This document shows positions 1-64,000 of a stretch of DNA of 64,000 nt, one piece after another (the stretch's first letter is position 1; the number at the start of each line of letters is the position of its first letter). This stretch comes from Corynebacterium deserti GIMN1.010 (lineage in GTDB: Bacteria > Actinomycetota > Actinomycetes > Mycobacteriales > Mycobacteriaceae). The stretch covers positions 930,001 through 994,000 of the forward strand of contig NZ_CP009220.1 of assembly GCF_001277995.1 (NCBI RefSeq). Reading direction: 5' to 3'. The notes beneath the pieces are model-generated. The model was not told the origin of the DNA and did no database searches. It saw only the letters and a list, made by a program, of their open reading frames with translations. The position numbers were made by a program, and so were the translations under genes.

Positions 1-279
1 GATACTTTCCGCTACACCGTCGACAAATTCACAGAGTCCACAAGGGCAGAGGAAGGCTGCCTCTACTTCGATTGGTTCCGCAATACCGACTACCCAGGTG
101 AATACCTCGTCATCGGTGTGTGGACCGACGAGGGAGCCAAAGAGCACATCAAGAGTGAGCATTACACTCGGGCTCAAGAAACTCTCCCGCCACTGCTGCA
201 GCAAACACCAATGATTATTCAGAGTGAATTCTCAAAGAAGAAGGGTTGGGAACGCTTCAGTGAATTTACTGTCTATTAA
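1..279 (+). CDS. C-terminal part of an antibiotic biosynthesis monooxygenase (ABM)-like protein, partial
   Basis: An open frame runs from the window edge to a TAA stop at 277-279 and encodes 92 residues; the start lies outside. The visible part includes an EEGCLYFDWF stretch followed by a predicted strand near LVIGVWTDEG. This fits the small ferredoxin-like ABM/quinol monooxygenase fold. Such proteins act on small aromatic or quinone substrates, often as dimers, but the substrate cannot be read from this fragment. A hairpin terminator follows 11 nt after the stop, so this is the last gene of its unit. The family call rests on overall pattern and is moderate. Confidence 0.55.
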   Translation, partial: DTFRYTVDKFTESTRAEEGCLYFDWFRNTDYPGEYLVIGVWTDEGAKEHIKSEHYTRAQETLPPLLQQTPMIIQSEFSKKKGWERFSEFTVY

Positions 280-289
280 CCAGGCAGTT

Positions 290-334
290 AAAACTTCGTT
301 GCCCGCCGGAAATCTGCAGGTAACGAAGTTTTTT
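290..334 (+). terminator. Rho-independent terminator after the ABM-like gene
   Basis: An 11-bp perfect inverted repeat (AAAACTTCGTT at 290-300, AACGAAGTTTT at 322-332) runs into a T-rich tail. It separates the ABM-like gene from ppk2A. Confidence 0.8.
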
Positions 335-415
335 GTGTTTCCTCAAGGAACTAGTTGGGGATTTGTGTGAATTTTCGCGTGTAGGCATGGGGTTTATGCT
401 TGTAGTCTTTAATAC

Positions 416-1363
416 ATGAAGAAGACCGACCACACCTCACTTCCAGAATTTCGAAAGAACCCACCGAAACTGGACAAAAAGGCATACGAAAAAGAACTGA
501 AGCGCCTTCAGGCAGAACTCGTCGATCTACAACAATGGGTCGTCGAAACTGGTGCCCGTGTAGTCATCGTGATGGAAGGCCGCGACGCCGCCGGAAAAGG
601 CTCCGCCATCAAGCGCATCACCCAATACCTCAACCCACGATCTGCACGCATCGAAGCCCTCCCAACACCCAACTCGCGGGAAAAAGGGCAGTGGTACTTC
701 CAGCGCTACATCGAAAAACTGCCAACAGCTGGCGAGATCGTCATTTTCGACCGCTCCTGGTATAACCGCGCAGGCGTCGAACGCGTCATGGGATTCTGCA
801 CCTCCCAGGAATACCGCCGCTTCCTTCACCAAGCCCCCATCTTTGAACGCCTCCTCGTCGAAGACGGCATCCACCTGCGTAAATACTGGTTCTCCGTCTC
901 TGATGAAGAGCAAATCAAACGCTTCCGAGACCGCCTCAGCGACCCCCTGCGTCGCTGGAAGCTGTCCCCAATGGACCTGCAATCCATCACCAAGTGGGAA
1001 GACTACTCCCGCGCCAAAGATGAAATGTTTATTCACACCGACATTCCATCCGCACCGTGGTACACCGTGGAATCTGAAGACAAGAAGCGTTCCCGAATCA
1101 ACGTCATCTCCCACCTGCTGTCAACGATTCCTTACGAGAAGATCGACCGCCCCCTTCCTGAGATCCCTGACCGCCCTGATACCGAGATGGACTACGAGCG
1201 CCCACCTCGCGAAGACTTCCGTTACGTTCCCGATGTAGCCGCACACCTAGAGAAGGACCGCATCGAAAAGGAAGAGGAAGAAAAAGCCAAGGCTAAGAAA
1301 GCTAAAAAGGCTAAGAAGTCTTCCGAGGATGAGGGTAAGAAATCTAAGAAGAAGAAGAAGTAG
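416..1363 (+). CDS. ppk2A: Polyphosphate kinase 2 family protein (PPK2A type)
   Basis: Encodes 315 residues of a PPK2-family kinase, which moves phosphate between polyphosphate and nucleoside di- or triphosphates in the cytoplasm. The Walker A motif GRDAAGKG is at residues 55-62 and the Walker B/lid segment FDRSWYNRAG at 111-120, both typical of the family. The catalytic domain ends near residue 255. The last 35 or so residues form a tail of Glu, then Lys/Ala, Ser and pure Lys, which is longer than a minimal PPK2. The gene stands alone between terminators. No ribosome-binding site is evident and a -10-like TAGTCT (403-408) sits 7 nt before the ATG, so the mRNA may be leaderless. C. glutamicum has two PPK2 genes; assignment to ppk2A rests on my memory of the locus. 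ppx2 lies later in the window. Confidence 0.85.
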   Translation: MKKTDHTSLPEFRKNPPKLDKKAYEKELKRLQAELVDLQQWVVETGARVVIVMEGRDAAGKGSAIKRITQYLNPRSARIEALPTPNSREKGQWYFQRYIEKLPTAGEIVIFDRSWYNRAGVERVMGFCTSQEYRRFLHQAPIFERLLVEDGIHLRKYWFSVSDEEQIKRFRDRLSDPLRRWKLSPMDLQSITKWEDYSRAKDEMFIHTDIPSAPWYTVESEDKKRSRINVISHLLSTIPYEKIDRPLPEIPDRPDTEMDYERPPREDFRYVPDVAAHLEKDRIEKEEEEKAKAKKAKKAKKSSEDEGKKSKKKKK

Positions 1364-1562
1364 GGAAGTAGGCGATCAGGTATTTCGATCAGGTATTCAG
1401 AGTTCCACTTCACGCACATCTTTTCGGAAAACCTACTCCTGATTGATTGGGTAAAGTCGAACATGTGCTATTGAGTGCGTGATGTCGAATTCTCGAACGC
1501 CGGCCCGGTTACCCGCATTGCTTCCGAGATGACAGATACACCGATTGAAACTGCCGCCTTAG

Positions 1563-1615
1563 GGCCTGAAAGCGTCACCTTCATACACACCTTTCGTATG
1601 AAAGAGCTTCAGGCC
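1563..1615. other. Long imperfect hairpin in the gap after ppk2A
   Basis: GGCCTGAAAGC (from 1563) pairs with GCTTCAGGCC (to about 1615), and an inner TTCATAC/GTATGAA stem extends it. There is no T-run on either strand, so it may be a structured RNA or a weak bidirectional terminator between the convergent ppk2A and HAD genes. A near-duplication of GATCAGGTATT lies in the same gap at about 1375-1397. Confidence 0.35.
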
Positions 1616-1652
1616 TCAAATCAGCGCGAAACTGGGACACTTAAGACGACAC

Positions 1653-2459
1653 TTAAGACACAGTCTGCTCAGCCAACAGCTTTTCGAGTACTTGGACAAC
1701 ACCGGCTTCGTCGTTGGAGGGTGCGACGGCGTCGGCAAGCGCCAAAATGTCTGGGTGGGCGTTGGACATTGCGTAGGATGTGCCCGCTGCCTTAATCAAC
1801 TCAGTGTCATTCAAATAATCGCCGAAGACGAGGGTCTCAGACTCTGTAATTCCCAGTGCATCGCGCAGTTTCGCCAACGCCTGGCCCTTGTTTGCGGAGG
1901 GATCCATGACGTCAACCCAGTGTTTTCCGGACACCACAATGTTGGCGTCGGGGCAGGCTGCGCTGATGACGGGTGCGCAATCTTCTTCGGCGTCTTGGAA
2001 TGTAAAGATCGCAACCTTAATTACTTCGTCATTGACTGCCTCGTGGAGGTCATCCACCACAGCCAAGGAGACGTAGTACCTGGTGCCCTCGGTGCGGAAG
2101 GCCTCGTCGTTGCGTTCGATGTAGGCGCGTTCTGGACGGCAAATAACAACACCCATGTCCACGTCGGCGTTACGGGCGGCGTCAATGATTGCGTGGACGG
2201 TGTCGGGATTGATGGTGGTGAGGGAGATGATTTCACCGTTGTGGACGACGACGGTGCCGTTTTCTGCGATGAATGAAATGGGTTCGCCGGCGTCGGCAAA
2301 TTGGTGTTGGAGGGTCGCGAGTTGGCGGCCACTAGCTGGGGCAAAGGCGATCCCGTTGGCGCGGAGGCGATCTAGCACATCCCAAAATCCTTCGGGAATG
2401 TCGTGGTTGGAGTCTAGAAGGGTGCCATCCATGTCCGTGGCGACGAGGCGAAAGTCCAT
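1653..2459 (-). CDS. HAD-superfamily (Cof-type) hydrolase
   Basis: Encodes 268 residues of a Cof-type HAD phosphatase, a cytoplasmic enzyme that removes phosphate from sugars, cofactors or similar small molecules. Motif I is DMDGT at residues 9-13, with the nucleophile and acid/base aspartates, and motif IV is GDYLND near residue 215. The cap domain between them is of the Cof size. I chose the ATG at 2459 because a GGAAAGG ribosome-binding site lies 8 nt upstream. An in-frame extension of 35 residues is possible, but it would run into the promoter of the divergent gene at 2563. The substrate is not predictable. Confidence 0.85.
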   Translation of the reverse strand: MDFRLVATDMDGTLLDSNHDIPEGFWDVLDRLRANGIAFAPASGRQLATLQHQFADAGEPISFIAENGTVVVHNGEIISLTTINPDTVHAIIDAARNADVDMGVVICRPERAYIERNDEAFRTEGTRYYVSLAVVDDLHEAVNDEVIKVAIFTFQDAEEDCAPVISAACPDANIVVSGKHWVDVMDPSANKGQALAKLRDALGITESETLVFGDYLNDTELIKAAGTSYAMSNAHPDILALADAVAPSNDEAGVVQVLEKLLAEQTVS

Positions 2460-2562
2460 TTGATTGGATTCCTTTCCGATTTTGTCCTGTTTTCCTATTC
2501 TGTCACACCCGAGTTGGGTGAACACCCGCGGAGAAATGTTGTGATGTGGCACACTCGGTGGC

Positions 2563-3600
2563 ATGACTCAGGGAAACACAGAAAATGTCGTTAATTCGTA
2601 CATCCGCAATTCCACCGGTGTGGTGGAGCTCAATCGCCCGAAGGCACTTAATTCGTTGAATCAGGAGATGATCGATCTCGTTCAGGAAGCGCTGCTGAGC
2701 TGGATTGATGATGATGCTGTTGAGCAGGTGCTTATTTACTCCACATCGGAGCGAGCGTTTTGTGCTGGTGGCGATGTCCGAGCGGTGCGCGACAGTGTGA
2801 TCAATGGTCGCGGTGAGGAGGGGGAGAAGTACTTCATTGATGAGTTTGTTATGAATGACACCCTCGGCAATTTCCCGAAGCCCATCATTTCGGTTATCAA
2901 TGGCGTGGTTATGGGTGGTGGCCTGGGCATTTCTATGCATGGTTCGCATCGCGTGATCACAGAGAAGGCGTTCGCGTCCATGCCGGAGATGGCTATCGGA
3001 TATGTGCCCGATGTTGGTTTCACGTATTTTGCGCAGCGTGCGTCCACACCTGCGATGGCCACCTTTTTGGCGGTGACCGGCTGGCGCATGAGCCCGGCCG
3101 ACATGCTGTGGGCGGGTGTTGCAACGCATCTCATTAGCTCGGCAGATACCGGGGCATTTATTGAGGCGGTTCTGGAGGATTCCCTCGATGCGGCACTTGC
3201 GGCATTCGCCACACAACCGCAGCAAAGCAGTGCGCTGGCTGCCGTTGCAGACCAGGTTGAGGCGACCTTTGGTCACCCTTCTTGGGAGCTTATCGACGCC
3301 TCCCTTCAGTCCCATCCAGACTCCGAGTTCGTTTCCACCGTTCGTGAGCTCATGGCACCTGCCGCACCGTCGTCGGTGGTTGCATCTGTGTTGCTCGTGA
3401 ACAAAAATCGTGATGCCGTTACGCTTCGAGAAGGTTTGGACAATGAGTTGGCGTTGTCCCTGCACTTTATTTCGCAGCCTGACTTTGCCGAAGGCGTGCG
3501 CGCGGTGCTGGTAGATAAGGACCGCAACGCTGCCTTCCAGCCTGCAACGTACGAAGCCGTCGATGAGTCCGTTTATGTGAGTTTGCTCGATCGCGGTTAA
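2563..3600 (+). CDS. 3-hydroxyisobutyryl-CoA hydrolase-like (enoyl-CoA hydratase/isomerase family)
   Basis: Encodes 345 residues with a crotonase fold. The oxyanion-hole segments FCAGGDVRAV (about residues 66-75) and VVMGGGLGIS (about 114-123) are intact, and PEMAIGYVPDVG matches the hydroxyisobutyryl-CoA hydrolase subgroup. Members cleave 3-hydroxyisobutyryl-CoA in valine breakdown; the 345-residue length fits this subgroup rather than simple hydratases (about 260). The gene is divergent from the HAD gene. The next gene starts 30 nt downstream, so the two may be cotranscribed. Other acyl-CoA hydrolase or isomerase activities remain possible. Confidence 0.8.
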   Translation: MTQGNTENVVNSYIRNSTGVVELNRPKALNSLNQEMIDLVQEALLSWIDDDAVEQVLIYSTSERAFCAGGDVRAVRDSVINGRGEEGEKYFIDEFVMNDTLGNFPKPIISVINGVVMGGGLGISMHGSHRVITEKAFASMPEMAIGYVPDVGFTYFAQRASTPAMATFLAVTGWRMSPADMLWAGVATHLISSADTGAFIEAVLEDSLDAALAAFATQPQQSSALAAVADQVEATFGHPSWELIDASLQSHPDSEFVSTVRELMAPAAPSSVVASVLLVNKNRDAVTLREGLDNELALSLHFISQPDFAEGVRAVLVDKDRNAAFQPATYEAVDESVYVSLLDRG

Positions 3601-3630
3601 AGATTTCCCCCACCTTTTGATAGCGTAGAT

Positions 3631-4407
3631 ATGGCTCTTTCGGTTGAGAGAGTCTTAGAGCTTACGCGTGAAGAAGGGGAATCAGTGAAGCCACTGGGCA
3701 AGATCGCCGTTCCCTGGGCGTGGTACCTGGGCATTGTTGGGATCATTTTCATCAGTGTGGCCGCATCGATCACTATGTTGAAGCTCGCCCCGAGTCGCAT
3801 GCCGGAGCGAGTGAGCAGTGGACTAGTCATGTTGGGTGGGCCGAGCGCTCCTCCCATGACAAGGGAAACTCTAGTAGCCAGAGTTATCGCCGGGGCGTTG
3901 CTCATTTTGGTGATGTCGGTGGGTGTGTCGCTGTTGATTTCAGCTCAGTCCAAGAATCTTGCCTCAGACCACCCCGATGCCTCAGCGATGCAATTGGCTA
4001 GACGCTGGGCTTTCCTTAACAACATCCAAAGCTGCATCGGCTGGTTTAGCTTCTTTCTCGCAGCCATTTTAAGTATTTCCTCATTAAGGCTGAATGGGCC
4101 ATGGATGGTCAGCAACTTTGAGATGGCTGTCTATGTCATTGCGGTGTCGGTGTTGGCGTGGTCGTTGATGGTTTCCATTCGCAAGGGACAGATGGAAATC
4201 GACCGCGCAATCCCGGTCAGTGAGGACAACGCGGAGATGAAGTGGGGGATAATTTATCACAATGCCGCTGACAAGCGTGTGTTTGTGGAGCTTGATGATG
4301 GGCAAACCACCGTCATCAACATGGCGCGGCCTGGCGCATGGGCGCTGGTGGCAGTGATGATTCTGCCGACTGTGGCGCTCATCGCCTGGGTTGTGACCAA
4401 CAGCTAG
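3631..4407 (+). CDS. Integral membrane protein of unknown function
   Basis: Encodes 258 residues. Hydrophobic stretches at about residues 30-52, 85-106, 128-150, 160-181 and 234-256 suggest five membrane segments. A soluble loop of about 50 residues rich in acidic and basic residues precedes the last one. I do not recognise a family. A -10-like TAGCGT lies just before the ATG, so it may have its own leaderless start even though the upstream gene ends only 30 nt away. Its 3' end overlaps the convergent gene at 4404 by 4 nt. Confidence 0.7.
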   Translation: MALSVERVLELTREEGESVKPLGKIAVPWAWYLGIVGIIFISVAASITMLKLAPSRMPERVSSGLVMLGGPSAPPMTRETLVARVIAGALLILVMSVGVSLLISAQSKNLASDHPDASAMQLARRWAFLNNIQSCIGWFSFFLAAILSISSLRLNGPWMVSNFEMAVYVIAVSVLAWSLMVSIRKGQMEIDRAIPVSEDNAEMKWGIIYHNAADKRVFVELDDGQTTVINMARPGAWALVAVMILPTVALIAWVVTNS

Positions 4408-5597
4408 GACACGCGGGAAATTTTTTCGCCGTTAAACTCCACGTTGACGTGTTGATTGTCGACGGTAATCGCGTAGCCGTCGAACTCAACGTTGCGCTGT
4501 GCAGCGTATGAGGCAACAGCTCGTCGTGCATCCAAATCGGGAGAAAGTGGCTGGTAGAGCGTTGCTTCGATGGCGGCGTAAGTTGCTGGAGGAAGATGCA
4601 GGCGAGGGTGGTCGAGAAGCAGGACTACTGTGGTGCCGTCATCTTGCTGGACAAACGCGTGGGTCCACACATGAAGAACTTGCTTTGCGACGTCGATGAG
4701 ATTGAGATCTTTGGCATCAGCCACAGTGATTTCGGCAATGGTGAGAGGGAAAAGTCCGTTGTCGAAACCAAAACGAGCCAGCCCATCGGTTGCGTGGCCG
4801 TTGAGTTCTTGAAGAGACCAGGACCAGACCCAGCGGGAGCCATCGATGACTGCGAGGGGAATGGCTTTGGCGTGGTGTTCCTTGGCTACGACTGCTGTGT
4901 TGGTGGCTGGGTCGAAGGTGACATCGTGAGACGGGGTTATGGCGTCGAAAAGCAATTGGTGCTCAGCCGACATGAATGCTGAATCCGCGCGCACGTCGCG
5001 CAAGCCCAGCCCACCTGCGATTTCACAGGGGCGGCCGTTGCGGAGTAGCACCGATGTGCCGTCGCTGAAGGCGATGCGATTAGTATCGAAGCGGATGCCG
5101 AGGTTAAGAAATGCAGCGTAGGACGCGAGCGCGCGGCGTTGGTCCATCGATGGTTTAAGACGTGGCAGACCTTCGATGAGGCAGCGGCGGACATCGAAGG
5201 TAGTGGGTTCGCATTCGATGATGACCAGGGCTTTTCGGCCGTCGCGCAGCGGTGCGATAAACGCGGGGAGGTTTCTGTACAGCGTGCGGATGGCAGGGAT
5301 GAGGTCGTCGTCAAGCGGCTGGGTGCCCTGAAGTTCGGGGATCTTGATTTCGGCGCCACGCTCACTGACCCACTCCAGCTTTTCTCCCGTGATCCATGCA
5401 ACGACGTCACCGGTGGTTTCAAATGGAGCGCCGTGTGCGCGATTGATGCGGACCTCAAGTTCCGTGGCGCTCGTGAAGTTGAATTCCACCCCCGTCACTT
5501 TTCCTAATTCCGCGGCAAAAACCTGGTCGACGCTAAATTGACCGAGGATGCCATCCGTGATGACCTCAGACAGTGAATCGGGAAGAGGGATGTCCAT
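4404..5597 (-). CDS. Conserved hypothetical protein
   Basis: Encodes 397 residues from an ATG at 5597. A TATTGT -10-like element lies 7 nt upstream, which suggests a leaderless start; a TTG at 5615 would add six residues. The protein is acidic and soluble, without signal peptide or membrane segments. Two stretches resemble each other: RRCLIEGLPRLKPSMDQRRA near the middle and PLSPDLDARRAVASYAAQRN at the end, both followed by a similar short segment. This suggests two related halves. I recognise no family and propose no function. Nothing links it to its neighbours except the divergent mycolyltransferase. Confidence 0.65.
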   Translation of the reverse strand: MDIPLPDSLSEVITDGILGQFSVDQVFAAELGKVTGVEFNFTSATELEVRINRAHGAPFETTGDVVAWITGEKLEWVSERGAEIKIPELQGTQPLDDDLIPAIRTLYRNLPAFIAPLRDGRKALVIIECEPTTFDVRRCLIEGLPRLKPSMDQRRALASYAAFLNLGIRFDTNRIAFSDGTSVLLRNGRPCEIAGGLGLRDVRADSAFMSAEHQLLFDAITPSHDVTFDPATNTAVVAKEHHAKAIPLAVIDGSRWVWSWSLQELNGHATDGLARFGFDNGLFPLTIAEITVADAKDLNLIDVAKQVLHVWTHAFVQQDDGTTVVLLLDHPRLHLPPATYAAIEATLYQPLSPDLDARRAVASYAAQRNVEFDGYAITVDNQHVNVEFNGEKISRVS

Positions 5598-5722
5598 ACG
5601 TTTAACAATAAGCAAGGCGAGAAGATTTGGGTATTACGGGCGGGTTGTTTGAAATTCCCTGATCTGTGAAGATGTGACAGGTACCTTAAAAAACCATGCC
5701 TACGGACAAGGAAGTTGTAACA

Positions 5723-7183
5723 GTGCGTAAAGGAAACTCCAAACTGCTCTCAGTTGTGGTGGCTTGCTCAGTAGGTTTGAGCGCAGCCTTCGCAGGAACC
5801 GGTATCGCATCGGCCTACGACTACGGCATGGATCCAGCCCAAAATTACAACCCTATTGACGATATCACCGAGCGTCCTGTCGGCTTGAGCAAACTACCTT
5901 ACTTCGGCAGCAAGTTGACCAGCTGGGGCTCTTCCGATGGCACCGCATCTTCGGGAGTTATTACCTCTGGGCTGCCACAATATACAGATCCGCGTTACCC
6001 AGATGGCAAAGATCTTCTGCCCAAAGCAACCATCGACATGGATCCTGAAGTGCTCGCGCGGCTAGAACGATTCATTGGTGTTGATGGCGGCCGCATTCGC
6101 CAAATCAACGCCTACTCGCCATCCATGGAACGCACGATTCCGCTAGTGTGGATCGTTCCGGAAGATAACTCCGTGCCACGCCCCACCCTCTACGCACTAG
6201 GTGGCGGTGACGCAGGACAGGGTGGCGACAACTGGGTCACCCGCACTGATCTCGATGAGTTGATGAGCGAAAACAACGTCAACGTCATCCTACCCATGCT
6301 CGGCGCCTACAGCTTCTTCGCAGACTGGGTAGGAGAAAGCGCAGATCTCGGCGGCAAACAACAGTGGGAAACCTTCCTCATGCACGAACTCCCCGAGCCG
6401 CTTGAGGCGGCCATTGGCGCAGACGGGCAACGAAGCATCATTGGCATGTCCATGTCCGGAGGCTCGGTATTAAACTTTGCGACGCACGACCCCAACTTCT
6501 ACTCATCCGTCGGCTCCTTCTCCGGCTGTGCCGAAACCAATTCTTGGATGGGCCGACGCGGCATCGCAGCCACAGCATACAACGGAAACGTTGTTCCGGA
6601 GCAAATTTTCGGGGACGTAGACAGTGACTATTCCCGCTACAACGACCCACTGCTCAACGCCGCGAAGCTGGGGGAGCAGGACAACCTGTATATCTTCTCC
6701 GCATCTGGACTGTTCTCTGAGATCGACATCATCGGTGACAACGCACCAGTTGGCGAAGATGCACTAAAGGATCGCCTCACCGTCGGATTCCAGATCGAAG
6801 CGATGTCCAACTCCTGCACCCACAACCTCAAAGCAGCAACCGACCAGATGGGCATCACCTCCATCAACTACGACTTCCGGGAAACCGGCACCCATGCGTG
6901 GGACTACTGGAACGAAGCACTCCATCGCTTCTACCCACTGATGATGCAAGGCTTCGGCCTCGACGGTGGACCCATTCCTGTCTACAACCCATCGGGTGTG
7001 AGCTCCTCGGAGAGTTCCTCCGAGTTCTCTTCCGACGTCAGCTTGGGAGGAGTGATTGGAAGTGTGACTGGCAGTGTGACTGGCAGTGCTGCTGGAAGTT
7101 CGGGAATTGGCAGCAGCGACGTCCGCGAGTTTATTGCCGGTAGCTCAGGATCAAGCCAGTCAGCAGGAAGCTATTACGAATAG
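5723..7183 (+). CDS. cmt3: Secreted mycolyltransferase (antigen 85/Cmt family)
   Basis: Encodes 486 residues of an esterase-fold mycolyltransferase, which moves mycolic acids between trehalose monomycolate and other acceptors in the outer mycolate layer. I chose the GTG at 5723 because an AAGGAAG site lies 8 nt upstream and the product then begins with a textbook signal peptide ending GIASA about residue 31. An ATG at 5696 would add nine residues. The nucleophile motif GMSMSGGS places the catalytic Ser near residue 244, and a His-Ala-Trp segment near residue 390 fits the catalytic His. The last 60 residues are a Ser/Gly-rich tail with short repeats. The gene sits beside a TetR-MmpL pair, and MmpL proteins supply trehalose mycolates. 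The symbol cmt3 is from memory. Confidence 0.85.
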   Translation: MRKGNSKLLSVVVACSVGLSAAFAGTGIASAYDYGMDPAQNYNPIDDITERPVGLSKLPYFGSKLTSWGSSDGTASSGVITSGLPQYTDPRYPDGKDLLPKATIDMDPEVLARLERFIGVDGGRIRQINAYSPSMERTIPLVWIVPEDNSVPRPTLYALGGGDAGQGGDNWVTRTDLDELMSENNVNVILPMLGAYSFFADWVGESADLGGKQQWETFLMHELPEPLEAAIGADGQRSIIGMSMSGGSVLNFATHDPNFYSSVGSFSGCAETNSWMGRRGIAATAYNGNVVPEQIFGDVDSDYSRYNDPLLNAAKLGEQDNLYIFSASGLFSEIDIIGDNAPVGEDALKDRLTVGFQIEAMSNSCTHNLKAATDQMGITSINYDFRETGTHAWDYWNEALHRFYPLMMQGFGLDGGPIPVYNPSGVSSSESSSEFSSDVSLGGVIGSVTGSVTGSAAGSSGIGSSDVREFIAGSSGSSQSAGSYYE

Positions 7184-7192
7184 GACATGAAT

Positions 7193-7230
7193 AAGGGCGG
7201 CAACTTCGGGGTGAGGTTGCCGCCCTTCAT
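7193..7230. terminator. Bidirectional terminator between the mycolyltransferase and TetR genes
   Basis: A perfect 12-bp stem (AAGGGCGGCAAC at 7193-7204, GTTGCCGCCCTT at 7216-7227) lies between convergent genes and can serve both. Confidence 0.8.
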
Positions 7231-7242
7231 TGTTGAGCGGTG

Positions 7243-7827
7243 CTATTTGAGCATTGCGAGCGCTCGCCTGACCAGCGACGCCGCCTCTTCCTTATCGTGG
7301 GGCTCAGGCGCGTCATAGATACACCTCAACGCCGTAGCCACAGCTGCAGCATGCATATGGATCGACACAAGCAACTCAAAATCGGGGACGCCGGGCATCT
7401 TCTTCTTAAAGAAATCAAGAAGGGGAGCAGCCAGCAATTCGATCTTGGCCATCTCAGGAGGGTGGCCGTACATCTCCACGATTTCGCATACTCGGATCAA
7501 CGCGCCGAAAGAATCCAGCGCAGACTCGCCCGTGGACAAGTGGTCAATGACGATCTTTTCGATTGATTCGCTGGGACTAAGCTCATCGGGAAGCTCATCC
7601 AACTTGGCAATAAGATCCTTCACCTGCGAATGAATGAACTCAATGAGTGCATCTTCACGCGAGGCAAAGTAGTTGTGAAATGTCCTGGGGGAGACACCCG
7701 CTGCCGCCGCGATGGTCACAACAGTGACCCCCTCAGACCCCTCCGACAGCGCTAGTTGTGCAGCTGCACGGGAGAGGGAAGTACGAGTAGCAGCTTTTTT
7801 GGACTCACGAAGCCCCGACACCGGCAT
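7243..7827 (-). CDS. TetR-family transcriptional regulator
   Basis: Encodes 194 residues. The N-terminal helix-turn-helix spans about residues 12-58, with the motif VTIAAAAGVSPRTFHNYFASRED matching TetR proteins. The C-terminal ligand domain is unclassified. The gene starts inside the end of the upstream MmpL gene (23-nt overlap), so the two are translationally coupled. Its most likely target is the promoter of that operon at about 10190-10390, where an imperfect palindrome is visible. The inducer is unknown. Confidence 0.85.
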   Translation of the reverse strand: MPVSGLRESKKAATRTSLSRAAAQLALSEGSEGVTVVTIAAAAGVSPRTFHNYFASREDALIEFIHSQVKDLIAKLDELPDELSPSESIEKIVIDHLSTGESALDSFGALIRVCEIVEMYGHPPEMAKIELLAAPLLDFFKKKMPGVPDFELLVSIHMHAAAVATALRCIYDAPEPHDKEEAASLVRRALAMLK

Positions 7828-10183
7828 TTTCCTTTAGTTCTTTGGTGCGATCCTCATTGAGTTCGACGAGACCTTCACCTTCGACGTCAACATTTGGAAG
7901 GATCTTATCCAACCACTTGGGCAGCCACCAAGCCTTGTCGTCGAGAAGGAACATGGTTGCAGGGATGATCATCATACGAACGACGAATGCATCGAAGAAC
8001 ACTGCGACTGCGAGCGCGAAGCCCATGGTCTTGATAAACGCCATGTCCTGCGCCATGAAGGCAGCGAACACAGACACCATGATGAGGGCAGCAGCTGTAA
8101 CGACGCGGGCGCCGTGCTTGAAACCATTCGACGTTGCGTTGCCGGCCGTTTTGCCCTTGGTGAAGCCCTCGCGCATACGGGTGACCAGGAAGATCTGGTA
8201 ATCCATCGCCAGACCGAAGACAAGGCCAATGAGCATGATGGGGAGGAAGGACAGCAGTGGCTGAGGATCGTCGATGATGCCAAACGCACCTTCCTGGAAG
8301 ATGGCGACGGTTGCACCGAAGGTTGCCACAACAGACAAACCGAAGCCAAGCGCTGCAATCAGTGGTACCCAGATGGAGCGGAAGACCAGCAGCAAGACGA
8401 AAAACGCAAGGACCAAGACGATAAGGACGTACGGAACGAGCACTTCGGCCAGGCGGTCCGAAATATCATCGTAGATCGGGGTGACGCCAGTGATGCCGTA
8501 GGTGGCGCCAGTATCATCAGCAAAGGTATCGGCCTCAGCGCGCAGGGCAGCGAGGGTGTCGGACGTGCGCTCATCGATAGCGTCAAACTCTGGGGTAATC
8601 AGAATTTGGGCGGTGTCGAAATTCTCCGTAGTTTGGGCGATCTGGGCGTTCTTCACACCATCAGTGTTCAAGAACTGCTCAACAGCCTGCCCGTAGACAA
8701 CAGGGCGCTCCTCCGCAGGAACAGCGGACGCGTCGACAAGCGCAATCATGGGTGCGTTGCGGCCTGGGCCGAACGCGTCTGCCGTCATGTCATACGCCGT
8801 ACGCGGCGCAGTACCCAGCGCGGACGTGCCGTCAGTAGGCATGGCCAGGCGCATATTGGTTGCAGGAATTGCGATTAAACCAAGCATGATGACGCCCAAA
8901 AGCAAGTATGCGACGGGCATCTTGCGAATGAGACGAACCCACTTGAGCCCCATCGTTGGCTTTTCGTCCTCTGGGTCCGGAACGCGAGGTCCTGGCACGC
9001 GCGCCGCGAAGATGCGGGTGCCCAGCATACCGAGGAGCGCAGGGAGGAACGTCAACGCGATGAGGACGGCGATGGCAACGGTGATCGCAGCGGCAATCGC
9101 CATGACGGTAAGGAATGGAATATTGATGATCGACAGTGCGACCAGCGCGATAAGCACGGTGGTACCTGCGAAAACGACGGCGGAGCCCGCGGTGCCCACA
9201 GCCATACCCATTGCATGAGCGCGGGTTTCCAGCGGCATGGTGCGCAGACGTTGAGCCAATTCCTTTGGTTCTAGGTCATTGGAACCGGTCTGAATAATCA
9301 GCTCGTTGCGGAAACGAGAGACGATGAACAGCGCATAGTCGATACCAACAGCAAGGCCGATCATCGAAGCTAGTGTTGGAGTCATCTCATTGACAGAATC
9401 AGTGAACGCCGTAGCTAACTGAATGCCCATGATGCCGATGCCAACGCCCACTACAGCGGAAATCAGTGGCATGCCTGCTGCGATAAAGGAACCAAAGGTG
9501 ACAATGAGGACGACAGCCGCGACTAGCAGACCAATCAATTCAGAAGTCATATTCAGCGACGTTGCGGCGGCGCCGAAAACGTTGCCGTTGTACACGACCT
9601 TGAGATCGCCATCGTTGTAGGAATCGAGGATGGACGTGACCTTCTCGCGGTCTTCTGCAATGACATCCTGGGCGGTAGCCGCATCAAAAGTCATCGAGAT
9701 GATGCCGGTGGTCTCATCAGGGCTCAAGGGGCTGACAGACTCCAGGTCCGCAGCTATCTTCTCAGCTGGGACGCCCTGCGCCTCAAGGGCAGGAGTCATC
9801 TGAGCAGCGAGGCCCTGTGCAGCCATGACGGGATCGACGAGGGTTTCAGGATCTTGCAAAACGCCAGTTGCTCGCACTTCTTCGAGCATGGCGTTGACGT
9901 CAGCCTGGACCTCGGGGTCTTTAAGAGTGGTGCCTTCAGGGGCTTGAATCACGACAGAACCAGTCGGAGCTGAGGTGGCGTCGTCCTCGCCTGGGAAACG
10001 CTCCTGCATCTTTTCCATCGTGGTGACAGAATCCAAGCCAGGGATGGAGAAGCTGCTTGATGTTGGTTTTGCGTACAGGCCGGCCAAAGTGGTGATGCCG
10101 ATGAGAATGATGAGCCAGAACGCGAGGAACGGCCACTTCTTCCGGTAGGCTGTGGAGCCTAGTTTGTACAAGAATTTTGCCAC
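7805..10183 (-). CDS. MmpL-family RND transporter
   Basis: Encodes 792 residues of an MmpL/RND membrane protein. The pattern is one N-terminal membrane helix, a large external domain, a helix block, a second external domain and a second helix block, about 12 helices in all. The segments GLAVGIDYALFIVSRFRNE and GLAMDYQIFLVTRMREG carry the Asp-Tyr pairs needed for proton relay. C. glutamicum has several such proteins (CmpL), of which two export trehalose monomycolate; I cannot tell which one this is. The start is a GTG with AAGGA 5 nt upstream. The mycolyltransferase and the overlapping TetR gene lie next to it, which suggests an envelope lipid role. Confidence 0.88.
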   Translation of the reverse strand: MAKFLYKLGSTAYRKKWPFLAFWLIILIGITTLAGLYAKPTSSSFSIPGLDSVTTMEKMQERFPGEDDATSAPTGSVVIQAPEGTTLKDPEVQADVNAMLEEVRATGVLQDPETLVDPVMAAQGLAAQMTPALEAQGVPAEKIAADLESVSPLSPDETTGIISMTFDAATAQDVIAEDREKVTSILDSYNDGDLKVVYNGNVFGAAATSLNMTSELIGLLVAAVVLIVTFGSFIAAGMPLISAVVGVGIGIMGIQLATAFTDSVNEMTPTLASMIGLAVGIDYALFIVSRFRNELIIQTGSNDLEPKELAQRLRTMPLETRAHAMGMAVGTAGSAVVFAGTTVLIALVALSIINIPFLTVMAIAAAITVAIAVLIALTFLPALLGMLGTRIFAARVPGPRVPDPEDEKPTMGLKWVRLIRKMPVAYLLLGVIMLGLIAIPATNMRLAMPTDGTSALGTAPRTAYDMTADAFGPGRNAPMIALVDASAVPAEERPVVYGQAVEQFLNTDGVKNAQIAQTTENFDTAQILITPEFDAIDERTSDTLAALRAEADTFADDTGATYGITGVTPIYDDISDRLAEVLVPYVLIVLVLAFFVLLLVFRSIWVPLIAALGFGLSVVATFGATVAIFQEGAFGIIDDPQPLLSFLPIMLIGLVFGLAMDYQIFLVTRMREGFTKGKTAGNATSNGFKHGARVVTAAALIMVSVFAAFMAQDMAFIKTMGFALAVAVFFDAFVVRMMIIPATMFLLDDKAWWLPKWLDKILPNVDVEGEGLVELNEDRTKELKENAGVGAS

Positions 10184-10309
10184 GGGGATCCTTAGGTGTA
10201 TTTGGTGTTTTTGGCTGAAGAACTTTCACAGGTAGTGAAAATTTGCAGAACGTGTGCAAGTTTATATGTTGTGATGAGGTGGCCAAAGTTGGACAGTAGG
10301 GATTGTGGC

Positions 10310-10359
10310 AGACATTTCTTAGTGTGAAATTTGTGTGGCAAATCTCTAAGTTTGTGTCT
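10310..10359. promoter_or_regulatory. Imperfect palindrome in the MmpL/RraA intergenic region
   Basis: AGACATTTCTTAG at the left is matched in reverse by CTAAGTTTGTGTCT at the right, with a weaker inner AAATTTG/CAAAT pairing. It lies between two divergent genes and just upstream of the -10 at 10389. It could be the operator of the TetR protein encoded at 7243-7827. This is inference from symmetry and position only. Confidence 0.35.
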
Positions 10360-10388
10360 AAAACAGGACAGGCATACTGTTTTGCCTC

Positions 10389-10394
10389 TATGCT
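10389..10394 (+). promoter_or_regulatory. -10 element of a leaderless RraA-like gene
   Basis: TATGCT ends 6 nt before the ATG at 10401, so transcription would begin at or next to the start codon. No ribosome-binding site is visible. Confidence 0.5.
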
Positions 10395-10400
10395 GTGGGC

Positions 10401-10913
10401 ATGACTCAGAACACACCAGAAAACACCGCAAGCTTCATCGCAACCGCAGATCTTGTCGACATAATCGGTGACGACGTTCGATCATGCGACACCCAATTCC
10501 AAAACCTCGGTGGCGTCATTGAATTTCATGGCGTCATCACCACCGTTAAATGCTTCCAGGACAACGCTCTACTGAAGTCAGTTCTTGGCGAAGACAACCC
10601 AGGGGGAGTGCTGGTCATAGACGGCGACGCTTCCGTCCATACTGCACTCGTCGGTGACATCATTGCAGGCCTTGGCAAAGATCACGGTTGGGCTGGCGTT
10701 ATTGTCAACGGCGCAATCCGCGACTCCGCAGTGATCGGCGAGATGGAATTTGGCTGCAAGGCGTTGGGTACAAACCCACGTAAATCAACCAAGACTGGCT
10801 CTGGCGAACGTGATGTGACAGTCTCCTTCGGTGGCGTCGACTTCATTTCAGGCCAGTACGTTTACGCCGACTCTGATGGCATCGTCGTAGTAGAGGCGCC
10901 CGTGCAGCAGTAG
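10401..10913 (+). CDS. RraA-family protein (4-hydroxy-4-methyl-2-oxoglutarate aldolase-like)
   Basis: Encodes 170 residues from the ATG at 10401; a GTG at 10395 would add two. The family includes the RNase E inhibitor RraA and class II pyruvate aldolases that split 4-hydroxy-4-methyl-2-oxoglutarate. The motif [10 protein letters not shown] keeps the Arg-Asp pair (about residues 107-108) that aldolases use for substrate and metal, so aldolase activity is plausible. Older annotation calls such genes menG (demethylmenaquinone methyltransferase), which the sequence does not support. It stands alone, divergent from the MmpL operon. Confidence 0.8.
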
Positions 10914-10974
10914 GGTAGCTCCAAGGCCCACGCAAGTGGCGGTTACTTTTGGGTAACGGATTGAGCTGAAAAAG

Positions 10975-11080
10975 CGGTAGGTTAAGAGATTGCAGCGACA
11001 AACCCACGCGTGGGTAATCTCAATACGTCGCAGCTTTATCTTTTCTCTGTTTTTTCAGCTGGTCCTGCCGTCTACCAATA
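10975..11080 (+). promoter_or_regulatory. Structured leader upstream of the GAP-family membrane protein
   Basis: The 179-nt gap holds a perfect CCCACGCGTGGG palindrome (about 11003-11014) flanked by GAGATT and AATCTC, then a GTCGCAGC segment that can pair back to GCAGCGAC, followed by a T-rich run. This could be a terminator for the RraA-like gene or a regulatory leader for the next gene. Confidence 0.35.
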
Positions 11081-11092
11081 AGGTGTTCCCAA

Positions 11093-11752
11093 TTGCTTCA
11101 CGCCGTGAGTTTCGCACTACTGGACTCTGTAAACGTCCTACTCATCGGCATTATCGTCGCAATCGCCGCCCTTTTGCCCAGGCAAGGTAAATATGGACGC
11201 ATCTCCACCTTGCTGATTGCAGGTGACTGGCTGGGCGTCTTCCTCCTCAGTATTTTGGTCATGCTCGTGTTTGATGGCCTGCAGGGGATGGTGCAGAGCT
11301 TCTTGGACTCGATCTGGTTCGGTCTCATCCTGCTGGTCACCGGAATTGTGTCATTCTTTGCCACCATGCTGTCGAAATCCGGAAACGGCCAAAAGCTCGA
11401 TGGGTTTTTGGCCCCAGTTAAGACGCCGAGTTGGAAAACTGTCGGCGCAGGATTGATTTTGGGATTGGTTCAATCTGCGACGTCAGTCCCGTTCTACGCA
11501 GGACTTGGATATTTGAGCATTGGAGAATTCGGGCCTGCAATCCGGTACGGCGGGCTGGTTGTTTATGCGAGCCTGGCATTGAGCTTGCCGACGCTTGTAG
11601 CGGTGCTTGTCGGACTCGTGCGAAAGTATCCTGAGAGTCCCGTCGGCAAGCTCTTTGAGCTCGTTGGGCAAAACAAGGAGCGTGTCACCAAGTGGGCAGG
11701 CTACATCGTCGCGGTGATCCTGTGCATCATGGGTATTGCCTCAATGATGTAG
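11093..11752 (+). CDS. GAP/LysE-superfamily-like integral membrane protein
   Basis: Encodes 219 residues with about six membrane segments (residues 7-27, 38-62, 70-95, 113-135, 145-172, 198-217) and a short charged loop in the middle. Size and spacing resemble the GAP/Sap group of small actinobacterial exporters related to LysE-type transporters, often linked to lipid or amino-acid export. No substrate can be assigned. The start is TTG at 11093 with AAGG about 9 nt upstream; a GTG at 11105 is the alternative. Confidence 0.6.
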   Translation: MLHAVSFALLDSVNVLLIGIIVAIAALLPRQGKYGRISTLLIAGDWLGVFLLSILVMLVFDGLQGMVQSFLDSIWFGLILLVTGIVSFFATMLSKSGNGQKLDGFLAPVKTPSWKTVGAGLILGLVQSATSVPFYAGLGYLSIGEFGPAIRYGGLVVYASLALSLPTLVAVLVGLVRKYPESPVGKLFELVGQNKERVTKWAGYIVAVILCIMGIASMM

Positions 11753-11801
11753 CTTAGATTGCCCTATGGCCTTGGCTGTTCTGTTGAAAAGGATCATCGC
11801 C

Positions 11802-12308
11802 TCATCGTTGATTGACCGCAAGTATCCAACTTTTCATTCTGAGTTCAGCTTCATGATTGGAAACACCGTTCGTGAGGTCCTTGTAAAGCCGTGTGTCGAT
11901 GTTCAGAGGGTGGAGGTGGGGGTATGTGTCCTCATCGGTAATGGTGACGATAACCGGGGTTCCGTACGCATCCTCAAATCCAGGGATTTTGCTGGTGAGA
12001 ATTCCGGAAATCCTTTTTGAACCCATCCACTGCCTGAAATTCTCGTAAATCCTGAGATCTTCTTCCTCAAGTTCAATCCAGCCACCGTAATCCAACTGGC
12101 CTCCTTCATGGATTGGGATTGCGAAATTCGCCTTAATGAAATGGCGTTTAGGCTTTGGATAAAGAATCTGACAGATGGAAGGACCGGTCTTTACTCGATC
12201 TCCTCTCTGCATTGCATCGATCACAGGTTCTGGGAATCGAAGGTTCAAGGCGGGGCGACCCAAGTGGGTGCTGTCACAATCGGGGCATTTGTAAGAAACT
12301 AGTTGCAT
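11802..12308 (-). CDS. DUF2199-like hypothetical protein
   Basis: Encodes 168 residues from the ATG at 12308, chosen because a perfect AGGAGG lies 6 nt upstream; longer in-frame starts lack one. A CPDCDSTHLGRPALNLRFPEP segment near the N-terminus has the Cys-x-x-Cys plus His pattern of DUF2199 proteins, suggesting a metal site, followed by a soluble alpha/beta domain. Function is unknown. The gene stands next to decayed DNA (12.4-13.6 kb), so this may be an accessory region. Confidence 0.6.
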   Translation of the reverse strand: MQLVSYKCPDCDSTHLGRPALNLRFPEPVIDAMQRGDRVKTGPSICQILYPKPKRHFIKANFAIPIHEGGQLDYGGWIELEEEDLRIYENFRQWMGSKRISGILTSKIPGFEDAYGTPVIVTITDEDTYPHLHPLNIDTRLYKDLTNGVSNHEAELRMKSWILAVNQR

Positions 12309-12633
12309 GTTCATCCTCCTATATCTAATGTGCTGAACACTTGCGATCGTAGGTGAAGAAGCGGGCAATGTCTTCTTTGAGGAAGGGGGACCTGTGGATA
12401 ATCTGCTTAGGGCGGTGCGGACTGTGGATAACTAAGTTACAGCAGGTGACAAGCAGTTTCTAGGGCAGTACAGTGCGGGCTAGGCGGGGTGCTTGAGCCG
12501 GGTTTGTGGTGGGTTTGTAGGTTTGAAAGGGGTTGTGGATAGATTCAGTACTATCGAAAGTATGGGCGGGTAGAATGGGTGATAAATACGGTTCGGGGGA
12601 ACACCACACCAGTCACGAAAGGGGGACGCCCAC

Positions 12634-12780
12634 ATGACCACCCACCCCCTCGACTACCTCATCGACACCTTCGGCATCTCCCGCACCGAAGCACGCCGAC
12701 GCATCGAACTCGCCCAAACACTCTTCCCCTCAACCAGACAACAAGAACGACAACGAGGACGAAGGGGAGAACCCTGGTGA
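12634..12780 (+). pseudogene. Fragment resembling a DUF222/HNH endonuclease-family gene
   Basis: An ATG at 12634 opens a 48-codon frame whose first part reads as a compact helix (LIDTFGISRTEARRRIELAQ), like the DUF222 (13E12) region of actinobacterial HNH proteins. It then falls into Gln/Arg-rich sequence and stops. No domain of full length is present. Two more fragments of similar flavour follow within 550 bp, so I read this as the remains of one or more genes broken by deletion. Family assignment is by pattern only. Confidence 0.4.
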
Positions 12781-12809
12781 TTCCGGGGGACTTCAGATGT
12801 GTGGGGCGG

Positions 12810-12896
12810 ATGAAACGCTTAGCCACCTTAGAGCAAAAGGTAGCGTTGTTTGCCTCGGAATTGGTGTGTAGTGCTCCTGGCTATTCTGGGCCGTAG
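12810..12896 (+). pseudogene. 28-codon fragment resembling the N-terminus of a DUF222/HNH protein
   Basis: The frame begins MKRLATLEQKVALFASEL and stops after 28 codons. The amphipathic start resembles DUF222 proteins. It comes after, not before, the internal-looking fragment at 12634, which implies rearrangement or two decayed copies. Confidence 0.35.
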
Positions 12897-12917
12897 TTAG
12901 AATGCGAGATCCATCAT

Positions 12918-13304
12918 ATGGATCCATGGCTTCGGGGAGGGTTAACCAACCTGATCAATCTCCCGCAGCAGTGTTTTAATCATCATCCCCGTAATGATGA
13001 AACCCGTAGCGGGGTTAATGGTAAAGGGTTGATGGATCGTGGCTCTAAGTCAGGTCGGGCAGGGCATTACCGGGCTGACGGGAGTGGGCCGGTGTTTAAT
13101 GATTCAGCTGCTCATGATGAGTCAGGTGGTGCGAGGGTCCGTCGGAAACACCAAGGCCACCAGCCTTCACCGGATCCTGGCCCACCTGTTAGCCCGCTCG
13201 GCCAACCGGCTGGTAGTTTGTCCGGCCAACCGGCTGGTAGTTTGTCCGGCCAACCGCCCGGTTCTAGTGGTGGTCCGTGGACTGATGATGGGGGGTTGTT
13301 CTAA
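12918..13304 (+). pseudogene. Possible C-terminal tail of a DUF222/HNH-family gene with tandem repeats
   Basis: A 128-codon frame of low-complexity, Gly/Pro/Ser-rich sequence ends in WTDDGGLF, similar to tails of corynebacterial DUF222/HNH proteins. It contains a tandem SGQPAGSL repeat. There is no ribosome-binding site at its nominal start and no recognisable domain, so it is best read as a decayed 3' end. Confidence 0.4.
13200..13261 (+). repeat. 24-bp tandem repeat, two full copies and one partial
   Basis: GGCCAACCGGCTGGTAGTTT plus TGTCC-type ending repeats exactly at 13200-13223 and 13224-13247, then partially to 13261. The unit is a multiple of three and keeps frame. Confidence 0.85.
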
Positions 13305-13593
13305 CACCCACACCCCACCCCCAATCCTCGGTAGTTACCCGCATGCACAGCGGTTAATTCCGCGTGCGTGAGGCTATTTCGGCATGTCTAGGTGCAGCTC
13401 CACGCACCCTGCCCTGTGACAGCATGCACTGATGACGATGGGCGCGTCGACAAGCAACCCAAGCAAGCAAGGCAAGCAGACCCCAACCCCAGAGGCAAAA
13501 ACAAAAAGGAGACCCGGGGAACAACCCCAGACCCCTAATCTTTAATCTCTAAGGCCCATTACCTTAAGACTCCCAAGATATATTCAGCACCGC
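13305..13593. other. Non-coding stretch before prfC
   Basis: C-rich and low in complexity, with AAGCAAG-type repeats near 13455-13480 and one copy of the GCGTCGANAAGC motif (13444-13455). I see no gene and no clear terminator for prfC here. Confidence 0.5.
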
Positions 13594-15243
13594 CTATTCG
13601 GCTACCAGTGACTCCAACACGAAATCGGGGTGCTCCTTCTCGATGAAGGACAGGCGCCACTTGTCGCTGAACAGGGCGATCAGCTCGCCGTCGGTGCGGG
13701 TGAAGATTTCCACGCCGCGCTGTTTCGCAAGTTCGGTAGCGGTGTCTGCGTTGGTGCGGCGGGCGACGGTGTATGGAATCGGGTCGGCGACGGTTTCCAC
13801 GTTGTATTCGACTTCCATGCGGGCTTGCATGACTTCGAACTGCATCGGACCGACGGCAGCCATAACGGGGTTGGCGTCGCCGCGGAGTTCGTTTTTGAGG
13901 ATTTGGACGACGCCTTCGGAGTCGAGTTGTTCCAGCGCTTTGCGGAATTGCTTGTATTTGCCAAGGGATTTCGCGCGGAGGATACGGAAGTGTTCGGGGG
14001 CGAATTTCGGCATGGGTGGGTACTGGATTTTGCGGCCTTCGTAGATGGTGTCGCCGGGGGCGAGTGATCCTGCGTTGACGAGGCCGACGATGTCGCCTGG
14101 GTAGGCAGTTTCGACTGTGGAGCGGGTGCGGCCGAAGACGGTGAGGGCGTATTTGGTGGAGAAGCTACGGCCGGATTGGGAGTGGGCGACTTGCATGCCT
14201 CGGTCGAATTCGCCGGAGACGACGCGCATGAAGGCGAGGGTGTCGCGGTGTTTTTTGTCCATGCCGGCTTGGACTTTGAAGACGACGCCGGAGAAGTCGT
14301 CGGTAATGTCGCGGTGGTCGTCCATAGCGGAGGTTGCGGATTCGAGGACTTTGGGGTCTGCTTCGCGACCGTGGGGTTCGGGGGCGAGTTCGCAGAGGGT
14401 GTCGAGGATTTGGTGGACGCCGAAGTTGAGCATCGCGGAGGCGAAGATGAGTGGGGAGGTGGTGCAGTTCAGGAACATTTCTTGGTCGTGGACTGCGCCG
14501 TCGGCGGCGAGGAGTTCGGCCTCTTCAACTGCGTTGTCCCAGACGTCGCCTTCGCGGGTTTCGGCTTCCTCGGGGGTGTAGAAGTCTTCGGGGGCGATGG
14601 TGGAGCCGCCGGCGGTGCGGGTGAAGTGGATGTATTGTTCGGCTTCGCCGTCCTGGTTAATGCGGGCGAGGCCTCGGAAGTCCCCGGCTTCTCCGACTGG
14701 CCAGAACAGTGGAGTGGGTTGGAGTTCGATTTCTTGGACGATTTCGTCGACGAGTTCGAGGGGGGTGCGGCCGACGCGGTCCCATTTGTTGATGACGGTG
14801 ATGATGGGGAGGCCGCGGGCTTTGCAGACGCGGAAAAGTTGGAGGGTTTGGGGTTCGAGGCCTTTGGCGGCGTCGATAAGCATGACGGCGGCGTCGACGG
14901 CCATGAGGACGCGGTAGGTGTCTTCGGAAAAGTCGGCGTGGCCGGGGGTGTCTACGAGGTTGATCATGTATGGCTCGCCCTCGTGGCCTTCGGGCGCGTA
15001 CTCGAATTGGAGTGCGGAGGAGGCGATGGAAATGCCGCGGTCTTTTTCCATTTCCATCCAGTCGGAGACGGTTGCTTTGCGGCCTGCTTTACCGTGGGTG
15101 GCGCCGGCTTCGGAAATGATGTGTGCGTGCAGCGCCAATGCCTCCGTGAGGGTGGATTTACCGGCGTCGGGGTGGGCGATGACGGCGAATGTGCGGCGGC
15201 GGTGCGCCTCTGCAGCGGTGGTGGCGGAATTGGCAGTGCTCAT
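13594..15243 (-). CDS. prfC: Peptide chain release factor 3
   Basis: Encodes 549 residues of RF3, a ribosome-bound GTPase that recycles RF1/RF2 after termination and helps in quality control. The G1 loop AHPDAGKST is at residues 23-31, the G3 motif DTPGHADF near 96 and the G4 motif NKWD near 151. The length and C-terminal RF3 domain fit the family (about 530). Upstream it is divergent from urtA. Long open frames on the other strand here are shadows caused by codon bias. The gene carries one copy of the GCTTNTCGACGC motif in sense (14870-14881). Confidence 0.95.
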   Translation of the reverse strand: MSTANSATTAAEAHRRRTFAVIAHPDAGKSTLTEALALHAHIISEAGATHGKAGRKATVSDWMEMEKDRGISIASSALQFEYAPEGHEGEPYMINLVDTPGHADFSEDTYRVLMAVDAAVMLIDAAKGLEPQTLQLFRVCKARGLPIITVINKWDRVGRTPLELVDEIVQEIELQPTPLFWPVGEAGDFRGLARINQDGEAEQYIHFTRTAGGSTIAPEDFYTPEEAETREGDVWDNAVEEAELLAADGAVHDQEMFLNCTTSPLIFASAMLNFGVHQILDTLCELAPEPHGREADPKVLESATSAMDDHRDITDDFSGVVFKVQAGMDKKHRDTLAFMRVVSGEFDRGMQVAHSQSGRSFSTKYALTVFGRTRSTVETAYPGDIVGLVNAGSLAPGDTIYEGRKIQYPPMPKFAPEHFRILRAKSLGKYKQFRKALEQLDSEGVVQILKNELRGDANPVMAAVGPMQFEVMQARMEVEYNVETVADPIPYTVARRTNADTATELAKQRGVEIFTRTDGELIALFSDKWRLSFIEKEHPDFVLESLVAE

Positions 15244-15397
15244 GGGTTACAAGAATAGCGGGTAGGGGGCAATTTACCGTAGTCGCCCCAGGTTCAGGCG
15301 GGTGCGGCTAGGCGTTTTTGCTTGTCGACGCTTGCCCTCATCCGGGGGTGCCAAATATGTAACCCAGGTCACTTCATTTATCCACGAACATAACTAC

Positions 15398-15437
15398 CTA
15401 TAGATTAATAGAAACTCTAAAAACTATAGAGCTATAG
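15398..15437 (+). promoter_or_regulatory. Two AmtR-like operator sites upstream of urtA
   Basis: CTATAGATTAATAG at 15398-15411 and CTATAGAGCTATAG at 15424-15437 both match the CTAT-N6-ATAG pattern of AmtR, the nitrogen master repressor of corynebacteria. They lie 25-64 nt before the urtA start, overlapping the expected promoter. Repression under nitrogen surplus is the expected result. Confidence 0.75.
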
Positions 15438-15461
15438 AAAAGTGTAAAAACGGAGGAATGC

Positions 15462-16733
15462 ATGTCCCGCTCGACCACCAAACAAGTTCTCACCATCACC
15501 GCGGTCTCTGCAATGGCCCTGGCTTTGGCATCGTGCACACGCGCCGTTGACACTACCTCCGCCGACGGAACTGCCAGCAACACCGCAGCATCCTGCGTAG
15601 ATACCTCCGGCGACACCATCAAAATCGGCTTCATCAACTCCCTGTCTGGAACCATGGCGATTTCCGAAACCACCGTGAACCAGTCCCTCCACATGGCAGC
15701 TGATGAAATCAACGAAGCTGGCGGTGTTTTGGGTAAGCAACTTGTTATCTCTGAAGAGGACGGCGCCAGCGAGCCCGCCACCTTCGCCGAGCGTTCCCAG
15801 CGCCTCATCCAGCAAGAATGTGTCGCAGCCGTCTTCGGTGGTTGGACATCGGCATCGCGCAAGGCGATGCTCCCTGTCTTCGAAGGCAATAACTCGTTGC
15901 TGTTCTACCCCGTGCAGTACGAAGGCATGGAATCCTCACCGAACATTTTCTACACCGGCGCCACCACCAACCAGCAGATCATCCCTGCCCTTGATTACCT
16001 CCGCGAGCAGGGACTCAACCGACTCTTCCTCGTCGGCTCCGATTACGTATTCCCACGTACCGCTAACTCCATCATCCGGGATTACGCCGAAGCCAATGGC
16101 ATGGAAATCGTTGGCGAAGATTACGCGCCACTGGGCTCCACCGACTTCACCACTATCGCCAACCGCATGCGCGACTCAGGTGCCGACGCCGTATTCAACA
16201 CCCTCAATGGTGACTCCAACGTCGCCTTCTTCCGCCAGTACAACAGCCTCGGCCTCACCGCAGAGACCCTGCCTGTGATGTCCGTTTCCATCGCTGAGGA
16301 AGAAGTTGTCGGCATCGGCCCGTCCAACATTGAGGGCCAGCTCGTCTCCTGGAACTATTACCAGACCGTGGACACCCCAGAAAACGAAGAGTTCGTGGCC
16401 AACTTCAAGGAGCTCTACGGCCAAGACAAGGTCACCTCCGACCCGATGGAAGCCGCCTACACCAGCCTCTACCTGTGGAAAGAGATGGTAGAAAAGGCCG
16501 ATTCCTTCGACGTTGCCGCCATCCAGGACGCAGCCGACGGCACCACTTTCGATGCCCCTGAAGGCACCGTGGTCGTCGATGGCGACAACCAACACATCAC
16601 TAAGACTCCTCGCGTTGGTCAGATCCGTCCGGATGGATTGATCGACACCATCTGGGAGACCGATTCCCCAGTCGACCCTGATCCATTCCTGAGCTCATAC
16701 GACTGGGCTACCGCAACCGAAGCAACCTCCTAA
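15462..16733 (+). CDS. urtA: Urea ABC transporter, substrate-binding lipoprotein
   Basis: Encodes 423 residues. The N-terminus is a lipoprotein signal with lipobox LALASC (Cys near residue 25), so the mature protein is anchored outside the membrane. The rest is a periplasmic-binding fold of the amide/urea branch of branched-chain amino-acid binders, starting [15 protein letters not shown]. It delivers urea to UrtBC. A GGAGG ribosome-binding site lies 7-8 nt upstream. It heads a five-gene operon and urtB follows after 24 nt. Confidence 0.93.
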
Positions 16734-16757
16734 ACCACCAGTAGAAAAGCCACAACT

Positions 16758-17642
16758 ATGGATGTCATTCTCAATCAGCTTGTAGCCGGGTTGTCCGTCG
16801 GCTCGGTGCTGCTGCTCGTCGCAGTGGGACTCGCCCTGACGTTCGGCCAAATGGGTGTCATTAATATGGCACACGGCGAATTCATTATGGTCGGCGCCTA
16901 CACTGCGTTCGTCGTGCAGTCGGTTGTGGGTTCCGCCGGGATGTCCCTCTTTATCAGCATTCCGTTGGCATTCATTGTTGGCGGTCTCTTCGGTGTGTTG
17001 CTAGAGCAATTCCTGCTGAGGCACCTCTATCACCGCCCGTTGGATACCTTGCTTGCCACATTTGGTGTCGGCCTGATCCTGCAGCAGTTGGCTCGAAACA
17101 TCTTCGGCGCACCTGCCGTGGATGTACGCGCACCGGAATTCTTGCGCGGCAACGTCGAGATCCTCGGCACCCTTATTCCCACCGCGCGCCTATTTATTCT
17201 CGGCCTGGCGCTCGCGTCGGTGGCAGCGCTGGCGGCGTTCCTCAACAAATCTGCTTGGGGTCGACGCATCCGCGCCGTTGTTCTCAACCGTGACCTCGCC
17301 GAAACCACCGGTATCGATACCCGTGCCACCGACCGCATGACCTTCTTCGTCGGATCCGGTCTCGCTGGCATCGCCGGAGTTGCCATCACCTTGATTGGTG
17401 CCACCGGTCCAACCATTGGCCAAAACTACATTGTCGACGCCTTCCTCGTCGTCGCTGCCGGTGGCATCGGACGCATCAAGGGTGCTGTGATCATGGCGTT
17501 TGTTCTCGGCATCATGCAGGCGTTCGTCGAATACACCACCAGCGCAAGCATCGCGAAGTTCATCGTGCTCATCGCGGTTGTCGCATTCCTGCAGTTCCGT
17601 CCGCAAGGACTCTTCAAAACCCAAACTAGGAGCCTCGTATGA
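16758..17642 (+). CDS. urtB: Urea ABC transporter permease UrtB
   Basis: Encodes 294 residues of a LivH-type permease with about eight membrane segments, starting directly with a hydrophobic helix (GSVLLLVAVGLALTFG). It forms the membrane channel with UrtC. The stop overlaps the urtC start by 4 nt (ATGA), which implies translational coupling. The symbol follows from position in a complete urtABCDE cluster and the similarity of all five products. Confidence 0.92.
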   Translation: MDVILNQLVAGLSVGSVLLLVAVGLALTFGQMGVINMAHGEFIMVGAYTAFVVQSVVGSAGMSLFISIPLAFIVGGLFGVLLEQFLLRHLYHRPLDTLLATFGVGLILQQLARNIFGAPAVDVRAPEFLRGNVEILGTLIPTARLFILGLALASVAALAAFLNKSAWGRRIRAVVLNRDLAETTGIDTRATDRMTFFVGSGLAGIAGVAITLIGATGPTIGQNYIVDAFLVVAAGGIGRIKGAVIMAFVLGIMQAFVEYTTSASIAKFIVLIAVVAFLQFRPQGLFKTQTRSLV

Positions 17643-18769
17643 GTACCCCAACGAAGCAGCCTGTACAGCCAGCCTTAAAGGAATCCACCCCGCAAAAGGT
17701 AAAGAAGCAGCGGTTAAGCGTCGTCAATGCCCCAACGCTGCGCACTGCAGTGTTGGGCCTGGCAGCCCTTGCTGCTGTGCTCCTGGCCGCGCCACTGTTC
17801 CTGTCGACATTCCAACTCACTCTCATGGCCCGCCTGGTGTGCTACGCGATCGTCGCGGTCGGCATCGGCATCGCATGGGGACGCGGCGGCATGCTAACCC
17901 TAGGCCAGGGCGTATTCTTCGGAATCGGCGCGTACATCATGGCGATGCACATGCTTTACAGCGATTCAATCCTGTTCGGCGGAGCAGCAGTGCCGCAGTG
18001 GTGGGCAATTTTTGCTAACCCAGTTGTCGCACTTCTTGCCGTCATCGCATTGCCGGGACTTGTCGCATTCATTCTCGGTTTCTCCATCTTCAAGCGACGC
18101 ATCAAAGGCGCGTACTTTGCCATCGTGAATCAAGCTCTCGCCGCAGCAGTAGTTGTGTTGCTGGTGGGACAACAAGACTCCCTAGGAGGCTCCAATGGTC
18201 TATCCGGCTTCAGGTCATTTATGGGGTTCGCTGTCTACGACCCCATCAACCGCATCATGTTCTACTTCACGGCCGTCGGAGTCCTTCTGGCTCTGGTTGT
18301 TTTCTCATACTGGCTCATGCGCAGCCGCTATGGAGAACTCCTCGTGGCCACACGCGACGCCGAAGAGCGTGTCCGATTCCTAGGCTATGACCCTGCGATG
18401 GTGAAAACTGTCGCCTACGTTGTCGCAGCAATGATCGCCGGAATCGCAGGCGCCCTGTTCGTGCCGATCGTGGGAATCATCTCACCAGCGGAAATTGGCG
18501 TTGTTCCCTCGATCGTTTTCGTGATCGCCGTTGCCGCTGGTGGTCGAGCTTCTCTCTTCGGTCCCATCGTCGGTGCCCTGGTTCTGGGCTGGGTGGAATC
18601 CACCCTTGCACAGTCCTTCCCGAGTATGTGGTCCTACTTCCAGGGAGCGATCCTAGTGGCGGTGATTGTGTTGCTGCCAGGCGGAATTGCATCGCTCAAG
18701 ATAGGTAAGCAAGGCAAGCTGGGCAAATTTCGTCGGGCCACCCACAAGACGCAGGAGGCAACCTCATGA
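17639..18769 (+). CDS. urtC: Urea ABC transporter permease UrtC
   Basis: Encodes 376 residues of a LivM-type permease. A basic N-terminal tail of about 40 residues precedes roughly ten membrane segments. The signature RDAEERVRFLGYDP lies in the cytoplasmic loop that contacts the ATPases. It partners UrtB. The stop overlaps urtD by 4 nt. Confidence 0.92.
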   Translation: MSTPTKQPVQPALKESTPQKVKKQRLSVVNAPTLRTAVLGLAALAAVLLAAPLFLSTFQLTLMARLVCYAIVAVGIGIAWGRGGMLTLGQGVFFGIGAYIMAMHMLYSDSILFGGAAVPQWWAIFANPVVALLAVIALPGLVAFILGFSIFKRRIKGAYFAIVNQALAAAVVVLLVGQQDSLGGSNGLSGFRSFMGFAVYDPINRIMFYFTAVGVLLALVVFSYWLMRSRYGELLVATRDAEERVRFLGYDPAMVKTVAYVVAAMIAGIAGALFVPIVGIISPAEIGVVPSIVFVIAVAAGGRASLFGPIVGALVLGWVESTLAQSFPSMWSYFQGAILVAVIVLLPGGIASLKIGKQGKLGKFRRATHKTQEATS

Positions 18770-19521
18770 GCCTTGACATTAAAGATCTTAAAGTCGCGTT
18801 CGGTTCCTTCATCGCGGTGAATTCAGTTTCCTTTCAGGTTTCCACCGGCGATGTGCACTTCCTCATCGGTGCAAACGGCGCCGGCAAGACCACCTGCATC
18901 GATGCGATTAGTGGACTGGCGCCGGGGCAGGGATCGGTGAAACTTGATGACAAGGAGATTTTGGGCACGCCGGTCCACCGCATTGCTCGAATGGGAGTGG
19001 GGCGGACGTTCCAGACAGCGAGCGTGTTTGAAGAGCTCTCCGTGCTGCAAAATCTCGACATTGCGTGCGGCATCCACCGTCCGCTGCGGGCACTTTTTGG
19101 GGTAAGGCATCGCATTGACCCGCGCATCCAACAGGCGCTCGAGGTTACTGGCCTCACCGAGCTTTTTGAGGCCCAGGCCGGAACTCTGTCGCATGGTCAG
19201 AAGCAGTGGCTGGAAATTGCGATGCTTCTGGTACAAGATGCCCGGGTGCTCATGCTGGATGAGCCGGTGGCGGGCATGAGTGAAGAAGAGCGCGTCGCTA
19301 CGGGGCAGCTGCTGAAGAAGGTTGCGCGGGATCGCATCGTGTTGGTGGTGGAGCATGACATGGAATTTATGCGTCGTTTTGCTACACGCGTCACGGTGAT
19401 GAACCGCGGCGAGATCTTGTGCGAGGGATCCGTTGACGACATTCAAGCAAACCCGGACGTGCAGTCGATCTACCTAGGCACCGCAAGCGCCGCAGGCCCT
19501 GCAACAACTGAAGGACACTAA
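18766..19521 (+). CDS. urtD: Urea ABC transporter ATPase UrtD
   Basis: Encodes 251 residues of a LivG-type ATPase. Walker A GANGAGKTT is near residues 35-43, the signature LSHGQKQ near 141 and Walker B VLMLDEP near 161. The signature differs from the usual LSGGQ by one residue (His for Gly), a common UrtD variant. It energises uptake with UrtE. The gap to urtE is 2 nt. Confidence 0.92.
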   Translation: MSLDIKDLKVAFGSFIAVNSVSFQVSTGDVHFLIGANGAGKTTCIDAISGLAPGQGSVKLDDKEILGTPVHRIARMGVGRTFQTASVFEELSVLQNLDIACGIHRPLRALFGVRHRIDPRIQQALEVTGLTELFEAQAGTLSHGQKQWLEIAMLLVQDARVLMLDEPVAGMSEEERVATGQLLKKVARDRIVLVVEHDMEFMRRFATRVTVMNRGEILCEGSVDDIQANPDVQSIYLGTASAAGPATTEGH

Positions 19522-19523
19522 TC

Positions 19524-20225
19524 ATGCTTGAACTTTCTAATATTCGCGCAGGCTATGGCCGCACCGAGGTGTTGCACGGTCTGTCGATCACGGCGGAAGA
19601 CTCAGGAATTCTCTCCATTCTTGGCCATAATGGTGCTGGTAAGTCCACGTTGTTGCGTGCCGCGGTGGGGCTGATCAAGCCAACGTCAGGAACTGTGACG
19701 CTGCATGGGCATGATGTCACCACCATGTCGCCGCATGATCGCGTGCGTCGCGGGATGGCGTATGTCCCGCAGGGCCAGCAGTCGTTTACTCAGCTCAGCT
19801 GCATGGAAAATTTGCAGGTGGTCGCTGATCTTCAAGGTAAGGCGGGGCGCGGGAGAATCGATGAGGCGCTCGATCGTTTCCCGGCACTCACGCAGGTGCT
19901 TGATCGCCAGGCTGGTCTGTTGTCTGGCGGGCAGCGGCAGCAACTGGCGATCGCTAGGGCGCTGATTACAGCACCCAAGATGCTGCTTCTCGACGAACCG
20001 ACGGAGGGCATCCAACCTTCAGTCGTCGCGGAGATTCAGCAGACCATTATGGATTTAGCTCGCGACGGCATGAGCATTGTGCTGGTGGAGCAGAACATGG
20101 GATTCGCGCTGGAAGCTGCCACCGAGTACGCGATTGTCTCGCGCGGCCAGGTTGTGGAGACCGGCGCGGGTATTGAGTCCACTGCGGAGAAGCAGTCGAA
20201 GGTCCGCGAATCCCTGGCCCTGTAG
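19524..20225 (+). CDS. urtE: Urea ABC transporter ATPase UrtE
   Basis: Encodes 233 residues of a LivF-type ATPase with Walker A GHNGAGKST, signature LSGGQRQ and Walker B MLLLDEP, all intact. It completes the transporter. The stop codon directly abuts the stop of the convergent pth gene, so the operon's transcript must end inside pth coding DNA, where a 13-bp inverted repeat is present (20238-20282). Confidence 0.92.
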   Translation: MLELSNIRAGYGRTEVLHGLSITAEDSGILSILGHNGAGKSTLLRAAVGLIKPTSGTVTLHGHDVTTMSPHDRVRRGMAYVPQGQQSFTQLSCMENLQVVADLQGKAGRGRIDEALDRFPALTQVLDRQAGLLSGGQRQQLAIARALITAPKMLLLDEPTEGIQPSVVAEIQQTIMDLARDGMSIVLVEQNMGFALEAATEYAIVSRGQVVETGAGIESTAEKQSKVRESLAL

Positions 20226-20834
20226 TTAGCGCCCGTGAATCTCATTCTGTGCTGCAGCTAGCCCCTTGGACAGAATGAGATTTACTGCTTCGGCGGCGAG
20301 TTCTATGCCCGGCTGCCCGTCGGAGACAGGTTCCAACACGTACTCGGGGACGGGTTGGCCTGCGGGTGGTCGGGAAATTCCGATGCGTACGCGCAGGTAG
20401 TCGCGGGTGCCAAGTTCGTGGGTGAGTGATTTCAGGCCGTTGTGGCCGTTTTCGTTGCCACCCTTTTTTACGCGCACTGTTCCGGCGGGGAGGTCGAGTT
20501 CGTCATGGATGACGATGATGCGCTCTGGCGGGATGCCCAAAGTCTCAGCAAGTGGTGCAACACCCTGGCCGGATTGGTTCATGAAGGTGGTTGATCGCAC
20601 TGCGAGGGCCTCGGGGGTTAGCTGGGTTGCTTCGGCCTTGTAGCCCGCTAGGGGAGCAAGGGGCGGGTGTGGGGTGGCGTCGATAAGCAAATCTACGCAC
20701 ATGTAGCCGACGTTGTGGCGGGTGGCTGCGTATTTGGCGCCGGGGTTGCCGAGGCCGACGACGAGCCAGGTGGCGTCTGGCAGGGTGGCTTGTTTGGGGG
20801 CGAACAGGGTTTTAAAGCGCGTCATGAAACTCAC
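20226..20834 (-). CDS. pth: Peptidyl-tRNA hydrolase (first of two paralogues)
   Basis: Encodes 202 residues of Pth, which frees tRNA from peptidyl-tRNA dropped by ribosomes. The N-terminal VVGLGNPGAKYAATRHNVGY holds the catalytic His and the Asn of the family, and IIVIHDELDLPAG holds the catalytic Asp. The start is a GTG at 20834, with TAGACT 6 nt upstream, which suggests a leaderless mRNA. A second Pth gene lies about 3 kb away beside rplY. Having two full Pth copies is unusual outside this group; either could be the main enzyme. Confidence 0.93.
   Translation of the reverse strand: MSFMTRFKTLFAPKQATLPDATWLVVGLGNPGAKYAATRHNVGYMCVDLLIDATPHPPLAPLAGYKAEATQLTPEALAVRSTTFMNQSGQGVAPLAETLGIPPERIIVIHDELDLPAGTVRVKKGGNENGHNGLKSLTHELGTRDYLRVRIGISRPPAGQPVPEYVLEPVSDGQPGIELAAEAVNLILSKGLAAAQNEIHGR
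20238..20282. terminator. 13-bp inverted repeat inside the 3' end of pth, likely urt operon terminator
   Basis: AATCTCATTCTGT (20238-20250) and ACAGAATGAGATT (20270-20282) are perfect complements with a 19-nt loop. They lie 13-57 nt after the urtE stop. The T-run after it is weak, so Rho or transcription collision may help. Confidence 0.6.
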
Positions 20835-20840
20835 CGGTTA

Positions 20841-20854
20841 AGTCTATCTAGGAT
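20841..20854. promoter_or_regulatory. Back-to-back -10 elements of a divergent leaderless pair
   Basis: AGTCTA at 20841-20846 is TAGACT on the minus strand, 6 nt before the pth GTG. TAGGAT at 20849-20854 is 6 nt before the plus-strand ATG at 20861. Only 2 bp separate the two -10 hexamers, and the gap between start codons is 26 bp. Confidence 0.55.
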
Positions 20855-20860
20855 GGACGC

Positions 20861-21886
20861 ATGAGTATTCTTGAGAGGCTAGAGATTCCTGTCATTGTCG
20901 CGCCGATGGCGGGCGGACCATCGACGCCGGCGCTGGTCAACGCGGCAGCGAGTGCCGGGACCATGGGCTTTTTGGCGGGCGGTGTCATGCCTGTGGCGCA
21001 GCTTATCGATGAATTAACCCAGGTGAACAGGCCTTTTGGTGTAAACCTTTTCCGCCCGCAAAGTGAATCACCTGCCCCAAACGACATTCAAACTCTCGCC
21101 GAGATTCTTGCTCCCAGCTTTGCTGCCTACTCTTTGCCTCAGCCTGCAGTGCCTGAACCGGACCTCAGTAACGGCTGGTCGCAGAAGTTCGCCGCCGTAT
21201 TAGACGCGCGCCCTGAGGTCGTGTCGTGCACGTTTGGTATCTTCAGCGATGAGGAGTTTGCCCAGCTCAAAGTAGCCGGGATTGAGGCGTGGGTGACAGT
21301 GACCAACCCCGAAGACGCCCTGCATGCCCAAGCTCGTGGCGCCGACGCCCTGGTGGTGCAAGGCCCGGAAGCTGGCGGGCACCGTTCGACGTGGACGATT
21401 ACGGAAACCCCTGATGAGCGTGACCTTTTAACTCTGCTTGCCGCGGTGCGCAAGGCCGGTGTCACCCTGCCTCTTATCGCCGCCGGTGGGCTTAGCGACG
21501 CCCGCGATGTGTCAGAAGTGCTAGCTGCCGGGGCAAGTGCGGCCTCGTGCGGCACGGCCTTTTTGCTTTGCGACGAATCCGGCACCTCTTCCCTCAACCG
21601 CGATATCCTCGACGCCGCCCCCGCGCTGGGCTTGGAGTCAGTTTCCTCCCGCGCCTTTTCTGGTCGTTTTGCTAGGGGAGTGGAGACTGCTTTTAGCCGC
21701 GCGCACGAGGGGTTACCCCCGTTGTATCCATACCTCAGTCCAATGATCACATCTTTGCGGGCGGTGGCAGGTAACGCGGGGAACTGGGATTACGCCTACT
21801 GCCTGGCCGGAAGCGGTATGGAATCGATTGCAAGAGGCCCTGCAAAACAAATACTTGAATCCTTAAAACCTTCCGCATTGGGCTAA
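20861..21886 (+). CDS. Nitronate monooxygenase-like flavoprotein (2-nitropropane dioxygenase family)
   Basis: Encodes 341 residues of a TIM-barrel FMN enzyme. The N-terminal IPVIVAPMAGGPSTPALV is the family signature, GPEAGGHRS holds the catalytic His segment, and GGLSDARDVSEVLAAGASA is the FMN-phosphate site. Members oxidise toxic alkyl nitronates such as propionate 3-nitronate; some relatives act as enoyl-ACP reductases (FabK), so the substrate is inferred. Its start is leaderless in appearance and shares a compressed promoter with pth. Confidence 0.82.
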   Translation: MSILERLEIPVIVAPMAGGPSTPALVNAAASAGTMGFLAGGVMPVAQLIDELTQVNRPFGVNLFRPQSESPAPNDIQTLAEILAPSFAAYSLPQPAVPEPDLSNGWSQKFAAVLDARPEVVSCTFGIFSDEEFAQLKVAGIEAWVTVTNPEDALHAQARGADALVVQGPEAGGHRSTWTITETPDERDLLTLLAAVRKAGVTLPLIAAGGLSDARDVSEVLAAGASAASCGTAFLLCDESGTSSLNRDILDAAPALGLESVSSRAFSGRFARGVETAFSRAHEGLPPLYPYLSPMITSLRAVAGNAGNWDYAYCLAGSGMESIARGPAKQILESLKPSALG

Positions 21887-21955
21887 AGTTGGGGGGAGTG
21901 TTTTGACTCTAATCGCACGCCATACCCCGTATGCCTTACGCAGAAGGACTTTTAC

Positions 21956-23398
21956 ATGACGCACAACCACAAGGACTGGAACGATCGCATTGCTGTCGCG
22001 GAGGAAATGGTGCCCCTCATCGGGCGTCTGCACCGCAACAACAACGTCGTGGTTTCTGTATTCGGTCGACTCCTTGTGAACGCCTCAGACATCGACATCA
22101 TCAAGTCTCACCGCTACGCCCGCCACATCATATCCAAGGAACTTCCACTGGAAAGCTCCTTGGATATTTTGCGCGAGCTGGTCAACCTGAACCTTGGAAC
22201 CGCGTCGATCGATCTCGGACAGCTGGCTAACAACTTCGAGCAATCAGAGGGCACCGATCTGCGCGCCTTCCTCGAAGAATCCCTCGCACCCATCATTGGT
22301 GTGGAATCTGACAGTAAGCACACCGACATCGTGCTCTACGGATTCGGCCGCATCGGCCGTCTTTTGGCCCGCATCCTCGTGTCCCGCGAAGCTCTCTACG
22401 GTGGCGCCCGCCTGCGTGCGATCGTTGTCCGCAAGAACGGCGACGACGACCTCACCAAGCGCGCATCCCTGCTTCGCCGCGATTCCGTCCACGGTGCTTT
22501 CGATGGCACCATCACCACCGACTATGACAACAACATCATCTGGGCCAACGGCACCCCTATCCAGGTGATTTACTCCAACGACCCCGCCACCGTGGATTAC
22601 ACCGACTACGGAATTAACGACGCCGTGGTTGTTGACAACACCGGTCGTTGGCGCGATCGTGACGGCCTCTCCCAGCACCTGCAGTCTAAGGGCGTTGCCC
22701 GCGTTGTGCTCACCGCGCCGGGTAAGGGCGATCTGAAGAACATCGTCTACGGCATTAACCACACCGACATCACCGCAGATGATCAGATCGTGTCCGCTGC
22801 ATCCTGCACCACCAACGCGATCACCCCTGTGCTCAAGGTGATCAATGACCGCTACGGTGTCGAATTCGGTCATGTGGAAACCGTCCACTCCTTCACCAAT
22901 GACCAGAACCTCATCGACAACTTCCACAAGGGCTCCCGCCGTGGTCGCGCTGCTGGCCTCAACATGGTGCTCACCGAAACTGGCGCGGCAAAGGCCGTGG
23001 CCAAGGCTCTTCCTGAGCTCGAAGGAAAGCTCACCGGCAACGCCATCCGCGTCCCCACCCCAGACGTCTCCATGGCGGTACTCAACCTCACCCTCTCGAA
23101 GGAAGTTGAGCGCGACGAGGTCAATGAATTCCTCCGCCGCGTGTCCCTTCACTCCGATCTGCGCCAGCAAATCGACTGGATCCGCTCCCCAGAGGTGGTC
23201 TCGACTGATTTTGTGGGCACCACCCACGCAGGCATCGTCGACGGTCTTGCCACCATTGCTACCGGCCGCCACCTCGTCCTGTACGTCTGGTATGACAATG
23301 AGTTTGGCTACTCCAACCAGGTGATCCGCATCGTCGAGGAGATCGCTGGCGTGCGCCCCAAGGTATACCCAGAGCGCAAAGAGGCAGTGGAGCTCTAG
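21956..23398 (+). CDS. gapB: Glyceraldehyde-3-phosphate dehydrogenase, GapB/GapX type
   Basis: Encodes 480 residues. The NAD(P)-binding start LYGFGRIGR does not appear until about residue 125, and the catalytic Cys lies in SAASCTTNAITP near residue 284. The normal GAPDH (about 335 residues) therefore follows an extra N-terminal domain of some 120 residues that is helical and charged. In C. glutamicum this second GAPDH prefers NADP and serves gluconeogenesis. AAGGAC lies 6 nt before the ATG. A small Cys-rich gene follows after 61 nt. Confidence 0.92.
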   Translation: MTHNHKDWNDRIAVAEEMVPLIGRLHRNNNVVVSVFGRLLVNASDIDIIKSHRYARHIISKELPLESSLDILRELVNLNLGTASIDLGQLANNFEQSEGTDLRAFLEESLAPIIGVESDSKHTDIVLYGFGRIGRLLARILVSREALYGGARLRAIVVRKNGDDDLTKRASLLRRDSVHGAFDGTITTDYDNNIIWANGTPIQVIYSNDPATVDYTDYGINDAVVVDNTGRWRDRDGLSQHLQSKGVARVVLTAPGKGDLKNIVYGINHTDITADDQIVSAASCTTNAITPVLKVINDRYGVEFGHVETVHSFTNDQNLIDNFHKGSRRGRAAGLNMVLTETGAAKAVAKALPELEGKLTGNAIRVPTPDVSMAVLNLTLSKEVERDEVNEFLRRVSLHSDLRQQIDWIRSPEVVSTDFVGTTHAGIVDGLATIATGRHLVLYVWYDNEFGYSNQVIRIVEEIAGVRPKVYPERKEAVEL

Positions 23399-23459
23399 TT
23401 TTTTAGGTGATTAGCCGGGATGGTAGGTAATCCAATCCTAATCCACTACGCTTAGATGT

Positions 23460-23651
23460 ATGAGTAAGCGTAAAAGCCGGGTGAAAGTCACCCACAACCC
23501 ACTGGGCATGAAAATTAAGGACACGTGCTGTCGCAAAACACCACGCTGTTCCGGATGCCCCGTCGTCTACACGCGCCTGCTCAAGTCAGGCGCGCTAGAA
23601 AACGACGATGCCGACCTACCGCGCCGCCTCAAAGAAGCTCGGCGCAAGTAG
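23460..23651 (+). CDS. Small conserved Cys-rich protein
   Basis: Encodes 63 residues, very basic, with four cysteines in the pattern CC-x5-C-x2-C (residues 23-33), compatible with one metal or Zn-ribbon site. It stops 1 nt before the convergent pth gene. A TACGCT -10-like element 7 nt before the ATG suggests a leaderless start. I do not recognise a named family; size and charge would fit a nucleic-acid or ribosome-associated protein, which is speculation. Confidence 0.7.
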   Translation: MSKRKSRVKVTHNPLGMKIKDTCCRKTPRCSGCPVVYTRLLKSGALENDDADLPRRLKEARRK

Positions 23652-24182
23652 CTAGTTACGCGGGTGCTTTTCGACGAGATCCGCCGCATCTGCTGCCATG
23701 ATCGGAACATCCGCTAGTTCCTGCTTTGAAAACGGCTTCAACACAAAACTGGCGGGATCCATCCTGCCCGGTGGCCTACCAATGCCCACGCTAAGCTTCC
23801 AATAATCCTTGGTGCCCAGCGACTGCGACGTTGATTTTAACCCATTGTGGCCATGGTCCCCGCCACCTTGGCGCAGCTTCACCTGGGCGAAATCCAACTC
23901 CAACTCATCGTGGACAACGATGATGTTCGCAGGCGCAATCTTGAAAAAGTCGCACAACGCCCGAATTGGGGTGCCAGACAGGTTCATAAAGCTCCGGGGC
24001 TTCGCCAAGATCATTCCGGGTAGCTGTGCAATCTCAGTATTTGACTTCTTATGCACACTAAATTGCGCGAAATTTCGGGACGCCAATTCTTCCACGACCT
24101 CAAAACCAATGTTGTGCCGCGTTCCAACATACTTCGGCCCGGGATTGCCTAGGCCAACGACCAAAAGGGGAGAGTCTTTCAC
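23652..24182 (-). CDS. pth: Peptidyl-tRNA hydrolase (second paralogue, rplY-linked)
   Basis: Encodes 176 residues of Pth with LLVVGLGNPGPKYVGTRHNI at the N-terminus and IIVVHDELELDFAQ in the middle, so all catalytic residues are present. I chose the GTG at 24182; a TTG at 24239 would add 19 residues but would place coding sequence inside a strong terminator. The rplY-pth order is widely conserved, which makes this the positionally classical copy. It is shorter than the other Pth by about 25 residues. Confidence 0.92.
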   Translation of the reverse strand: MKDSPLLVVGLGNPGPKYVGTRHNIGFEVVEELASRNFAQFSVHKKSNTEIAQLPGMILAKPRSFMNLSGTPIRALCDFFKIAPANIIVVHDELELDFAQVKLRQGGGDHGHNGLKSTSQSLGTKDYWKLSVGIGRPPGRMDPASFVLKPFSKQELADVPIMAADAADLVEKHPRN

Positions 24183-24214
24183 ATCCCCTATCCAACCATG
24201 AGCTGTGCATAAGC

Positions 24215-24294
24215 AAAAACGAGCCCTCCCCACGACCAAAATGGGAAGCGATGATCGTGCACTGTCATCGCCACCAGGTGGTCGCGGGGAGGGC
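24215..24294 (-). terminator. Large terminator between rplY and pth
   Basis: GCCCTCCCCACGACC (24223-24237) pairs with GGTCGCGGGGAGGGC (24280-24294) with one wobble, and an inner GCGATGA/TCATCGC stem fills the loop. On the minus strand it is followed by TCGTTTTTGC. It should stop most rplY transcripts before pth. Confidence 0.8.
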
Positions 24295-24338
24295 CCGCTA
24301 AGAAAGATGTGAAGGGTAAAAGTCCTTTACGCGGACTA

Positions 24339-24953
24339 CTACTCGGACTCTTCAGCTGCCTCTTCTGCAGCCTCTTCGCCTTCTTCGCCTTCTGCCTCTT
24401 CTTCAACCTCAGGGTAAACAACGTTGACGATGAGTGCCTCAGGATCGTCGACGAGGGTGGTCTCGCCGTCGAGCTCGATGTCACCAGCGGTGATCTGAGC
24501 GCCGAACTCAAGTCCCTCAACGGAAACCTTGTACTCTTCAGGGATGGAGAGAACGTCAGCCTCAACCTTGATGGAGTCGGCATCCTGAACGAACATGGTG
24601 CCTGGAGCTGGCTCGCCCTCGACGATGACAGGAACGTCAACTTCAACCTTTTCGCCGCGCTTGATGGCGAGCAGGTCAACGTGGTCGATGTTGAAGGTCA
24701 GCACGTTCTGGTCGATGTGCTTGACCATGGTGAGGTGCTTCTCGCCCTCGATGTCGAGCTGAAGAACAGCGTTGACGCCGTGGTTACGGACCAGTGCAGC
24801 AAAGCTGCGGTGGTCAACGGTGATGTGCAGGTTGGACTCAACGTCTGCGCCGTAAACAACAGCAGGGATCTGGCCGGCAACGCGTGCGCGACGAGCGGAA
24901 CCCTTGCCGAACTCGGTGCGTACTGCGGCCTCAATGGTTTCGTACTTAGCCAT
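24339..24953 (-). CDS. rplY: 50S ribosomal protein bL25 (CTC form)
   Basis: Encodes 204 residues: an N-terminal L25 domain that binds 5S rRNA (about 1-95), a TL5/CTC C-terminal beta domain (about 100-185) and a very acidic Glu-rich tail. The long form is normal in actinobacteria. A GGAG-type ribosome-binding site precedes the ATG. Its 5' leader contains a 7-bp hairpin (25019-25041). Confidence 0.95.
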   Translation of the reverse strand: MAKYETIEAAVRTEFGKGSARRARVAGQIPAVVYGADVESNLHITVDHRSFAALVRNHGVNAVLQLDIEGEKHLTMVKHIDQNVLTFNIDHVDLLAIKRGEKVEVDVPVIVEGEPAPGTMFVQDADSIKVEADVLSIPEEYKVSVEGLEFGAQITAGDIELDGETTLVDDPEALIVNVVYPEVEEEAEGEEGEEAAEEAAEESE

Positions 24954-25018
24954 AGTGATTTCTCCTCATGGTGTGAAAGGTGGAATCTCGGCCGCGAAAA
25001 TAAAATAAGCCCGCGACC

Positions 25019-25041
25019 GACTCGAATGTCTTGGTCGAGTC
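25019..25041 (-). promoter_or_regulatory. Hairpin in the rplY leader
   Basis: GACTCGA (25019-25025) and TCGAGTC (25035-25041) form a perfect 7-bp stem with a 9-nt loop, 66-88 nt before the rplY start. Ribosomal protein leaders often carry autoregulatory folds; the role here is inferred. Confidence 0.35.
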
Positions 25042-25238
25042 TTCGCAGGCAGCTCACCACCTAAAAAGGGGTGTGCGGGAAAGTCTAGATCGCGTCGATA
25101 ACGGTTACCACGTTTCTGGGGCACCCTCGCCGAGACTAAGAAAGGATAGCACAGGACAGGAGACCACTCCAAAATTGTGTTGGTGGAGAATACTGGGAAC
25201 ATCTTTTACTCAAGCACTTTTAAGGGAGCACCGGAATC

Positions 25239-25676
25239 ATGGAACGACTGCAGCATGACATGATCTTTATCAATCTTCCAGTGTCGGACCTGGCCGCGTC
25301 GAAAAGCTTTTATGCCGGTCTGGGTTTCAAGGAAAATGAGATTTTCCGCGATGAGCACACTGCATCGTTCAAGGTCAGCGACGTCATTGTGGTGATGCTG
25401 CTGGAGACTGAGCGCTTCAACTCGTTTTCTACCCGGCCGGCCGTAGACCCTGGTGGCGCCCGTGAGATGCTCAACTGCCTGTCGGTTAGCTCTGTGGAGG
25501 ATGCGGATGAGCTGGTTCGACGTGCTACCGAATTTGGTGGAACCGTTACGCGCGAGCTCGCCGCGGAAGGCCCCATGTACGGTGGCGCCTTCGATGATCC
25601 TGACGGACACGGCTGGGAGCTCATGTACTTCGATCCAGAGGCTTTGGCGCAGATGCAAGCCGAGGCAGGACAGTAA
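25239..25676 (+). CDS. Glyoxalase/VOC-superfamily protein
   Basis: Encodes 145 residues made of two beta-alpha-beta-beta-beta units of the VOC fold, typified by MIFINLPVSDLAASKSFYAGLGF at the start and DDPDGHGWELMYFDPE at the end. Metal-binding His and Glu candidates lie in these segments. The family ranges from lactoylglutathione lyase to antibiotic-binding proteins; corynebacteria lack glutathione, so a glyoxalase I role is unlikely. The subgroup resembles YaeR/PhnB-like proteins. It stands alone. Confidence 0.75.
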   Translation: MERLQHDMIFINLPVSDLAASKSFYAGLGFKENEIFRDEHTASFKVSDVIVVMLLETERFNSFSTRPAVDPGGAREMLNCLSVSSVEDADELVRRATEFGGTVTRELAAEGPMYGGAFDDPDGHGWELMYFDPEALAQMQAEAGQ

Positions 25677-25687
25677 GCCCAAGCTGG

Positions 25688-26320
25688 TCAAGGCTTGAGG
25701 GCTTTTAACGCTTCTCGACGGCTCAACGGTGCTAATTCCGTGGCGTCGACAAACGCCTTCACCCAACTGGGGTCGTGGCGGGAGAGATCTCGCAACGCCC
25801 AGCCAATGGCTTTGTTGATGAAGAATTCTGTCGAGCCCAAGTTCTGCTCGATGATCCACCCCAGCAGCGCCAGGTCTGTCGATGTGCGGCGTCCCAGCTG
25901 GTGAATGATTGCAGTTCGGCGCACCCACATGTTGGTGTCGACTGCCCATTCCCGCATGCGCGCGTCGTCGTAATTCGCCCCAATGGGCTTGGCCATCGCG
26001 TCGACGGTGTCCCACCACGATTTGGTTTGCACCAGGGCTTTCGCCAGCGATAAATCTGAAATTCCGACCCGTTTGATGTGATCGCAAGCCACATATTGGT
26101 ACTCGCGCTCGTCTGCGCTGAAGCAGTCGGCGACGAAATCAGCGTCGAACTTTATCATCGAGCGCAGAATCGGTTTGCATGCGTCTTGCCGTGGGGTGGA
26201 CGCAACGCCTAGAAAAGGAAACTGATCCCGCATGTACGCCGACATTCCGGCGGCACGTGCGGGATCAGCTAGTGGCTGCAATGCCTGCCGGACGCTTTCA
26301 AAGGCGTCCGTGTGTGGCAT
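25688..26320 (-). CDS. DNA alkylation repair enzyme-like (AlkD-type HEAT repeats)
   Basis: Encodes 210 residues of helical repeat sequence matching the DNA alkylation repair (AlkC/AlkD) family: FPFLGVASTPRQDACKPIL near residue 35, then paired helices with conserved Trp and Asp (WWDTVDAMA, VDTNMWVRRTAIIHQ). AlkD-type enzymes remove bulky cationic alkylated bases without base flipping. It begins 5 nt after the prs stop and is the last gene of glmU-prs. Some relatives have lost activity, so the catalytic claim is inferred. Confidence 0.82.
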   Translation of the reverse strand: MPHTDAFESVRQALQPLADPARAAGMSAYMRDQFPFLGVASTPRQDACKPILRSMIKFDADFVADCFSADEREYQYVACDHIKRVGISDLSLAKALVQTKSWWDTVDAMAKPIGANYDDARMREWAVDTNMWVRRTAIIHQLGRRTSTDLALLGWIIEQNLGSTEFFINKAIGWALRDLSRHDPSWVKAFVDATELAPLSRREALKALKP

Positions 26321-26325
26321 GTACT

Positions 26326-27303
26326 TTATGCCTCGCCTTCGAAGAGGGTGGTCACGGAACCGTTCTCGAAGATCTCGTTGATGGTGCGTGCAAGCAGTGG
26401 TGCAATGGAGAGCACGGTGAGGTTTGCCCAGCCTTCGGTGGACTGTGGCAGGGTGTCGGTGGTGATGACTTCCTCAGCACCGCAGTCAGACAGGCGCTGA
26501 CGTGCAGGATCAGAGAACACACCGTGGGTGCAGGCGATAACGACGGACTTGGCGCCAGCCTTCTTCAACACGCCAACAGCGCCTGCGATGGTTCCACCGG
26601 TGTCGATCATGTCGTCGAGAAGCACGCAGTCCTTACCGGAGACGTCACCGACCACGCGGTTAGCAACAACCTGGTTGGCAACTTCGGTGGAGCGAGTCTT
26701 GTGCACGAACGCCATTGGGGCATCGCCCAAAGTGTTTGCCCACTTTTCTGCCACCTTCACGCGGCCCGCATCAGGGGAGACCACACAGATGTTGTCAAGG
26801 TTGTAGTGATCCTTGATGTAATCGGTAAGGATCGGCATGGCGTGCATGTGATCAACTGGGCCGTCGAAGAAGCCCTGGATCTGATCGGTGTGCAGGTCCA
26901 CGGACACGATGCGGTCTGCACCTGCGGTGAGCAGGAGGTCTGCGATGAGGCGAGCGGAAATTGGCTCACGGCCGCGGTGCTTCTTGTCCTGGCGTGCGTA
27001 TGGGTAGAACGGCAGGATGGCGGTGATGCGCTTTGCAGATCCGCGTTTGAGGGCGTCGATCATAAGCAATTGTTCCATCAGCCACTTGTTCAGAGGCTGG
27101 GTGTGGGACTGCAAAACAAAGCAATCGGAGCCGCGGACGGATTCCTCGAAGCGAACGTAGATTTCGCCGTTGGCAAAATCGCGTGCGGTCATGGGGGTGA
27201 CCTCTACGCCCAGTTCTTTTGCCACAGCCTCTGCGAGTTCTGGGTGCGCGCGACCCGAGAACAGCATGAGGTTTTTATTGTTTTCTTTCCAGTGAGCAGT
27301 CAT
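26326..27303 (-). CDS. prs: Ribose-phosphate pyrophosphokinase (PRPP synthase)
   Basis: Encodes 325 residues of PRPP synthase, which makes PRPP from ribose-5-phosphate and ATP for nucleotide, His and Trp synthesis. In corynebacteria PRPP also feeds arabinan precursor synthesis. SGRAHPELAE opens the fold, RQDKKHRGREPISA is the flexible loop, and VLLDDMIDTGGT is the PRPP-binding loop. It follows glmU by 11 nt, a conserved pairing. Confidence 0.96.
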   Translation of the reverse strand: MTAHWKENNKNLMLFSGRAHPELAEAVAKELGVEVTPMTARDFANGEIYVRFEESVRGSDCFVLQSHTQPLNKWLMEQLLMIDALKRGSAKRITAILPFYPYARQDKKHRGREPISARLIADLLLTAGADRIVSVDLHTDQIQGFFDGPVDHMHAMPILTDYIKDHYNLDNICVVSPDAGRVKVAEKWANTLGDAPMAFVHKTRSTEVANQVVANRVVGDVSGKDCVLLDDMIDTGGTIAGAVGVLKKAGAKSVVIACTHGVFSDPARQRLSDCGAEEVITTDTLPQSTEGWANLTVLSIAPLLARTINEIFENGSVTTLFEGEA

Positions 27304-27314
27304 GTGGTGTCTGC

Positions 27315-28772
27315 TTAGCCTTCCTGGTCGGGGACATTAAGAGCGGCTTCTGCGGCTTGCGCTGCAGCAGTTCCCGGGCGCTTTTTTTGCACCCAGCCTT
27401 CGATGTTTCGCTGGCGTCCGCCGGACACGGCAAGGGCTCCTGGAGGAACATCGTCTTTGATTACTGTACCGGCTCCGGAATATGCGCCGTCACCCACGGT
27501 CACTGGAGCGATGAACATGGTGTCAGAACCAGTGCGTACGTGGCTGCCGATGGTGGTGTGATGCTTGTTCACACCGTCATAGTTTACAAAGACAGACGAC
27601 GCTCCGATGTTGGTTTCTTCACCAATTGTGGCATCACCAACATAGGTTAGGTGTGGAACTTTAGAGCCACGGCCGATGGTGGCCTTCTTAGTCTCAACGA
27701 AGCCACCCAGCTTGCCTTCTGCACCCAGGGTGGTGCCAGGGCGGATATAGGTGAAAGGTCCGACGGTGGCGTTTTCACCGATGGAAGAATCAGAGCCATG
27801 GGTGCGGATGACGGATGCGCCGTCGCCGATGGTCATGTTGCTCAAGGTGGTGTCGGGGCCGAGCTCGACGCGGTCGCCGATGACGGTTGCGCCCTTGAGT
27901 TGGGTGCCTGGGTTGATGATGACATCGCGGCCAATGGTGACCTCGACGTCGATCCAGGTGGTGGCTGGGTCGATGATGGTGGCGCCACCGCGCATTGCTG
28001 CTTCGACGGTGCGACGGTTGAGTTCTGCACCGGCTTCGGCGAGCTGGACGCGGTCGTTGACACCTGCGAGTTCGCGGGCATCCGCTGCGGTGTGGGCGCG
28101 CACGGGGTGGCCTTCAGTGCGGGCGATACCCAAAACGTCGGTGAGGTAGAGCTCGCCTTGAGCGTTGTCAGACTTTAGTTGGGAGAGACCGGAACGGAGG
28201 ATGGAGGCGTCGAAAGCAAAAACGCCGGAGTTCACTTCGTCGATGGCGCGGATTTCATCGCTTGCATCTTTTTGCTCCACGATGGCGGTGACCTCGCCTT
28301 CTTCGTTGCGCACGATACGGCCGTAGCCCGTTGGATCATCGAGTCGCATGGTCAGCACAGTAACGGCTGTGGGAACCTTGGTGTGTGCTGCAAGAAGCTG
28401 GGACAAGGTGTCTGCGGTGAGCAGGGGAACATCGCCGTTGGTGACGATGATGGTGCCCTCAAAATCTTCAAGTTGATCCATTGCGCACTGGACTGCGTGG
28501 CCGGTGCCGTTTTGCTCTTCCTGGATTGCTACGAGAACGTCGCGGTCTAGCTTTTGCGCAACCTCAGAGACGGCAGGTCCGACCTGGTCACGGCCGTGGC
28601 CGATGACAGCGACAATGTGGGATGGGTTGATACCCGCGGCTGCATGCAAGCTGTGGGAGATGAGGCTTCGTCCGCCGATGCTGTGCAGGGTCTTTTGGAG
28701 GTCCGACTTCATTCTGGTTCCTGCACCAGCGGCGAGAACGACAACTGCGCTGGAGGAATCGCTTGCACTCAA
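27315..28772 (-). CDS. glmU: Bifunctional GlmU (GlcN-1-P acetyltransferase / UDP-GlcNAc pyrophosphorylase)
   Basis: Encodes 485 residues. The N-terminal uridyltransferase domain begins with [11 protein letters not shown] (residues 14-24) and the C-terminal part from about 260 is a left-handed beta helix of hexapeptide repeats ending in the acetyltransferase site. It makes UDP-GlcNAc for peptidoglycan and mycothiol. First gene of a likely glmU-prs-alkylation repair operon. Confidence 0.95.
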
Positions 28773-28885
28773 GATGATCTCAAATCCTTAAAAGTTTGTG
28801 CGGGGCGTGCACCCATCGGGCACTTATTACCCATGCAAGCATAATGCCCTTGGCAGCGATCCCGTCACATTTGAACTGAAATACC

Positions 28886-30115
28886 TTAAGATTCTCCTGA
28901 AACTTCTTCGAGCTTTCGGGCACTCAACGCCCCGACAAGGCCGATAACAGCCAAGAAAAGCAGTGCGGTTTCGTTGCCAAGAAGGGAAATCGCACCGGAA
29001 AGAGCGCCGACAATGAGCAGCATGACGCCCATGATGGTGTTGGCATCGGCAACGTAGCGGGTGCGGGCATCACCTTCGGCCATGTCCATCACATAGGTCT
29101 TGCGCGCAACGCGGATTGCGGTGTGGGCGAGGGTAATTAGGAAGAATGCCAGTGGGAAGACGATCGCATTGACGGCCTCTGGGGCAAAATTCGAGCTTGC
29201 CACAACGAGTAGGAGCACGATCGACCCAAACAAGGCAGCGCCTGCCATGACGGATTTCGAAGAGCGGTCTGACCAAATTCCTGAAATGCGGCCGCCGATG
29301 ATGGAGGCCAAGCCGGAGGCGATGAGGAAGAATCCGAGGTTGCCGATGTGTGTGTTGGATTCGGCGGCGAGGCCGACAATGAAAGCCGTCGATAGGGCGG
29401 TGACCAGCATCATGGAACGAACGGAAACGAAGCGTCGAAAAGCTTTATCTTCGCGTAGGGCGGTGATGCAGCGGCGCACCCAGGGGTTTGCGCGGCGCTG
29501 CGCCGTATTTGGCTGGGCTGGGGCCTCGATGCGGGCAAAAATGAGGGAAGCCACAAACCAGCTAAACGAGCTTGCGATGAGTACCGTGGCCAGAATCCAG
29601 GATGGGGAATCAGCGCCGAGAAATACCGCAATGGCCAGACCAACAGCGAGACCCATCGCGCCGCCAATGACCGTCGCGCGCCCAGTGACCAGCCCGCGCT
29701 TGCCCTTGGAAATCACCTGACCTTGGACGTCTTTGGACGCAATCGAGCACATCGCGCGAAACAGCGACAGCACGCCAAGCAGCACAATCACCACCAGGCC
29801 AAGCGCCCAGCCGCGCAGAAAAAGCGCTGCCACGCCAATGCCCAGCGCGGACAGAAATTGGCCGTTTGAGCCGATAATCCAGACTTTGCTTCTCGACGCC
29901 TGCCTCAGCACCCAGCCCGTCATCGCCGCTTGCGGGAGCATGGAACCCGATTCGCGGATCGGCACCAAGAGCGCAAGGAGGAAGCCCGGGGCACCGGCTG
30001 CCTGCAGCAACCACGGCAGCACCGTTTTTGCCGCGACGATCTGATCGCCAATATTTTGCAGGCCGTTGGCCCAAATCAGTCGGCGCGCGTTGCGTTCCTC
30101 TGTGGCATTTGTCAT
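28886..30115 (-). CDS. Major facilitator superfamily transporter
   Basis: Encodes 409 residues with about 12 membrane segments in two halves and a short cytoplasmic loop near residue 200 rich in Arg and Pro. The general MFS pattern is clear, but no subgroup motif identifies a substrate. The N-terminal NATEERNARRLIWANGLQNI is followed by a first helix with Gly-rich packing. It is divergent from the multicopper oxidase. It carries two copies of the GCTTNTCGACGC motif, one in each orientation. Confidence 0.8.
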   Translation of the reverse strand: MTNATEERNARRLIWANGLQNIGDQIVAAKTVLPWLLQAAGAPGFLLALLVPIRESGSMLPQAAMTGWVLRQASRSKVWIIGSNGQFLSALGIGVAALFLRGWALGLVVIVLLGVLSLFRAMCSIASKDVQGQVISKGKRGLVTGRATVIGGAMGLAVGLAIAVFLGADSPSWILATVLIASSFSWFVASLIFARIEAPAQPNTAQRRANPWVRRCITALREDKAFRRFVSVRSMMLVTALSTAFIVGLAAESNTHIGNLGFFLIASGLASIIGGRISGIWSDRSSKSVMAGAALFGSIVLLLVVASSNFAPEAVNAIVFPLAFFLITLAHTAIRVARKTYVMDMAEGDARTRYVADANTIMGVMLLIVGALSGAISLLGNETALLFLAVIGLVGALSARKLEEVSGES

Positions 30116-30204
30116 GCGATCAATCTTAAGAGATTGTGGTGGTTGCGTTGTTAAGATGTGGACGGACTATCAGCTGGTACATAGGCTAAGGAGCGTTCGG
30201 AAAA

Positions 30205-31725
30205 ATGGGTATGACCTCGATTAATCGTCGTACTTTCTTTAAAGGAGCCGGGGTCGTTGCTGCAACGGTTGCGGGCGTGTCGCTTGTGAGCGCGTGCTCC
30301 ACCAACACTCCGCGTGGCTACGGGGGAGAGCCCCGCGCACTGCCCATCCCACCGCTTGATCAAGGCACCCGCACCGGATCCTCCGTGTCATTTTCCTTGG
30401 AGGCCCAATCTGGCGACAGCCAGATCCTGCCCGACACCACCACCCACACCTGGGGCTTCAACGGCGTGCATCTGGGCCCAACGCTGCTCATGCGCACCGG
30501 CGATACCGTGCACGTCGACATCACCAACAGCTTGGATGAGTTGACCACTGTCCACTGGCACGGCATGAAATTGCCAGCAGTAGCCGACGGCGGCCCGCAT
30601 TCACCCATCGAACCCGGTTCAACCTGGTCACCCACCTGGACCGTGGCTAACGACGCCGCCACCCTGTGGTACCACCCCCACACCCACGGGCTCACCGGTT
30701 TGCACGCCTACCGTGGCCTCGCGGGCATGATTATCGTCGAAGATGATGCCTCCGATGCGCTTGACCTACCAAGTAGTTACGGCGTTGACGATATTCCGCT
30801 AGTTCTCATGGACCACCGCTTCCTTGACGACGGCTCTCTCGACGAAGAAGACCTCCCTGACCTTGGACTCATGGGCGATACCCCCACCGTCAACGGCATC
30901 ACCAACGCACATTTCAACGCCACCACCCGCCAAGTCCGCTTCCGCATCCTCGACGGCTCCACCATGAGGTTTTATAACCTGGCGTTCTCTGATGAGCGCC
31001 CGTTTTACGTAGTGGCCAGCGATTCCGGGCTGCTGCCAGAACCCATTGAGCGCACCACATTGGCCATCGGTCCTGGCGAGCGGTGGGAAATCGTAGTGGA
31101 TCTCGAACCTGAAGAAGACGTCACACTGCGTTCCGTGGGATTTAGCGACAACTACGGCGTGCCCGATGATGAATACACCCCAAATTTTGGCATGAGTGAC
31201 ACCTTTGATCTGCTCACCATCACCGGCCCTGCCGACGATGCCCCCACCGCACCCGCACTGCCCGGAACCCTGATCAAAGCTGTTGACCTTGACGTGATCG
31301 ACGCACAAGAACGCACCTTCGTACTCAACACATTTTCTATTAACGACAAAGAAATGGATATGCAGCGCGTCGACGTGCTCATCGATCATGACCAGCCAGA
31401 AGTGTGGATTGTCACTAACGACAACTCCGACTGGCCCCACAACTTCCACATCCACGACGCTCGATTTAAAGTGCTCTCCGTGGATGGTACCGACGTGGAG
31501 CTGTTCAATGAGGGGTGGAAAGACACCGTTGGTCTACCACCCGGTGCCACAGCGAGACTTGCCGTGCAGTTTGGTTACTACCCAGATCCCACATGGCCCT
31601 ACATGTTCCACTGCCACATGCTCTACCACGAGGACCAGGGCATGATGGGACAATTTGTCATCGTCGAGCCCGGTCATCGGGCAGCTGAGGTTCTGGGCTC
31701 AGGGGCAGGGGAGCACCAGCACTAA
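30205..31725 (+). CDS. Secreted multicopper oxidase
   Basis: Encodes 506 residues. NRRTFFKGAG is a twin-arginine signal and LVSAC is a lipobox (Cys near residue 31), so the folded, copper-loaded enzyme is exported and probably lipid-anchored. Copper ligands are present: HWHG near residue 117, WYHPHTHG near 153, WPHNFHIHD near 412 and HCHMLYHEDQGMM at the C-terminus, the last giving the type 1 site with Met. Such enzymes oxidise Cu(I), Fe(II), Mn(II) or phenols; CueO-like copper defence is the simplest guess. C. glutamicum has a separate CopRS-linked oxidase, so I give no symbol. Confidence 0.9.
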   Translation: MGMTSINRRTFFKGAGVVAATVAGVSLVSACSTNTPRGYGGEPRALPIPPLDQGTRTGSSVSFSLEAQSGDSQILPDTTTHTWGFNGVHLGPTLLMRTGDTVHVDITNSLDELTTVHWHGMKLPAVADGGPHSPIEPGSTWSPTWTVANDAATLWYHPHTHGLTGLHAYRGLAGMIIVEDDASDALDLPSSYGVDDIPLVLMDHRFLDDGSLDEEDLPDLGLMGDTPTVNGITNAHFNATTRQVRFRILDGSTMRFYNLAFSDERPFYVVASDSGLLPEPIERTTLAIGPGERWEIVVDLEPEEDVTLRSVGFSDNYGVPDDEYTPNFGMSDTFDLLTITGPADDAPTAPALPGTLIKAVDLDVIDAQERTFVLNTFSINDKEMDMQRVDVLIDHDQPEVWIVTNDNSDWPHNFHIHDARFKVLSVDGTDVELFNEGWKDTVGLPPGATARLAVQFGYYPDPTWPYMFHCHMLYHEDQGMMGQFVIVEPGHRAAEVLGSGAGEHQH

Positions 31726-32253
31726 GCGCGCAAAAAAGCACGCTTCTCGACGCCCACCCCCACCCCTTTTAGACAGGGAGGTTTTCCCCTTTTCAAAGCG
31801 GGGAAATCGATCAGGATTGATTGGTTGCCACATTACGGAGAGAGGTAGACGTCGGGCACTTTGAACTCGCCGCCAACTAGCGAGAAAACCCCTGGAGTGC
31901 TGCGCATTTCGATCAATTAGGCCCTAGTTCTCCTCGGACACTATGCGGATCTGGCGTTTGTGGCACCTCTATGTATTGATCTCGGTGGCAGCGAAAGCTA
32001 ACTCGGCCTGCCACTGCTGGTCTTGGGTGTTGCCTTCCTTTCAAACCAGTTACTGATGATGCTGGCAAGATCCATGAGCTGCACTTCCTTTACCGTGAGG
32101 GGTTTGGCGGAAAAACGTGGTCCTTACTGTGTCCCGGGATGGGTGAAGCTTTCACTGTAAAAACGAAACTACTGGTAACTGTTGTCGTTTTGTAACCGCT
32201 TAGCACCGTTTTTGTGCCAATGATCTGAGAGGGGTGTGTGCCATGATGAGAAC
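31726..32253. other. 528-bp gap with protein-like fragments on the minus strand
   Basis: No intact gene is visible. A short stem (TTTCCCC/GGGGAAA, about 31784-31807) may end the oxidase transcript, and one copy of the 12-bp motif lies at 31742-31753. On the minus strand three stretches read like protein but sit in different frames: 31998-32075, about 31969-32035 and 31833-31907. This suggests a small decayed gene. Confidence 0.45.
31998..32075 (-). pseudogene. Possible 25-codon gene or frameshifted remnant
   Basis: ATG at 32075 follows AAAGGAAG at 8-nt spacing and opens an amphipathic start (MDLASIISNWF). After about 11 codons the same frame turns basic, while the next frame continues as an aliphatic, acidic sequence ending in AFAATEINT. 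A single frameshift near 32040 would join them into a small protein of about 35 residues. No homologue is recognised. Confidence 0.25.
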
Positions 32254-33360
32254 GTGGCACAACCTCAAGATCATCTCGACGCAACGCTCATCGCCGCCGA
32301 TTTCCATGGGGGATTAGGGAATGAGGATTCGGCGCCGTCCGACACGACTGAGCGACTGAGCCCTCAAGGGTGGAAGTATGCCCTCAAGCGGGTATTGGGC
32401 GATATTCTCCCCGATGGCCTGCTGGATCTAGCTGCACTGCTGACATTTTTTTCCATTCTGTCGTTGGCACCTGCACTCCTGGTCGGATATTCGCTGATCA
32501 CACTGTTTTTGGCTAGTGATTCCAGCGCGATACTGTCTAGCGTGCGTGAGCTTGTTCCCCAGTACGTTCCGGAGGAACAGGCCGACGTAGTGCTGGGCGT
32601 TATTGATTCCGTTGCAGGCTCGGCGACGGGCGGTCGCGTGGGTATCATCGTCGGTTTGGTGGTCGCGTTGTGGACGTCGTCGGCGTATGTTCGCGCGTTT
32701 TCTCGGTGTGCCAATGCGGTCTATGGGCGCTCGGAAGGGCGTACCATTTGGAAACAGTGGGGGATGATGTTCCTGCTTAATATTGGTTTGCTGTTGGGTG
32801 CGATTATCATTTTGGTCTCGTGGGTGCTCAACGAATCCCTCGTGAAGGGCCTGCTTGCTCCCATCGCGGAACCGCTACGTCTTACCGAAGAAGTCAGTTT
32901 CCTCACCGACACCTTCATCCCAGTCTGGAATTGGGTGCGCTGGCCTGTCATAATCATTGTGCTCATCATGTTCGTCGCCACGCTCTACCATTGGGCGCCG
33001 AATGCTCGCCCGTGGAAATTCAGGTGGCTCAGCATCGGATCGGTTTTCGCCATCGGTGGCATTATCTTCGCAGGTGGAGCCCTAGATCTTTACTTTACGT
33101 ACTTCGCGGCATTTAACACTTATGGCGCTGTGAGTTCGGTGATCGCCATCGTCATTGCCCTGTGGATTTATAATATCTGCCTCATTATCGGCCTGAAAAT
33201 TGATGTGGAAATAAGTCGCGCACGCCAACTCCAGGCGGGCCTGCCGGCCGAAAACTTTAACCTCGTGCCACCTCGCTCCATCGAGGCGGTGGCCAAACTG
33301 AAACAGCGCCAACAGGAGCTCGTCGACGAAGCCAGGCAGTTACGAGAGGGTGCCAATTAA
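32254..33360 (+). CDS. YihY/BrkB-family inner membrane protein
   Basis: Encodes 368 residues from a GTG at 32254, with CATGAT as a possible -10 just before it; a GTG at 32236 would add six residues. An N-terminal soluble part of about 45 residues is followed by six membrane segments (starting near residues 53, 95, 135, 178, 222, 255) in the YihY pattern, with AYVRAFSRCANAVYG in the conserved loop. The C-terminal 60 residues are charged and soluble. The family was once called RNase BN wrongly; its function is still unclear. Confidence 0.85.
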   Translation: MAQPQDHLDATLIAADFHGGLGNEDSAPSDTTERLSPQGWKYALKRVLGDILPDGLLDLAALLTFFSILSLAPALLVGYSLITLFLASDSSAILSSVRELVPQYVPEEQADVVLGVIDSVAGSATGGRVGIIVGLVVALWTSSAYVRAFSRCANAVYGRSEGRTIWKQWGMMFLLNIGLLLGAIIILVSWVLNESLVKGLLAPIAEPLRLTEEVSFLTDTFIPVWNWVRWPVIIIVLIMFVATLYHWAPNARPWKFRWLSIGSVFAIGGIIFAGGALDLYFTYFAAFNTYGAVSSVIAIVIALWIYNICLIIGLKIDVEISRARQLQAGLPAENFNLVPPRSIEAVAKLKQRQQELVDEARQLREGAN

Positions 33361-33451
33361 GGCTTTTTGCTTGTCGACGCCCCCTTTCTTAGTCCTTTTT
33401 CTTGCAATCCCGTGAAGTGACAGCTACCACAGTCGCGGGAGAGATGGAACA

Positions 33452-34497
33452 ATGAAGACTCAACTGCGCATTATCCCGGCAACTGTGGCAGCTGCTGCGG
33501 TGGCCTTTTCCCCTTCGGTAACCCCACAGAATGCATCACACTTGTTCTCATCCTGGGCGCAGGCTTCGCCCTCGTCGCTGCCGATATGCTCACGGTCGGT
33601 GCGGTGTCAACGGCAGCGCTCATCTTCCATCGCCTCTTCCACCCCATCGGCACCATCGCCGGCATGTTCTCCGAGATCCAATTCGCCGGCGCATCGCTCG
33701 TCCGCATGGTGGGCGTCATAAACGCCGCATCAAACTAGGTCAGTGGAACGCCCGAGGTTTCTGGGGTTCAGCCTTTAACGCTCATCGACGCCACCGACCA
33801 CTACAATGTCGCCCCGTAGTCCGCTCTATATCCTTGACTATCGCGCCGGGTGAGCACATCGCGATCGTCGGCACCTCCGGCGCTGGCAAAAGCACGCTTG
33901 CCCTCATCGCAGCTGGATTGCTCACTCGAACTCAAGGTAACTCAAGGTGACTCAAGGTTCGGTGGAGTTTGGCGGGGTAGACGTGCGTGAGCTGCGCGAT
34001 CTACGCCGACACATCGCGATGATGTCCCAAGAAACCTATTGTTTCCGGGGCACTGTGTTGGACAACATTCGTCCGGGCTTCCCCGATACCTTTAGGGACG
34101 AGGGGGGCGCGCGTGTTATCTGAGATTGGTGACGTGTGGCTTTCTCGCTTACCTGCTGGGCTGGACACTGTAATTGGCGACGGCGGATTCTCCTTAAACT
34201 CGGTGGAAACTTAGCTCATCGCTCTTGTCCGTGTGCACCTGGCAGATCCAGACATTGTCATTCTTGATGAGGCCACGGCAGAATCAGGATTTTGACCAGG
34301 CGAAAATCTCGGAAGCAGCAATGGCGGTCGTCGCCCGTGGGCGAGCCGCCATGATCATTGCTCACCGTCTCAACGAGGCAGGAGCCGCCGATCGCATCGT
34401 CGTGATGAGTGCTGGGGAAATTATCGAATCCGGCACCCACCATGAGCTAGGTGCAACCGGCGGCACATACGAACAGCTGTGGAGGGCATGGAGTTAA
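33452..34497 (+). pseudogene. Broken ABC exporter gene (membrane and ATPase parts)
   Basis: The remains of one ABC exporter half are spread over several frames. A membrane-domain piece runs in frame from about 33500 to a stop at 33738 (LVAADMLTVGAVSTAALIF). Walker A GTSGAGKST is intact near 33870. A switch to another frame after 33930 restores VEFGGVDVRELRDLRR and a Q-loop-like MSQETY. The signature region near 34200 has a TAG where Gln is expected, and a second stop falls after the Walker B segment DEATAE near 34275. The final piece (34303-34497) holds IIAHRLNEAGAADRIVVM with the switch His. The start at 33452 resembles a signal peptide and is probably unrelated sequence joined by deletion. 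Confidence 0.85.
33930..33959 (+). repeat. 10-bp tandem triplication inside the ABC pseudogene
   Basis: ACTCAAGGT plus one variable base repeats at 33930-33939, 33940-33949 and 33950-33959. Removing two units restores the reading frame through RTQGSVEFGG, so expansion by 20 bp caused a frameshift. Confidence 0.85.
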
Positions 34498-34507
34498 GGA
34501 GTGTGCC

Positions 34508-36517
34508 TTAAGAAGTCTGTCCTCCCAGCACAACTCCTTCTCGGCGAGGATCTGCGCCGCCAACAATAGTGTCGCCTTCTTTGACCAACGCCGACAATCC
34601 ACTTGATTGATCAGTGACATTGAGCTCGTGGCCTTTGCTTTCTAACTCCGCAACCAGCTCATCTTCGTTTGCCGAGATCAGTGGATGCTCTTTGCCCAAT
34701 CCCGTTTGGGGCTGGTTCATGGCACCAAAGTTTGGAGCGGAGACTGCCTGCTGTGGATCCATTCCCCAGTCAATGATGTTGACCAAAGTCTTCACAACGA
34801 ACTGAATAATCAGCGATCCACCGGGGGAACCCAACACCATATTGAGGTCAGAGATCTCGCCGGTATCGCTTGTGTTAAACACCAACATCGGTGACATGGA
34901 AGAACGGGGGCGTTTGGCAGATTCCACGCGGTTTGCTACTGGCTCGCCGTTGTCATCGAGTGGTTCGGCGGAGAAGTCAGTGAGCTGATTGTTCAAAATG
35001 AATCCGCGTGTGAAGTGGAAGGAACCAAACGCAGCCTCGACGCTGGTGGTCAGAGAAGCAGCATTGCCATAGGAGTCGATAATCGAAATGTGGCTCGTTC
35101 CACTTTCCGGAAGTGGTGCCATCGCAGGGGAGCCTGTCAATCCGGCTTCGGCTTCTCCCATGGATTCTTCAGGTGTGATCAGTTCTGAGCGAGTGCGTGT
35201 GTAGTCTTCGCTGATCAGCTCGTTTACGCCTCCTCCTGGAACTTCAACAAAAGCGGGGTCTCCGATATACGCATCGCGGTCTGCATAGGCCAAACGCTCG
35301 GCCTCAGAGATCAGGTGAATGGCTTCAGGGTCGGGAAGTCCGCCATCCAATCCAACTTCAGTAGGTGGGTATTGGCTTAAATCAAAGTTGTTCAAGATAC
35401 CTAAGGTTTCCATCACTGTGACGCCACCTGACGATGATGGTGGCATGCCACATACAATCTTGTCGCGGTAGGGCGCACACAATGCTTCGCGTGTTTCTGG
35501 AGTGTACGCAGCTAAATCGGCGGTGCTCATCAGGGATGGGGTGAAACCGTCAACCTCTCGAGTGGCTCGTTCCACAATGCTCGCAGCGATTTCGCCGGTA
35601 TAAAACGCATCGGCGCCGCCTTCTGCAATGAGGCGCACAGTTTCTGCATAGTCCGGATTTTGCAAGATTGTGCCAGGCGTCTTGGCTTCGCCGTCGGCAT
35701 CGAGAAAGTACTCGGCAGCCTCAGGATCGTGGGAGAGATCTTCTGCAGAACTAGCAATGGATGCTGACATGCGTGGACTAATCGCAAAACCATCAGTGGC
35801 AAGCTGCTGTGGAGACGCGAGCACGTCCTGCCAGGACGTTTGTCCAAAGGATTCATGCAATTGGCCAAGTGCTGCGACGATGCCCGGAACACCAATGGAG
35901 CGACCGGAACGGCGGGCATCGGGGACCGGGGCGCTTTGATCGTCGGCTGAGACGTGAATGAGGTAGTTTTCATCAGCTGCTACCGGTGCGGTTTCGCGAC
36001 CATCAATGGCAGTGACTGCATTGGATTCTGCATCGTAATAGAGAATGTATCCACCACCGCCGAGGCCAGATGATTGTGGTTCGGTAAGGCCAAGGACAAA
36101 TTGTGCGGTGACCAGTGCGTCGGCTGCGGTGCCGCCGTCGCGGAGGACTTCACAGGCAGCGGCAGAGGCCAAAGGGTTTGCGGTTGCGACGGCGTAGCCC
36201 GTGGTTTCCACGGGTGTCATGCCTTCACGGTAACCGGTGCCGATTTCAGGGGCGACGGAAATGTCTTCGCCGGAGTGGGTGCCTTCGACGGCTTCGTCAG
36301 ACGTTACTTCAGAGCCGAGCTCGCAGGCTGCGAGGGGAGGGGAGGCTTCAGTGGATGTTGCTGCATCGGAGGAAGCTGCAGTCGTCGAAGCATCGGATGA
36401 GGAAGCAGAGGAAGCAGAGGAATCTGATCCGGAGGTGCAGGAGGAAATGGCCAGGGTTAGGGCTGCCACGGAGAACGCAGCCATTGATCTAAGGAATGTG
36501 CCGTTTGTCACTCTCAT
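34508..36517 (-). CDS. ggtB: Gamma-glutamyltranspeptidase lipoprotein
   Basis: Encodes 669 residues of a gamma-glutamyltransferase that cleaves or transfers gamma-glutamyl groups outside the membrane. The signal peptide ends in the lipobox LAISSC (Cys near residue 27), followed by a Ser/Thr/Ala linker to about residue 75. Self-cleavage should occur before the catalytic Thr (residue 474) in SGTSHISIIDSYGN, giving large and small subunits. Oxyanion and substrate loops (KRPRSSMSP, LGSPGGS) are present. Corynebacteria lack glutathione, so gamma-glutamyl peptides are the likely substrates. The symbol ggtB is from memory. Confidence 0.88.
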   Translation of the reverse strand: MRVTNGTFLRSMAAFSVAALTLAISSCTSGSDSSASSASSSDASTTAASSDAATSTEASPPLAACELGSEVTSDEAVEGTHSGEDISVAPEIGTGYREGMTPVETTGYAVATANPLASAAACEVLRDGGTAADALVTAQFVLGLTEPQSSGLGGGGYILYYDAESNAVTAIDGRETAPVAADENYLIHVSADDQSAPVPDARRSGRSIGVPGIVAALGQLHESFGQTSWQDVLASPQQLATDGFAISPRMSASIASSAEDLSHDPEAAEYFLDADGEAKTPGTILQNPDYAETVRLIAEGGADAFYTGEIAASIVERATREVDGFTPSLMSTADLAAYTPETREALCAPYRDKIVCGMPPSSSGGVTVMETLGILNNFDLSQYPPTEVGLDGGLPDPEAIHLISEAERLAYADRDAYIGDPAFVEVPGGGVNELISEDYTRTRSELITPEESMGEAEAGLTGSPAMAPLPESGTSHISIIDSYGNAASLTTSVEAAFGSFHFTRGFILNNQLTDFSAEPLDDNGEPVANRVESAKRPRSSMSPMLVFNTSDTGEISDLNMVLGSPGGSLIIQFVVKTLVNIIDWGMDPQQAVSAPNFGAMNQPQTGLGKEHPLISANEDELVAELESKGHELNVTDQSSGLSALVKEGDTIVGGADPRREGVVLGGQTS

Positions 36518-36774
36518 TGCTTGAGGCTATCAGGAATTCTCTAGGGAGGAGAGTGTTTCGCCTGGAAAATTTATTGGTACGCGCCCACTATTGGATATTT
36601 GCAATTATTTTGCCATTTACCTAAGGTTAACTCTTGGTTAACAAATGGGGTTCTAAAGATGAACCTCAGTGATCTGGTAAGTAACTTACTCAAAGCGACT
36701 TACGAACCTTCGAGGAAACACCCGAAGGACCACTTCTTGCGAGAGCTTGCGAGAGAAGGAAAGGAAGACACACT

Positions 36775-37026
36775 GTGAAGCACATTCATGAGGAAATTAC
36801 CCGCATCGAGCGCAGCCACGATTACTTGTGGAGCATTCGTGAAGATCTCCACGCTCGATTCGATGGCACGTTGAAGGCGCACCTGGTTGACAGTGTCCTT
36901 GACTGCGTGGCAGATGGCTATGAAGGCCGCATCGGCCGATTCCGCAAAATCTTCATCGAGAAGAAGGCCGTGGAGGAGCTCAACGCAATTGCAGCGTCTC
37001 AGCCAGGCCACCTCATCGCAGCATAA
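36775..37026 (+). CDS. Small hypothetical protein
   Basis: Encodes 83 residues from a GTG with AAGGAAG about 8 nt upstream. It is helical, with mixed charge (HEEITRIERSHDYLWSIRED, then GRIGRFRKIFIEKKAVEEL), no signal peptide and a single Cys. A strong terminator 40 nt later makes it a one-gene unit. I recognise no family; the pattern fits a small dimeric cytoplasmic protein. Confidence 0.65.
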   Translation: MKHIHEEITRIERSHDYLWSIREDLHARFDGTLKAHLVDSVLDCVADGYEGRIGRFRKIFIEKKAVEELNAIAASQPGHLIAA

Positions 37027-37067
37027 AACGCTGCAGCTGCATAAGACGCCGTATAAAAGTACATAAC

Positions 37068-37119
37068 AAAAAGGTTGGGGCCCCTCGCTACATATCAAGC
37101 GAGGCGCCCCAACCTTTTT
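37068..37119. terminator. Strong terminator after the 83-residue gene
   Basis: AAAAAGGTTGGGGC-type arm (37068-37081) pairs with GCCCCAACCTTTTT (to 37119), extended by CCTCGC/GCGAGG inside. It is flanked by A- and T-runs and can act in both directions, also serving tRNA-Gln. Confidence 0.9.
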
Positions 37120-37157
37120 CTGCGCCTAATGCTCCTCATGTATAGAGCATAAAAAAG

Positions 37158-37229
37158 CTTCCCCACCAGGACTCGAACCTAGAATGACGGTACCAAAAAC
37201 CGTAGTGTTGCCGATTACACCATGGGGAA
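37158..37229 (-). tRNA. tRNA-Gln (anticodon TTG)
   Basis: Reads TTCCCCA...TGGGGAA as a 7-bp acceptor stem with discriminator G. The D arm contains GTGTAATCGGCAAC, the anticodon arm is ACGGT-TTTTGGT-ACCGT with TTG in the loop, and the T arm contains GGTTCGAGTCC. CCA is not encoded. Length is 72 nt. Confidence 0.93.
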
Positions 37230-37321
37230 CTGCAGCAATTAACTGCACCGCTAGAGTTTACATCATCGTCTTAAAAATCCAATTATTGGGGGTATCGTTT
37301 GCTGCGTTACTCTATAAAACT

Positions 37322-37972
37322 ATGGTTCGACAGCGGATGACCGGCACAGAGCGTCGGCAGCAATTAATCTCCATTGGGCGTGCGGTGTTCGCAGAACGCG
37401 GATTCGAAGGCACCAGCGTGGAGGAAATCGCCGCCCGCGCGAACGTGTCCAAGCCTGTGGTCTACGAGCATTTTGGTGGTAAAGAAGGCCTGTATGCTGT
37501 GGTTATTGATCGTGAAATGATCAAGTTGGAATCCATGATCACTGAGTCGTTGCAGCATGGTCGTTCGCGGTACCGCATTGAGCAGGCGGTTCTTGCATTG
37601 CTCACGTACGTTGAAGATGAGACTGACGGGTTTCAGATTTTGGTGCGCGACATGCGGCCCGGCGTCAGCCGGTCCTACGGCACCTTGCTTAACGACGCCA
37701 CATCGCAGGTCTCCCACATTTTGGGCAACGCCTTTGTGCGGTCGGGGCTCGACTCCGAATACGCCACGTTATATGGGCAGGCATTGGTGGGCATGGTGTC
37801 GATGACCGCGCAGTGGTGGTTGGATGAACGTACCCCTGCCAAAGAGGAGGTCGCTGCGCATATCGTTAACCTCTGTTGGAATGGTCTTGCCGGGATGGAA
37901 GCTAAGCCGACGTTAACTCCCATCAGTTCTACTGAGGGAGCAATTTTGGGTCAGGAACATGATGACAAATAA
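37322..37972 (+). CDS. TetR-family transcriptional regulator upstream of mfd
   Basis: Encodes 216 residues from the ATG at 37322; the longer open frame would run back through tRNA-Gln and is rejected. The helix-turn-helix spans about residues 8-52 (TSVEEIAARANVSKPVVYEHFGGKEGLY). The ligand domain keeps MRPGVSRSYG, seen in a conserved actinobacterial subgroup next to mfd. A -10-like element (TACTCT or TATAAA, 37308-37318) is close to the ATG, so the mRNA may be leaderless. The gene's 3' end lies within 14 nt of the first possible mfd start, implying cotranscription. Confidence 0.87.
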   Translation: MVRQRMTGTERRQQLISIGRAVFAERGFEGTSVEEIAARANVSKPVVYEHFGGKEGLYAVVIDREMIKLESMITESLQHGRSRYRIEQAVLALLTYVEDETDGFQILVRDMRPGVSRSYGTLLNDATSQVSHILGNAFVRSGLDSEYATLYGQALVGMVSMTAQWWLDERTPAKEEVAAHIVNLCWNGLAGMEAKPTLTPISSTEGAILGQEHDDK

Positions 37973-37985
37973 GGAGACTAAAAGC

Positions 37986-40900
37986 GTGACACCGATGCTT
38001 GCGGGGCTGTTGAAAGTCGCAGCAACTGACCCAAAGTTAAAGGGCATGATTTCACACGTGGGGGAGCCGAGGCTTCATCTAACGGGTATTGATCAAGCAC
38101 GCCCGTGGACGATTGCAACGTTGGCTCATCATGCACCGGTGATGGTGGTGACGGCAACGGGTCGTGAGGCGGAGGATCTCACTGCTGAGCTGAAGGCGAT
38201 GATGGGGGATAAAGTCGCGTGGCTGCCGTCGTGGGAGACGCTTCCGCATGAGCGTTTGAGCCCCGGGGTGGATATCGTCGGTAAGCGTGCCCAGGTGCTG
38301 CACAACTTAGACCGCTTGAGTGTCGTCGTGACTGCAGCGCGCGCGTTTTGCCAGCCGGTTCTGGAAGCAGCGGATGGCCGTGCTCCACTGACGTTGGCGG
38401 AAGGCAGTGAGTGTGATTTCTCCCAGCTGACCAATGAGCTGGTATTCCGTGCCTATAAGCATGTGGACATGGTGGCTAAGCGCGGCGAGTTTGCCACCCG
38501 TGGTGGCATCTTGGATATTTTCCCCACCACCTTGGACTATCCCGTGCGTGTGGAGTTCTGGGGCGATGAGGTGTCCGATATTAGGCAGTTCTCTGTTGCA
38601 GATCAGCGCACCATCCCAGAAATTACCGTTGAGAAGATTGATGTGTACCCAGCCCGTGAGCTGCTGGTTACTGATGCCGTGGCTAAGCGTGCGGAAGAAC
38701 TGATGGTGAAGCACCCTGGAAATCCCACTCTGGTGGAGATGCTGTCTCGCATTGCCGATCATCAAGATGTCGATGGCATGGAAGCGCTTATTCCAGCGTT
38801 GATTGATACCCCGCAAGTTCCTGTGCTGGAACTTATGCCCGACAACACGCATATCCTGGTTATTGCTCCGGAAAAGGTGCGCACCCGCATTGCCGATTTG
38901 GAAGCCACCGATGCTGAGTTTTTGATGGCTGGATGGGAAGCCGCTGCAATGGGTGCGGATGGTCCTGTGGCAGCAGAAGGCCTCGACTTGGAGTCGTCAA
39001 GCTACCGAAGCTATGAAAGCTTGGAGAAGTCGGCGTCGAAAAGCGCTCGCCCGTGGTGGACCTTTGCCCCGTCGGGCATGTTTGAGGCCGCCGATGATGA
39101 GACGCTGCCCCTGGACTTTGAAGCTGGCCCTGCGCCGCGCGGCGATCTGCCGAAAATCGATGAGATGATGGCGCAGCTGCTTGCGCACACCACAGCCGGT
39201 GGGCGTGCTGCGTTTATTGCTCCGAACGAGGGCGCCATTAAGCGCATGGTGGAGCGCTTTTCGGAAAAGGGCATTCCGACGCACGTGGCCACTCCAGCCT
39301 GGGAACCAACCCCGGGTGAAGTGACCCTGTACCACGCGCTGAGCCACGCTGGCCTGGTGTTTCCCAAGGTGCGCAAGCATCGCGACGCCGAAGCTATGCC
39401 ACTGGTGGTCATCACTGAAACGGACCTCACCGGTAACCGCGTCGGCGATATTGCTGGCGCTAAACGGCGCCCTGCTAAACGACGCCACAAAGTCGATCCC
39501 CTCGCCCTCGAGCCGGGGGACCTCGTGGTGCATGAAACCCACGGCATTGGTCGCTTTGTTAAAATGACTGAGCGCACCATTTCCGCAGGTGACGAGACCT
39601 CACGTCGCGAATACATTGTCCTGGAATACGCGCCCAGCAAGCGTGGCCAACCCGGCGACCAGCTGTATGTGCCCATGGATTCCCTGGACATGCTGAGCCG
39701 CTATGTGGGTGGCGAAAAGCCTGCGCTGTCCAAAATGGGTGGCTCCGATTGGAAGAACGCCAAGAAGAAGGCTCGCGCAGCCGTCCGCGAAATTGCCGGT
39801 GAGCTGGTTGAACTTTACGCCAAACGCCAATCCGCGCCGGGCCATGCCTTCGCGCCGGATTCACCGTGGCAAAAAGAAATGGAAGACAACTTCCCTTACG
39901 TGGAAACCGAAGACCAGATGCTGGCGATTGACGCGGTGAAAGATGACATGGAGAAAAGCGTCCCCATGGACCGCGTCATCATCGGCGATGTGGGCTACGG
40001 CAAGACCGAAGTTGCAGTTCGCGCGGCATTCAAGGCTGTTCAAGACGGCAAGCAAGTCGCGGTTTTAGTACCCACGACGCTGCTCGCACAGCAACACCAA
40101 TCCACATTTGAAGAGCGCATGACAGGTTTCCCCGTCACTATCAAGGGGCTGTCGCGTTTTACCTCAACGAAGGATTCAAAAGAGATTCTTAAAGGGCTTG
40201 CCGACGGCTCCGTCGACATCGTCATCGGTACGCACCGGCTTCTCCAAACTGGTGTGCAATGGAAAAACCTTGGGCTTGTCATCGTGGATGAGGAACAGCG
40301 CTTCGGCGTTGAGCACAAAGAACACATTAAGGCGCTGCGCACGCACGTCGATGTGCTCACCATGTCAGCAACACCGATCCCACGTACCTTGGAAATGTCC
40401 ATGGCCGGAATCCGTGAGATGACCACCATCCTCACCCCGCCAGAAGACCGCCACCCAATTCTTACCTATGTGGGTCCCTATGAGGACAAGCAGGTGGCGG
40501 CATCAATTAGGCGTGAGCTGCTTCGCGACGGCCAGGTGTTCTTCATCCACAACAAGGTCGCTGACATTGAAAAGAAAGCCCGTGAGATCCGCGACTTGGT
40601 GCCGGAAGCTCGCGTGGTGGTGGCACATGGCCAGATGAGTGAAGAGCTTCTTGAGCAAACCGTTCAAGGGTTCTGGGACCGCGAATACGACGTGTTGGTG
40701 TGTACCACCATCGTGGAAACCGGTCTGGATATTGCTAACGCCAACACCTTGATCGTGGAAAACGCCCACCACATGGGCCTATCTCAGCTGCACCAGCTGC
40801 GTGGTCGCGTGGGTCGTTCCCGCGAACGTGGTTACGCATACTTCCTGTACCCCAAGGGCGCAACGCTCACGGAAACCTCCTACGATCGCCTGGCCACCAT

Positions 40901-41645
40901 CGCCCAAAACAACGATCTAGGCGCCGGCATGGCTGTGGCAATGAAGGACCTGGAGATGCGTGGCGCCGGCAACGTGCTCGGTGCTGAGCAATCCGGCCAC
41001 ATCGCAGGCGTAGGTTTTGACCTTTATGTTCGCCTTGTCGGCGAGGCAGTGGAGGCCTACAGGGCGCTTGCCGACGGAAAACCTGTCGACGGCACTGTGA
41101 AGGGACCAAAAGAAATCCGCGTCGACCTTCCCGTTGATGCGCACATCCCGGAAAGCTATATCAACGCCGAGCGCCTGCGCCTGGAGATCTACCGCAAGCT
41201 GGCCCAATCAGAAACTGAAGTGGATCTGCGCCTTGCCGTGGAAGAAATGGAAGACCGCTACGGTCCCATCCCTGAAGAAGTGTCCCGACTGTTGTCTGTT
41301 TCCCGGCTGCGACACCTCATGCGCAAAGCGGATCTCACCGATGTGGGTGTTCAAGGCACCCGAATCAAGGTTCACCCCGTTGATCTGGCGGATTCCCAGC
41401 AAGTGCGCCTCAAGCGTCTGTTCCCAGGTGCCACCTACCGAGCTGCCGCCAAGGCAATTCAGCTGAGCTTCCCCAAGGCAGGCAAGAAGGTGACAGACCC
41501 GCTGCTTCGCGACGTGGACCTTCTCCAGTGGGTCGCAGACTTCATCTCGACGATGTTTAACCTCGAAGAAATTGATGTCCGCGGACCACAACCTGGAAAA
41601 GGTCAGCCGAAGAAGAAATCAAATGTGATCTCCATCAGTTTGTGA
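37986..41645 (+). CDS. mfd: Transcription-repair coupling factor
   Basis: Encodes about 1219 residues from a GTG at 37986, chosen for AAGGAG at 9-nt spacing; ATGs at 37959/37962 would add up to nine residues and overlap the regulator gene. Mfd removes RNA polymerase stalled at DNA damage and recruits UvrA. The UvrB-like module lies in the N-terminal third, the RNA-polymerase-interacting domain near residues 510-580 (GDLVVHETHGIGRF), then the translocase with Walker A GDVGYGKTEVA and DEEQ box, the RecG-like TRG segment and the C-terminal D7 domain. The last 27 nt overlap the convergent ABC gene. Confidence 0.95.
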   Translation: MTPMLAGLLKVAATDPKLKGMISHVGEPRLHLTGIDQARPWTIATLAHHAPVMVVTATGREAEDLTAELKAMMGDKVAWLPSWETLPHERLSPGVDIVGKRAQVLHNLDRLSVVVTAARAFCQPVLEAADGRAPLTLAEGSECDFSQLTNELVFRAYKHVDMVAKRGEFATRGGILDIFPTTLDYPVRVEFWGDEVSDIRQFSVADQRTIPEITVEKIDVYPARELLVTDAVAKRAEELMVKHPGNPTLVEMLSRIADHQDVDGMEALIPALIDTPQVPVLELMPDNTHILVIAPEKVRTRIADLEATDAEFLMAGWEAAAMGADGPVAAEGLDLESSSYRSYESLEKSASKSARPWWTFAPSGMFEAADDETLPLDFEAGPAPRGDLPKIDEMMAQLLAHTTAGGRAAFIAPNEGAIKRMVERFSEKGIPTHVATPAWEPTPGEVTLYHALSHAGLVFPKVRKHRDAEAMPLVVITETDLTGNRVGDIAGAKRRPAKRRHKVDPLALEPGDLVVHETHGIGRFVKMTERTISAGDETSRREYIVLEYAPSKRGQPGDQLYVPMDSLDMLSRYVGGEKPALSKMGGSDWKNAKKKARAAVREIAGELVELYAKRQSAPGHAFAPDSPWQKEMEDNFPYVETEDQMLAIDAVKDDMEKSVPMDRVIIGDVGYGKTEVAVRAAFKAVQDGKQVAVLVPTTLLAQQHQSTFEERMTGFPVTIKGLSRFTSTKDSKEILKGLADGSVDIVIGTHRLLQTGVQWKNLGLVIVDEEQRFGVEHKEHIKALRTHVDVLTMSATPIPRTLEMSMAGIREMTTILTPPEDRHPILTYVGPYEDKQVAASIRRELLRDGQVFFIHNKVADIEKKAREIRDLVPEARVVVAHGQMSEELLEQTVQGFWDREYDVLVCTTIVETGLDIANANTLIVENAHHMGLSQLHQLRGRVGRSRERGYAYFLYPKGATLTETSYDRLATIAQNNDLGAGMAVAMKDLEMRGAGNVLGAEQSGHIAGVGFDLYVRLVGEAVEAYRALADGKPVDGTVKGPKEIRVDLPVDAHIPESYINAERLRLEIYRKLAQSETEVDLRLAVEEMEDRYGPIPEEVSRLLSVSRLRHLMRKADLTDVGVQGTRIKVHPVDLADSQQVRLKRLFPGATYRAAAKAIQLSFPKAGKKVTDPLLRDVDLLQWVADFISTMFNLEEIDVRGPQPGKGQPKKKSNVISISL

Positions 41646-43601
41646 TTCATGCTGAGCAGGGGCCTGGAACTGGGAGTTGTACAACGTCCAATAGGCGCCC
41701 TGCTTTTCCATGAGCTCCCGGTGGTTGCCGTGCTCCACGATCTCGCCGTGCTCCATCATCAAGATGAGGTTGGCATCGCGGATAGTGGATAGGCGGTGGG
41801 CAATCACAAACGCGGTACGGTCCTGGCGAAGCTTCGACATGGCCCTCTGAATGAGCAGCTCCGTGCGGGTATCCACCGACGAGGTTGCCTCATCCAGAAT
41901 GAGCAGTCGGGGATTGGCAAGGAATGCACGCGCGATGGTGATCAGCTGGCGTTCACCGACAGAGAGATTGACGGCTTCATCATCGAGGACGGTGTCATAT
42001 CCATCGGGTAGTGCATGGACAAACCGATCCACATACGCTGCGCGAGCTGCTGCCACCATGTCTTCTTCAGTGGCGTCGGGGCGACCGTAGAGAATGTTTT
42101 CCCTAATCGTTCCCGCAAATAACCACGTATCCTGCAACACCATGCCAGTGCGTGAACGAAGGTCAGCGCGAGTCATTGTCCGAACATCGATGGCAGAATC
42201 GGCTGTGTTGCCAAGCGTGAGGCTGCCTTCATTGATGTCGTAGAACCGCATGATGAGGTTAACCAGCGTGGTCTTTCCCGCACCTGTGGGGCCCACGATC
42301 GCGATAGTGCTGCCGGAGCGTACCTCAAGGTTGAGGTTGGAAATCAAGGTGTTGTCCTCGGTGTAACCGAATGACACATCTTTGAACTCCAGGCGATTGG
42401 CAGAATGTGCAACGGTGGCTGGCGTGAGAGGATCGGGGTCCTGCTCTTTTTCGTCGAGAAGCTCAAAGACACGCTCCGCGCTGGCGACACCTGATTGCAA
42501 AAGGTTAGCCATGGACCCCAATTGGGAAAGCGGTTGGGTGAATTGGCGGGAGTACTGAATGAAGGATTGCACTGCGCCGATGGATAGGGAGCCGGATGCA
42601 ACTTGAAGGCCGCCTACGACAGCGATGGCCACGTAGCTTAAGTTTCCAACAAACATCATCGAGGGCATGATGATGCCAGAGACAAACTGTGCGCCAAAGC
42701 TGGCTTTGTAGACTGAATCGTTTTCTTCGTCGAAAGCCTCCTGAACGTCTTTTTGGTGGCCAAATACCTTCACCACTGCGTGCCCAGAATAGGTTTCTTC
42801 CACGCGAGCGTTGAGGACACCGGTTTGTTTCCACTGGTCAGTGAAGAGCTTTTGGGAACGCTTAGCCACCACGACAGTGATCGCGATGGTGATCGGAATG
42901 CTCACGAGCGCAACCAGCGCAAGCAGTGGGGAGATGATAAACATCATGACCAAAACGCCAATGACCGTGAGCAGAGAAGTAATAGCTTGGGAGAGGGTTT
43001 GCTGTAGGGATTGGCCGATGTTGTCCACATCGTTGGTGACACGGCTGAGTAGATCTCCACGCTTGATGGAGTCAAAATAGCTCAGTGGCAGGCGGTGGAT
43101 TTTTTCTTCCACCTGGATGCGCAGGCGGTTCATGGCATCTTGCACAATGCGGTTTAAGATGCGTGCCTGGATGAGTGAGAAGATACTGCCCAGAAGGTAT
43201 GCACCGAGAACCAGCAATAAGATGGAGGCGAGGCGGTCGAAATCGATGCCACTTCCGGGGACGAGATTCATATTCTCAAGCATCGAGGCCTGATTGGTAT
43301 CGCCTTGGGCTTGAAGTTGGGCGATGACCAAGTCTTTGGTTGTGCCTTCAGGGAATTGCTTGGATAGGAAGCCTTCGAAGACTACGTTAGTGGCCTTGCC
43401 TAAAAGCCACGGACCTAGCACGGTCAGCCCGACGCTTAGGACAGAGAAGATAAAGACGACGATGAGTGTGTTTTTATCCTGTCCAAGGATGCCGAAGAGG
43501 CGCTTGGCGGAGGGACCGAAGTTTTGTGCCTTTTGGGCGTGGGGGTTATTCGCGTCGGATAAGTCAGGCGTGGGCCTATTTGCGCGAGATCGGTTGCTCA
43601 T
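41619..43601 (-). CDS. ABC exporter half-transporter, subunit 2
   Basis: Encodes 660 residues: about 60 N-terminal soluble residues, six membrane helices (about 60-370) and an ATPase domain. Walker A GPTGAGKTT and Walker B LLILDEATSSVD with the catalytic Glu are intact, but the signature is LSVGERQ instead of LSGGQ. The gene overlaps the upstream half-transporter by 4 nt. The pair forms a heterodimer in which one ATP site is degenerate, as in TM287/288-type multidrug and lipid exporters. Substrate unknown. Confidence 0.88.
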   Translation of the reverse strand: MSNRSRANRPTPDLSDANNPHAQKAQNFGPSAKRLFGILGQDKNTLIVVFIFSVLSVGLTVLGPWLLGKATNVVFEGFLSKQFPEGTTKDLVIAQLQAQGDTNQASMLENMNLVPGSGIDFDRLASILLLVLGAYLLGSIFSLIQARILNRIVQDAMNRLRIQVEEKIHRLPLSYFDSIKRGDLLSRVTNDVDNIGQSLQQTLSQAITSLLTVIGVLVMMFIISPLLALVALVSIPITIAITVVVAKRSQKLFTDQWKQTGVLNARVEETYSGHAVVKVFGHQKDVQEAFDEENDSVYKASFGAQFVSGIIMPSMMFVGNLSYVAIAVVGGLQVASGSLSIGAVQSFIQYSRQFTQPLSQLGSMANLLQSGVASAERVFELLDEKEQDPDPLTPATVAHSANRLEFKDVSFGYTEDNTLISNLNLEVRSGSTIAIVGPTGAGKTTLVNLIMRFYDINEGSLTLGNTADSAIDVRTMTRADLRSRTGMVLQDTWLFAGTIRENILYGRPDATEEDMVAAARAAYVDRFVHALPDGYDTVLDDEAVNLSVGERQLITIARAFLANPRLLILDEATSSVDTRTELLIQRAMSKLRQDRTAFVIAHRLSTIRDANLILMMEHGEIVEHGNHRELMEKQGAYWTLYNSQFQAPAQHESQTDGDHI

Positions 43602-45331
43602 GATCGCGCCTCCGCGGTTTCCTGGGATTCGACGATTTCTTTGTAGGTTTCGGATGTGTCAAGCAGCTGCTGATGGGTGCCGATGCCTACGATTTTTCCG
43701 TGGTCCAACACGATGATCTGGTCAGCTTCCCGAATGGTGCTCACACGCTGGGCGACAATCAACTTGGTGGCGTGTGGCAGATGGGTGGCAAGTGCTCGGC
43801 GCAGGGCGGCATCGGTGGCGACGTCCAGGGCGGAGAACGAGTCGTCGAAAATATAGATCTCAGGCTTTTTCACCAACGCACGAGCAATGGCCAGGCGTTG
43901 GCGCTGGCCACCGGAGACATTGGTTCCACCTTGGGCGATAGCGGCCTCAAGTTCGCCTGGCATATCGCGAACAAAGTCGGAAGCCTGGGCAATGGCGAGA
44001 GCCTCCCACAGCTGCTCATCGGTGGCGTCTTCGTTTCCGTAACGGAGGTTGGAGGCTACCGTGCCTGAGAAAAGGAATGCCTTTTGGGGGACTAATCCAA
44101 TGCGTTCCCACAGCTCAAGGGGATCGTAGGTGCGTACGTTTTGCCCATCGACGGAAATTGAGCCGCTGGTGGCGTCGAAAAGCCTTGGTACCAGCCCGAT
44201 GAGGGTGGTTTTGCCCGCGCCCGTGGAACCAATGACCGCGGTGGTGCTGCCCGGGCGGATCGTGAAGCTTAAATCCTGCAAAACGGGCTGATCCGCGCCG
44301 GGGTAGGTGAATGTAGCGTCGGAAAATTCGATTGCACCCGTGCGTGATTGTGGTGTTTGCGGTGCTTCGGGCTGTGATACCGACGGCGTGGTGTCGAGGA
44401 CTTCGCCGACGCGATCTGCCGAGACGGCTGCGCGGGGAACCATGACGAACATGAAAGCGGCCATCATAACACCCATGAGGATTTGCATGATGTACTGCAA
44501 AAACGCAAACAGGGTGCCGATTTGGGTGGCGCCGGATTCCACTTGGAATGAGCCAAACCAGATTACGGCTACGGCGGAGACATTCATCACCAGCATGACT
44601 GCGGGGAACATTAAGGCCATGAGATTGCCGGCACGAAGGGCAATGTCGGCGAGGTCTTCGCTGGCTGAGGTGAAGCGTTTTCGCTCGGTGTCTTCGCGGA
44701 CAAATGCACGGATGACGCGGATGCCGGTCAGTTGCTCACGCATGATTTGGTTGATGCGGTCGACACGCTTTTGCATCAATTGGAACATCGGCACCATGCG
44801 CACGATAACGAGTGCCACGATGAGGATGAGCACGGGGATGCTCACGGCCATCAACCACGACAGACCAACGTCTTGGCGAACGGCCATGATGATGCCACCG
44901 ATGGCGAGCATTGGTGCGGAGATCATCAAGGTGGTGGTCATTTGAACCAACATTTGGATTTGTTGGACGTCGTTGGTGTTACGCGTGATCAGCGAGGGGG
45001 AACCGAAATGGCCCATCTCTCGCTCAGAAAAGCTGACCACTTTGCTAAACAGCGCAGCGCGCAGATCGCGACCCATGCCCATTGCCAACTTGGATCCGAA
45101 GTACACACCGGCGATCGCACAGGCAACTTGTACGAGGGTGAGTCCCAACATGATGGCGCCGGTTTTCCAGATATAGCCGATATCGCCTGTGACTACGCCG
45201 TTGTCAATGATGTCGGCGTTGAGTGTGGGTAGCCACAATGAGGTGATCGATTGGGCCAATTGGAAGATGATGACGGCTAGAATCAGCGGCCACGCCGGCC
45301 GTAGAAACCGCATCAATAAAGTCCACAGCAT
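43598..45331 (-). CDS. ABC exporter half-transporter, subunit 1
   Basis: Encodes 577 residues: six membrane helices then an ATPase with Walker A GSTGAGKTT and signature VSGGQRQ. Walker B reads IYIFDDSFSALD, where Asp replaces the catalytic Glu. This complements the altered signature of its partner: together they give one working and one degenerate ATP site. First gene of the pair. Twelve helices in total would form the exporter in the cell membrane. Confidence 0.88.
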   Translation of the reverse strand: MLWTLLMRFLRPAWPLILAVIIFQLAQSITSLWLPTLNADIIDNGVVTGDIGYIWKTGAIMLGLTLVQVACAIAGVYFGSKLAMGMGRDLRAALFSKVVSFSEREMGHFGSPSLITRNTNDVQQIQMLVQMTTTLMISAPMLAIGGIIMAVRQDVGLSWLMAVSIPVLILIVALVIVRMVPMFQLMQKRVDRINQIMREQLTGIRVIRAFVREDTERKRFTSASEDLADIALRAGNLMALMFPAVMLVMNVSAVAVIWFGSFQVESGATQIGTLFAFLQYIMQILMGVMMAAFMFVMVPRAAVSADRVGEVLDTTPSVSQPEAPQTPQSRTGAIEFSDATFTYPGADQPVLQDLSFTIRPGSTTAVIGSTGAGKTTLIGLVPRLFDATSGSISVDGQNVRTYDPLELWERIGLVPQKAFLFSGTVASNLRYGNEDATDEQLWEALAIAQASDFVRDMPGELEAAIAQGGTNVSGGQRQRLAIARALVKKPEIYIFDDSFSALDVATDAALRRALATHLPHATKLIVAQRVSTIREADQIIVLDHGKIVGIGTHQQLLDTSETYKEIVESQETAEARS

Positions 45332-45417
45332 GAAATTTTTCCTTTAGTTTTTGCTCCACCTGGGTGTGGTGGCTTTCCACGTCAAGCGTACGCGGTGGGG
45401 ATAACAGGGGACGGGCT

Positions 45418-45458
45418 TAGAAATACACTCTCAGAAATGCACTCTCAGAAATGCACTC
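45418..45458 (+). repeat. 14-bp tandem repeat between convergently spaced genes
   Basis: CACTCTCAGAAATG occurs exactly at 45426-45439 and 45440-45453, with a degenerate unit on each side. It lies between the ABC pair and the MprF-like gene, just after the latter's stop. Confidence 0.8.
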
Positions 45459-45470
45459 ATGCATATGCAC

Positions 45471-48014
45471 TTATGCCGCAGAAGCTTTCAACTTTGGCAT
45501 CCATCTGGTGATCACGCTGCTTAAGGGAAAATCGCCGACATAAGCAGCAGCAACAGCAATGCCGATGCCAGGTAAGTTGAGCTCATCGCGATAGCAGACA
45601 TACCAACGGTGGTGTTCGGGGTGGAACTTGTTTTTGGAGGCAGCCAGTGACTGGAATCCATAGAACGGTTCCATTGCTTTGCCCAAGAGATCGAGGATGG
45701 CGTCAAGGGAGCTGGCCTGCTCGGGGGTTGGAACCACGTCCGGCGCAGAATCTGACGTCCCAGCATCTGATGGCGCCGTGCTGAGTGGCGCACCGGACAT
45801 TGACATCCACGCAATCCCATGATCGTGGGCGTAGACCACGGCTTCGGACATGAGGAACTCAATGACAGACCGGAATCCATCTGGATCTCGTCGCATAACA
45901 TCAAGGGTGTAGCCTTCAATTTCACCGTTGGTGTACACGGGGAGCCAGCTGGTGACACCGTGGAGGTGCTCGGATTCATCGACGGCAAGGAGGAGGCGGG
46001 TGTCGGCGTCGGCAAGCTCTGTGACGGTGCCTAAAGTAAATCCCATTTCTGGTAGGGCTTTGTTTGATACCCATTCTTCAGAGAGTGCGATGATTTTTTG
46101 TTGCATCTCTGGGCCGACCTCTGCCCAGGAGGTCCACCGGGAGCTAATTCCTTCCTTGAGTGCGCGATTTCGGGCTGTGCGCACGTTTTGGAATTTCTTT
46201 CCCTTAAATTCTGCTGAATTGGCTCGGAGCACGGCTTCTTCTGCGACGCGCAGGCGATGCTGGCCGTCTGCGACGCGGGCAGCTGAGAAGTCTGCGCCCA
46301 CCGAGTACCAGGCGACAACCCAGCCTTGGGAGGTGGCGTAGTCTTCAAAACCGGCGGCAACCGTAGCCACAGTAGATACAGTAGATACGGCAGAAACAGA
46401 CCCCACGCCAGACCCACCAGCCACCACCGGTTCACCCAGCGTGACCGCAACGCCATTTTTCACCCGGTAGGCCACATATCCGGCGTCATGCGGTGCCCAC
46501 CAGTAGGAATTGCCGTCCCAAATGGTCATCCACGACAGGTGATCGCCGCTGCCGCCGCGCAGCAGTGCAGCTGCTTTCAGTTGGTCATCGTGCGCCTTCT
46601 GGTTGGGCACACCCATGAGCAACAAATACAGCATGACGGCGGTGACCAGCCAGAAGATGGTTCCAGTCCATTCAAAAACAGCCCAGCTGAAGGCGCCGCG
46701 GGGGAAGAGCTCATGGCTGAGCACGGTATCGATCGTCGGTGGCAGGTAGCGCATGGGTAGTTCTTTGAGCGCTAACGCAAAGGTCGCATGCGGGTGGAAT
46801 GCATGTGGAACGGCGAATGCAGAGAGCATCCACAACACGGCGGTTGACAGCCATGCAATCGCCATAGTCGCAATGGTGCGCCCTACGCGTGCGCGATCGA
46901 TCTTCACTGAAAATGCCCGTTGGGTTAACAGCAACACCACCGTTGCACCAATCCACGGCAAAATCACCATGAACACATTGAGGCCGGTGGAAAAGTTCGT
47001 GTCACCGGACAGACGGTTGAGCTGAAACACCAGCACGGCAATCGATAAGCCCTGCGCGATCAGCCCAATAATCCATGCGGCCCGGCGTCCGCGATGCAGA
47101 CCCATGGCAATAATGATGGTGAAAATCAAAGGCATGAGGTTGGCCACCATCGGGCCCACGCCATGCTGTTGGAGCTGGTCAAGCGCACCTTGGCAGGCAT
47201 CAGACACAGCATCGGCGTGGCACAAGTGATGCATGTGTTCTTCGGTGACCAGCGGCGCCCACATCAGTTCGGTGGCGGGGGAGAACGGTCCATGTGTGCG
47301 CGGATTCAGCGCGGCCACCACAGGGCCAGCGGCGACGGCGGTAACAATAATAGCCACCATGGTGCGCGTCTCACGCAGGCTGAGCGGGCCCGGAACCCAG
47401 TGCCACAGACTTAAAGATGCTTCTCGACGCCTCCGCCCGACCTCTCCGACGGTTATTCCCATCAGGATGGAGGTGAGCATGGTGACGTCGTTAAGCGTTC
47501 CTGTGTACAGCAGCAGCGTAAGCGCGACGCTGAGCAGCACCACCCTCGTGCGTCGGCGCCATAAAAGTGGCAAGGGTGCAGAGGCCAGCGCTGCGACGCC
47601 GAATACCCAGAAATCTGGGGTGAGGAGTGTGTCGGTGAGAAGGTCGTTGCCCCAGCGGTTTAGGTCGGCTTCTTCTACCAACGTGGCAATTGCGATGCTG
47701 ATCGGGATTGCGGTGATGTGTAGCGCCACAATGGCACTTAAGAATTTCCAGCTTCCGAGGATACGTTCTGCAGGCACTGCGAGAGCTGCGATCCACAGCA
47801 CTGACATCACCAGTCCCATGCGGGTGGGTGACGTTAGCCCTGCGGTGAAGATGCGTGGATCAGTCCACACCCAGGGCAAGGTTAAGCCCAAGGTGGTGGT
47901 GCCGCGAGCTTCCACCACTTCGTGCAGCACCCACATTGCAATCGCAATGATGATGCTCACCGGCGCAAAGCGCACCGATTTGGCAATCCATTTCAGCGCA
48001 AATGACACGTTCAT
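45471..48014 (-). CDS. MprF-like lipid aminoacyltransferase (DUF2156 domain)
   Basis: Encodes 847 residues. The N-terminal half has about 12 membrane helices including a rhomboid-like early part, and the C-terminal soluble domain (from about residue 490, starting LSWMTIWDGNSYWWAP) is the DUF2156/GNAT-like aminoacyl-tRNA transferase. MprF proteins use aminoacyl-tRNA to modify membrane lipids. C. glutamicum is reported to alanylate diacylglycerol and phosphatidylglycerol with proteins of this family; alanyl transfer is therefore the favoured inference. A short Val-Ser-Thr repeat sits at the domain linker (about 46366-46410). It overlaps the upstream esterase gene by 4 nt. Confidence 0.82.
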   Translation of the reverse strand: MNVSFALKWIAKSVRFAPVSIIIAIAMWVLHEVVEARGTTTLGLTLPWVWTDPRIFTAGLTSPTRMGLVMSVLWIAALAVPAERILGSWKFLSAIVALHITAIPISIAIATLVEEADLNRWGNDLLTDTLLTPDFWVFGVAALASAPLPLLWRRRTRVVLLSVALTLLLYTGTLNDVTMLTSILMGITVGEVGRRRREASLSLWHWVPGPLSLRETRTMVAIIVTAVAAGPVVAALNPRTHGPFSPATELMWAPLVTEEHMHHLCHADAVSDACQGALDQLQQHGVGPMVANLMPLIFTIIIAMGLHRGRRAAWIIGLIAQGLSIAVLVFQLNRLSGDTNFSTGLNVFMVILPWIGATVVLLLTQRAFSVKIDRARVGRTIATMAIAWLSTAVLWMLSAFAVPHAFHPHATFALALKELPMRYLPPTIDTVLSHELFPRGAFSWAVFEWTGTIFWLVTAVMLYLLLMGVPNQKAHDDQLKAAALLRGGSGDHLSWMTIWDGNSYWWAPHDAGYVAYRVKNGVAVTLGEPVVAGGSGVGSVSAVSTVSTVATVAAGFEDYATSQGWVVAWYSVGADFSAARVADGQHRLRVAEEAVLRANSAEFKGKKFQNVRTARNRALKEGISSRWTSWAEVGPEMQQKIIALSEEWVSNKALPEMGFTLGTVTELADADTRLLLAVDESEHLHGVTSWLPVYTNGEIEGYTLDVMRRDPDGFRSVIEFLMSEAVVYAHDHGIAWMSMSGAPLSTAPSDAGTSDSAPDVVPTPEQASSLDAILDLLGKAMEPFYGFQSLAASKNKFHPEHHRWYVCYRDELNLPGIGIAVAAAYVGDFPLSSVITRWMPKLKASAA

Positions 48015-49300
48015 GAGGAAAGTCCTCCTCGACCGGCAGCCCAGTCAAAGGTGTTGGCTAATGCGACGCGCCATACTTGGAAGGAATGCCCGCCGGCAAC
48101 TTCGTCAAAGGTGGTGGTCATACCCGCTTGGGCGGCGAGATCATTAAGGTGGGTGAGTGCTTCCACGGCACTTTTATCCGACGATCCAGCAATGAACGCC
48201 CCTTGGATGTGGGAGTACTTTCCGTCCTTGTCGGCGATGGATTGCTTGAGTAAATCTTCGGGGTTAACAGCAAGGAAGGCGTCTTCATCACCGTCAAAAA
48301 GCTGATTCACCGTCTGCTCACGGGTACCCAAGGTGGGTTCGGCCTGCCCAGAAAAATCTAAGAAGCTGCCATAGGAATCGGGGTAGTTGGTGATGATCTG
48401 CAAGGAACACGTTCCGCCGTAGCTTAAGCCGCCAATCGTCCATGTGTGTTGATCTGGATTGACTCTAAACTTTTGTTTGATCAGCATCGGGACATCCTGC
48501 GAGAGGTACGTCATCACGTTATTGTCTCCCGAATCAACGCACGCAGGATTTCCGCTAAATGACCCGGTGCCATCGACGCTGATCACAATCGGGCTAACCC
48601 CATCGTGGGTGGCTTGATAAGCATCAGCGATTTGCGAGGCCTCGCCACTGTCAAACCATTGCTTCGGCTCACCAGGATTTCCGGGCATGAGCACGATGAC
48701 CGGCAGTTGGAGGGAGGGATTTGTCCAATAGGCAGGTGGAATATAGGCGTAGGCGTCACGTGCATTGAACCCTGATTGAGAATCATCTGTCGTGCCAGCC
48801 AGTGGAACAGTCACCAGCGCGCCCACATTCCGCCCATCCAACGTGGGAGGAGATGACAGCGCTTCAAAGTCTGTGTAGGGCATCTCAACACTTGTCGGTT
48901 GGGCGTCAAATGATCCCACGGTGGGGTAGGGCTGATAGATGAGATTGCCCACCGCAGCGGTGTTCAATGCTGCGAGTAACGCGAATACCATTAATAAGGA
49001 GCGGCGCTTGCCAGATTTCCGAGGCAATGTCACTGCGCACAGTAATGCTCCAATCGCCAGGCCACCGGCACCATAAATAATCCAGGGTGTGGCGTCAGGG
49101 AACGGCTTCCACCATTTTTCTATGGTTAGCCACATCACGACCGTGATGACAGCGGCAAGGACAATGCTCACCGCGGTTCGGTGGCGCAGCCTTTTGGACA
49201 GGAGTCCGCTCACAATGACAAGAGCAGTAATGACAGCAACAGCGATGATGACTATCAGTGCTGTGGTATCTGTCAGCGAGATTGTTCGCCATGAATTCAC
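48011..49300 (-). CDS. Membrane-anchored esterase (mycolyltransferase-like fold), partner of the MprF-like protein
   Basis: Encodes 429 residues. Four hydrophobic helices fill the first 125 residues and anchor an extracellular alpha/beta hydrolase of the esterase D/antigen 85 type. The nucleophile lies in GGLSYGGTCS (Ser near residue 294) and the His near the end in GGHSFQVW. Translational coupling to the MprF-like gene suggests it hydrolyses or remodels the aminoacylated lipid, as reported for esterases paired with such synthases in other bacteria; a mycolate role is an alternative. Confidence 0.75.
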   Translation of the reverse strand: MNSWRTISLTDTTALIVIIAVAVITALVIVSGLLSKRLRHRTAVSIVLAAVITVVMWLTIEKWWKPFPDATPWIIYGAGGLAIGALLCAVTLPRKSGKRRSLLMVFALLAALNTAAVGNLIYQPYPTVGSFDAQPTSVEMPYTDFEALSSPPTLDGRNVGALVTVPLAGTTDDSQSGFNARDAYAYIPPAYWTNPSLQLPVIVLMPGNPGEPKQWFDSGEASQIADAYQATHDGVSPIVISVDGTGSFSGNPACVDSGDNNVMTYLSQDVPMLIKQKFRVNPDQHTWTIGGLSYGGTCSLQIITNYPDSYGSFLDFSGQAEPTLGTREQTVNQLFDGDEDAFLAVNPEDLLKQSIADKDGKYSHIQGAFIAGSSDKSAVEALTHLNDLAAQAGMTTTFDEVAGGHSFQVWRVALANTFDWAAGRGGLSS

Positions 49301-49402
49301 ATCGCTGATTATGCTCCCAGTTTCAGCTAGTAAGACATGCTGAATGGTGGGAAGTACATGGGAGTTTCCTTATCGTTGTGCGTTAGCAAACCACATGAAT
49401 GC

Positions 49403-50905
49403 TTAGAGCGACAGCGAACCATTGACAAGGCTAACGATGCCTGCGATCGCTGCGACCACCACCACGGTAACCACCACCCATTCAAAGGCATTAAATACTT
49501 TTTCCTTGCGGTACAGACGCGTCCATACATAAGGAATAAGTCCCGGAACCATTGCAATGGCACCGAAGAGAACATACTGAGGCTCGGCCGCATAAAACAG
49601 CCACACCGAATACACGGCAGCAACGACGCCAACGAGCAAATGTTTTTGGTTCTCTTGGCGCGGAATCTCAGGGCCTGAATCATCAAAGCGCGATCCAGCG
49701 TGCGGGTGGGTGAGACCTTTGCCTCGAGTGGCAAGCATGACCAAATAGATGGCAGAAAATAGATACGGCACCAAGTACAAGTTGGTGGCCAACTGCACCA
49801 TGGAAACATAGGTGGTTTCGTTGAGGAAGAACACGATGATGAACAACTGAATCACGATCGTGGAAATTAGCTGCGCCATCCATGCAGCACCGCGGCTGTT
49901 GATTGCGCCAATCTTGCGGGGAATCAATCCATCCATCGCCATGAGTGCAAGTGGTTCCGCACATAGCATCTGCCAAGACACATAGGCGCCAAGGACTGAT
50001 AAACACAGGCCAGCAGAAATCAACGCAGCACCCCACGGACCCACCACGGCTTCCAGTACAGAGGCCATAGAATTATCGGGGAGAGCAGCGAGTTCTTGTT
50101 GGGTGAGAACGCCGAAACTCAACGAGGAGATAGATACCAAAAGAAGCAGCACGGCGACAAAGCCAATGACGGTTGCGCGCCCCACATCGCTACGTGAACG
50201 CGCTTGGCGGGAATACACCGATGCGCCTTCCACACCGATAAACACCCATACGGTGTAAACCATGATGCCTTGCACCTGCTCAAATACACTGCCCACGTTG
50301 CCGTTGGTTGCCCAAAAATCGATGGTGAATTTCTCCCAGCTAAACCCCACAAACGCCACAATGATGACAAAGCACAGCAAGGGGAGAATCTTCACGATGG
50401 TGGTCAGCGTGGTCAAAAATGCCGCCTGCGATACTCCGCGCGCGACAACGCCAAACACCAGCCACGTCAGTGCGCTCACCGCCACGGCGGAAACAACAGG
50501 GTGGTCATCAGAGAAGATTGGCACGTAGTGGCCCAACGTGGAGAAAAACAGCGTCGCGTAACCCACCTGCGCGATAACTGAACCCAACCAATAGCCCCAC
50601 GCGGAGGAAAATCCGACGTAGTCGCCTAGGCCAACACGTGCGTAGGCGTAGACCCCAGAATCTAAATGTGGCTTGCGACGCGCCAAAATGTGGAACACAA
50701 ACGCCACCGCCAGCATGCCCACGCCGGCGATTGTCCAGCCTATAAGCATCGCGCCGGGGCCTGCAACGGATCCGATGTTTTGGGGGATCGAGAAAATTCC
50801 AGCGCCGACAGTTGATCCAATGATCAGCGCGATAAGTGTTCGCATAGATACAGTGCGGTTGTTCACTGCTCCCGTCGCACCATGAGAATCTGTTTGATTA
50901 AGCAC
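49403..50905 (-). CDS. lysI: Basic amino-acid permease, L-lysine importer
   Basis: Encodes 500 residues of an APA-family antiporter/permease with 12 or more helices. GSTVGAGIFSIPQNI in the first helix is the substrate-binding unwound segment. Gene order (esterase and MprF-like gene next door) matches the C. glutamicum lysI locus, whose product takes up L-lysine. The start is GTG at 50905. It is divergent from the small gene at 51006. Confidence 0.88.
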   Translation of the reverse strand: MLNQTDSHGATGAVNNRTVSMRTLIALIIGSTVGAGIFSIPQNIGSVAGPGAMLIGWTIAGVGMLAVAFVFHILARRKPHLDSGVYAYARVGLGDYVGFSSAWGYWLGSVIAQVGYATLFFSTLGHYVPIFSDDHPVVSAVAVSALTWLVFGVVARGVSQAAFLTTLTTIVKILPLLCFVIIVAFVGFSWEKFTIDFWATNGNVGSVFEQVQGIMVYTVWVFIGVEGASVYSRQARSRSDVGRATVIGFVAVLLLLVSISSLSFGVLTQQELAALPDNSMASVLEAVVGPWGAALISAGLCLSVLGAYVSWQMLCAEPLALMAMDGLIPRKIGAINSRGAAWMAQLISTIVIQLFIIVFFLNETTYVSMVQLATNLYLVPYLFSAIYLVMLATRGKGLTHPHAGSRFDDSGPEIPRQENQKHLLVGVVAAVYSVWLFYAAEPQYVLFGAIAMVPGLIPYVWTRLYRKEKVFNAFEWVVVTVVVVAAIAGIVSLVNGSLSL

Positions 50906-51005
50906 TCATACAAGGTAGTTGACCACGGGCGTGTGGGCGAAACTTCGCGTACCCTGAAGAGAGTATCTAAGAATCTCTTATTGCTAGGAAAGGTAGGAAA
51001 CCACC

Positions 51006-51221
51006 ATGGGTGTTTTTGACAGCGCCAAGAACAAAGCAAATGAATTTCTGAACTCCGACGCAGGCGAGCAGAAGTCGGATGAGCTCCTCGATAAGGCGGC
51101 AGACGCAGCCAAGGCACGTTTCGGCGAGGACAAGGCTGGCCACATTGATAAGGCACGTGAGGCTGCTGACCAGCGCATTGGCAACAATTCAGACGCAAAC
51201 CTTGAGGTCGAGCAGCGCTAA
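51006..51221 (+). CDS. Small hydrophilic antitoxin-like protein
   Basis: Encodes 71 residues with 40% or so charged residues and repeated Asp-Lys-Ala-Ala patterns (DKAADAAKARFGEDKAGHIDKA). It resembles the Rv0909-type antitoxin family. No partner toxin gene is visible: the next gene encodes MazG, a nucleotide pyrophosphatase, not a toxin. Two GGAAA/GGAAAC-type sites precede the ATG. It may instead be a stress-induced hydrophilin. Confidence 0.65.
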   Translation: MGVFDSAKNKANEFLNSDAGEQKSDELLDKAADAAKARFGEDKAGHIDKAREAADQRIGNNSDANLEVEQR

Positions 51222-51830
51222 TTGCACATCGTCGTTGTTGATCCTGCACACCCCGTCCTTCCCCTAAACTTCCTTGAGGCGGTCATTGGGCGGGGTGAGT
51301 CCGTGTGCGTTGACCCGGACTTTCCGGTAGACCTGTCGGGGCTTGGCATTATGGCGTCGATAAGCGGATCGTGGCTGGTAACCTGCAACCCCGCGCTTAT
51401 CGACGCGCCCGCCGCCCCCATCGATGAGGCTGTGCGCGTCATGCGCGCCGCAGTGGCCCGGGGTGAGTGGGAGAGGGCGCAAACGCACGAGAGTTTGATT
51501 CCGTATTTGGAAGAGGAATCGCAAGAGTTTATTGAGTCGATTTCTTCTGGCGATGATGAGCAGATGAAAAAGGAGCTGGGCGACGTCCTGCTCCAGGTGC
51601 TCTTTCATGCAGAAATCGCCGCTCGGGAGAATCGTTTTGATTTCTCCGACGTGGCGGCGAGTTTCGTTGCAAAAATGCGTTCCCGTTCTCCTTATTTATT
51701 CGATGGCTCCGAAGGGATTGTCGAGGTGGAGGTACAGGAACGGTTATGGGCTTTGGGGAAAGCCCGGGAAAGCAATCCGGGAACTTATCCGGTGATGAAG
51801 CTTGAGGACAGGTTAGAGGAAAATACCTGA
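51222..51830 (+). CDS. mazG: MazG-family nucleoside triphosphate pyrophosphohydrolase
   Basis: Encodes 202 residues. The metal-binding pattern EEESQEF (about residues 89-95) and KKELGDVLLQVLFHAE (about 107-122) are the MazG E-x-x-E and E-x-x-D motifs. Members hydrolyse aberrant NTPs or (p)ppGpp-related compounds. The N-terminal 65 residues are an extra piece not needed for catalysis. The start is TTG immediately after the previous stop. Its 3' end overlaps the convergent porC gene by 46 nt. It carries two motif copies, in opposite orientations 41 bp apart. Confidence 0.85.
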   Translation: MHIVVVDPAHPVLPLNFLEAVIGRGESVCVDPDFPVDLSGLGIMASISGSWLVTCNPALIDAPAAPIDEAVRVMRAAVARGEWERAQTHESLIPYLEEESQEFIESISSGDDEQMKKELGDVLLQVLFHAEIAARENRFDFSDVAASFVAKMRSRSPYLFDGSEGIVEVEVQERLWALGKARESNPGTYPVMKLEDRLEENT

Positions 51831-52159
51831 AGCTGGGTTATGAAGTCCTTTGGATCTTCCTTCACAATGCCACAGGTCAGTGCGCGGTTTGCGATGCGCT
51901 CAGAGTAGGCTGCAGCAACCAAGTTCATGGGAGCAGGAAGTTCACTGACAGCGCCTGAAGTGCGCAGATTGGTCGCAAGCTCAGAGCGGGTGGAGTTGGC
52001 GTGAGCAAGCCCGGAGTTGTAGACGGCAACGCGGAGGGCACCACAGTCGAAGTTGTCGATGATGGCATTGAGATCCTGGGCCTGTGCTGCAGCAGGGGTA
52101 AGACCTGCGGTCAGAGCAACGGTGGCAGCAGCGATAGTGGCAAGGCGACGTTTCTTCAT
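51785..52159 (-). CDS. porC: PorB-family secreted porin-like protein PorC
   Basis: Encodes 124 residues from the ATG at 52159 (GGAAG upstream); the longer frame adds a non-signal segment. The signal peptide ends AAAQAQD near residue 29. The mature part has two Cys (FDCGALR and LTCGIVK) placed as in PorB and a similar helical pattern. PorB and PorC are paralogues thought to form anion channels in the mycolate outer layer. It lies downstream of porB behind a terminator. Confidence 0.88.
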   Translation of the reverse strand: MKKRRLATIAAATVALTAGLTPAAAQAQDLNAIIDNFDCGALRVAVYNSGLAHANSTRSELATNLRTSGAVSELPAPMNLVAAAYSERIANRALTCGIVKEDPKDFITQLQVFSSNLSSSFITG

Positions 52160-52223
52160 ATTCTCAGACTTCCTGTGCGTGGTGGGGTTCAATTTGGTGG
52201 CAAAACTTCTTCGAATAAGAGAA

Positions 52224-52279
52224 AGCCACAACAGCCAAAATCATACGTTAATAAAGTGATGTATGTGACTGTTGTGGCT
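52224..52279 (-). terminator. porB terminator
   Basis: AGCCACAACAG (52224-52234) and CTGTTGTGGCT (52269-52279) form an 11-bp perfect stem, followed on the minus strand by TTTCTCTT. It lies between porB and porC. Confidence 0.8.
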
Positions 52280-52325
52280 TGTGTGATTAGTGGGGTTACC
52301 CCCGAACTAATCGCTCAACCGATCC

Positions 52326-52706
52326 TTAGGAAGAGAAGTTGGAGGACAGCTCGGAGAGGTAGGTGTCTTCCTTAACCAGGCCACAGGCCTGCGCGCGGTC
52401 TGCGATCTTTGCTGCTTCTGCAGCGTTCCAATCTCCAACCTGTGGGAATTGCTCGGTCAGGCCAGACTCACCCTTTGCGGTGATGGCTTCTGCGAGCTCA
52501 CGGTTGTATTGGCCCTCTTCAAGAACGCCAGCAGCGTTCAGGCCAGCCTCAAGAACTCCACATGCAACCCAGTTGTAGTCGGTGGACAGTTCCTTGTTGA
52601 TGGAGGAGATGCTTGCGAAATCAAATGCGGATGCTGGCGCTGCAAGTGCTGCAACTGCGATGCCTGCGGATGCGCCAACAACGGCAATGCGACGGAATAG
52701 CTTCAT
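52326..52706 (-). CDS. porB: Anion-selective cell-wall channel protein PorB
   Basis: Encodes 126 residues from an ATG with AGGAG 10 nt upstream. The signal peptide ends PASA, giving a mature protein starting FDFASISSINKEL of 99 residues, which agrees with known C. glutamicum PorB. Two Cys (WVACGV and AQACGLV) can form the structural disulphide. It makes an anion channel in the mycolic acid layer. Confidence 0.95.
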   Translation of the reverse strand: MKLFRRIAVVGASAGIAVAALAAPASAFDFASISSINKELSTDYNWVACGVLEAGLNAAGVLEEGQYNRELAEAITAKGESGLTEQFPQVGDWNAAEAAKIADRAQACGLVKEDTYLSELSSNFSS

Positions 52707-53035
52707 GGAACTCAAACTCCTAAGGTTAATCGATTCTTACGGGGTATGAAGTTGTTTCCCGCAATTATAATTTTGTGACGTGGCTCATTAAAGGCTCTAG
52801 TAATCATTTTTCGTAGATTTCCGGGTGTGAGTCGCAGGAAAAATTAGTATTTGACTGTGCTTATGTGAATGTTCTGGCAATAGCTTAAAAGCTGGAATTT
52901 AGTGGATTTTAAGTCTTCACTTAAGTCCATGGTGGGCGAATTGCAGTTGAGGTCAGGCAGTTGGTAGGGAAAGGTTAAGCGTCTCCCAGCCCGTAGATGT
53001 CAGCCTCAGGGGCGAAACCGGTATTATTGAACCCC
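52707..53035. other. 329-bp AT-rich intergenic region between porB and the transglycosylase gene
   Basis: Divergent promoters must lie here. TATTAT at 53022-53027 is a likely -10 for the plus-strand gene. I see no gene or repeat apart from short AAGCTTTT-like dyads near 52885. Confidence 0.5.
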
Positions 53036-53824
53036 ATGAGTTCAGGGGTAAAAAGGGCGTTGGGGTTTGGCTGTGGTTCAGTATTGGCTGTGATCATGGT
53101 TATTTCCTTCGTCGGATGGGCGTTGAGTTTTCTGGATGGAACCCCGCCCATTCGACAGCTCCAGCAGATCCCTGAGGATGTTCCCCCAGCTCGTGGTGAG
53201 GCGGTTCCACTTATTGATATTGAGGCTGAGGGGCGCACTGCCGATCACTTGCGTTTTTGGGCAGAACCTATAGCAACGGACATTGGAGTTTCCGCCCAAG
53301 CAGTCGCTGCATATGGAAACGCGGAACTTATTACGGCGACAGCGTGGCCACAATGCAACCTCTCGTGGAACACCCTTGCAGGAATTGGCCAGGTAGAAAC
53401 CCGCCACGGCACCTATAACGGCAAGATGTTTGGTGGCAGCTCACTGAATGAGCAGGGAGTGGCAACGCCGCACATTATTGGCGTGCCATTGGATGGTTCA
53501 CCTGGTTTTGCAGAGATTCCCGATACCGACAATGGTGAATTAGACGGCGATACTGAATTTGATCGCGCTGTCGGACCCATGCAATTTATTCCCAGCACAT
53601 GGCATCGCATGGGGCTTGATGCCAATGGTGATGGGGTAGCAGACCCCCACCAGATCGATGACGCTGCCTTAAGTGCTGCCAACTTGCTGTGTTCGGATGG
53701 TCGCGATTTGTCCACTCCTGAGGGCTGGACCAATGCGGTGCATTCCTACAACATGTCTAATCAGTATCTGTTAGATGTTCGTGATGCAGCCGCTTCTTAT
53801 TCCTTGAGGCAGCCTGTGATCTAG
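53036..53824 (+). CDS. Lytic transglycosylase-like protein
   Basis: Encodes 262 residues from the ATG at 53036; TATTAT lies 8 nt upstream, so a leaderless start is likely and the earlier ATG at 52997 is inside the promoter. One membrane helix (about residues 10-30) anchors an external SLT-type domain. The catalytic Glu is in GIGQVETRHG, and AVGPMQFIPSTWHRMG and SYNMSNQY are the substrate-groove motifs. It cleaves or remodels peptidoglycan. It shares its upstream region with porB. Confidence 0.85.
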   Translation: MSSGVKRALGFGCGSVLAVIMVISFVGWALSFLDGTPPIRQLQQIPEDVPPARGEAVPLIDIEAEGRTADHLRFWAEPIATDIGVSAQAVAAYGNAELITATAWPQCNLSWNTLAGIGQVETRHGTYNGKMFGGSSLNEQGVATPHIIGVPLDGSPGFAEIPDTDNGELDGDTEFDRAVGPMQFIPSTWHRMGLDANGDGVADPHQIDDAALSAANLLCSDGRDLSTPEGWTNAVHSYNMSNQYLLDVRDAAASYSLRQPVI

Positions 53825-54070
53825 GTTTTTGTGTCGACAAGCATTCTTTTTCGACTCTCGAACGGGGTTAAGAATGTGAGATTATGTCTGATCGGACACG
53901 GTTGGGCTGGGAATTTGGGTGGTATTGGCCACGAATTTCACTTGATTCCGTCATCGAAACGAGATTCATGGAACAATTGAGTGTAGACGTGATCGAGGAC
54001 GTTCCAACTTTCAGAAATTTGGAGCACCTCATTGCGTAAATAATTCTGGTTAGCTCCCAAGTTGGCATAG

Positions 54071-55357
<1,287 letters not shown>

Positions 55358-55446
55358 ATAAAAGCGCTTTTCGACGCCCGGTTACCTCTTGGTAGCCGGG
55401 CGTCGCTGCCTTTCTATTGTTACGGGTGTGACTATGATCGAGGATT

Positions 55447-56001
55447 ATGGCAAAGCAGAAGAAAACTCATAAAGGCATCGTTCCTGTCTCCAGCAGAGAT
55501 CGTGCCTCCGAGTCAGCTTCTGCTACCCGTGCCCCCTTCAAACTGGGCGCACCAGGCATCGCAGCTATCGCGGTCGTCGTGCTGCTCATTTTGTTTGTCA
55601 TCGCGATTCCCGTGCGCAATTACTTTCAACTCAGAGCTGACATCGCGCAGACGGAAGCGTCGATCGCCGCGAAAGAACAGCAAATCGCACAGTTGGAATC
55701 TGACCTCGACCGCTACCAATCAGAGGCTTATATCCGCGAGCAAGCGCGCCTGCGCCTCGGTTTGATTGAACCGGGTGAAACAGCTTTCCGAATTGTTGAT
55801 CCAGCACTTGATTCCGATAATGCAGTCACCTCAGACGGCACCGAAGTAGAGCCACTGGGACCCTGGTATGAAAACCTCTGGGACTCCGTGACCACTCCAG
55901 AGCTGCTTGGCGACGACGAATTGGCTCCGCCACTAATTGAAGGTGAGGTGCCGACTATTGATCAAGGAACGGAATCTGGTGGGGAAGCACCTGTGCAATA
56001 G
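55447..56001 (+). CDS. ftsB: FtsB/DivIC-family septum protein
   Basis: Encodes 184 residues: a cytoplasmic basic tail to about residue 38, one membrane helix (about 39-58), then a coiled coil (ADIAQTEASIAAKEQQIAQLESDL) and an acidic disordered C-terminal tail. It scaffolds FtsQ and FtsL at the division septum. The eno-ftsB-DUF501-ppx order is conserved in actinobacteria. The C-terminal tail is longer than in most FtsB proteins. Confidence 0.87.
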   Translation: MAKQKKTHKGIVPVSSRDRASESASATRAPFKLGAPGIAAIAVVVLLILFVIAIPVRNYFQLRADIAQTEASIAAKEQQIAQLESDLDRYQSEAYIREQARLRLGLIEPGETAFRIVDPALDSDNAVTSDGTEVEPLGPWYENLWDSVTTPELLGDDELAPPLIEGEVPTIDQGTESGGEAPVQ

Positions 56002-56036
56002 CGCTTTGCGCACAGACTCATGACAGAATAGAAACC

Positions 56037-56591
56037 ATGAGTGTGAATGATGCAGATCTGAAAGTTGTAGAAGAGCAACTCGGAAGGGCTCCCCGTGGAG
56101 TTCTTGACATCTCTTACCGCAGCCCCGATGGAGTCCCAGGGGTAGTAAAAACTGCTCCCAAATTGGACGATGGCACCCCATTTCCCACCCTGTACTACTT
56201 GACTGATCCACGCCTAACCACCGAAGCGTCCCGCCTCGAAGTCGCGTTGGTGATGAAGTGGATGACCGATCGACTTGCCGAAGACGAAGAGCTGCGCGCT
56301 GATTACCAGCGTGCACACGAGCACTACTTGGCCAAGCGCAATGAAATTGAAGATCTCGGCACCGATTTCTCCGGTGGCGGCATGCCTGATCGTGTGAAGT
56401 GCCTCCACGTTCTTATCGCCTACGCACTTGCTGAAGGCCCAGATCATTTCCGTCTCGGCACTGAATCTGTCGCAATGGCCGCTGAACATGGTGATCTGCG
56501 GGGCACGGCTATTCCCGAAGATTGGCCAACAGTAGAAGATCTTGGCATCAACATGGAGGATTTCGACTTCTCCCGAGCAGGAGGAGCCTAA
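56037..56591 (+). CDS. DUF501 family protein
   Basis: Encodes 184 residues of the DUF501 family found between ftsB and ppx in actinobacteria. GRAPRGVLDISYRSPDGVPGVV and FPTLYYLTDPRLTTEASRLE are the family's core, and GGMPDRVKCLHVLIAY contains a conserved Cys-x-His. Function is unknown. Its stop overlaps the ppx2 start by 1 nt (TAATG). Confidence 0.87.
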   Translation: MSVNDADLKVVEEQLGRAPRGVLDISYRSPDGVPGVVKTAPKLDDGTPFPTLYYLTDPRLTTEASRLEVALVMKWMTDRLAEDEELRADYQRAHEHYLAKRNEIEDLGTDFSGGGMPDRVKCLHVLIAYALAEGPDHFRLGTESVAMAAEHGDLRGTAIPEDWPTVEDLGINMEDFDFSRAGGA

Positions 56592-57556
56592 TGACGCGCT
56601 ATGCTGCCGTCGACTGCGGAACCAACTCCATCCGCTTGCTTATTACCGAGGTATCTGACGAAGGCTTTAAGGAAGTGGTCCGCGAAAACACCATCGTGCG
56701 CCTGGGCCAAGGTGTGGATGCTACTGGTCGTCTTGATCCAGAAGCCATCGAGCGCACTCGCATTGCTTTGGAACACTACGTTGAACTGATGGAAGCCAAC
56801 GAGGTGGAGACTGTCCGCATGGTGGCAACATCTGCCACGCGAGATGCTTCCAACAAGGACGAATTCTTTGCAATGACCCGCCAGTTGCTGTCCCGGATTC
56901 GTCCTGGCTACCAAGCTGAGGTCATCACTGGCGATGAGGAAGCACTGCTAGCTTTCCGCGGGGCGATCGTGGATCTTCCAAAAGATCAGGGTCCTTTTTG
57001 CGTCATTGACTTAGGCGGTGGGTCCACCGAATTCATCGTCGGCACCTACGATGGTGAGATCCTTGGTTCCCACTCCGCGCAGATGGGTTGTGTCCGCCTG
57101 ACGGAGCGCATTATGCGCAGCGATCCACCCACCGAAACTGAAGTGGAAATCGCTCGAGACTATGTTGCCGAACGCATTGAAGACGTCAAAAAGATCGTGC
57201 CTATTTCCAAGGCAAAGACCTTCGTTGGTTGCGCTGGTACTTTCACCACCATTTCGGCGTGGGTGCAGGGTCTGGAGTTCTATGATCGCAATGCCATTCA
57301 TCTATCAGCGCTCAACTTTGATGCGTTGCGTGTGATCACCGATGAGATTATCTCAGAGTCTTCAACTCAACGCGCAAGCAATCCAGTTGTTGATCCCGGT
57401 CGTGCGGACGTTATCGGTGGTGGCTCTGTAGTTGTTCAGGCAGCGATCGAGCTCGCATCGGATGAAGCAGGCGTGGACTACATCATCATCTCGGAGAAGG
57501 ACATTCTCGACGGCCTCATCCTTGGCCTCGTTGAGGAGCAGGCCACTGGCGAATAA
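56591..57556 (+). CDS. ppx2: Exopolyphosphatase/guanosine pentaphosphate phosphatase
   Basis: Encodes 321 residues from the ATG overlapping the previous stop; an upstream in-frame start inside DUF501 is rejected. The ASKHA-fold Ppx/GppA signature is clear: AAVDCGTNSIRLLI at the start, TGDEEALLAFRG in the middle and IDLGGGSTEFIVG near residue 140. Ppx2 shortens polyphosphate from the ends; C. glutamicum has two such genes. It is short for the family, lacking the C-terminal HD domain of E. coli Ppx. It opposes ppk2A at the other end of the window. Confidence 0.9.
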   Translation: MTRYAAVDCGTNSIRLLITEVSDEGFKEVVRENTIVRLGQGVDATGRLDPEAIERTRIALEHYVELMEANEVETVRMVATSATRDASNKDEFFAMTRQLLSRIRPGYQAEVITGDEEALLAFRGAIVDLPKDQGPFCVIDLGGGSTEFIVGTYDGEILGSHSAQMGCVRLTERIMRSDPPTETEVEIARDYVAERIEDVKKIVPISKAKTFVGCAGTFTTISAWVQGLEFYDRNAIHLSALNFDALRVITDEIISESSTQRASNPVVDPGRADVIGGGSVVVQAAIELASDEAGVDYIIISEKDILDGLILGLVEEQATGE

Positions 57557-57659
57557 GACCCCCTGGTTTTATTTGTTATTGAGGTGATGCTCTATGATGT
57601 TCACGTGCCTAAAAAACGGCATTGCTTTCTCACGATGACGTGAGGATACAGTGCTGAAA

Positions 57660-57733
57660 GCCCCCATAGCCCAATCGGCAGAGGCGGTTGACTTAAAATC
57701 AATACAGTGTGGGTTCGAGTCCCACTGGGGGCA
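57660..57733 (+). tRNA. tRNA-Leu (anticodon TAA) with a short variable loop
   Basis: A 7-bp acceptor stem GCCCCCA/TGGGGGC with discriminator A, D arm GCC...GGC, anticodon arm GTTGA-CTTAAAA-TCAAT with TAA in the loop, a variable loop of only about 5 nt (ACAGT), and T arm GTGGG-TTCGAGT-CCCAC. Length is 74 nt. Bacterial tRNA-Leu normally has a long variable arm and about 85 nt, so this shape is atypical. Confidence 0.85.
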
Positions 57734-57738
57734 CAACT

Positions 57739-57785
57739 GTTCCAACGATTCTGATCACTGCAGGTCAGAGCGTTGGAACTTTTTC
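57739..57785 (+). terminator. Terminator after tRNA-Leu
   Basis: GTTCCAACG (57739-57747) pairs with CGTTGGAAC (57771-57779), with an inner TCTGA/TCAGA stem and a T-run. Confidence 0.9.
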
Positions 57786-57927
57786 GTTAAGGTCCACTTT
57801 TTCTGCCCGCCACCTATCTGGTCTTGACAACTGATTCGTCAGGGGAGTGGCTGCCACATTTATTGAGATCTTTGAATAAGTCTCTTGCACTTACACGGCG
57901 AAGGACTGTAACATCGCACCAAAGATA

Positions 57928-57946
57928 TGAGGTTAGCGTAACCTAC
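57928..57946 (+). promoter_or_regulatory. DtxR-like box upstream of ripA
   Basis: The 19-bp site TGAGGTTAGCGTAACCTAC matches the DtxR consensus (TTAGGTTAGSCTAACCTAA) at 16 of 19 positions. It lies 34 nt before the ripA start, fitting iron-dependent repression. Confidence 0.8.
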
Positions 57947-57979
57947 ATTCATAATAAGTTGCTGAAGTGAGGATGTGAC

Positions 57980-58996
57980 ATGAGTTCTGCGAGTTTGTTG
58001 TGGTGCCAGTCTGGAGTGGCAACAGTAACGCTTGGACAACGGGTTTTTACCCTTGTTGCAGGTGACCTACTGTTCGCACCAGAGGACTTCATGCTCAGCG
58101 ACTCCGTTTCAGAGGAAGTTTCAGGTGCCTCTGGGCTTGTCCTCGAAATCTGCTTTAACACCATGAACATCTCAGGTACCGCACGACGCATTCATCTGGG
58201 TTACGCGTGGAATGACCGCTTGACCTTTGAATACAGCCGTTCCCTCTTCGGTGAGGACACGCTGTCGTCTGAGATCGCACGCTTGTTCACTGATCGTGTT
58301 TCGTCGCCTCCGCTGCCAGCTCCTCGTAAGGCCCGCTCAGTCGCGCAAGTTCTCGTGTCTAACCCTGCAGATCAAACAAGCCTGGAAGAATTCGCTGAGG
58401 CTCAGGGTGTTTCTGCGCGCACGCTGCAGCGTCAATTCCTCAAGTCCACCGGTTACTCGTTCAGCGAGTGGCGTGCCGCGCAGCGCGTGTGCGTCGCGGC
58501 CAGCTTGCTGGCCCACGACTTTAGCATTTCAGTGGTTGCGAACCTCGTTGGCTTCGCCGCCACCAGCAGCTTGACCAGAGCTTTTCGACGCCACACTGGT
58601 GCGACCCCATCCAGCTTCACCACTGGGCAAATAGGTATGGGGGCAGCAGGGTACCCACCTCGCACCCCAGCATCGACCACCTTTGCTCAGGCCTCCCAAG
58701 ACCAGCAATTATGGATCTACAGTGGAACGGCCACAGTCACGACTCCTGGTTACTGCCGATTCTTAGGCCAAGGCGATATGGTGACGATCCCAGCTGGCAC
58801 CCAAACCCGAATCGATGTTGCTGCCGGCTCCATCGCCTTCCCCGTACCCGTGGGTCTTGATGAATGGGGCATGGATCTCTCTCGCGTCGAAGCCGTGCAC
58901 AAGCAGCAGACTGCACCGCTGACTGTCTTGGAACAATCCGAATGGGCAACTCTCAGCGACGAACTCCTAAACACCCCAGTACCAGTGAATTTATAG
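57980..58996 (+). CDS. ripA: AraC-type regulator of iron proteins RipA
   Basis: Encodes 338 residues. A cupin-like N-terminal part ([12 protein letters not shown]) is followed by two helix-turn-helices (about residues 125-215, [22 protein letters not shown] and [15 protein letters not shown]), then a C-terminal cupin-like region ([16 protein letters not shown]). In C. glutamicum RipA represses iron-containing enzymes such as aconitase and succinate dehydrogenase when iron is scarce, and is itself repressed by DtxR; the box upstream supports this. The second helix carries a motif copy at 58580-58591. Confidence 0.92.
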
Positions 58997-59015
58997 ATGT
59001 AGCGAAGAAAGGGAA

Positions 59016-59041
59016 ATTAGTTCCTTGAATCGGGAACTAAT
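59016..59041. other. Inverted repeat between ripA and the Bax-inhibitor-like gene
   Basis: ATTAGTTCC (59016-59024) and GGAACTAAT (59033-59041) are perfect complements. With no T-run it may be a weak terminator of ripA or an operator. Confidence 0.4.
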
Positions 59042-59103
59042 CTAATCCTGAAAGCGTTGGTTTTAGTGAAGAACGAAAATCAACTGAAAGGATTGGGGAC
59101 CCC

Positions 59104-59922
59104 TTGCGAAGCAGCAATCCCGTTTTTAGTTCCCTTACGGAAACCCAACGTCCACAAGGCCAGAACCCATACGGTGGTTACGACAACTTCGGTGGTGTCT
59201 ACCAGCAAAATGCCACCCCAGTCCGGGCCGAACGCCCAATGACCGTAGATGACGTGATCACCAAAACCGGTATCACCCTCGCGGTCATTGTTGTTTTCGC
59301 TTTGGTTACCTTCGGTACTTGGGTTGTCAGCCCAGGTCTAGGCATGATCTTGACCATCGTTGGTGCAATTGGTGGTTTCATTACCGTCCTGGTCAGCACC
59401 TTCGGTAAGAAGTACGGTTCCGCAGCAACCACCCTCATCTACGCTGCATTCGAAGGCCTCTTCGTCGGTGGTATCTCCTTGCTGCTGTCTGGCTGGACCG
59501 TCGGTAACGCAGACGCTGGTGGCCTCATCGGCCAGGCAGTCCTTGGCACCATCGGTGTGTTCATCGGCATGCTTTTTGTTTACAAGACCGGTGCTATCAA
59601 GGTCACCCCTAAGTTCAACCGAATCCTCACCTCCATGATGGTCGGTGTGCTGGTTCTGGTGCTAGGTAACCTTGTCTGGGCACTGTTTACCGGTGGCGCC
59701 AGCCCACTGCGTGACGGCGGCATGATCGCGATCATCTTCTCCCTGTTCTGCATCGGCTTGGCAGCATTTAGCTTCCTCAGCGACTTCGATGCAGCCGATC
59801 AGCTTGTTCGCCAGGGCGCTCCAGCGAAGATGGCATGGGGCGTTGCCCTCGGCCTAGCTGTCACCTTGGTCTGGCTCTACACCGAGATCCTGCGTCTGCT
59901 CAGCTACTTCCAAAATAGGTAG
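59104..59922 (+). CDS. Bax inhibitor-1/YccA-family membrane protein
   Basis: Encodes 272 residues from a TTG, with GAAAGGA about 12 nt upstream. A Gln/Gly/Tyr-rich N-terminal tail of about 50 residues precedes seven membrane helices. KFNRILTSMMVGVLVLVL and FSLFCIGLAAFSFLSDFD match the Bax inhibitor-1 signature, with the paired Asp of the pH-sensing calcium channel. Function in corynebacteria is unknown. Confidence 0.83.
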   Translation: MRSSNPVFSSLTETQRPQGQNPYGGYDNFGGVYQQNATPVRAERPMTVDDVITKTGITLAVIVVFALVTFGTWVVSPGLGMILTIVGAIGGFITVLVSTFGKKYGSAATTLIYAAFEGLFVGGISLLLSGWTVGNADAGGLIGQAVLGTIGVFIGMLFVYKTGAIKVTPKFNRILTSMMVGVLVLVLGNLVWALFTGGASPLRDGGMIAIIFSLFCIGLAAFSFLSDFDAADQLVRQGAPAKMAWGVALGLAVTLVWLYTEILRLLSYFQNR

Positions 59923-59930
59923 CATAAACC

Positions 59931-59967
59931 AAAATTGGCCCCCACCGAGGTGGGGGCCAATTTTTAT
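59931..59967. terminator. Bidirectional terminator between Bax-inhibitor-like and lipoprotein genes
   Basis: AAAATTGGCCCCCACC (59931-59946) pairs perfectly with GGTGGGGGCCAATTTT (59949-59964) with a 2-nt spacer. A/T flanks on both sides let it act for both convergent genes. Confidence 0.9.
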
Positions 59968-59973
59968 ATCTAG

Positions 59974-60393
59974 TTAAAACGCTGGTTCTTGACCATCAAC
60001 GAGGACAGTGGAAAAGACCAGGCCTTGAGAGGTCTCTACAGGATCGCTCAGTTCGATGCTGAGGCGATTGTCCGTAACCGTCGTTCCATCTGTAGAGGTG
60101 ACTGTACGGTTACCCCAGCCTGAAGCAGAATCTTCTTCCCACTTGTCCCATTCGATGCTTACCAAATGATCATTATCTTGGCTGCATTGAAGGGAAATCT
60201 CCGAAGGCCGCTGAACTGGTGCAGACACACAGTCAATATAGCCAGGAGCATCCGCGTTAGTGGCGGGGCGAGCAACGCCGGTAGCGGTCTCGACCTTGAG
60301 GGTTGAATCTTGCTGGTTGGGTGGTGAACACGCAACCAGAGCGACTGCGGTGAGTGCTACGGCACCCGTCGCAAAGCACTTTCTAGCAAACAT
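59974..60393 (-). CDS. Small secreted lipoprotein
   Basis: Encodes 139 residues. The lipobox LVACS places the lipidated Cys near residue 22. The mature part has two further Cys (YIDCVSAP and SLQCSQD) likely to form a disulphide, and a beta-rich C-terminus. It starts 5 nt after greA and should be cotranscribed with it. I recognise no family. Confidence 0.75.
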   Translation of the reverse strand: MFARKCFATGAVALTAVALVACSPPNQQDSTLKVETATGVARPATNADAPGYIDCVSAPVQRPSEISLQCSQDNDHLVSIEWDKWEEDSASGWGNRTVTSTDGTTVTDNRLSIELSDPVETSQGLVFSTVLVDGQEPAF

Positions 60394-60398
60394 GAACC

Positions 60399-60923
60399 CT
60401 AGCCGTTGCTGCGAGGAGTTGCGGCCTTCTCAGAGTTGTAAGGCTCAGCGGAGACGACGGTGACGGAAATGACGGAACCGTTTGGTGCGGTGTACTGGCG
60501 GGTTTCGCCTTCCTGCGCGCCCAAGATGGCAGCACCCAGTGGGGACTGCTCGGAGTAGGTCTCCAGATCTGGGTTCTCGGAAGCAGCCGCGCGGGTACCG
60601 ATGAGGAAGGTTTCCTTATCGGACTCATCGCCGTCGTAGTACACGTGAACCACGGAACCGACGTGTGCGACACCTTCGATGATGCCTTCGCGCTCGGTGG
60701 TGGAGTTAGCCAGCAGCTCAGAGATCTGCTTGATGCGGGCTTCTTCCTGGTCCTGCATTTCACGAGCAGCATCGTAGCCAGCGTTTTCCTTGAGGTCGCC
60801 CTCTTCGCGGCGTTCGTTGATTTCCGCTGCGACAGCTGGGCGGTGTGCGATAAGGGCGTTGAGCTCTTCTTCTAGCTTTGCCTTGGTTTCTGGAGTGATG
60901 TACTGCTTGTCTGCAGTTGCCAT
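60399..60923 (-). CDS. greA: Transcription elongation factor GreA
   Basis: Encodes 174 residues: an N-terminal coiled coil (to about residue 85, with REEGDLKENAGYDAAREMQ at the acidic tip) and a C-terminal FKBP-like domain. It rescues backtracked RNA polymerase by stimulating RNA cleavage. The Asp/Glu at the coil tip are intact. GGGAGGGT precedes the start. Confidence 0.96.
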   Translation of the reverse strand: MATADKQYITPETKAKLEEELNALIAHRPAVAAEINERREEGDLKENAGYDAAREMQDQEEARIKQISELLANSTTEREGIIEGVAHVGSVVHVYYDGDESDKETFLIGTRAAASENPDLETYSEQSPLGAAILGAQEGETRQYTAPNGSVISVTVVSAEPYNSEKAATPRSNG

Positions 60924-61000
60924 AGTAAATACCCTCCCGGGAACAGTAGAGGCGGATCATGTGGGCATGTGTTCTGGTGTTTACGCTCGGTGTTCATGAG

Positions 61001-61026
61001 TGTGGCCCCGGATATCCGGGGCCACA
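61001..61026. terminator. 26-bp perfect palindrome, probable terminator of the DUF4307 gene
   Basis: TGTGGCCCCGGAT followed at once by its exact complement, 13 bp each side, between greA and the DUF4307 gene. No T-run is present on the minus strand; stem strength alone may suffice. Confidence 0.6.
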
Positions 61027-61133
61027 TCAATTCAGCCGACCAGGATCACACATCCACTGATGTCAACGTGAGTTTTTTCTGAGCCAAATTTTAGCACAGC
61101 ACAACACTGGCCCTCATGGCCTGTGTGTTAGGT

Positions 61134-61637
61134 TTACAAGTTCATGTGCGATGGAATCTTGGTGGAACAACCATAGACTCCGCCGGAGACTGCGATGTCA
61201 CGCGTTGGGATAAGCGTTGAGATACGCACGGTGGAATGCTCGCTTGGCTCAACCAGCACTTCACGGCGGCCCACCTCGGCGTGAGAGTAGTCCTTTGCCG
61301 TGACGATGCAGTACGCAACCTGGCTAGGGTCATCGCGGGTGACGTCAACTTCAAAACGGAACGTGTCATCATCAATGCGTTCGAATGCGCCCATTTGGCC
61401 GGACACCGTTTGGGAATCTCGGGCTTTCAAGAAGTTTGCGCCCACAATGACGATGGCGATGATGAGCAAGACACCCACGATTGCGATGATCTTGCCGCTG
61501 ATGTTACGACCAGCAGACGCTTCTGGGCGACGAGCATTGTAGCGACCCGCTGGGCGAGCCGATTGTTGAGGAGAAGCCTGGCCCGGAATATTTGAAGAAC
61601 CTGAAGCGTTGGATGGAGAGTTGGAATTGGAGCTCAT
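61134..61637 (-). CDS. DUF4307-family membrane protein
   Basis: Encodes 167 residues from the ATG at 61637; a TTG would add 11. A disordered Ser/Asn/Pro-rich tail to about residue 45 is followed by one membrane helix (about 48-70) and an external beta domain with two Cys (VAYCIVTAKD and VYGCSTKI). This matches DUF4307, a conserved actinobacterial single-pass family of unknown function that sits divergent from mca. Confidence 0.78.
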   Translation of the reverse strand: MSSNSNSPSNASGSSNIPGQASPQQSARPAGRYNARRPEASAGRNISGKIIAIVGVLLIIAIVIVGANFLKARDSQTVSGQMGAFERIDDDTFRFEVDVTRDDPSQVAYCIVTAKDYSHAEVGRREVLVEPSEHSTVRISTLIPTRDIAVSGGVYGCSTKIPSHMNL

Positions 61638-61868
61638 GATGACGTTTTCTACATCCTCTTCAAAGGCCAAATTGTGCGGGTCACCCTCACATCTTAGTCA
61701 CGGTTGTCAAAACTGTTAACTAGTGGGCTAGAGCTGCCAGATCGGGCGGATCAAGGTAGAGCGGTGGAAACCGCTATCATGAATGCAATACACATCAACT
61801 AAACCCCGGGGAAGCGCTGACGGTCCGAAATCATTGGGGCCGACAACTTCAAGGAAAGGATGAATCAC

Positions 61869-62744
61869 GTGAGTGGTCTACGCCTGATGGCGATCCACGC
61901 CCACCCTGACGATGAGTCAAGTAAAGGCGCTGCAACCATGGCTCGCTACGCCGCCGAAGGCAACCGAGTCATGGTGGTGACGTGCACTGGTGGTGAGCGT
62001 GGTGACATTCTCAACCCAGCGATGGACAAGCCTGGGGTGTTGGACAATATTTCCACCATCCGCCAAGAGGAAATGGCTAAAGCCATGGAGATCCTCGGTA
62101 CTGAGCATCGGTGGTTGGGCTATGTGGACTCCGGATTGCCTCAGGGGGATCCATTGCCACCGCTGCCAGAAGGCTGCTTTGCTTTAGAAGACTCTGAGAA
62201 AGTCGCCCGTGATCTGGTTCAGGTGATCCGTGAGTTTCGTCCACACGCGATCATTACCTATGACGAAAACGGTGGATACCCACACCCAGACCACCTCAAA
62301 GTTCATGAGGTCTCCATGCTGGCATGGGATAAGGCTGGCGACGCCGAATACGCACCTGAGCTAGGGGAGGCATGGGCGCCTCTGAAACTGTATTACACTC
62401 ACGGCTTTATCCGTCAGCGTATGCAGATGTTCCACGACCTGCTTATCGAACAAGGTAAGCCCAGCCCATACACCCCGATGCTGGAACGCTGGCGTGCCAA
62501 CCAAGCAGACATCATGGCTCGTGTGACCACGCAGGTTCCATGTGAGCGCTTTTTTGATAAGCGTGACGATGCCTTGCGTGCACACGCAACCCAGATTGAT
62601 CCAGCGGGCGCTTTCTTTGGTACCCCAGTCGAGGTTCAGCGTCGTTTGTGGCCAACGGAAGAGTTTGAATTGGCCAAGACGCGCGTGAAAACGTCCATTC
62701 CGGAGGATGACTTGTTTGCCGGAATTACTCCCGATGCAGAATAA
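61869..62744 (+). CDS. mca: Mycothiol S-conjugate amidase
   Basis: Encodes 291 residues from a GTG with AAAGG 9 nt upstream; an ATG at 61860 lies directly against that site and is less likely. Mca cleaves mycothiol conjugates, releasing mercapturic acids for export in toxin defence. HAHPDDES (about residues 10-17) and the HPDHLKVH segment near residue 140 are the zinc ligands. MshB is the close relative; the length and C-terminus fit Mca. Confidence 0.9.
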
Positions 62745-62783
62745 TGCTTTATAACCACATCCTTTAGGAAGGACCTTTTCGGC

Positions 62784-63101
62784 GTGATTGACCTCAGCCC
62801 TGTGATTACAACAGTCGCCGGCGCATACAATGAGACCACCTTTTTCTTAGCTCAGCAGCAGGAAGGCGGACCACTTGGCCCAGAATTTGGAAAGGCATCG
62901 CCGGTTGGTTTGTTGATCATCGTCGCGCTGCTGGTCGCGATTTTAACCTTGGGGTGGATGTTCCATCGTCGCTGGTCACGGATGAATCGTCGCCGTATTT
63001 TCGCAGAGCGTCACGGCTTGGATCCCTTCGATATTGAGGGCGTGCGTAAAGCGATGGCTGAGGCGGGCTTGAATGAAAAGAACAAAAAGGACTTCCTTTA
63101 A
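62784..63101 (+). CDS. Small single-pass membrane protein downstream of mca
   Basis: Encodes 105 residues from a GTG with AGGAAGGA upstream. An external N-terminus of about 40 residues, one helix (about 43-62) and a basic cytoplasmic tail of about 45 residues are seen. Conserved next to mca in corynebacteria by my recollection. Function unknown. Probably cotranscribed with mca (39-nt gap). Confidence 0.68.
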   Translation: MIDLSPVITTVAGAYNETTFFLAQQQEGGPLGPEFGKASPVGLLIIVALLVAILTLGWMFHRRWSRMNRRRIFAERHGLDPFDIEGVRKAMAEAGLNEKNKKDFL

Positions 63102-63114
63102 ATCAAAACTGTGT

Positions 63115-63120
63115 TAAAGT
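63115..63120 (+). promoter_or_regulatory. -10 element of the DAHP synthase leader
   Basis: TAAAGT ends 8 nt before the ATG of the leader peptide, consistent with a leaderless leader mRNA. Confidence 0.5.
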
Positions 63121-63128
63121 CTTTGGTT

Positions 63129-63206
63129 ATGTTCGCAGCACGATTTTATTTTATGACCGGCTCCGGGGTCTTCCCGCGCACGCTGGCCATTAATTGTGCC
63201 ATCTAA
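63129..63206 (+). CDS. Leader peptide with Phe-Tyr-Phe, upstream of the DAHP synthase gene
   Basis: A 25-residue frame begins MFAARFYFMTGSG and ends at TAA. Phe, Tyr and Phe fall in three consecutive codons (residues 6-8), and another Phe is residue 2. A GC-rich hairpin and T-run follow, so ribosome stalling on Phe or Tyr codons could control termination before the aromatic pathway gene. Confidence 0.65.
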   Translation: MFAARFYFMTGSGVFPRTLAINCAI

Positions 63207-63228
63207 ACGCGAACAAGATCCGGAGTCG

Positions 63229-63268
63229 AGCAGCACCTCCCCGCAAGGGTAGAGGGGCTGCTTTTTTG
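63229..63268 (+). terminator. Attenuator terminator before the DAHP synthase gene
   Basis: AGCAGC (63229-63234) pairs with GCTGCT (63257-63262), with CCTC/GAGG inside, followed by six T. Upstream GGCTCCGG (63159-63166) can pair with CCGGAGTC (63220-63227). Which alternative fold acts as antiterminator is not settled. Confidence 0.7.
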
Positions 63269-63329
63269 TTTCCTATTTTTCTCACTCACCAAAGACCAGC
63301 AAGATTTTGAAATTGAAAGGCCTCAAGCC

Positions 63330-64000
63330 ATGAGCTCCCCAGTATCACTAGAAAACGCGGCGTCGACAAGCAATAAGCGCGTGGTGGCATTCCACGAGTT
63401 GCCCAGCCCAGCAGACCTGATCGCGGCGAATCCACTGACGGCCACGCAGGCGACCAAGGTGGAAAAGGATCGTCAAGACATCGCCGACATCTTCGCAGGT
63501 GATGATGATCGCCTCGTCGTCGTTGTGGGGCCATGCTCGGTGCACGACCCTGAGGCTGCGATCGATTACGCAAACCGCTTGGCACCGTTGGCTAAGCGCC
63601 TGAACCAGGATCTGAAGATCGTCATGCGCGTCTACTTCGAAAAGCCTCGCACCACCGTGGGCTGGAAAGGCCTGATCAACGATCCGCACCTCAATGAAAC
63701 CTACGACATTCCAGAGGGGTTGCGCTTGGCGCGCAAAGTGCTTATCGACGTAGTCAACCTTGACCTTCCTGTGGGATGTGAATTCCTTGAGCCTTCCAGC
63801 CCTCAGTACTACGCAGATACTGTGGCCTGGGGAGCTATCGGCGCGCGCACCACGGAATCTCAGGTTCACCGTCAGCTGGCATCCGGTATGTCCATGCCAA
63901 TTGGTTTCAAAAACGGTACCGACGGAAACGTCCAGGTGGCGATTGATGCGGTGCAGGCTGCGCAGAACCCTCACTTCTTCTTCGGAACCTCTGATGACGG
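63330..64000 (+). CDS. aroF: 3-deoxy-7-phosphoheptulonate synthase (class I DAHP synthase), partial
   Basis: The first 223 residues are present; the gene runs past the window end. DAHP synthase joins erythrose-4-phosphate and phosphoenolpyruvate, the entry step of aromatic synthesis. VVVGPCSVHDPEAAIDYANRL (the Cys of the metal site) and VYFEKPRTTVGWKGLINDP match class I enzymes. The N-terminus resembles the tyrosine-sensitive C. glutamicum enzyme. GAAAGG lies 9 nt before the ATG. Control appears to combine feedback with the leader attenuator. A motif copy lies at 63360-63371. Confidence 0.92.
   Translation, partial: MSSPVSLENAASTSNKRVVAFHELPSPADLIAANPLTATQATKVEKDRQDIADIFAGDDDRLVVVVGPCSVHDPEAAIDYANRLAPLAKRLNQDLKIVMRVYFEKPRTTVGWKGLINDPHLNETYDIPEGLRLARKVLIDVVNLDLPVGCEFLEPSSPQYYADTVAWGAIGARTTESQVHRQLASGMSMPIGFKNGTDGNVQVAIDAVQAAQNPHFFFGTSDD

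Follow-up and report, generated by a model that had tools for sequence, protein, structure and literature searches.

To our knowledge, binding of polyphosphate (polyP) through lysine repeats is known for only a few bacterial proteins. The P. aeruginosa proteins EngA and SrmB, with 9 K per 20 residues, are reported to bind polyP via Lys-rich regions that C-terminal truncation removes, whereas two proteins of the same organism with 5 and 7 K per 20 exhibited no shift with polyP in the experiments described (PMC12077175). A related class of sequences, the polyacidic serine- and lysine-rich (PASK) segments, is defined by a published rule under which at least 15 of 20 residues (75%) are D, E, S, or K, including at least one K (PMC12345225). 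According to the same source, Lys-to-Arg changes in PASK and PASK-like proteins abolish their shift with polyP or severely reduce it, and polyP binding by E. coli YihI needs Lys, with D/E-to-N/Q changes failing to stop binding and S-to-A changes having little effect. The formal PASK of YihI is described there as playing at most a minor part in polyP binding, and a compositional match is therefore weak evidence. The PASK-polyP interaction is reported to be probably non-covalent (PMC12345225, citing Neville 2024), and the covalent K-PPn chemistry on PASK lysines is given as disputed (PMC12345225).

The DNA considered here, referred to as the window, is the whole 64,000-nucleotide stretch that was analyzed from the 3.03 Mb genome of Corynebacterium deserti GIMN1.010. 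Near its start lies a gene for a polyphosphate kinase, PPK2A, with a Lys-rich C-terminal tail. Judged by composition, this tail resembles a KPM-type, non-covalent Lys-repeat tail more than a conserved PASK segment or a site of covalent self-modification, because its Lys is kept among orthologs and its acidic and Ser parts are not. The reading that we favor, with moderate confidence, is that of a conserved tether which binds polyP non-covalently and specifically through lysine, since the feature that has been kept is the one that matters in the reported YihI, EngA, and SrmB experiments (PMC12345225; PMC12077175).

A class I PPK2 with a Lys-rich C-terminus

The first-pass annotation had placed a polyphosphate kinase at positions 416 to 1,363 of the forward strand, and this assignment is borne out. 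The open reading frame encodes 315 aa followed by a TAG stop, and its product is matched in profile searches by PF03976 (E 3e-103) and by TIGR03707 (polyphosphate kinase 2), the latter at 379 bits where the cut-off is 301.8. We use the names PPK2A and PPK2B as in that annotation and in the literature, and presume that they correspond to the C. glutamicum locus tags. The closest named PPK2A relatives belong to Corynebacterium. The catalytic core (467..1150, +), given by the Pfam match to residues 18-245 and by its conserved columns, is a PPK2 domain that carries both Walker motifs: the Walker A sequence GRDAAGKG (residues 55-62) and most of DRSWYNRAG (residues 112-120) are invariant in 59 aligned proteins, A119 being nearly so. 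PPK2 classes are marked by the residue after Walker B, which is Asn in class I, Gly in class II, and Glu in class III, as summarized in PMC8776046; N117 of DRSWYN, a position matched by eye, is invariant in the 59 proteins. By its family profiles and Asn signature the protein is a class I PPK2, predicted to phosphorylate NDPs from polyP or to make polyP from NTPs.

The core is followed by a linker of residues 246-279 (1151..1252, +), in which P251, R253, P254, Y260, R262, R265, V271, D273, and A275 are invariant or nearly so in the alignment. The linker ends in YVPDVAAHLE (270-279) and is common to tail-less orthologs; a motif resembling its end closes those of Dietzia and Streptomyces. Beyond it, the tail comprises the last 36 residues (280-315; 1253..1360, +), with 17 K, 1 R, 9 D/E, and 3 S and a net charge of about +9, and the acidic runs, serines, and Lys blocks that had first drawn attention to it are indeed present in this species. 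Its best 20-residue stretch contains 17 D/E/S/K residues, including 11 K, and KKKKK stands at the C-terminal end. This composition falls within the formal PASK rule (17/20) and equally within that used for KPM proteins, namely at least three consecutive Lys in a Lys-dense window (here 11 K per 20). A frame artefact as the source of the tail is ruled out because orthologs genus-wide have Lys-rich tails after the same conserved YVPD..A..L. motif. In the AlphaFold2 model, 10-residue blocks from residue 21 to 250 have mean pLDDT of 84-98, and residues 274-314 form a single helix with block pLDDT of 92-93, dropping to 70 at the end. The tail may thus be a charged, conditional helix instead of a random coil.

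Such a composition is rare in the genome. Our sample consisted of the window and 40 stretches of 20 kb (864 kb in all), in which 809 open reading frames of at least 80 aa were predicted mechanically, as distinct from annotated genes. PPK2A has the top Lys density among them. A density of at least 9 K per 20 occurs in 3 of the 809 anywhere and in 2 within the last 40 residues, and a formal PASK segment in 3, with PPK2A counted in each case. The second densest Lys C-terminus of the sample, PSKAKKGKKAKKSKK, belongs to a 145-residue protein (L208:18106-18543, +) for which no match was found in Pfam or NCBIfam. In a protein that we take to be sigma-factor-like (L220:9025-10551, +), AAKKTAKKTAKK repeats make up a Lys-rich stretch within the N-terminal part. 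A further protein, of 488 residues (L374:6650-8116, -), has a formal PASK window and an acidic C-terminus that contains Lys.

The tail is widespread in the genus. We compared 140 rows, made up of the 30 best genome matches, the 64 Corynebacterium loci among the 80 best named loci, 6 loci, and 40 picked by hand down the ranking, among the matches listed. Counting only once those rows that agreed both at the end of the core and in the tail gave 115 distinct Corynebacterium orthologs, a non-random set in which near relatives remain. At least five tail Lys are present in 101 of the 115. Median tail length is 20 residues (range 1 to 101; at least 8 residues in 107), and the net charge has a median of +9 (at least +4 in 105); KKK occurs in 81 and at least 9 K per 20 in 67. 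A second set of 41 genomes, partly overlapping the first, contains 36 with at least five tail Lys. Because 14 of the 115 orthologs have fewer than five tail Lys and 6 have tails of three residues or less, the tail is dispensable in some Corynebacterium species. As to whether it would prove absent or unrelated in close relatives, a question posed by the first-pass annotation, the answer is divided: the composition is kept, but the primary sequence diverges so fast that the letters are unrelated. Our literature search, which covered open-access papers and few subscription ones, found no paper that describes a Lys tail for Corynebacterium PPK2A.

Neighboring genes served as a control. Within the 64 named Corynebacterium loci, 39 of 52 recovered PPK2A reading frames reach 7 K per 20 in their last 40 residues, versus none of 313 other predicted ones (0/313), some of which are probably not genes, because the caller missed 12 of the 64 PPK2A genes, probably via longer overlapping reading frames. 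Ten near-complete genomes of 201 seem to be without PPK2A, their best match (about 1e-83) being PPK2B, and two incomplete ones (G092 and G118) have a weak PPK2A match or none. All ten (L238-L247) have an extra distant PPK2 besides PPK2B, whose identity to PPK2A in the matched part is 26-33%.

PPK2B, CHAD proteins, and a possible role on the polymer

The second PPK2 of this genome, PPK2B, is 52% identical to PPK2A, and we take it to be the ortholog of the class I enzyme PPK2B of C. glutamicum, NCgl2620. It differs from PPK2A in its acidic pI and in having no Lys tail. Across the best 30 of 40 genomes with a match, a Lys tail is absent from PPK2B in all 30 loci, in which the pI is 5.24-6.40; PPK2A of this species has a pI of 9.42, or 8.74 with its tail removed. 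Core segments alone lie below pI 7 in 39 of the 115 Corynebacterium PPK2A orthologs, and with their tails 111 of the 115 lie above 7.5. A basic pI is nonetheless not peculiar to tailed PPK2A, because 41 of 65 orthologs from outside the genus, mostly tail-less, also exceed 7.5. The granule-located PPKs of R. eutropha are stated to be only those with a basic pI, and the authors of the P. aeruginosa work comment that granule enrichment of the kinases is not perfectly predicted by it (both in PMC9239181). At the other end of the protein, PPK2B (L002:1438-2355, -) has an N-terminal extension bearing an acidic motif, VDDSDEDDP; similar motifs, with small changes, are visible in at least 6 of 10 PPK2B proteins from genomes without PPK2A.

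A tail common to all PPK2 proteins was considered and rejected, given its occurrence in 0 of 30 PPK2B and the presence of fewer than five tail Lys in 55 of the 65 outside orthologs. A tail on all polyP enzymes was likewise rejected: the genome contains two Ppx-GppA proteins, one of them encoded at positions 56642-57529 of the window (+), and both are without a Lys tail. A profile search for PPK1 (PF02503) found it in 0 of 101 Corynebacterium genomes, this one included.

CHAD domains have been described as specific polyP-binding modules (PMC6537752), and they exhibit a parallel enrichment. At least 7 K per 20 within the last 40 residues occurs in 20 of 39 Corynebacterium genomes (39 of 45 with a match), and at least 9 K per 20 in 9 of the 39. 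Among other Actinomycetes, the frequency of the former is 0 of 28 complete proteins (the 30 best-matching loci, minus one unrecovered and one running off its contig), and the highest density in these 28 C-termini is 4 K per 20. Some of the C-terminal Lys falls, by eye, inside the last helix of the domain, and for this reason the enrichment is supporting evidence and not proof. The CHAD protein of this genome (L282:844-2646, +, within G000:C1:2087500-2091500) has a Lys-rich C-terminus containing AAKRKKKNKRK. The idea that the PPK2A tail compensates for a missing CHAD protein was rejected, as the tail Lys count of 11 genomes without CHAD does not differ from that of 30 with it (p 0.76).

Were the PPK2A tail a polyP tether, the folded core would perform ordinary class I PPK2 chemistry and the flexible or conditionally helical tail would bind polyP chains via ionic contacts, like KPM proteins. 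Such binding would raise local polyP at the active site or hold PPK2A on polyP granules, and the tail would set PPK2A apart as the kinase bound to the polymer, PPK2B being acidic and tail-less, in a genus for which no PPK1 was found. If this is true, a polyP enzyme with such a tail in most of the genus, together with the CHAD trend, would connect the capture of substrate with granule association and the choice of enzyme where PPK1 was not found. More tentatively, the Lys tails of Corynebacterium could constitute a polyP address tag, added to the C-termini of the unrelated PPK2A and CHAD proteins and holding both on the polymer or granule, with PPK2B untagged and acidic.

The tail might instead be a general polyanion binder in the manner of histone-H1-type tails, directed at the nucleic acid of the ribosome, RNA, or nucleoid and touching polyP only incidentally, an explanation that we consider unlikely. 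The N-terminal Lys-rich stretch of the presumed sigma-factor-like protein noted above (L220) would be in keeping with it. The same can be said of AlgP, whose Lys-rich C-terminal peptides are reported to bind DNA and which, in the absence of polyP, appears with the nucleoid (PMC9239181), and of the links to ribosome assembly described for EngA and SrmB, both KPM targets, and for the PASK-like YihI (PMC12077175, PMC12345225). Yet C-termini of this kind are rare, being found in none of the 313 neighboring reading frames and, at 9 K per 20, in 2 of the 809 from this genome, and nevertheless they reside on two polyP-handling families; moreover, the paralog PPK2B is without a tail in all 30 loci (the best 30 of 40 genomes).

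Lysine retention and the PASK reading

Lys itself is largely kept in PPK2A tails while the other residues change. The pooled composition of the Corynebacterium tails is 46% K, 4% R, 12.5% D/E, and 7.5% S, and a run of four acidic residues occurs in just 2 of 140 tails, those of the window protein and of L057. In the 115 orthologs, the ratio R/(R+K) is 0.085 in tails versus 0.72 in cores. When the tails are divided into five GC3 bins, the ratio lies at 0.07-0.11 in all of them, and Lys exceeds Arg 8- to 14-fold in every bin. It is because acidic residues and Ser vary, Arg is rare, and this ratio is low in all GC3 bins that we regard Lys as largely maintained. The number of K per tail residue is 0.43-0.49 over the five bins, and tail Lys count drops weakly with rising GC3 (Spearman -0.22, p 0.016). 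GC-driven composition as the main cause was rejected despite this weak correlation, since high-GC species retain Lys with rare Arg. The preference for Lys over Arg may be general to basic low-complexity tails. Lys codon usage is close in tails (992 AAG, 208 AAA) and cores (1033 AAG, 187 AAA).

These data also bear on the possibility that the tail has no specific function, and is an unconstrained low-complexity extension growing by AAG slippage, or an aid to solubility or against proteolysis at the C-terminus. Lengths of 1 to 101 residues, fast sequence divergence, near-absence in some species, and the weak fall of Lys count with GC3 (Spearman -0.22) are what such an explanation would lead one to expect. 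We nevertheless find it doubtful: Lys per residue holds at 0.43-0.49 in the five GC3 bins with Arg rare, although AAG-to-AGG changes would yield Arg; Lys codon use is close to that of the core, and the Lys residues are interrupted by others; and such C-termini are absent from the 313 other predicted reading frames of the same loci.

The first-pass annotation had likened the tail to PASK segments. This stands for the present species, whose tail conforms to the formal rule (17/20), but the acidic and Ser character is not conserved: only 37 of the 115 orthologs have a PASK composition, and an added comparison (acidic runs in 2 of 140 tails; 12.5% D/E and 7.5% S versus 46% K) does not reveal it as a retained feature of the tail. 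A conserved PASK was therefore rejected as a summary of the retained features. Since Lys is conserved and the acidic residues are not, the formal PASK rule picks out the PPK2A tail for a partly wrong reason. Covalent polyphosphorylation of a PASK segment (K-PPn), in which the enzyme's own substrate would be attached to it and so regulate it, is highly improbable despite the formal match here (17/20) and the reported need for acidic residues in K-PPn of yeast Top1 (PMC7008358). Neither the acids nor the serines of the tail are conserved (PASK in 37/115, acidic runs in 2/140), and a non-covalent interaction is argued for in later work that PMC12345225 cites. YihI binding survived D/E-to-N/Q changes and was little affected by S-to-A. 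Where the original proposal spoke of an enzyme modified by its own substrate, "bound by" is the better wording, given that the contact between PASK segments and polyP is now described as probably non-covalent (PMC12345225). That proposal is thus partly supported, right in spirit in expecting a tail that would contact polyP and wrong in emphasis, the tail being a Lys repeat rather than a PASK and the putative contact being binding rather than covalent attachment.

Distribution outside the genus and comparison with known systems

Among the 65 orthologs from outside Corynebacterium, in 14 of which the motif was unmatched and an alignment served to place the beginning of the tail, at least five tail Lys are found in 10 (L105, L110, L126-L132, and L151). 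The six named Dietzia orthologs stop two residues past the motif, and both named Streptomyces orthologs stop at it. In a quick tree of PPK2A, in which 72 of 167 inner branches have support below 80, the 108 Corynebacterium rows form one clade (SH-aLRT 96) adjoining 11 tail-less Dietzia and Dietzia-like rows. Mapping of the tail onto this tree gives 13 changes, 10 within Corynebacterium and 3 outside, and the tree cannot decide between a single gain of the tail and several. Two genera of the same family (L126-L132) have their own Lys-rich PPK2A tails, in a clade apart from Corynebacterium. Retention of the tail in most of the Corynebacterium examined, and its lack in most others, suggests that it may help to hold the enzyme on polyP.

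Among solved structures, the nearest are those of class I PPK2 enzymes, F. tularensis PPK2 (FtPPK2; 5ll0/5llb) and S. meliloti SMc02148 (SmPPK2; 3czq/6dzg). The fold and catalytic motifs of PPK2A are as in FtPPK2 5llb (Foldseek E 5.8e-31, TMt 0.91), but the alignment of PPK2A with the crystallized class I enzymes stops at about residue 252. With the PASK segments of yeast Nsr1 and Top1, the PPK2A tail of this species shares conformity to the 75% D/E/S/K rule; it differs from them in that its acid and Ser content is not kept in Corynebacterium. AlgP, the H1-like, granule-associated protein of P. aeruginosa, is similar in being a polyP-associated protein with a basic, Lys-rich C-terminal tail, although, as described in PMC9239181, that tail is a 154-aa domain of KPAA repeats on a DNA-binding protein, whereas PPK2A carries its tail on an enzyme. 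The KPM proteins EngA and SrmB have links to ribosome assembly, whereas the PPK2A tail sits on an enzyme with polyP as its substrate. Like the KPM proteins, however, PPK2A has a Lys-rich C-terminal region with at least three consecutive Lys and at least 9 K per 20, and its 11 K per 20 and five Lys in a row place it above both the P. aeruginosa proteins reported to shift with polyP (9 K) and those reported not to (5 and 7 K) (PMC12077175).
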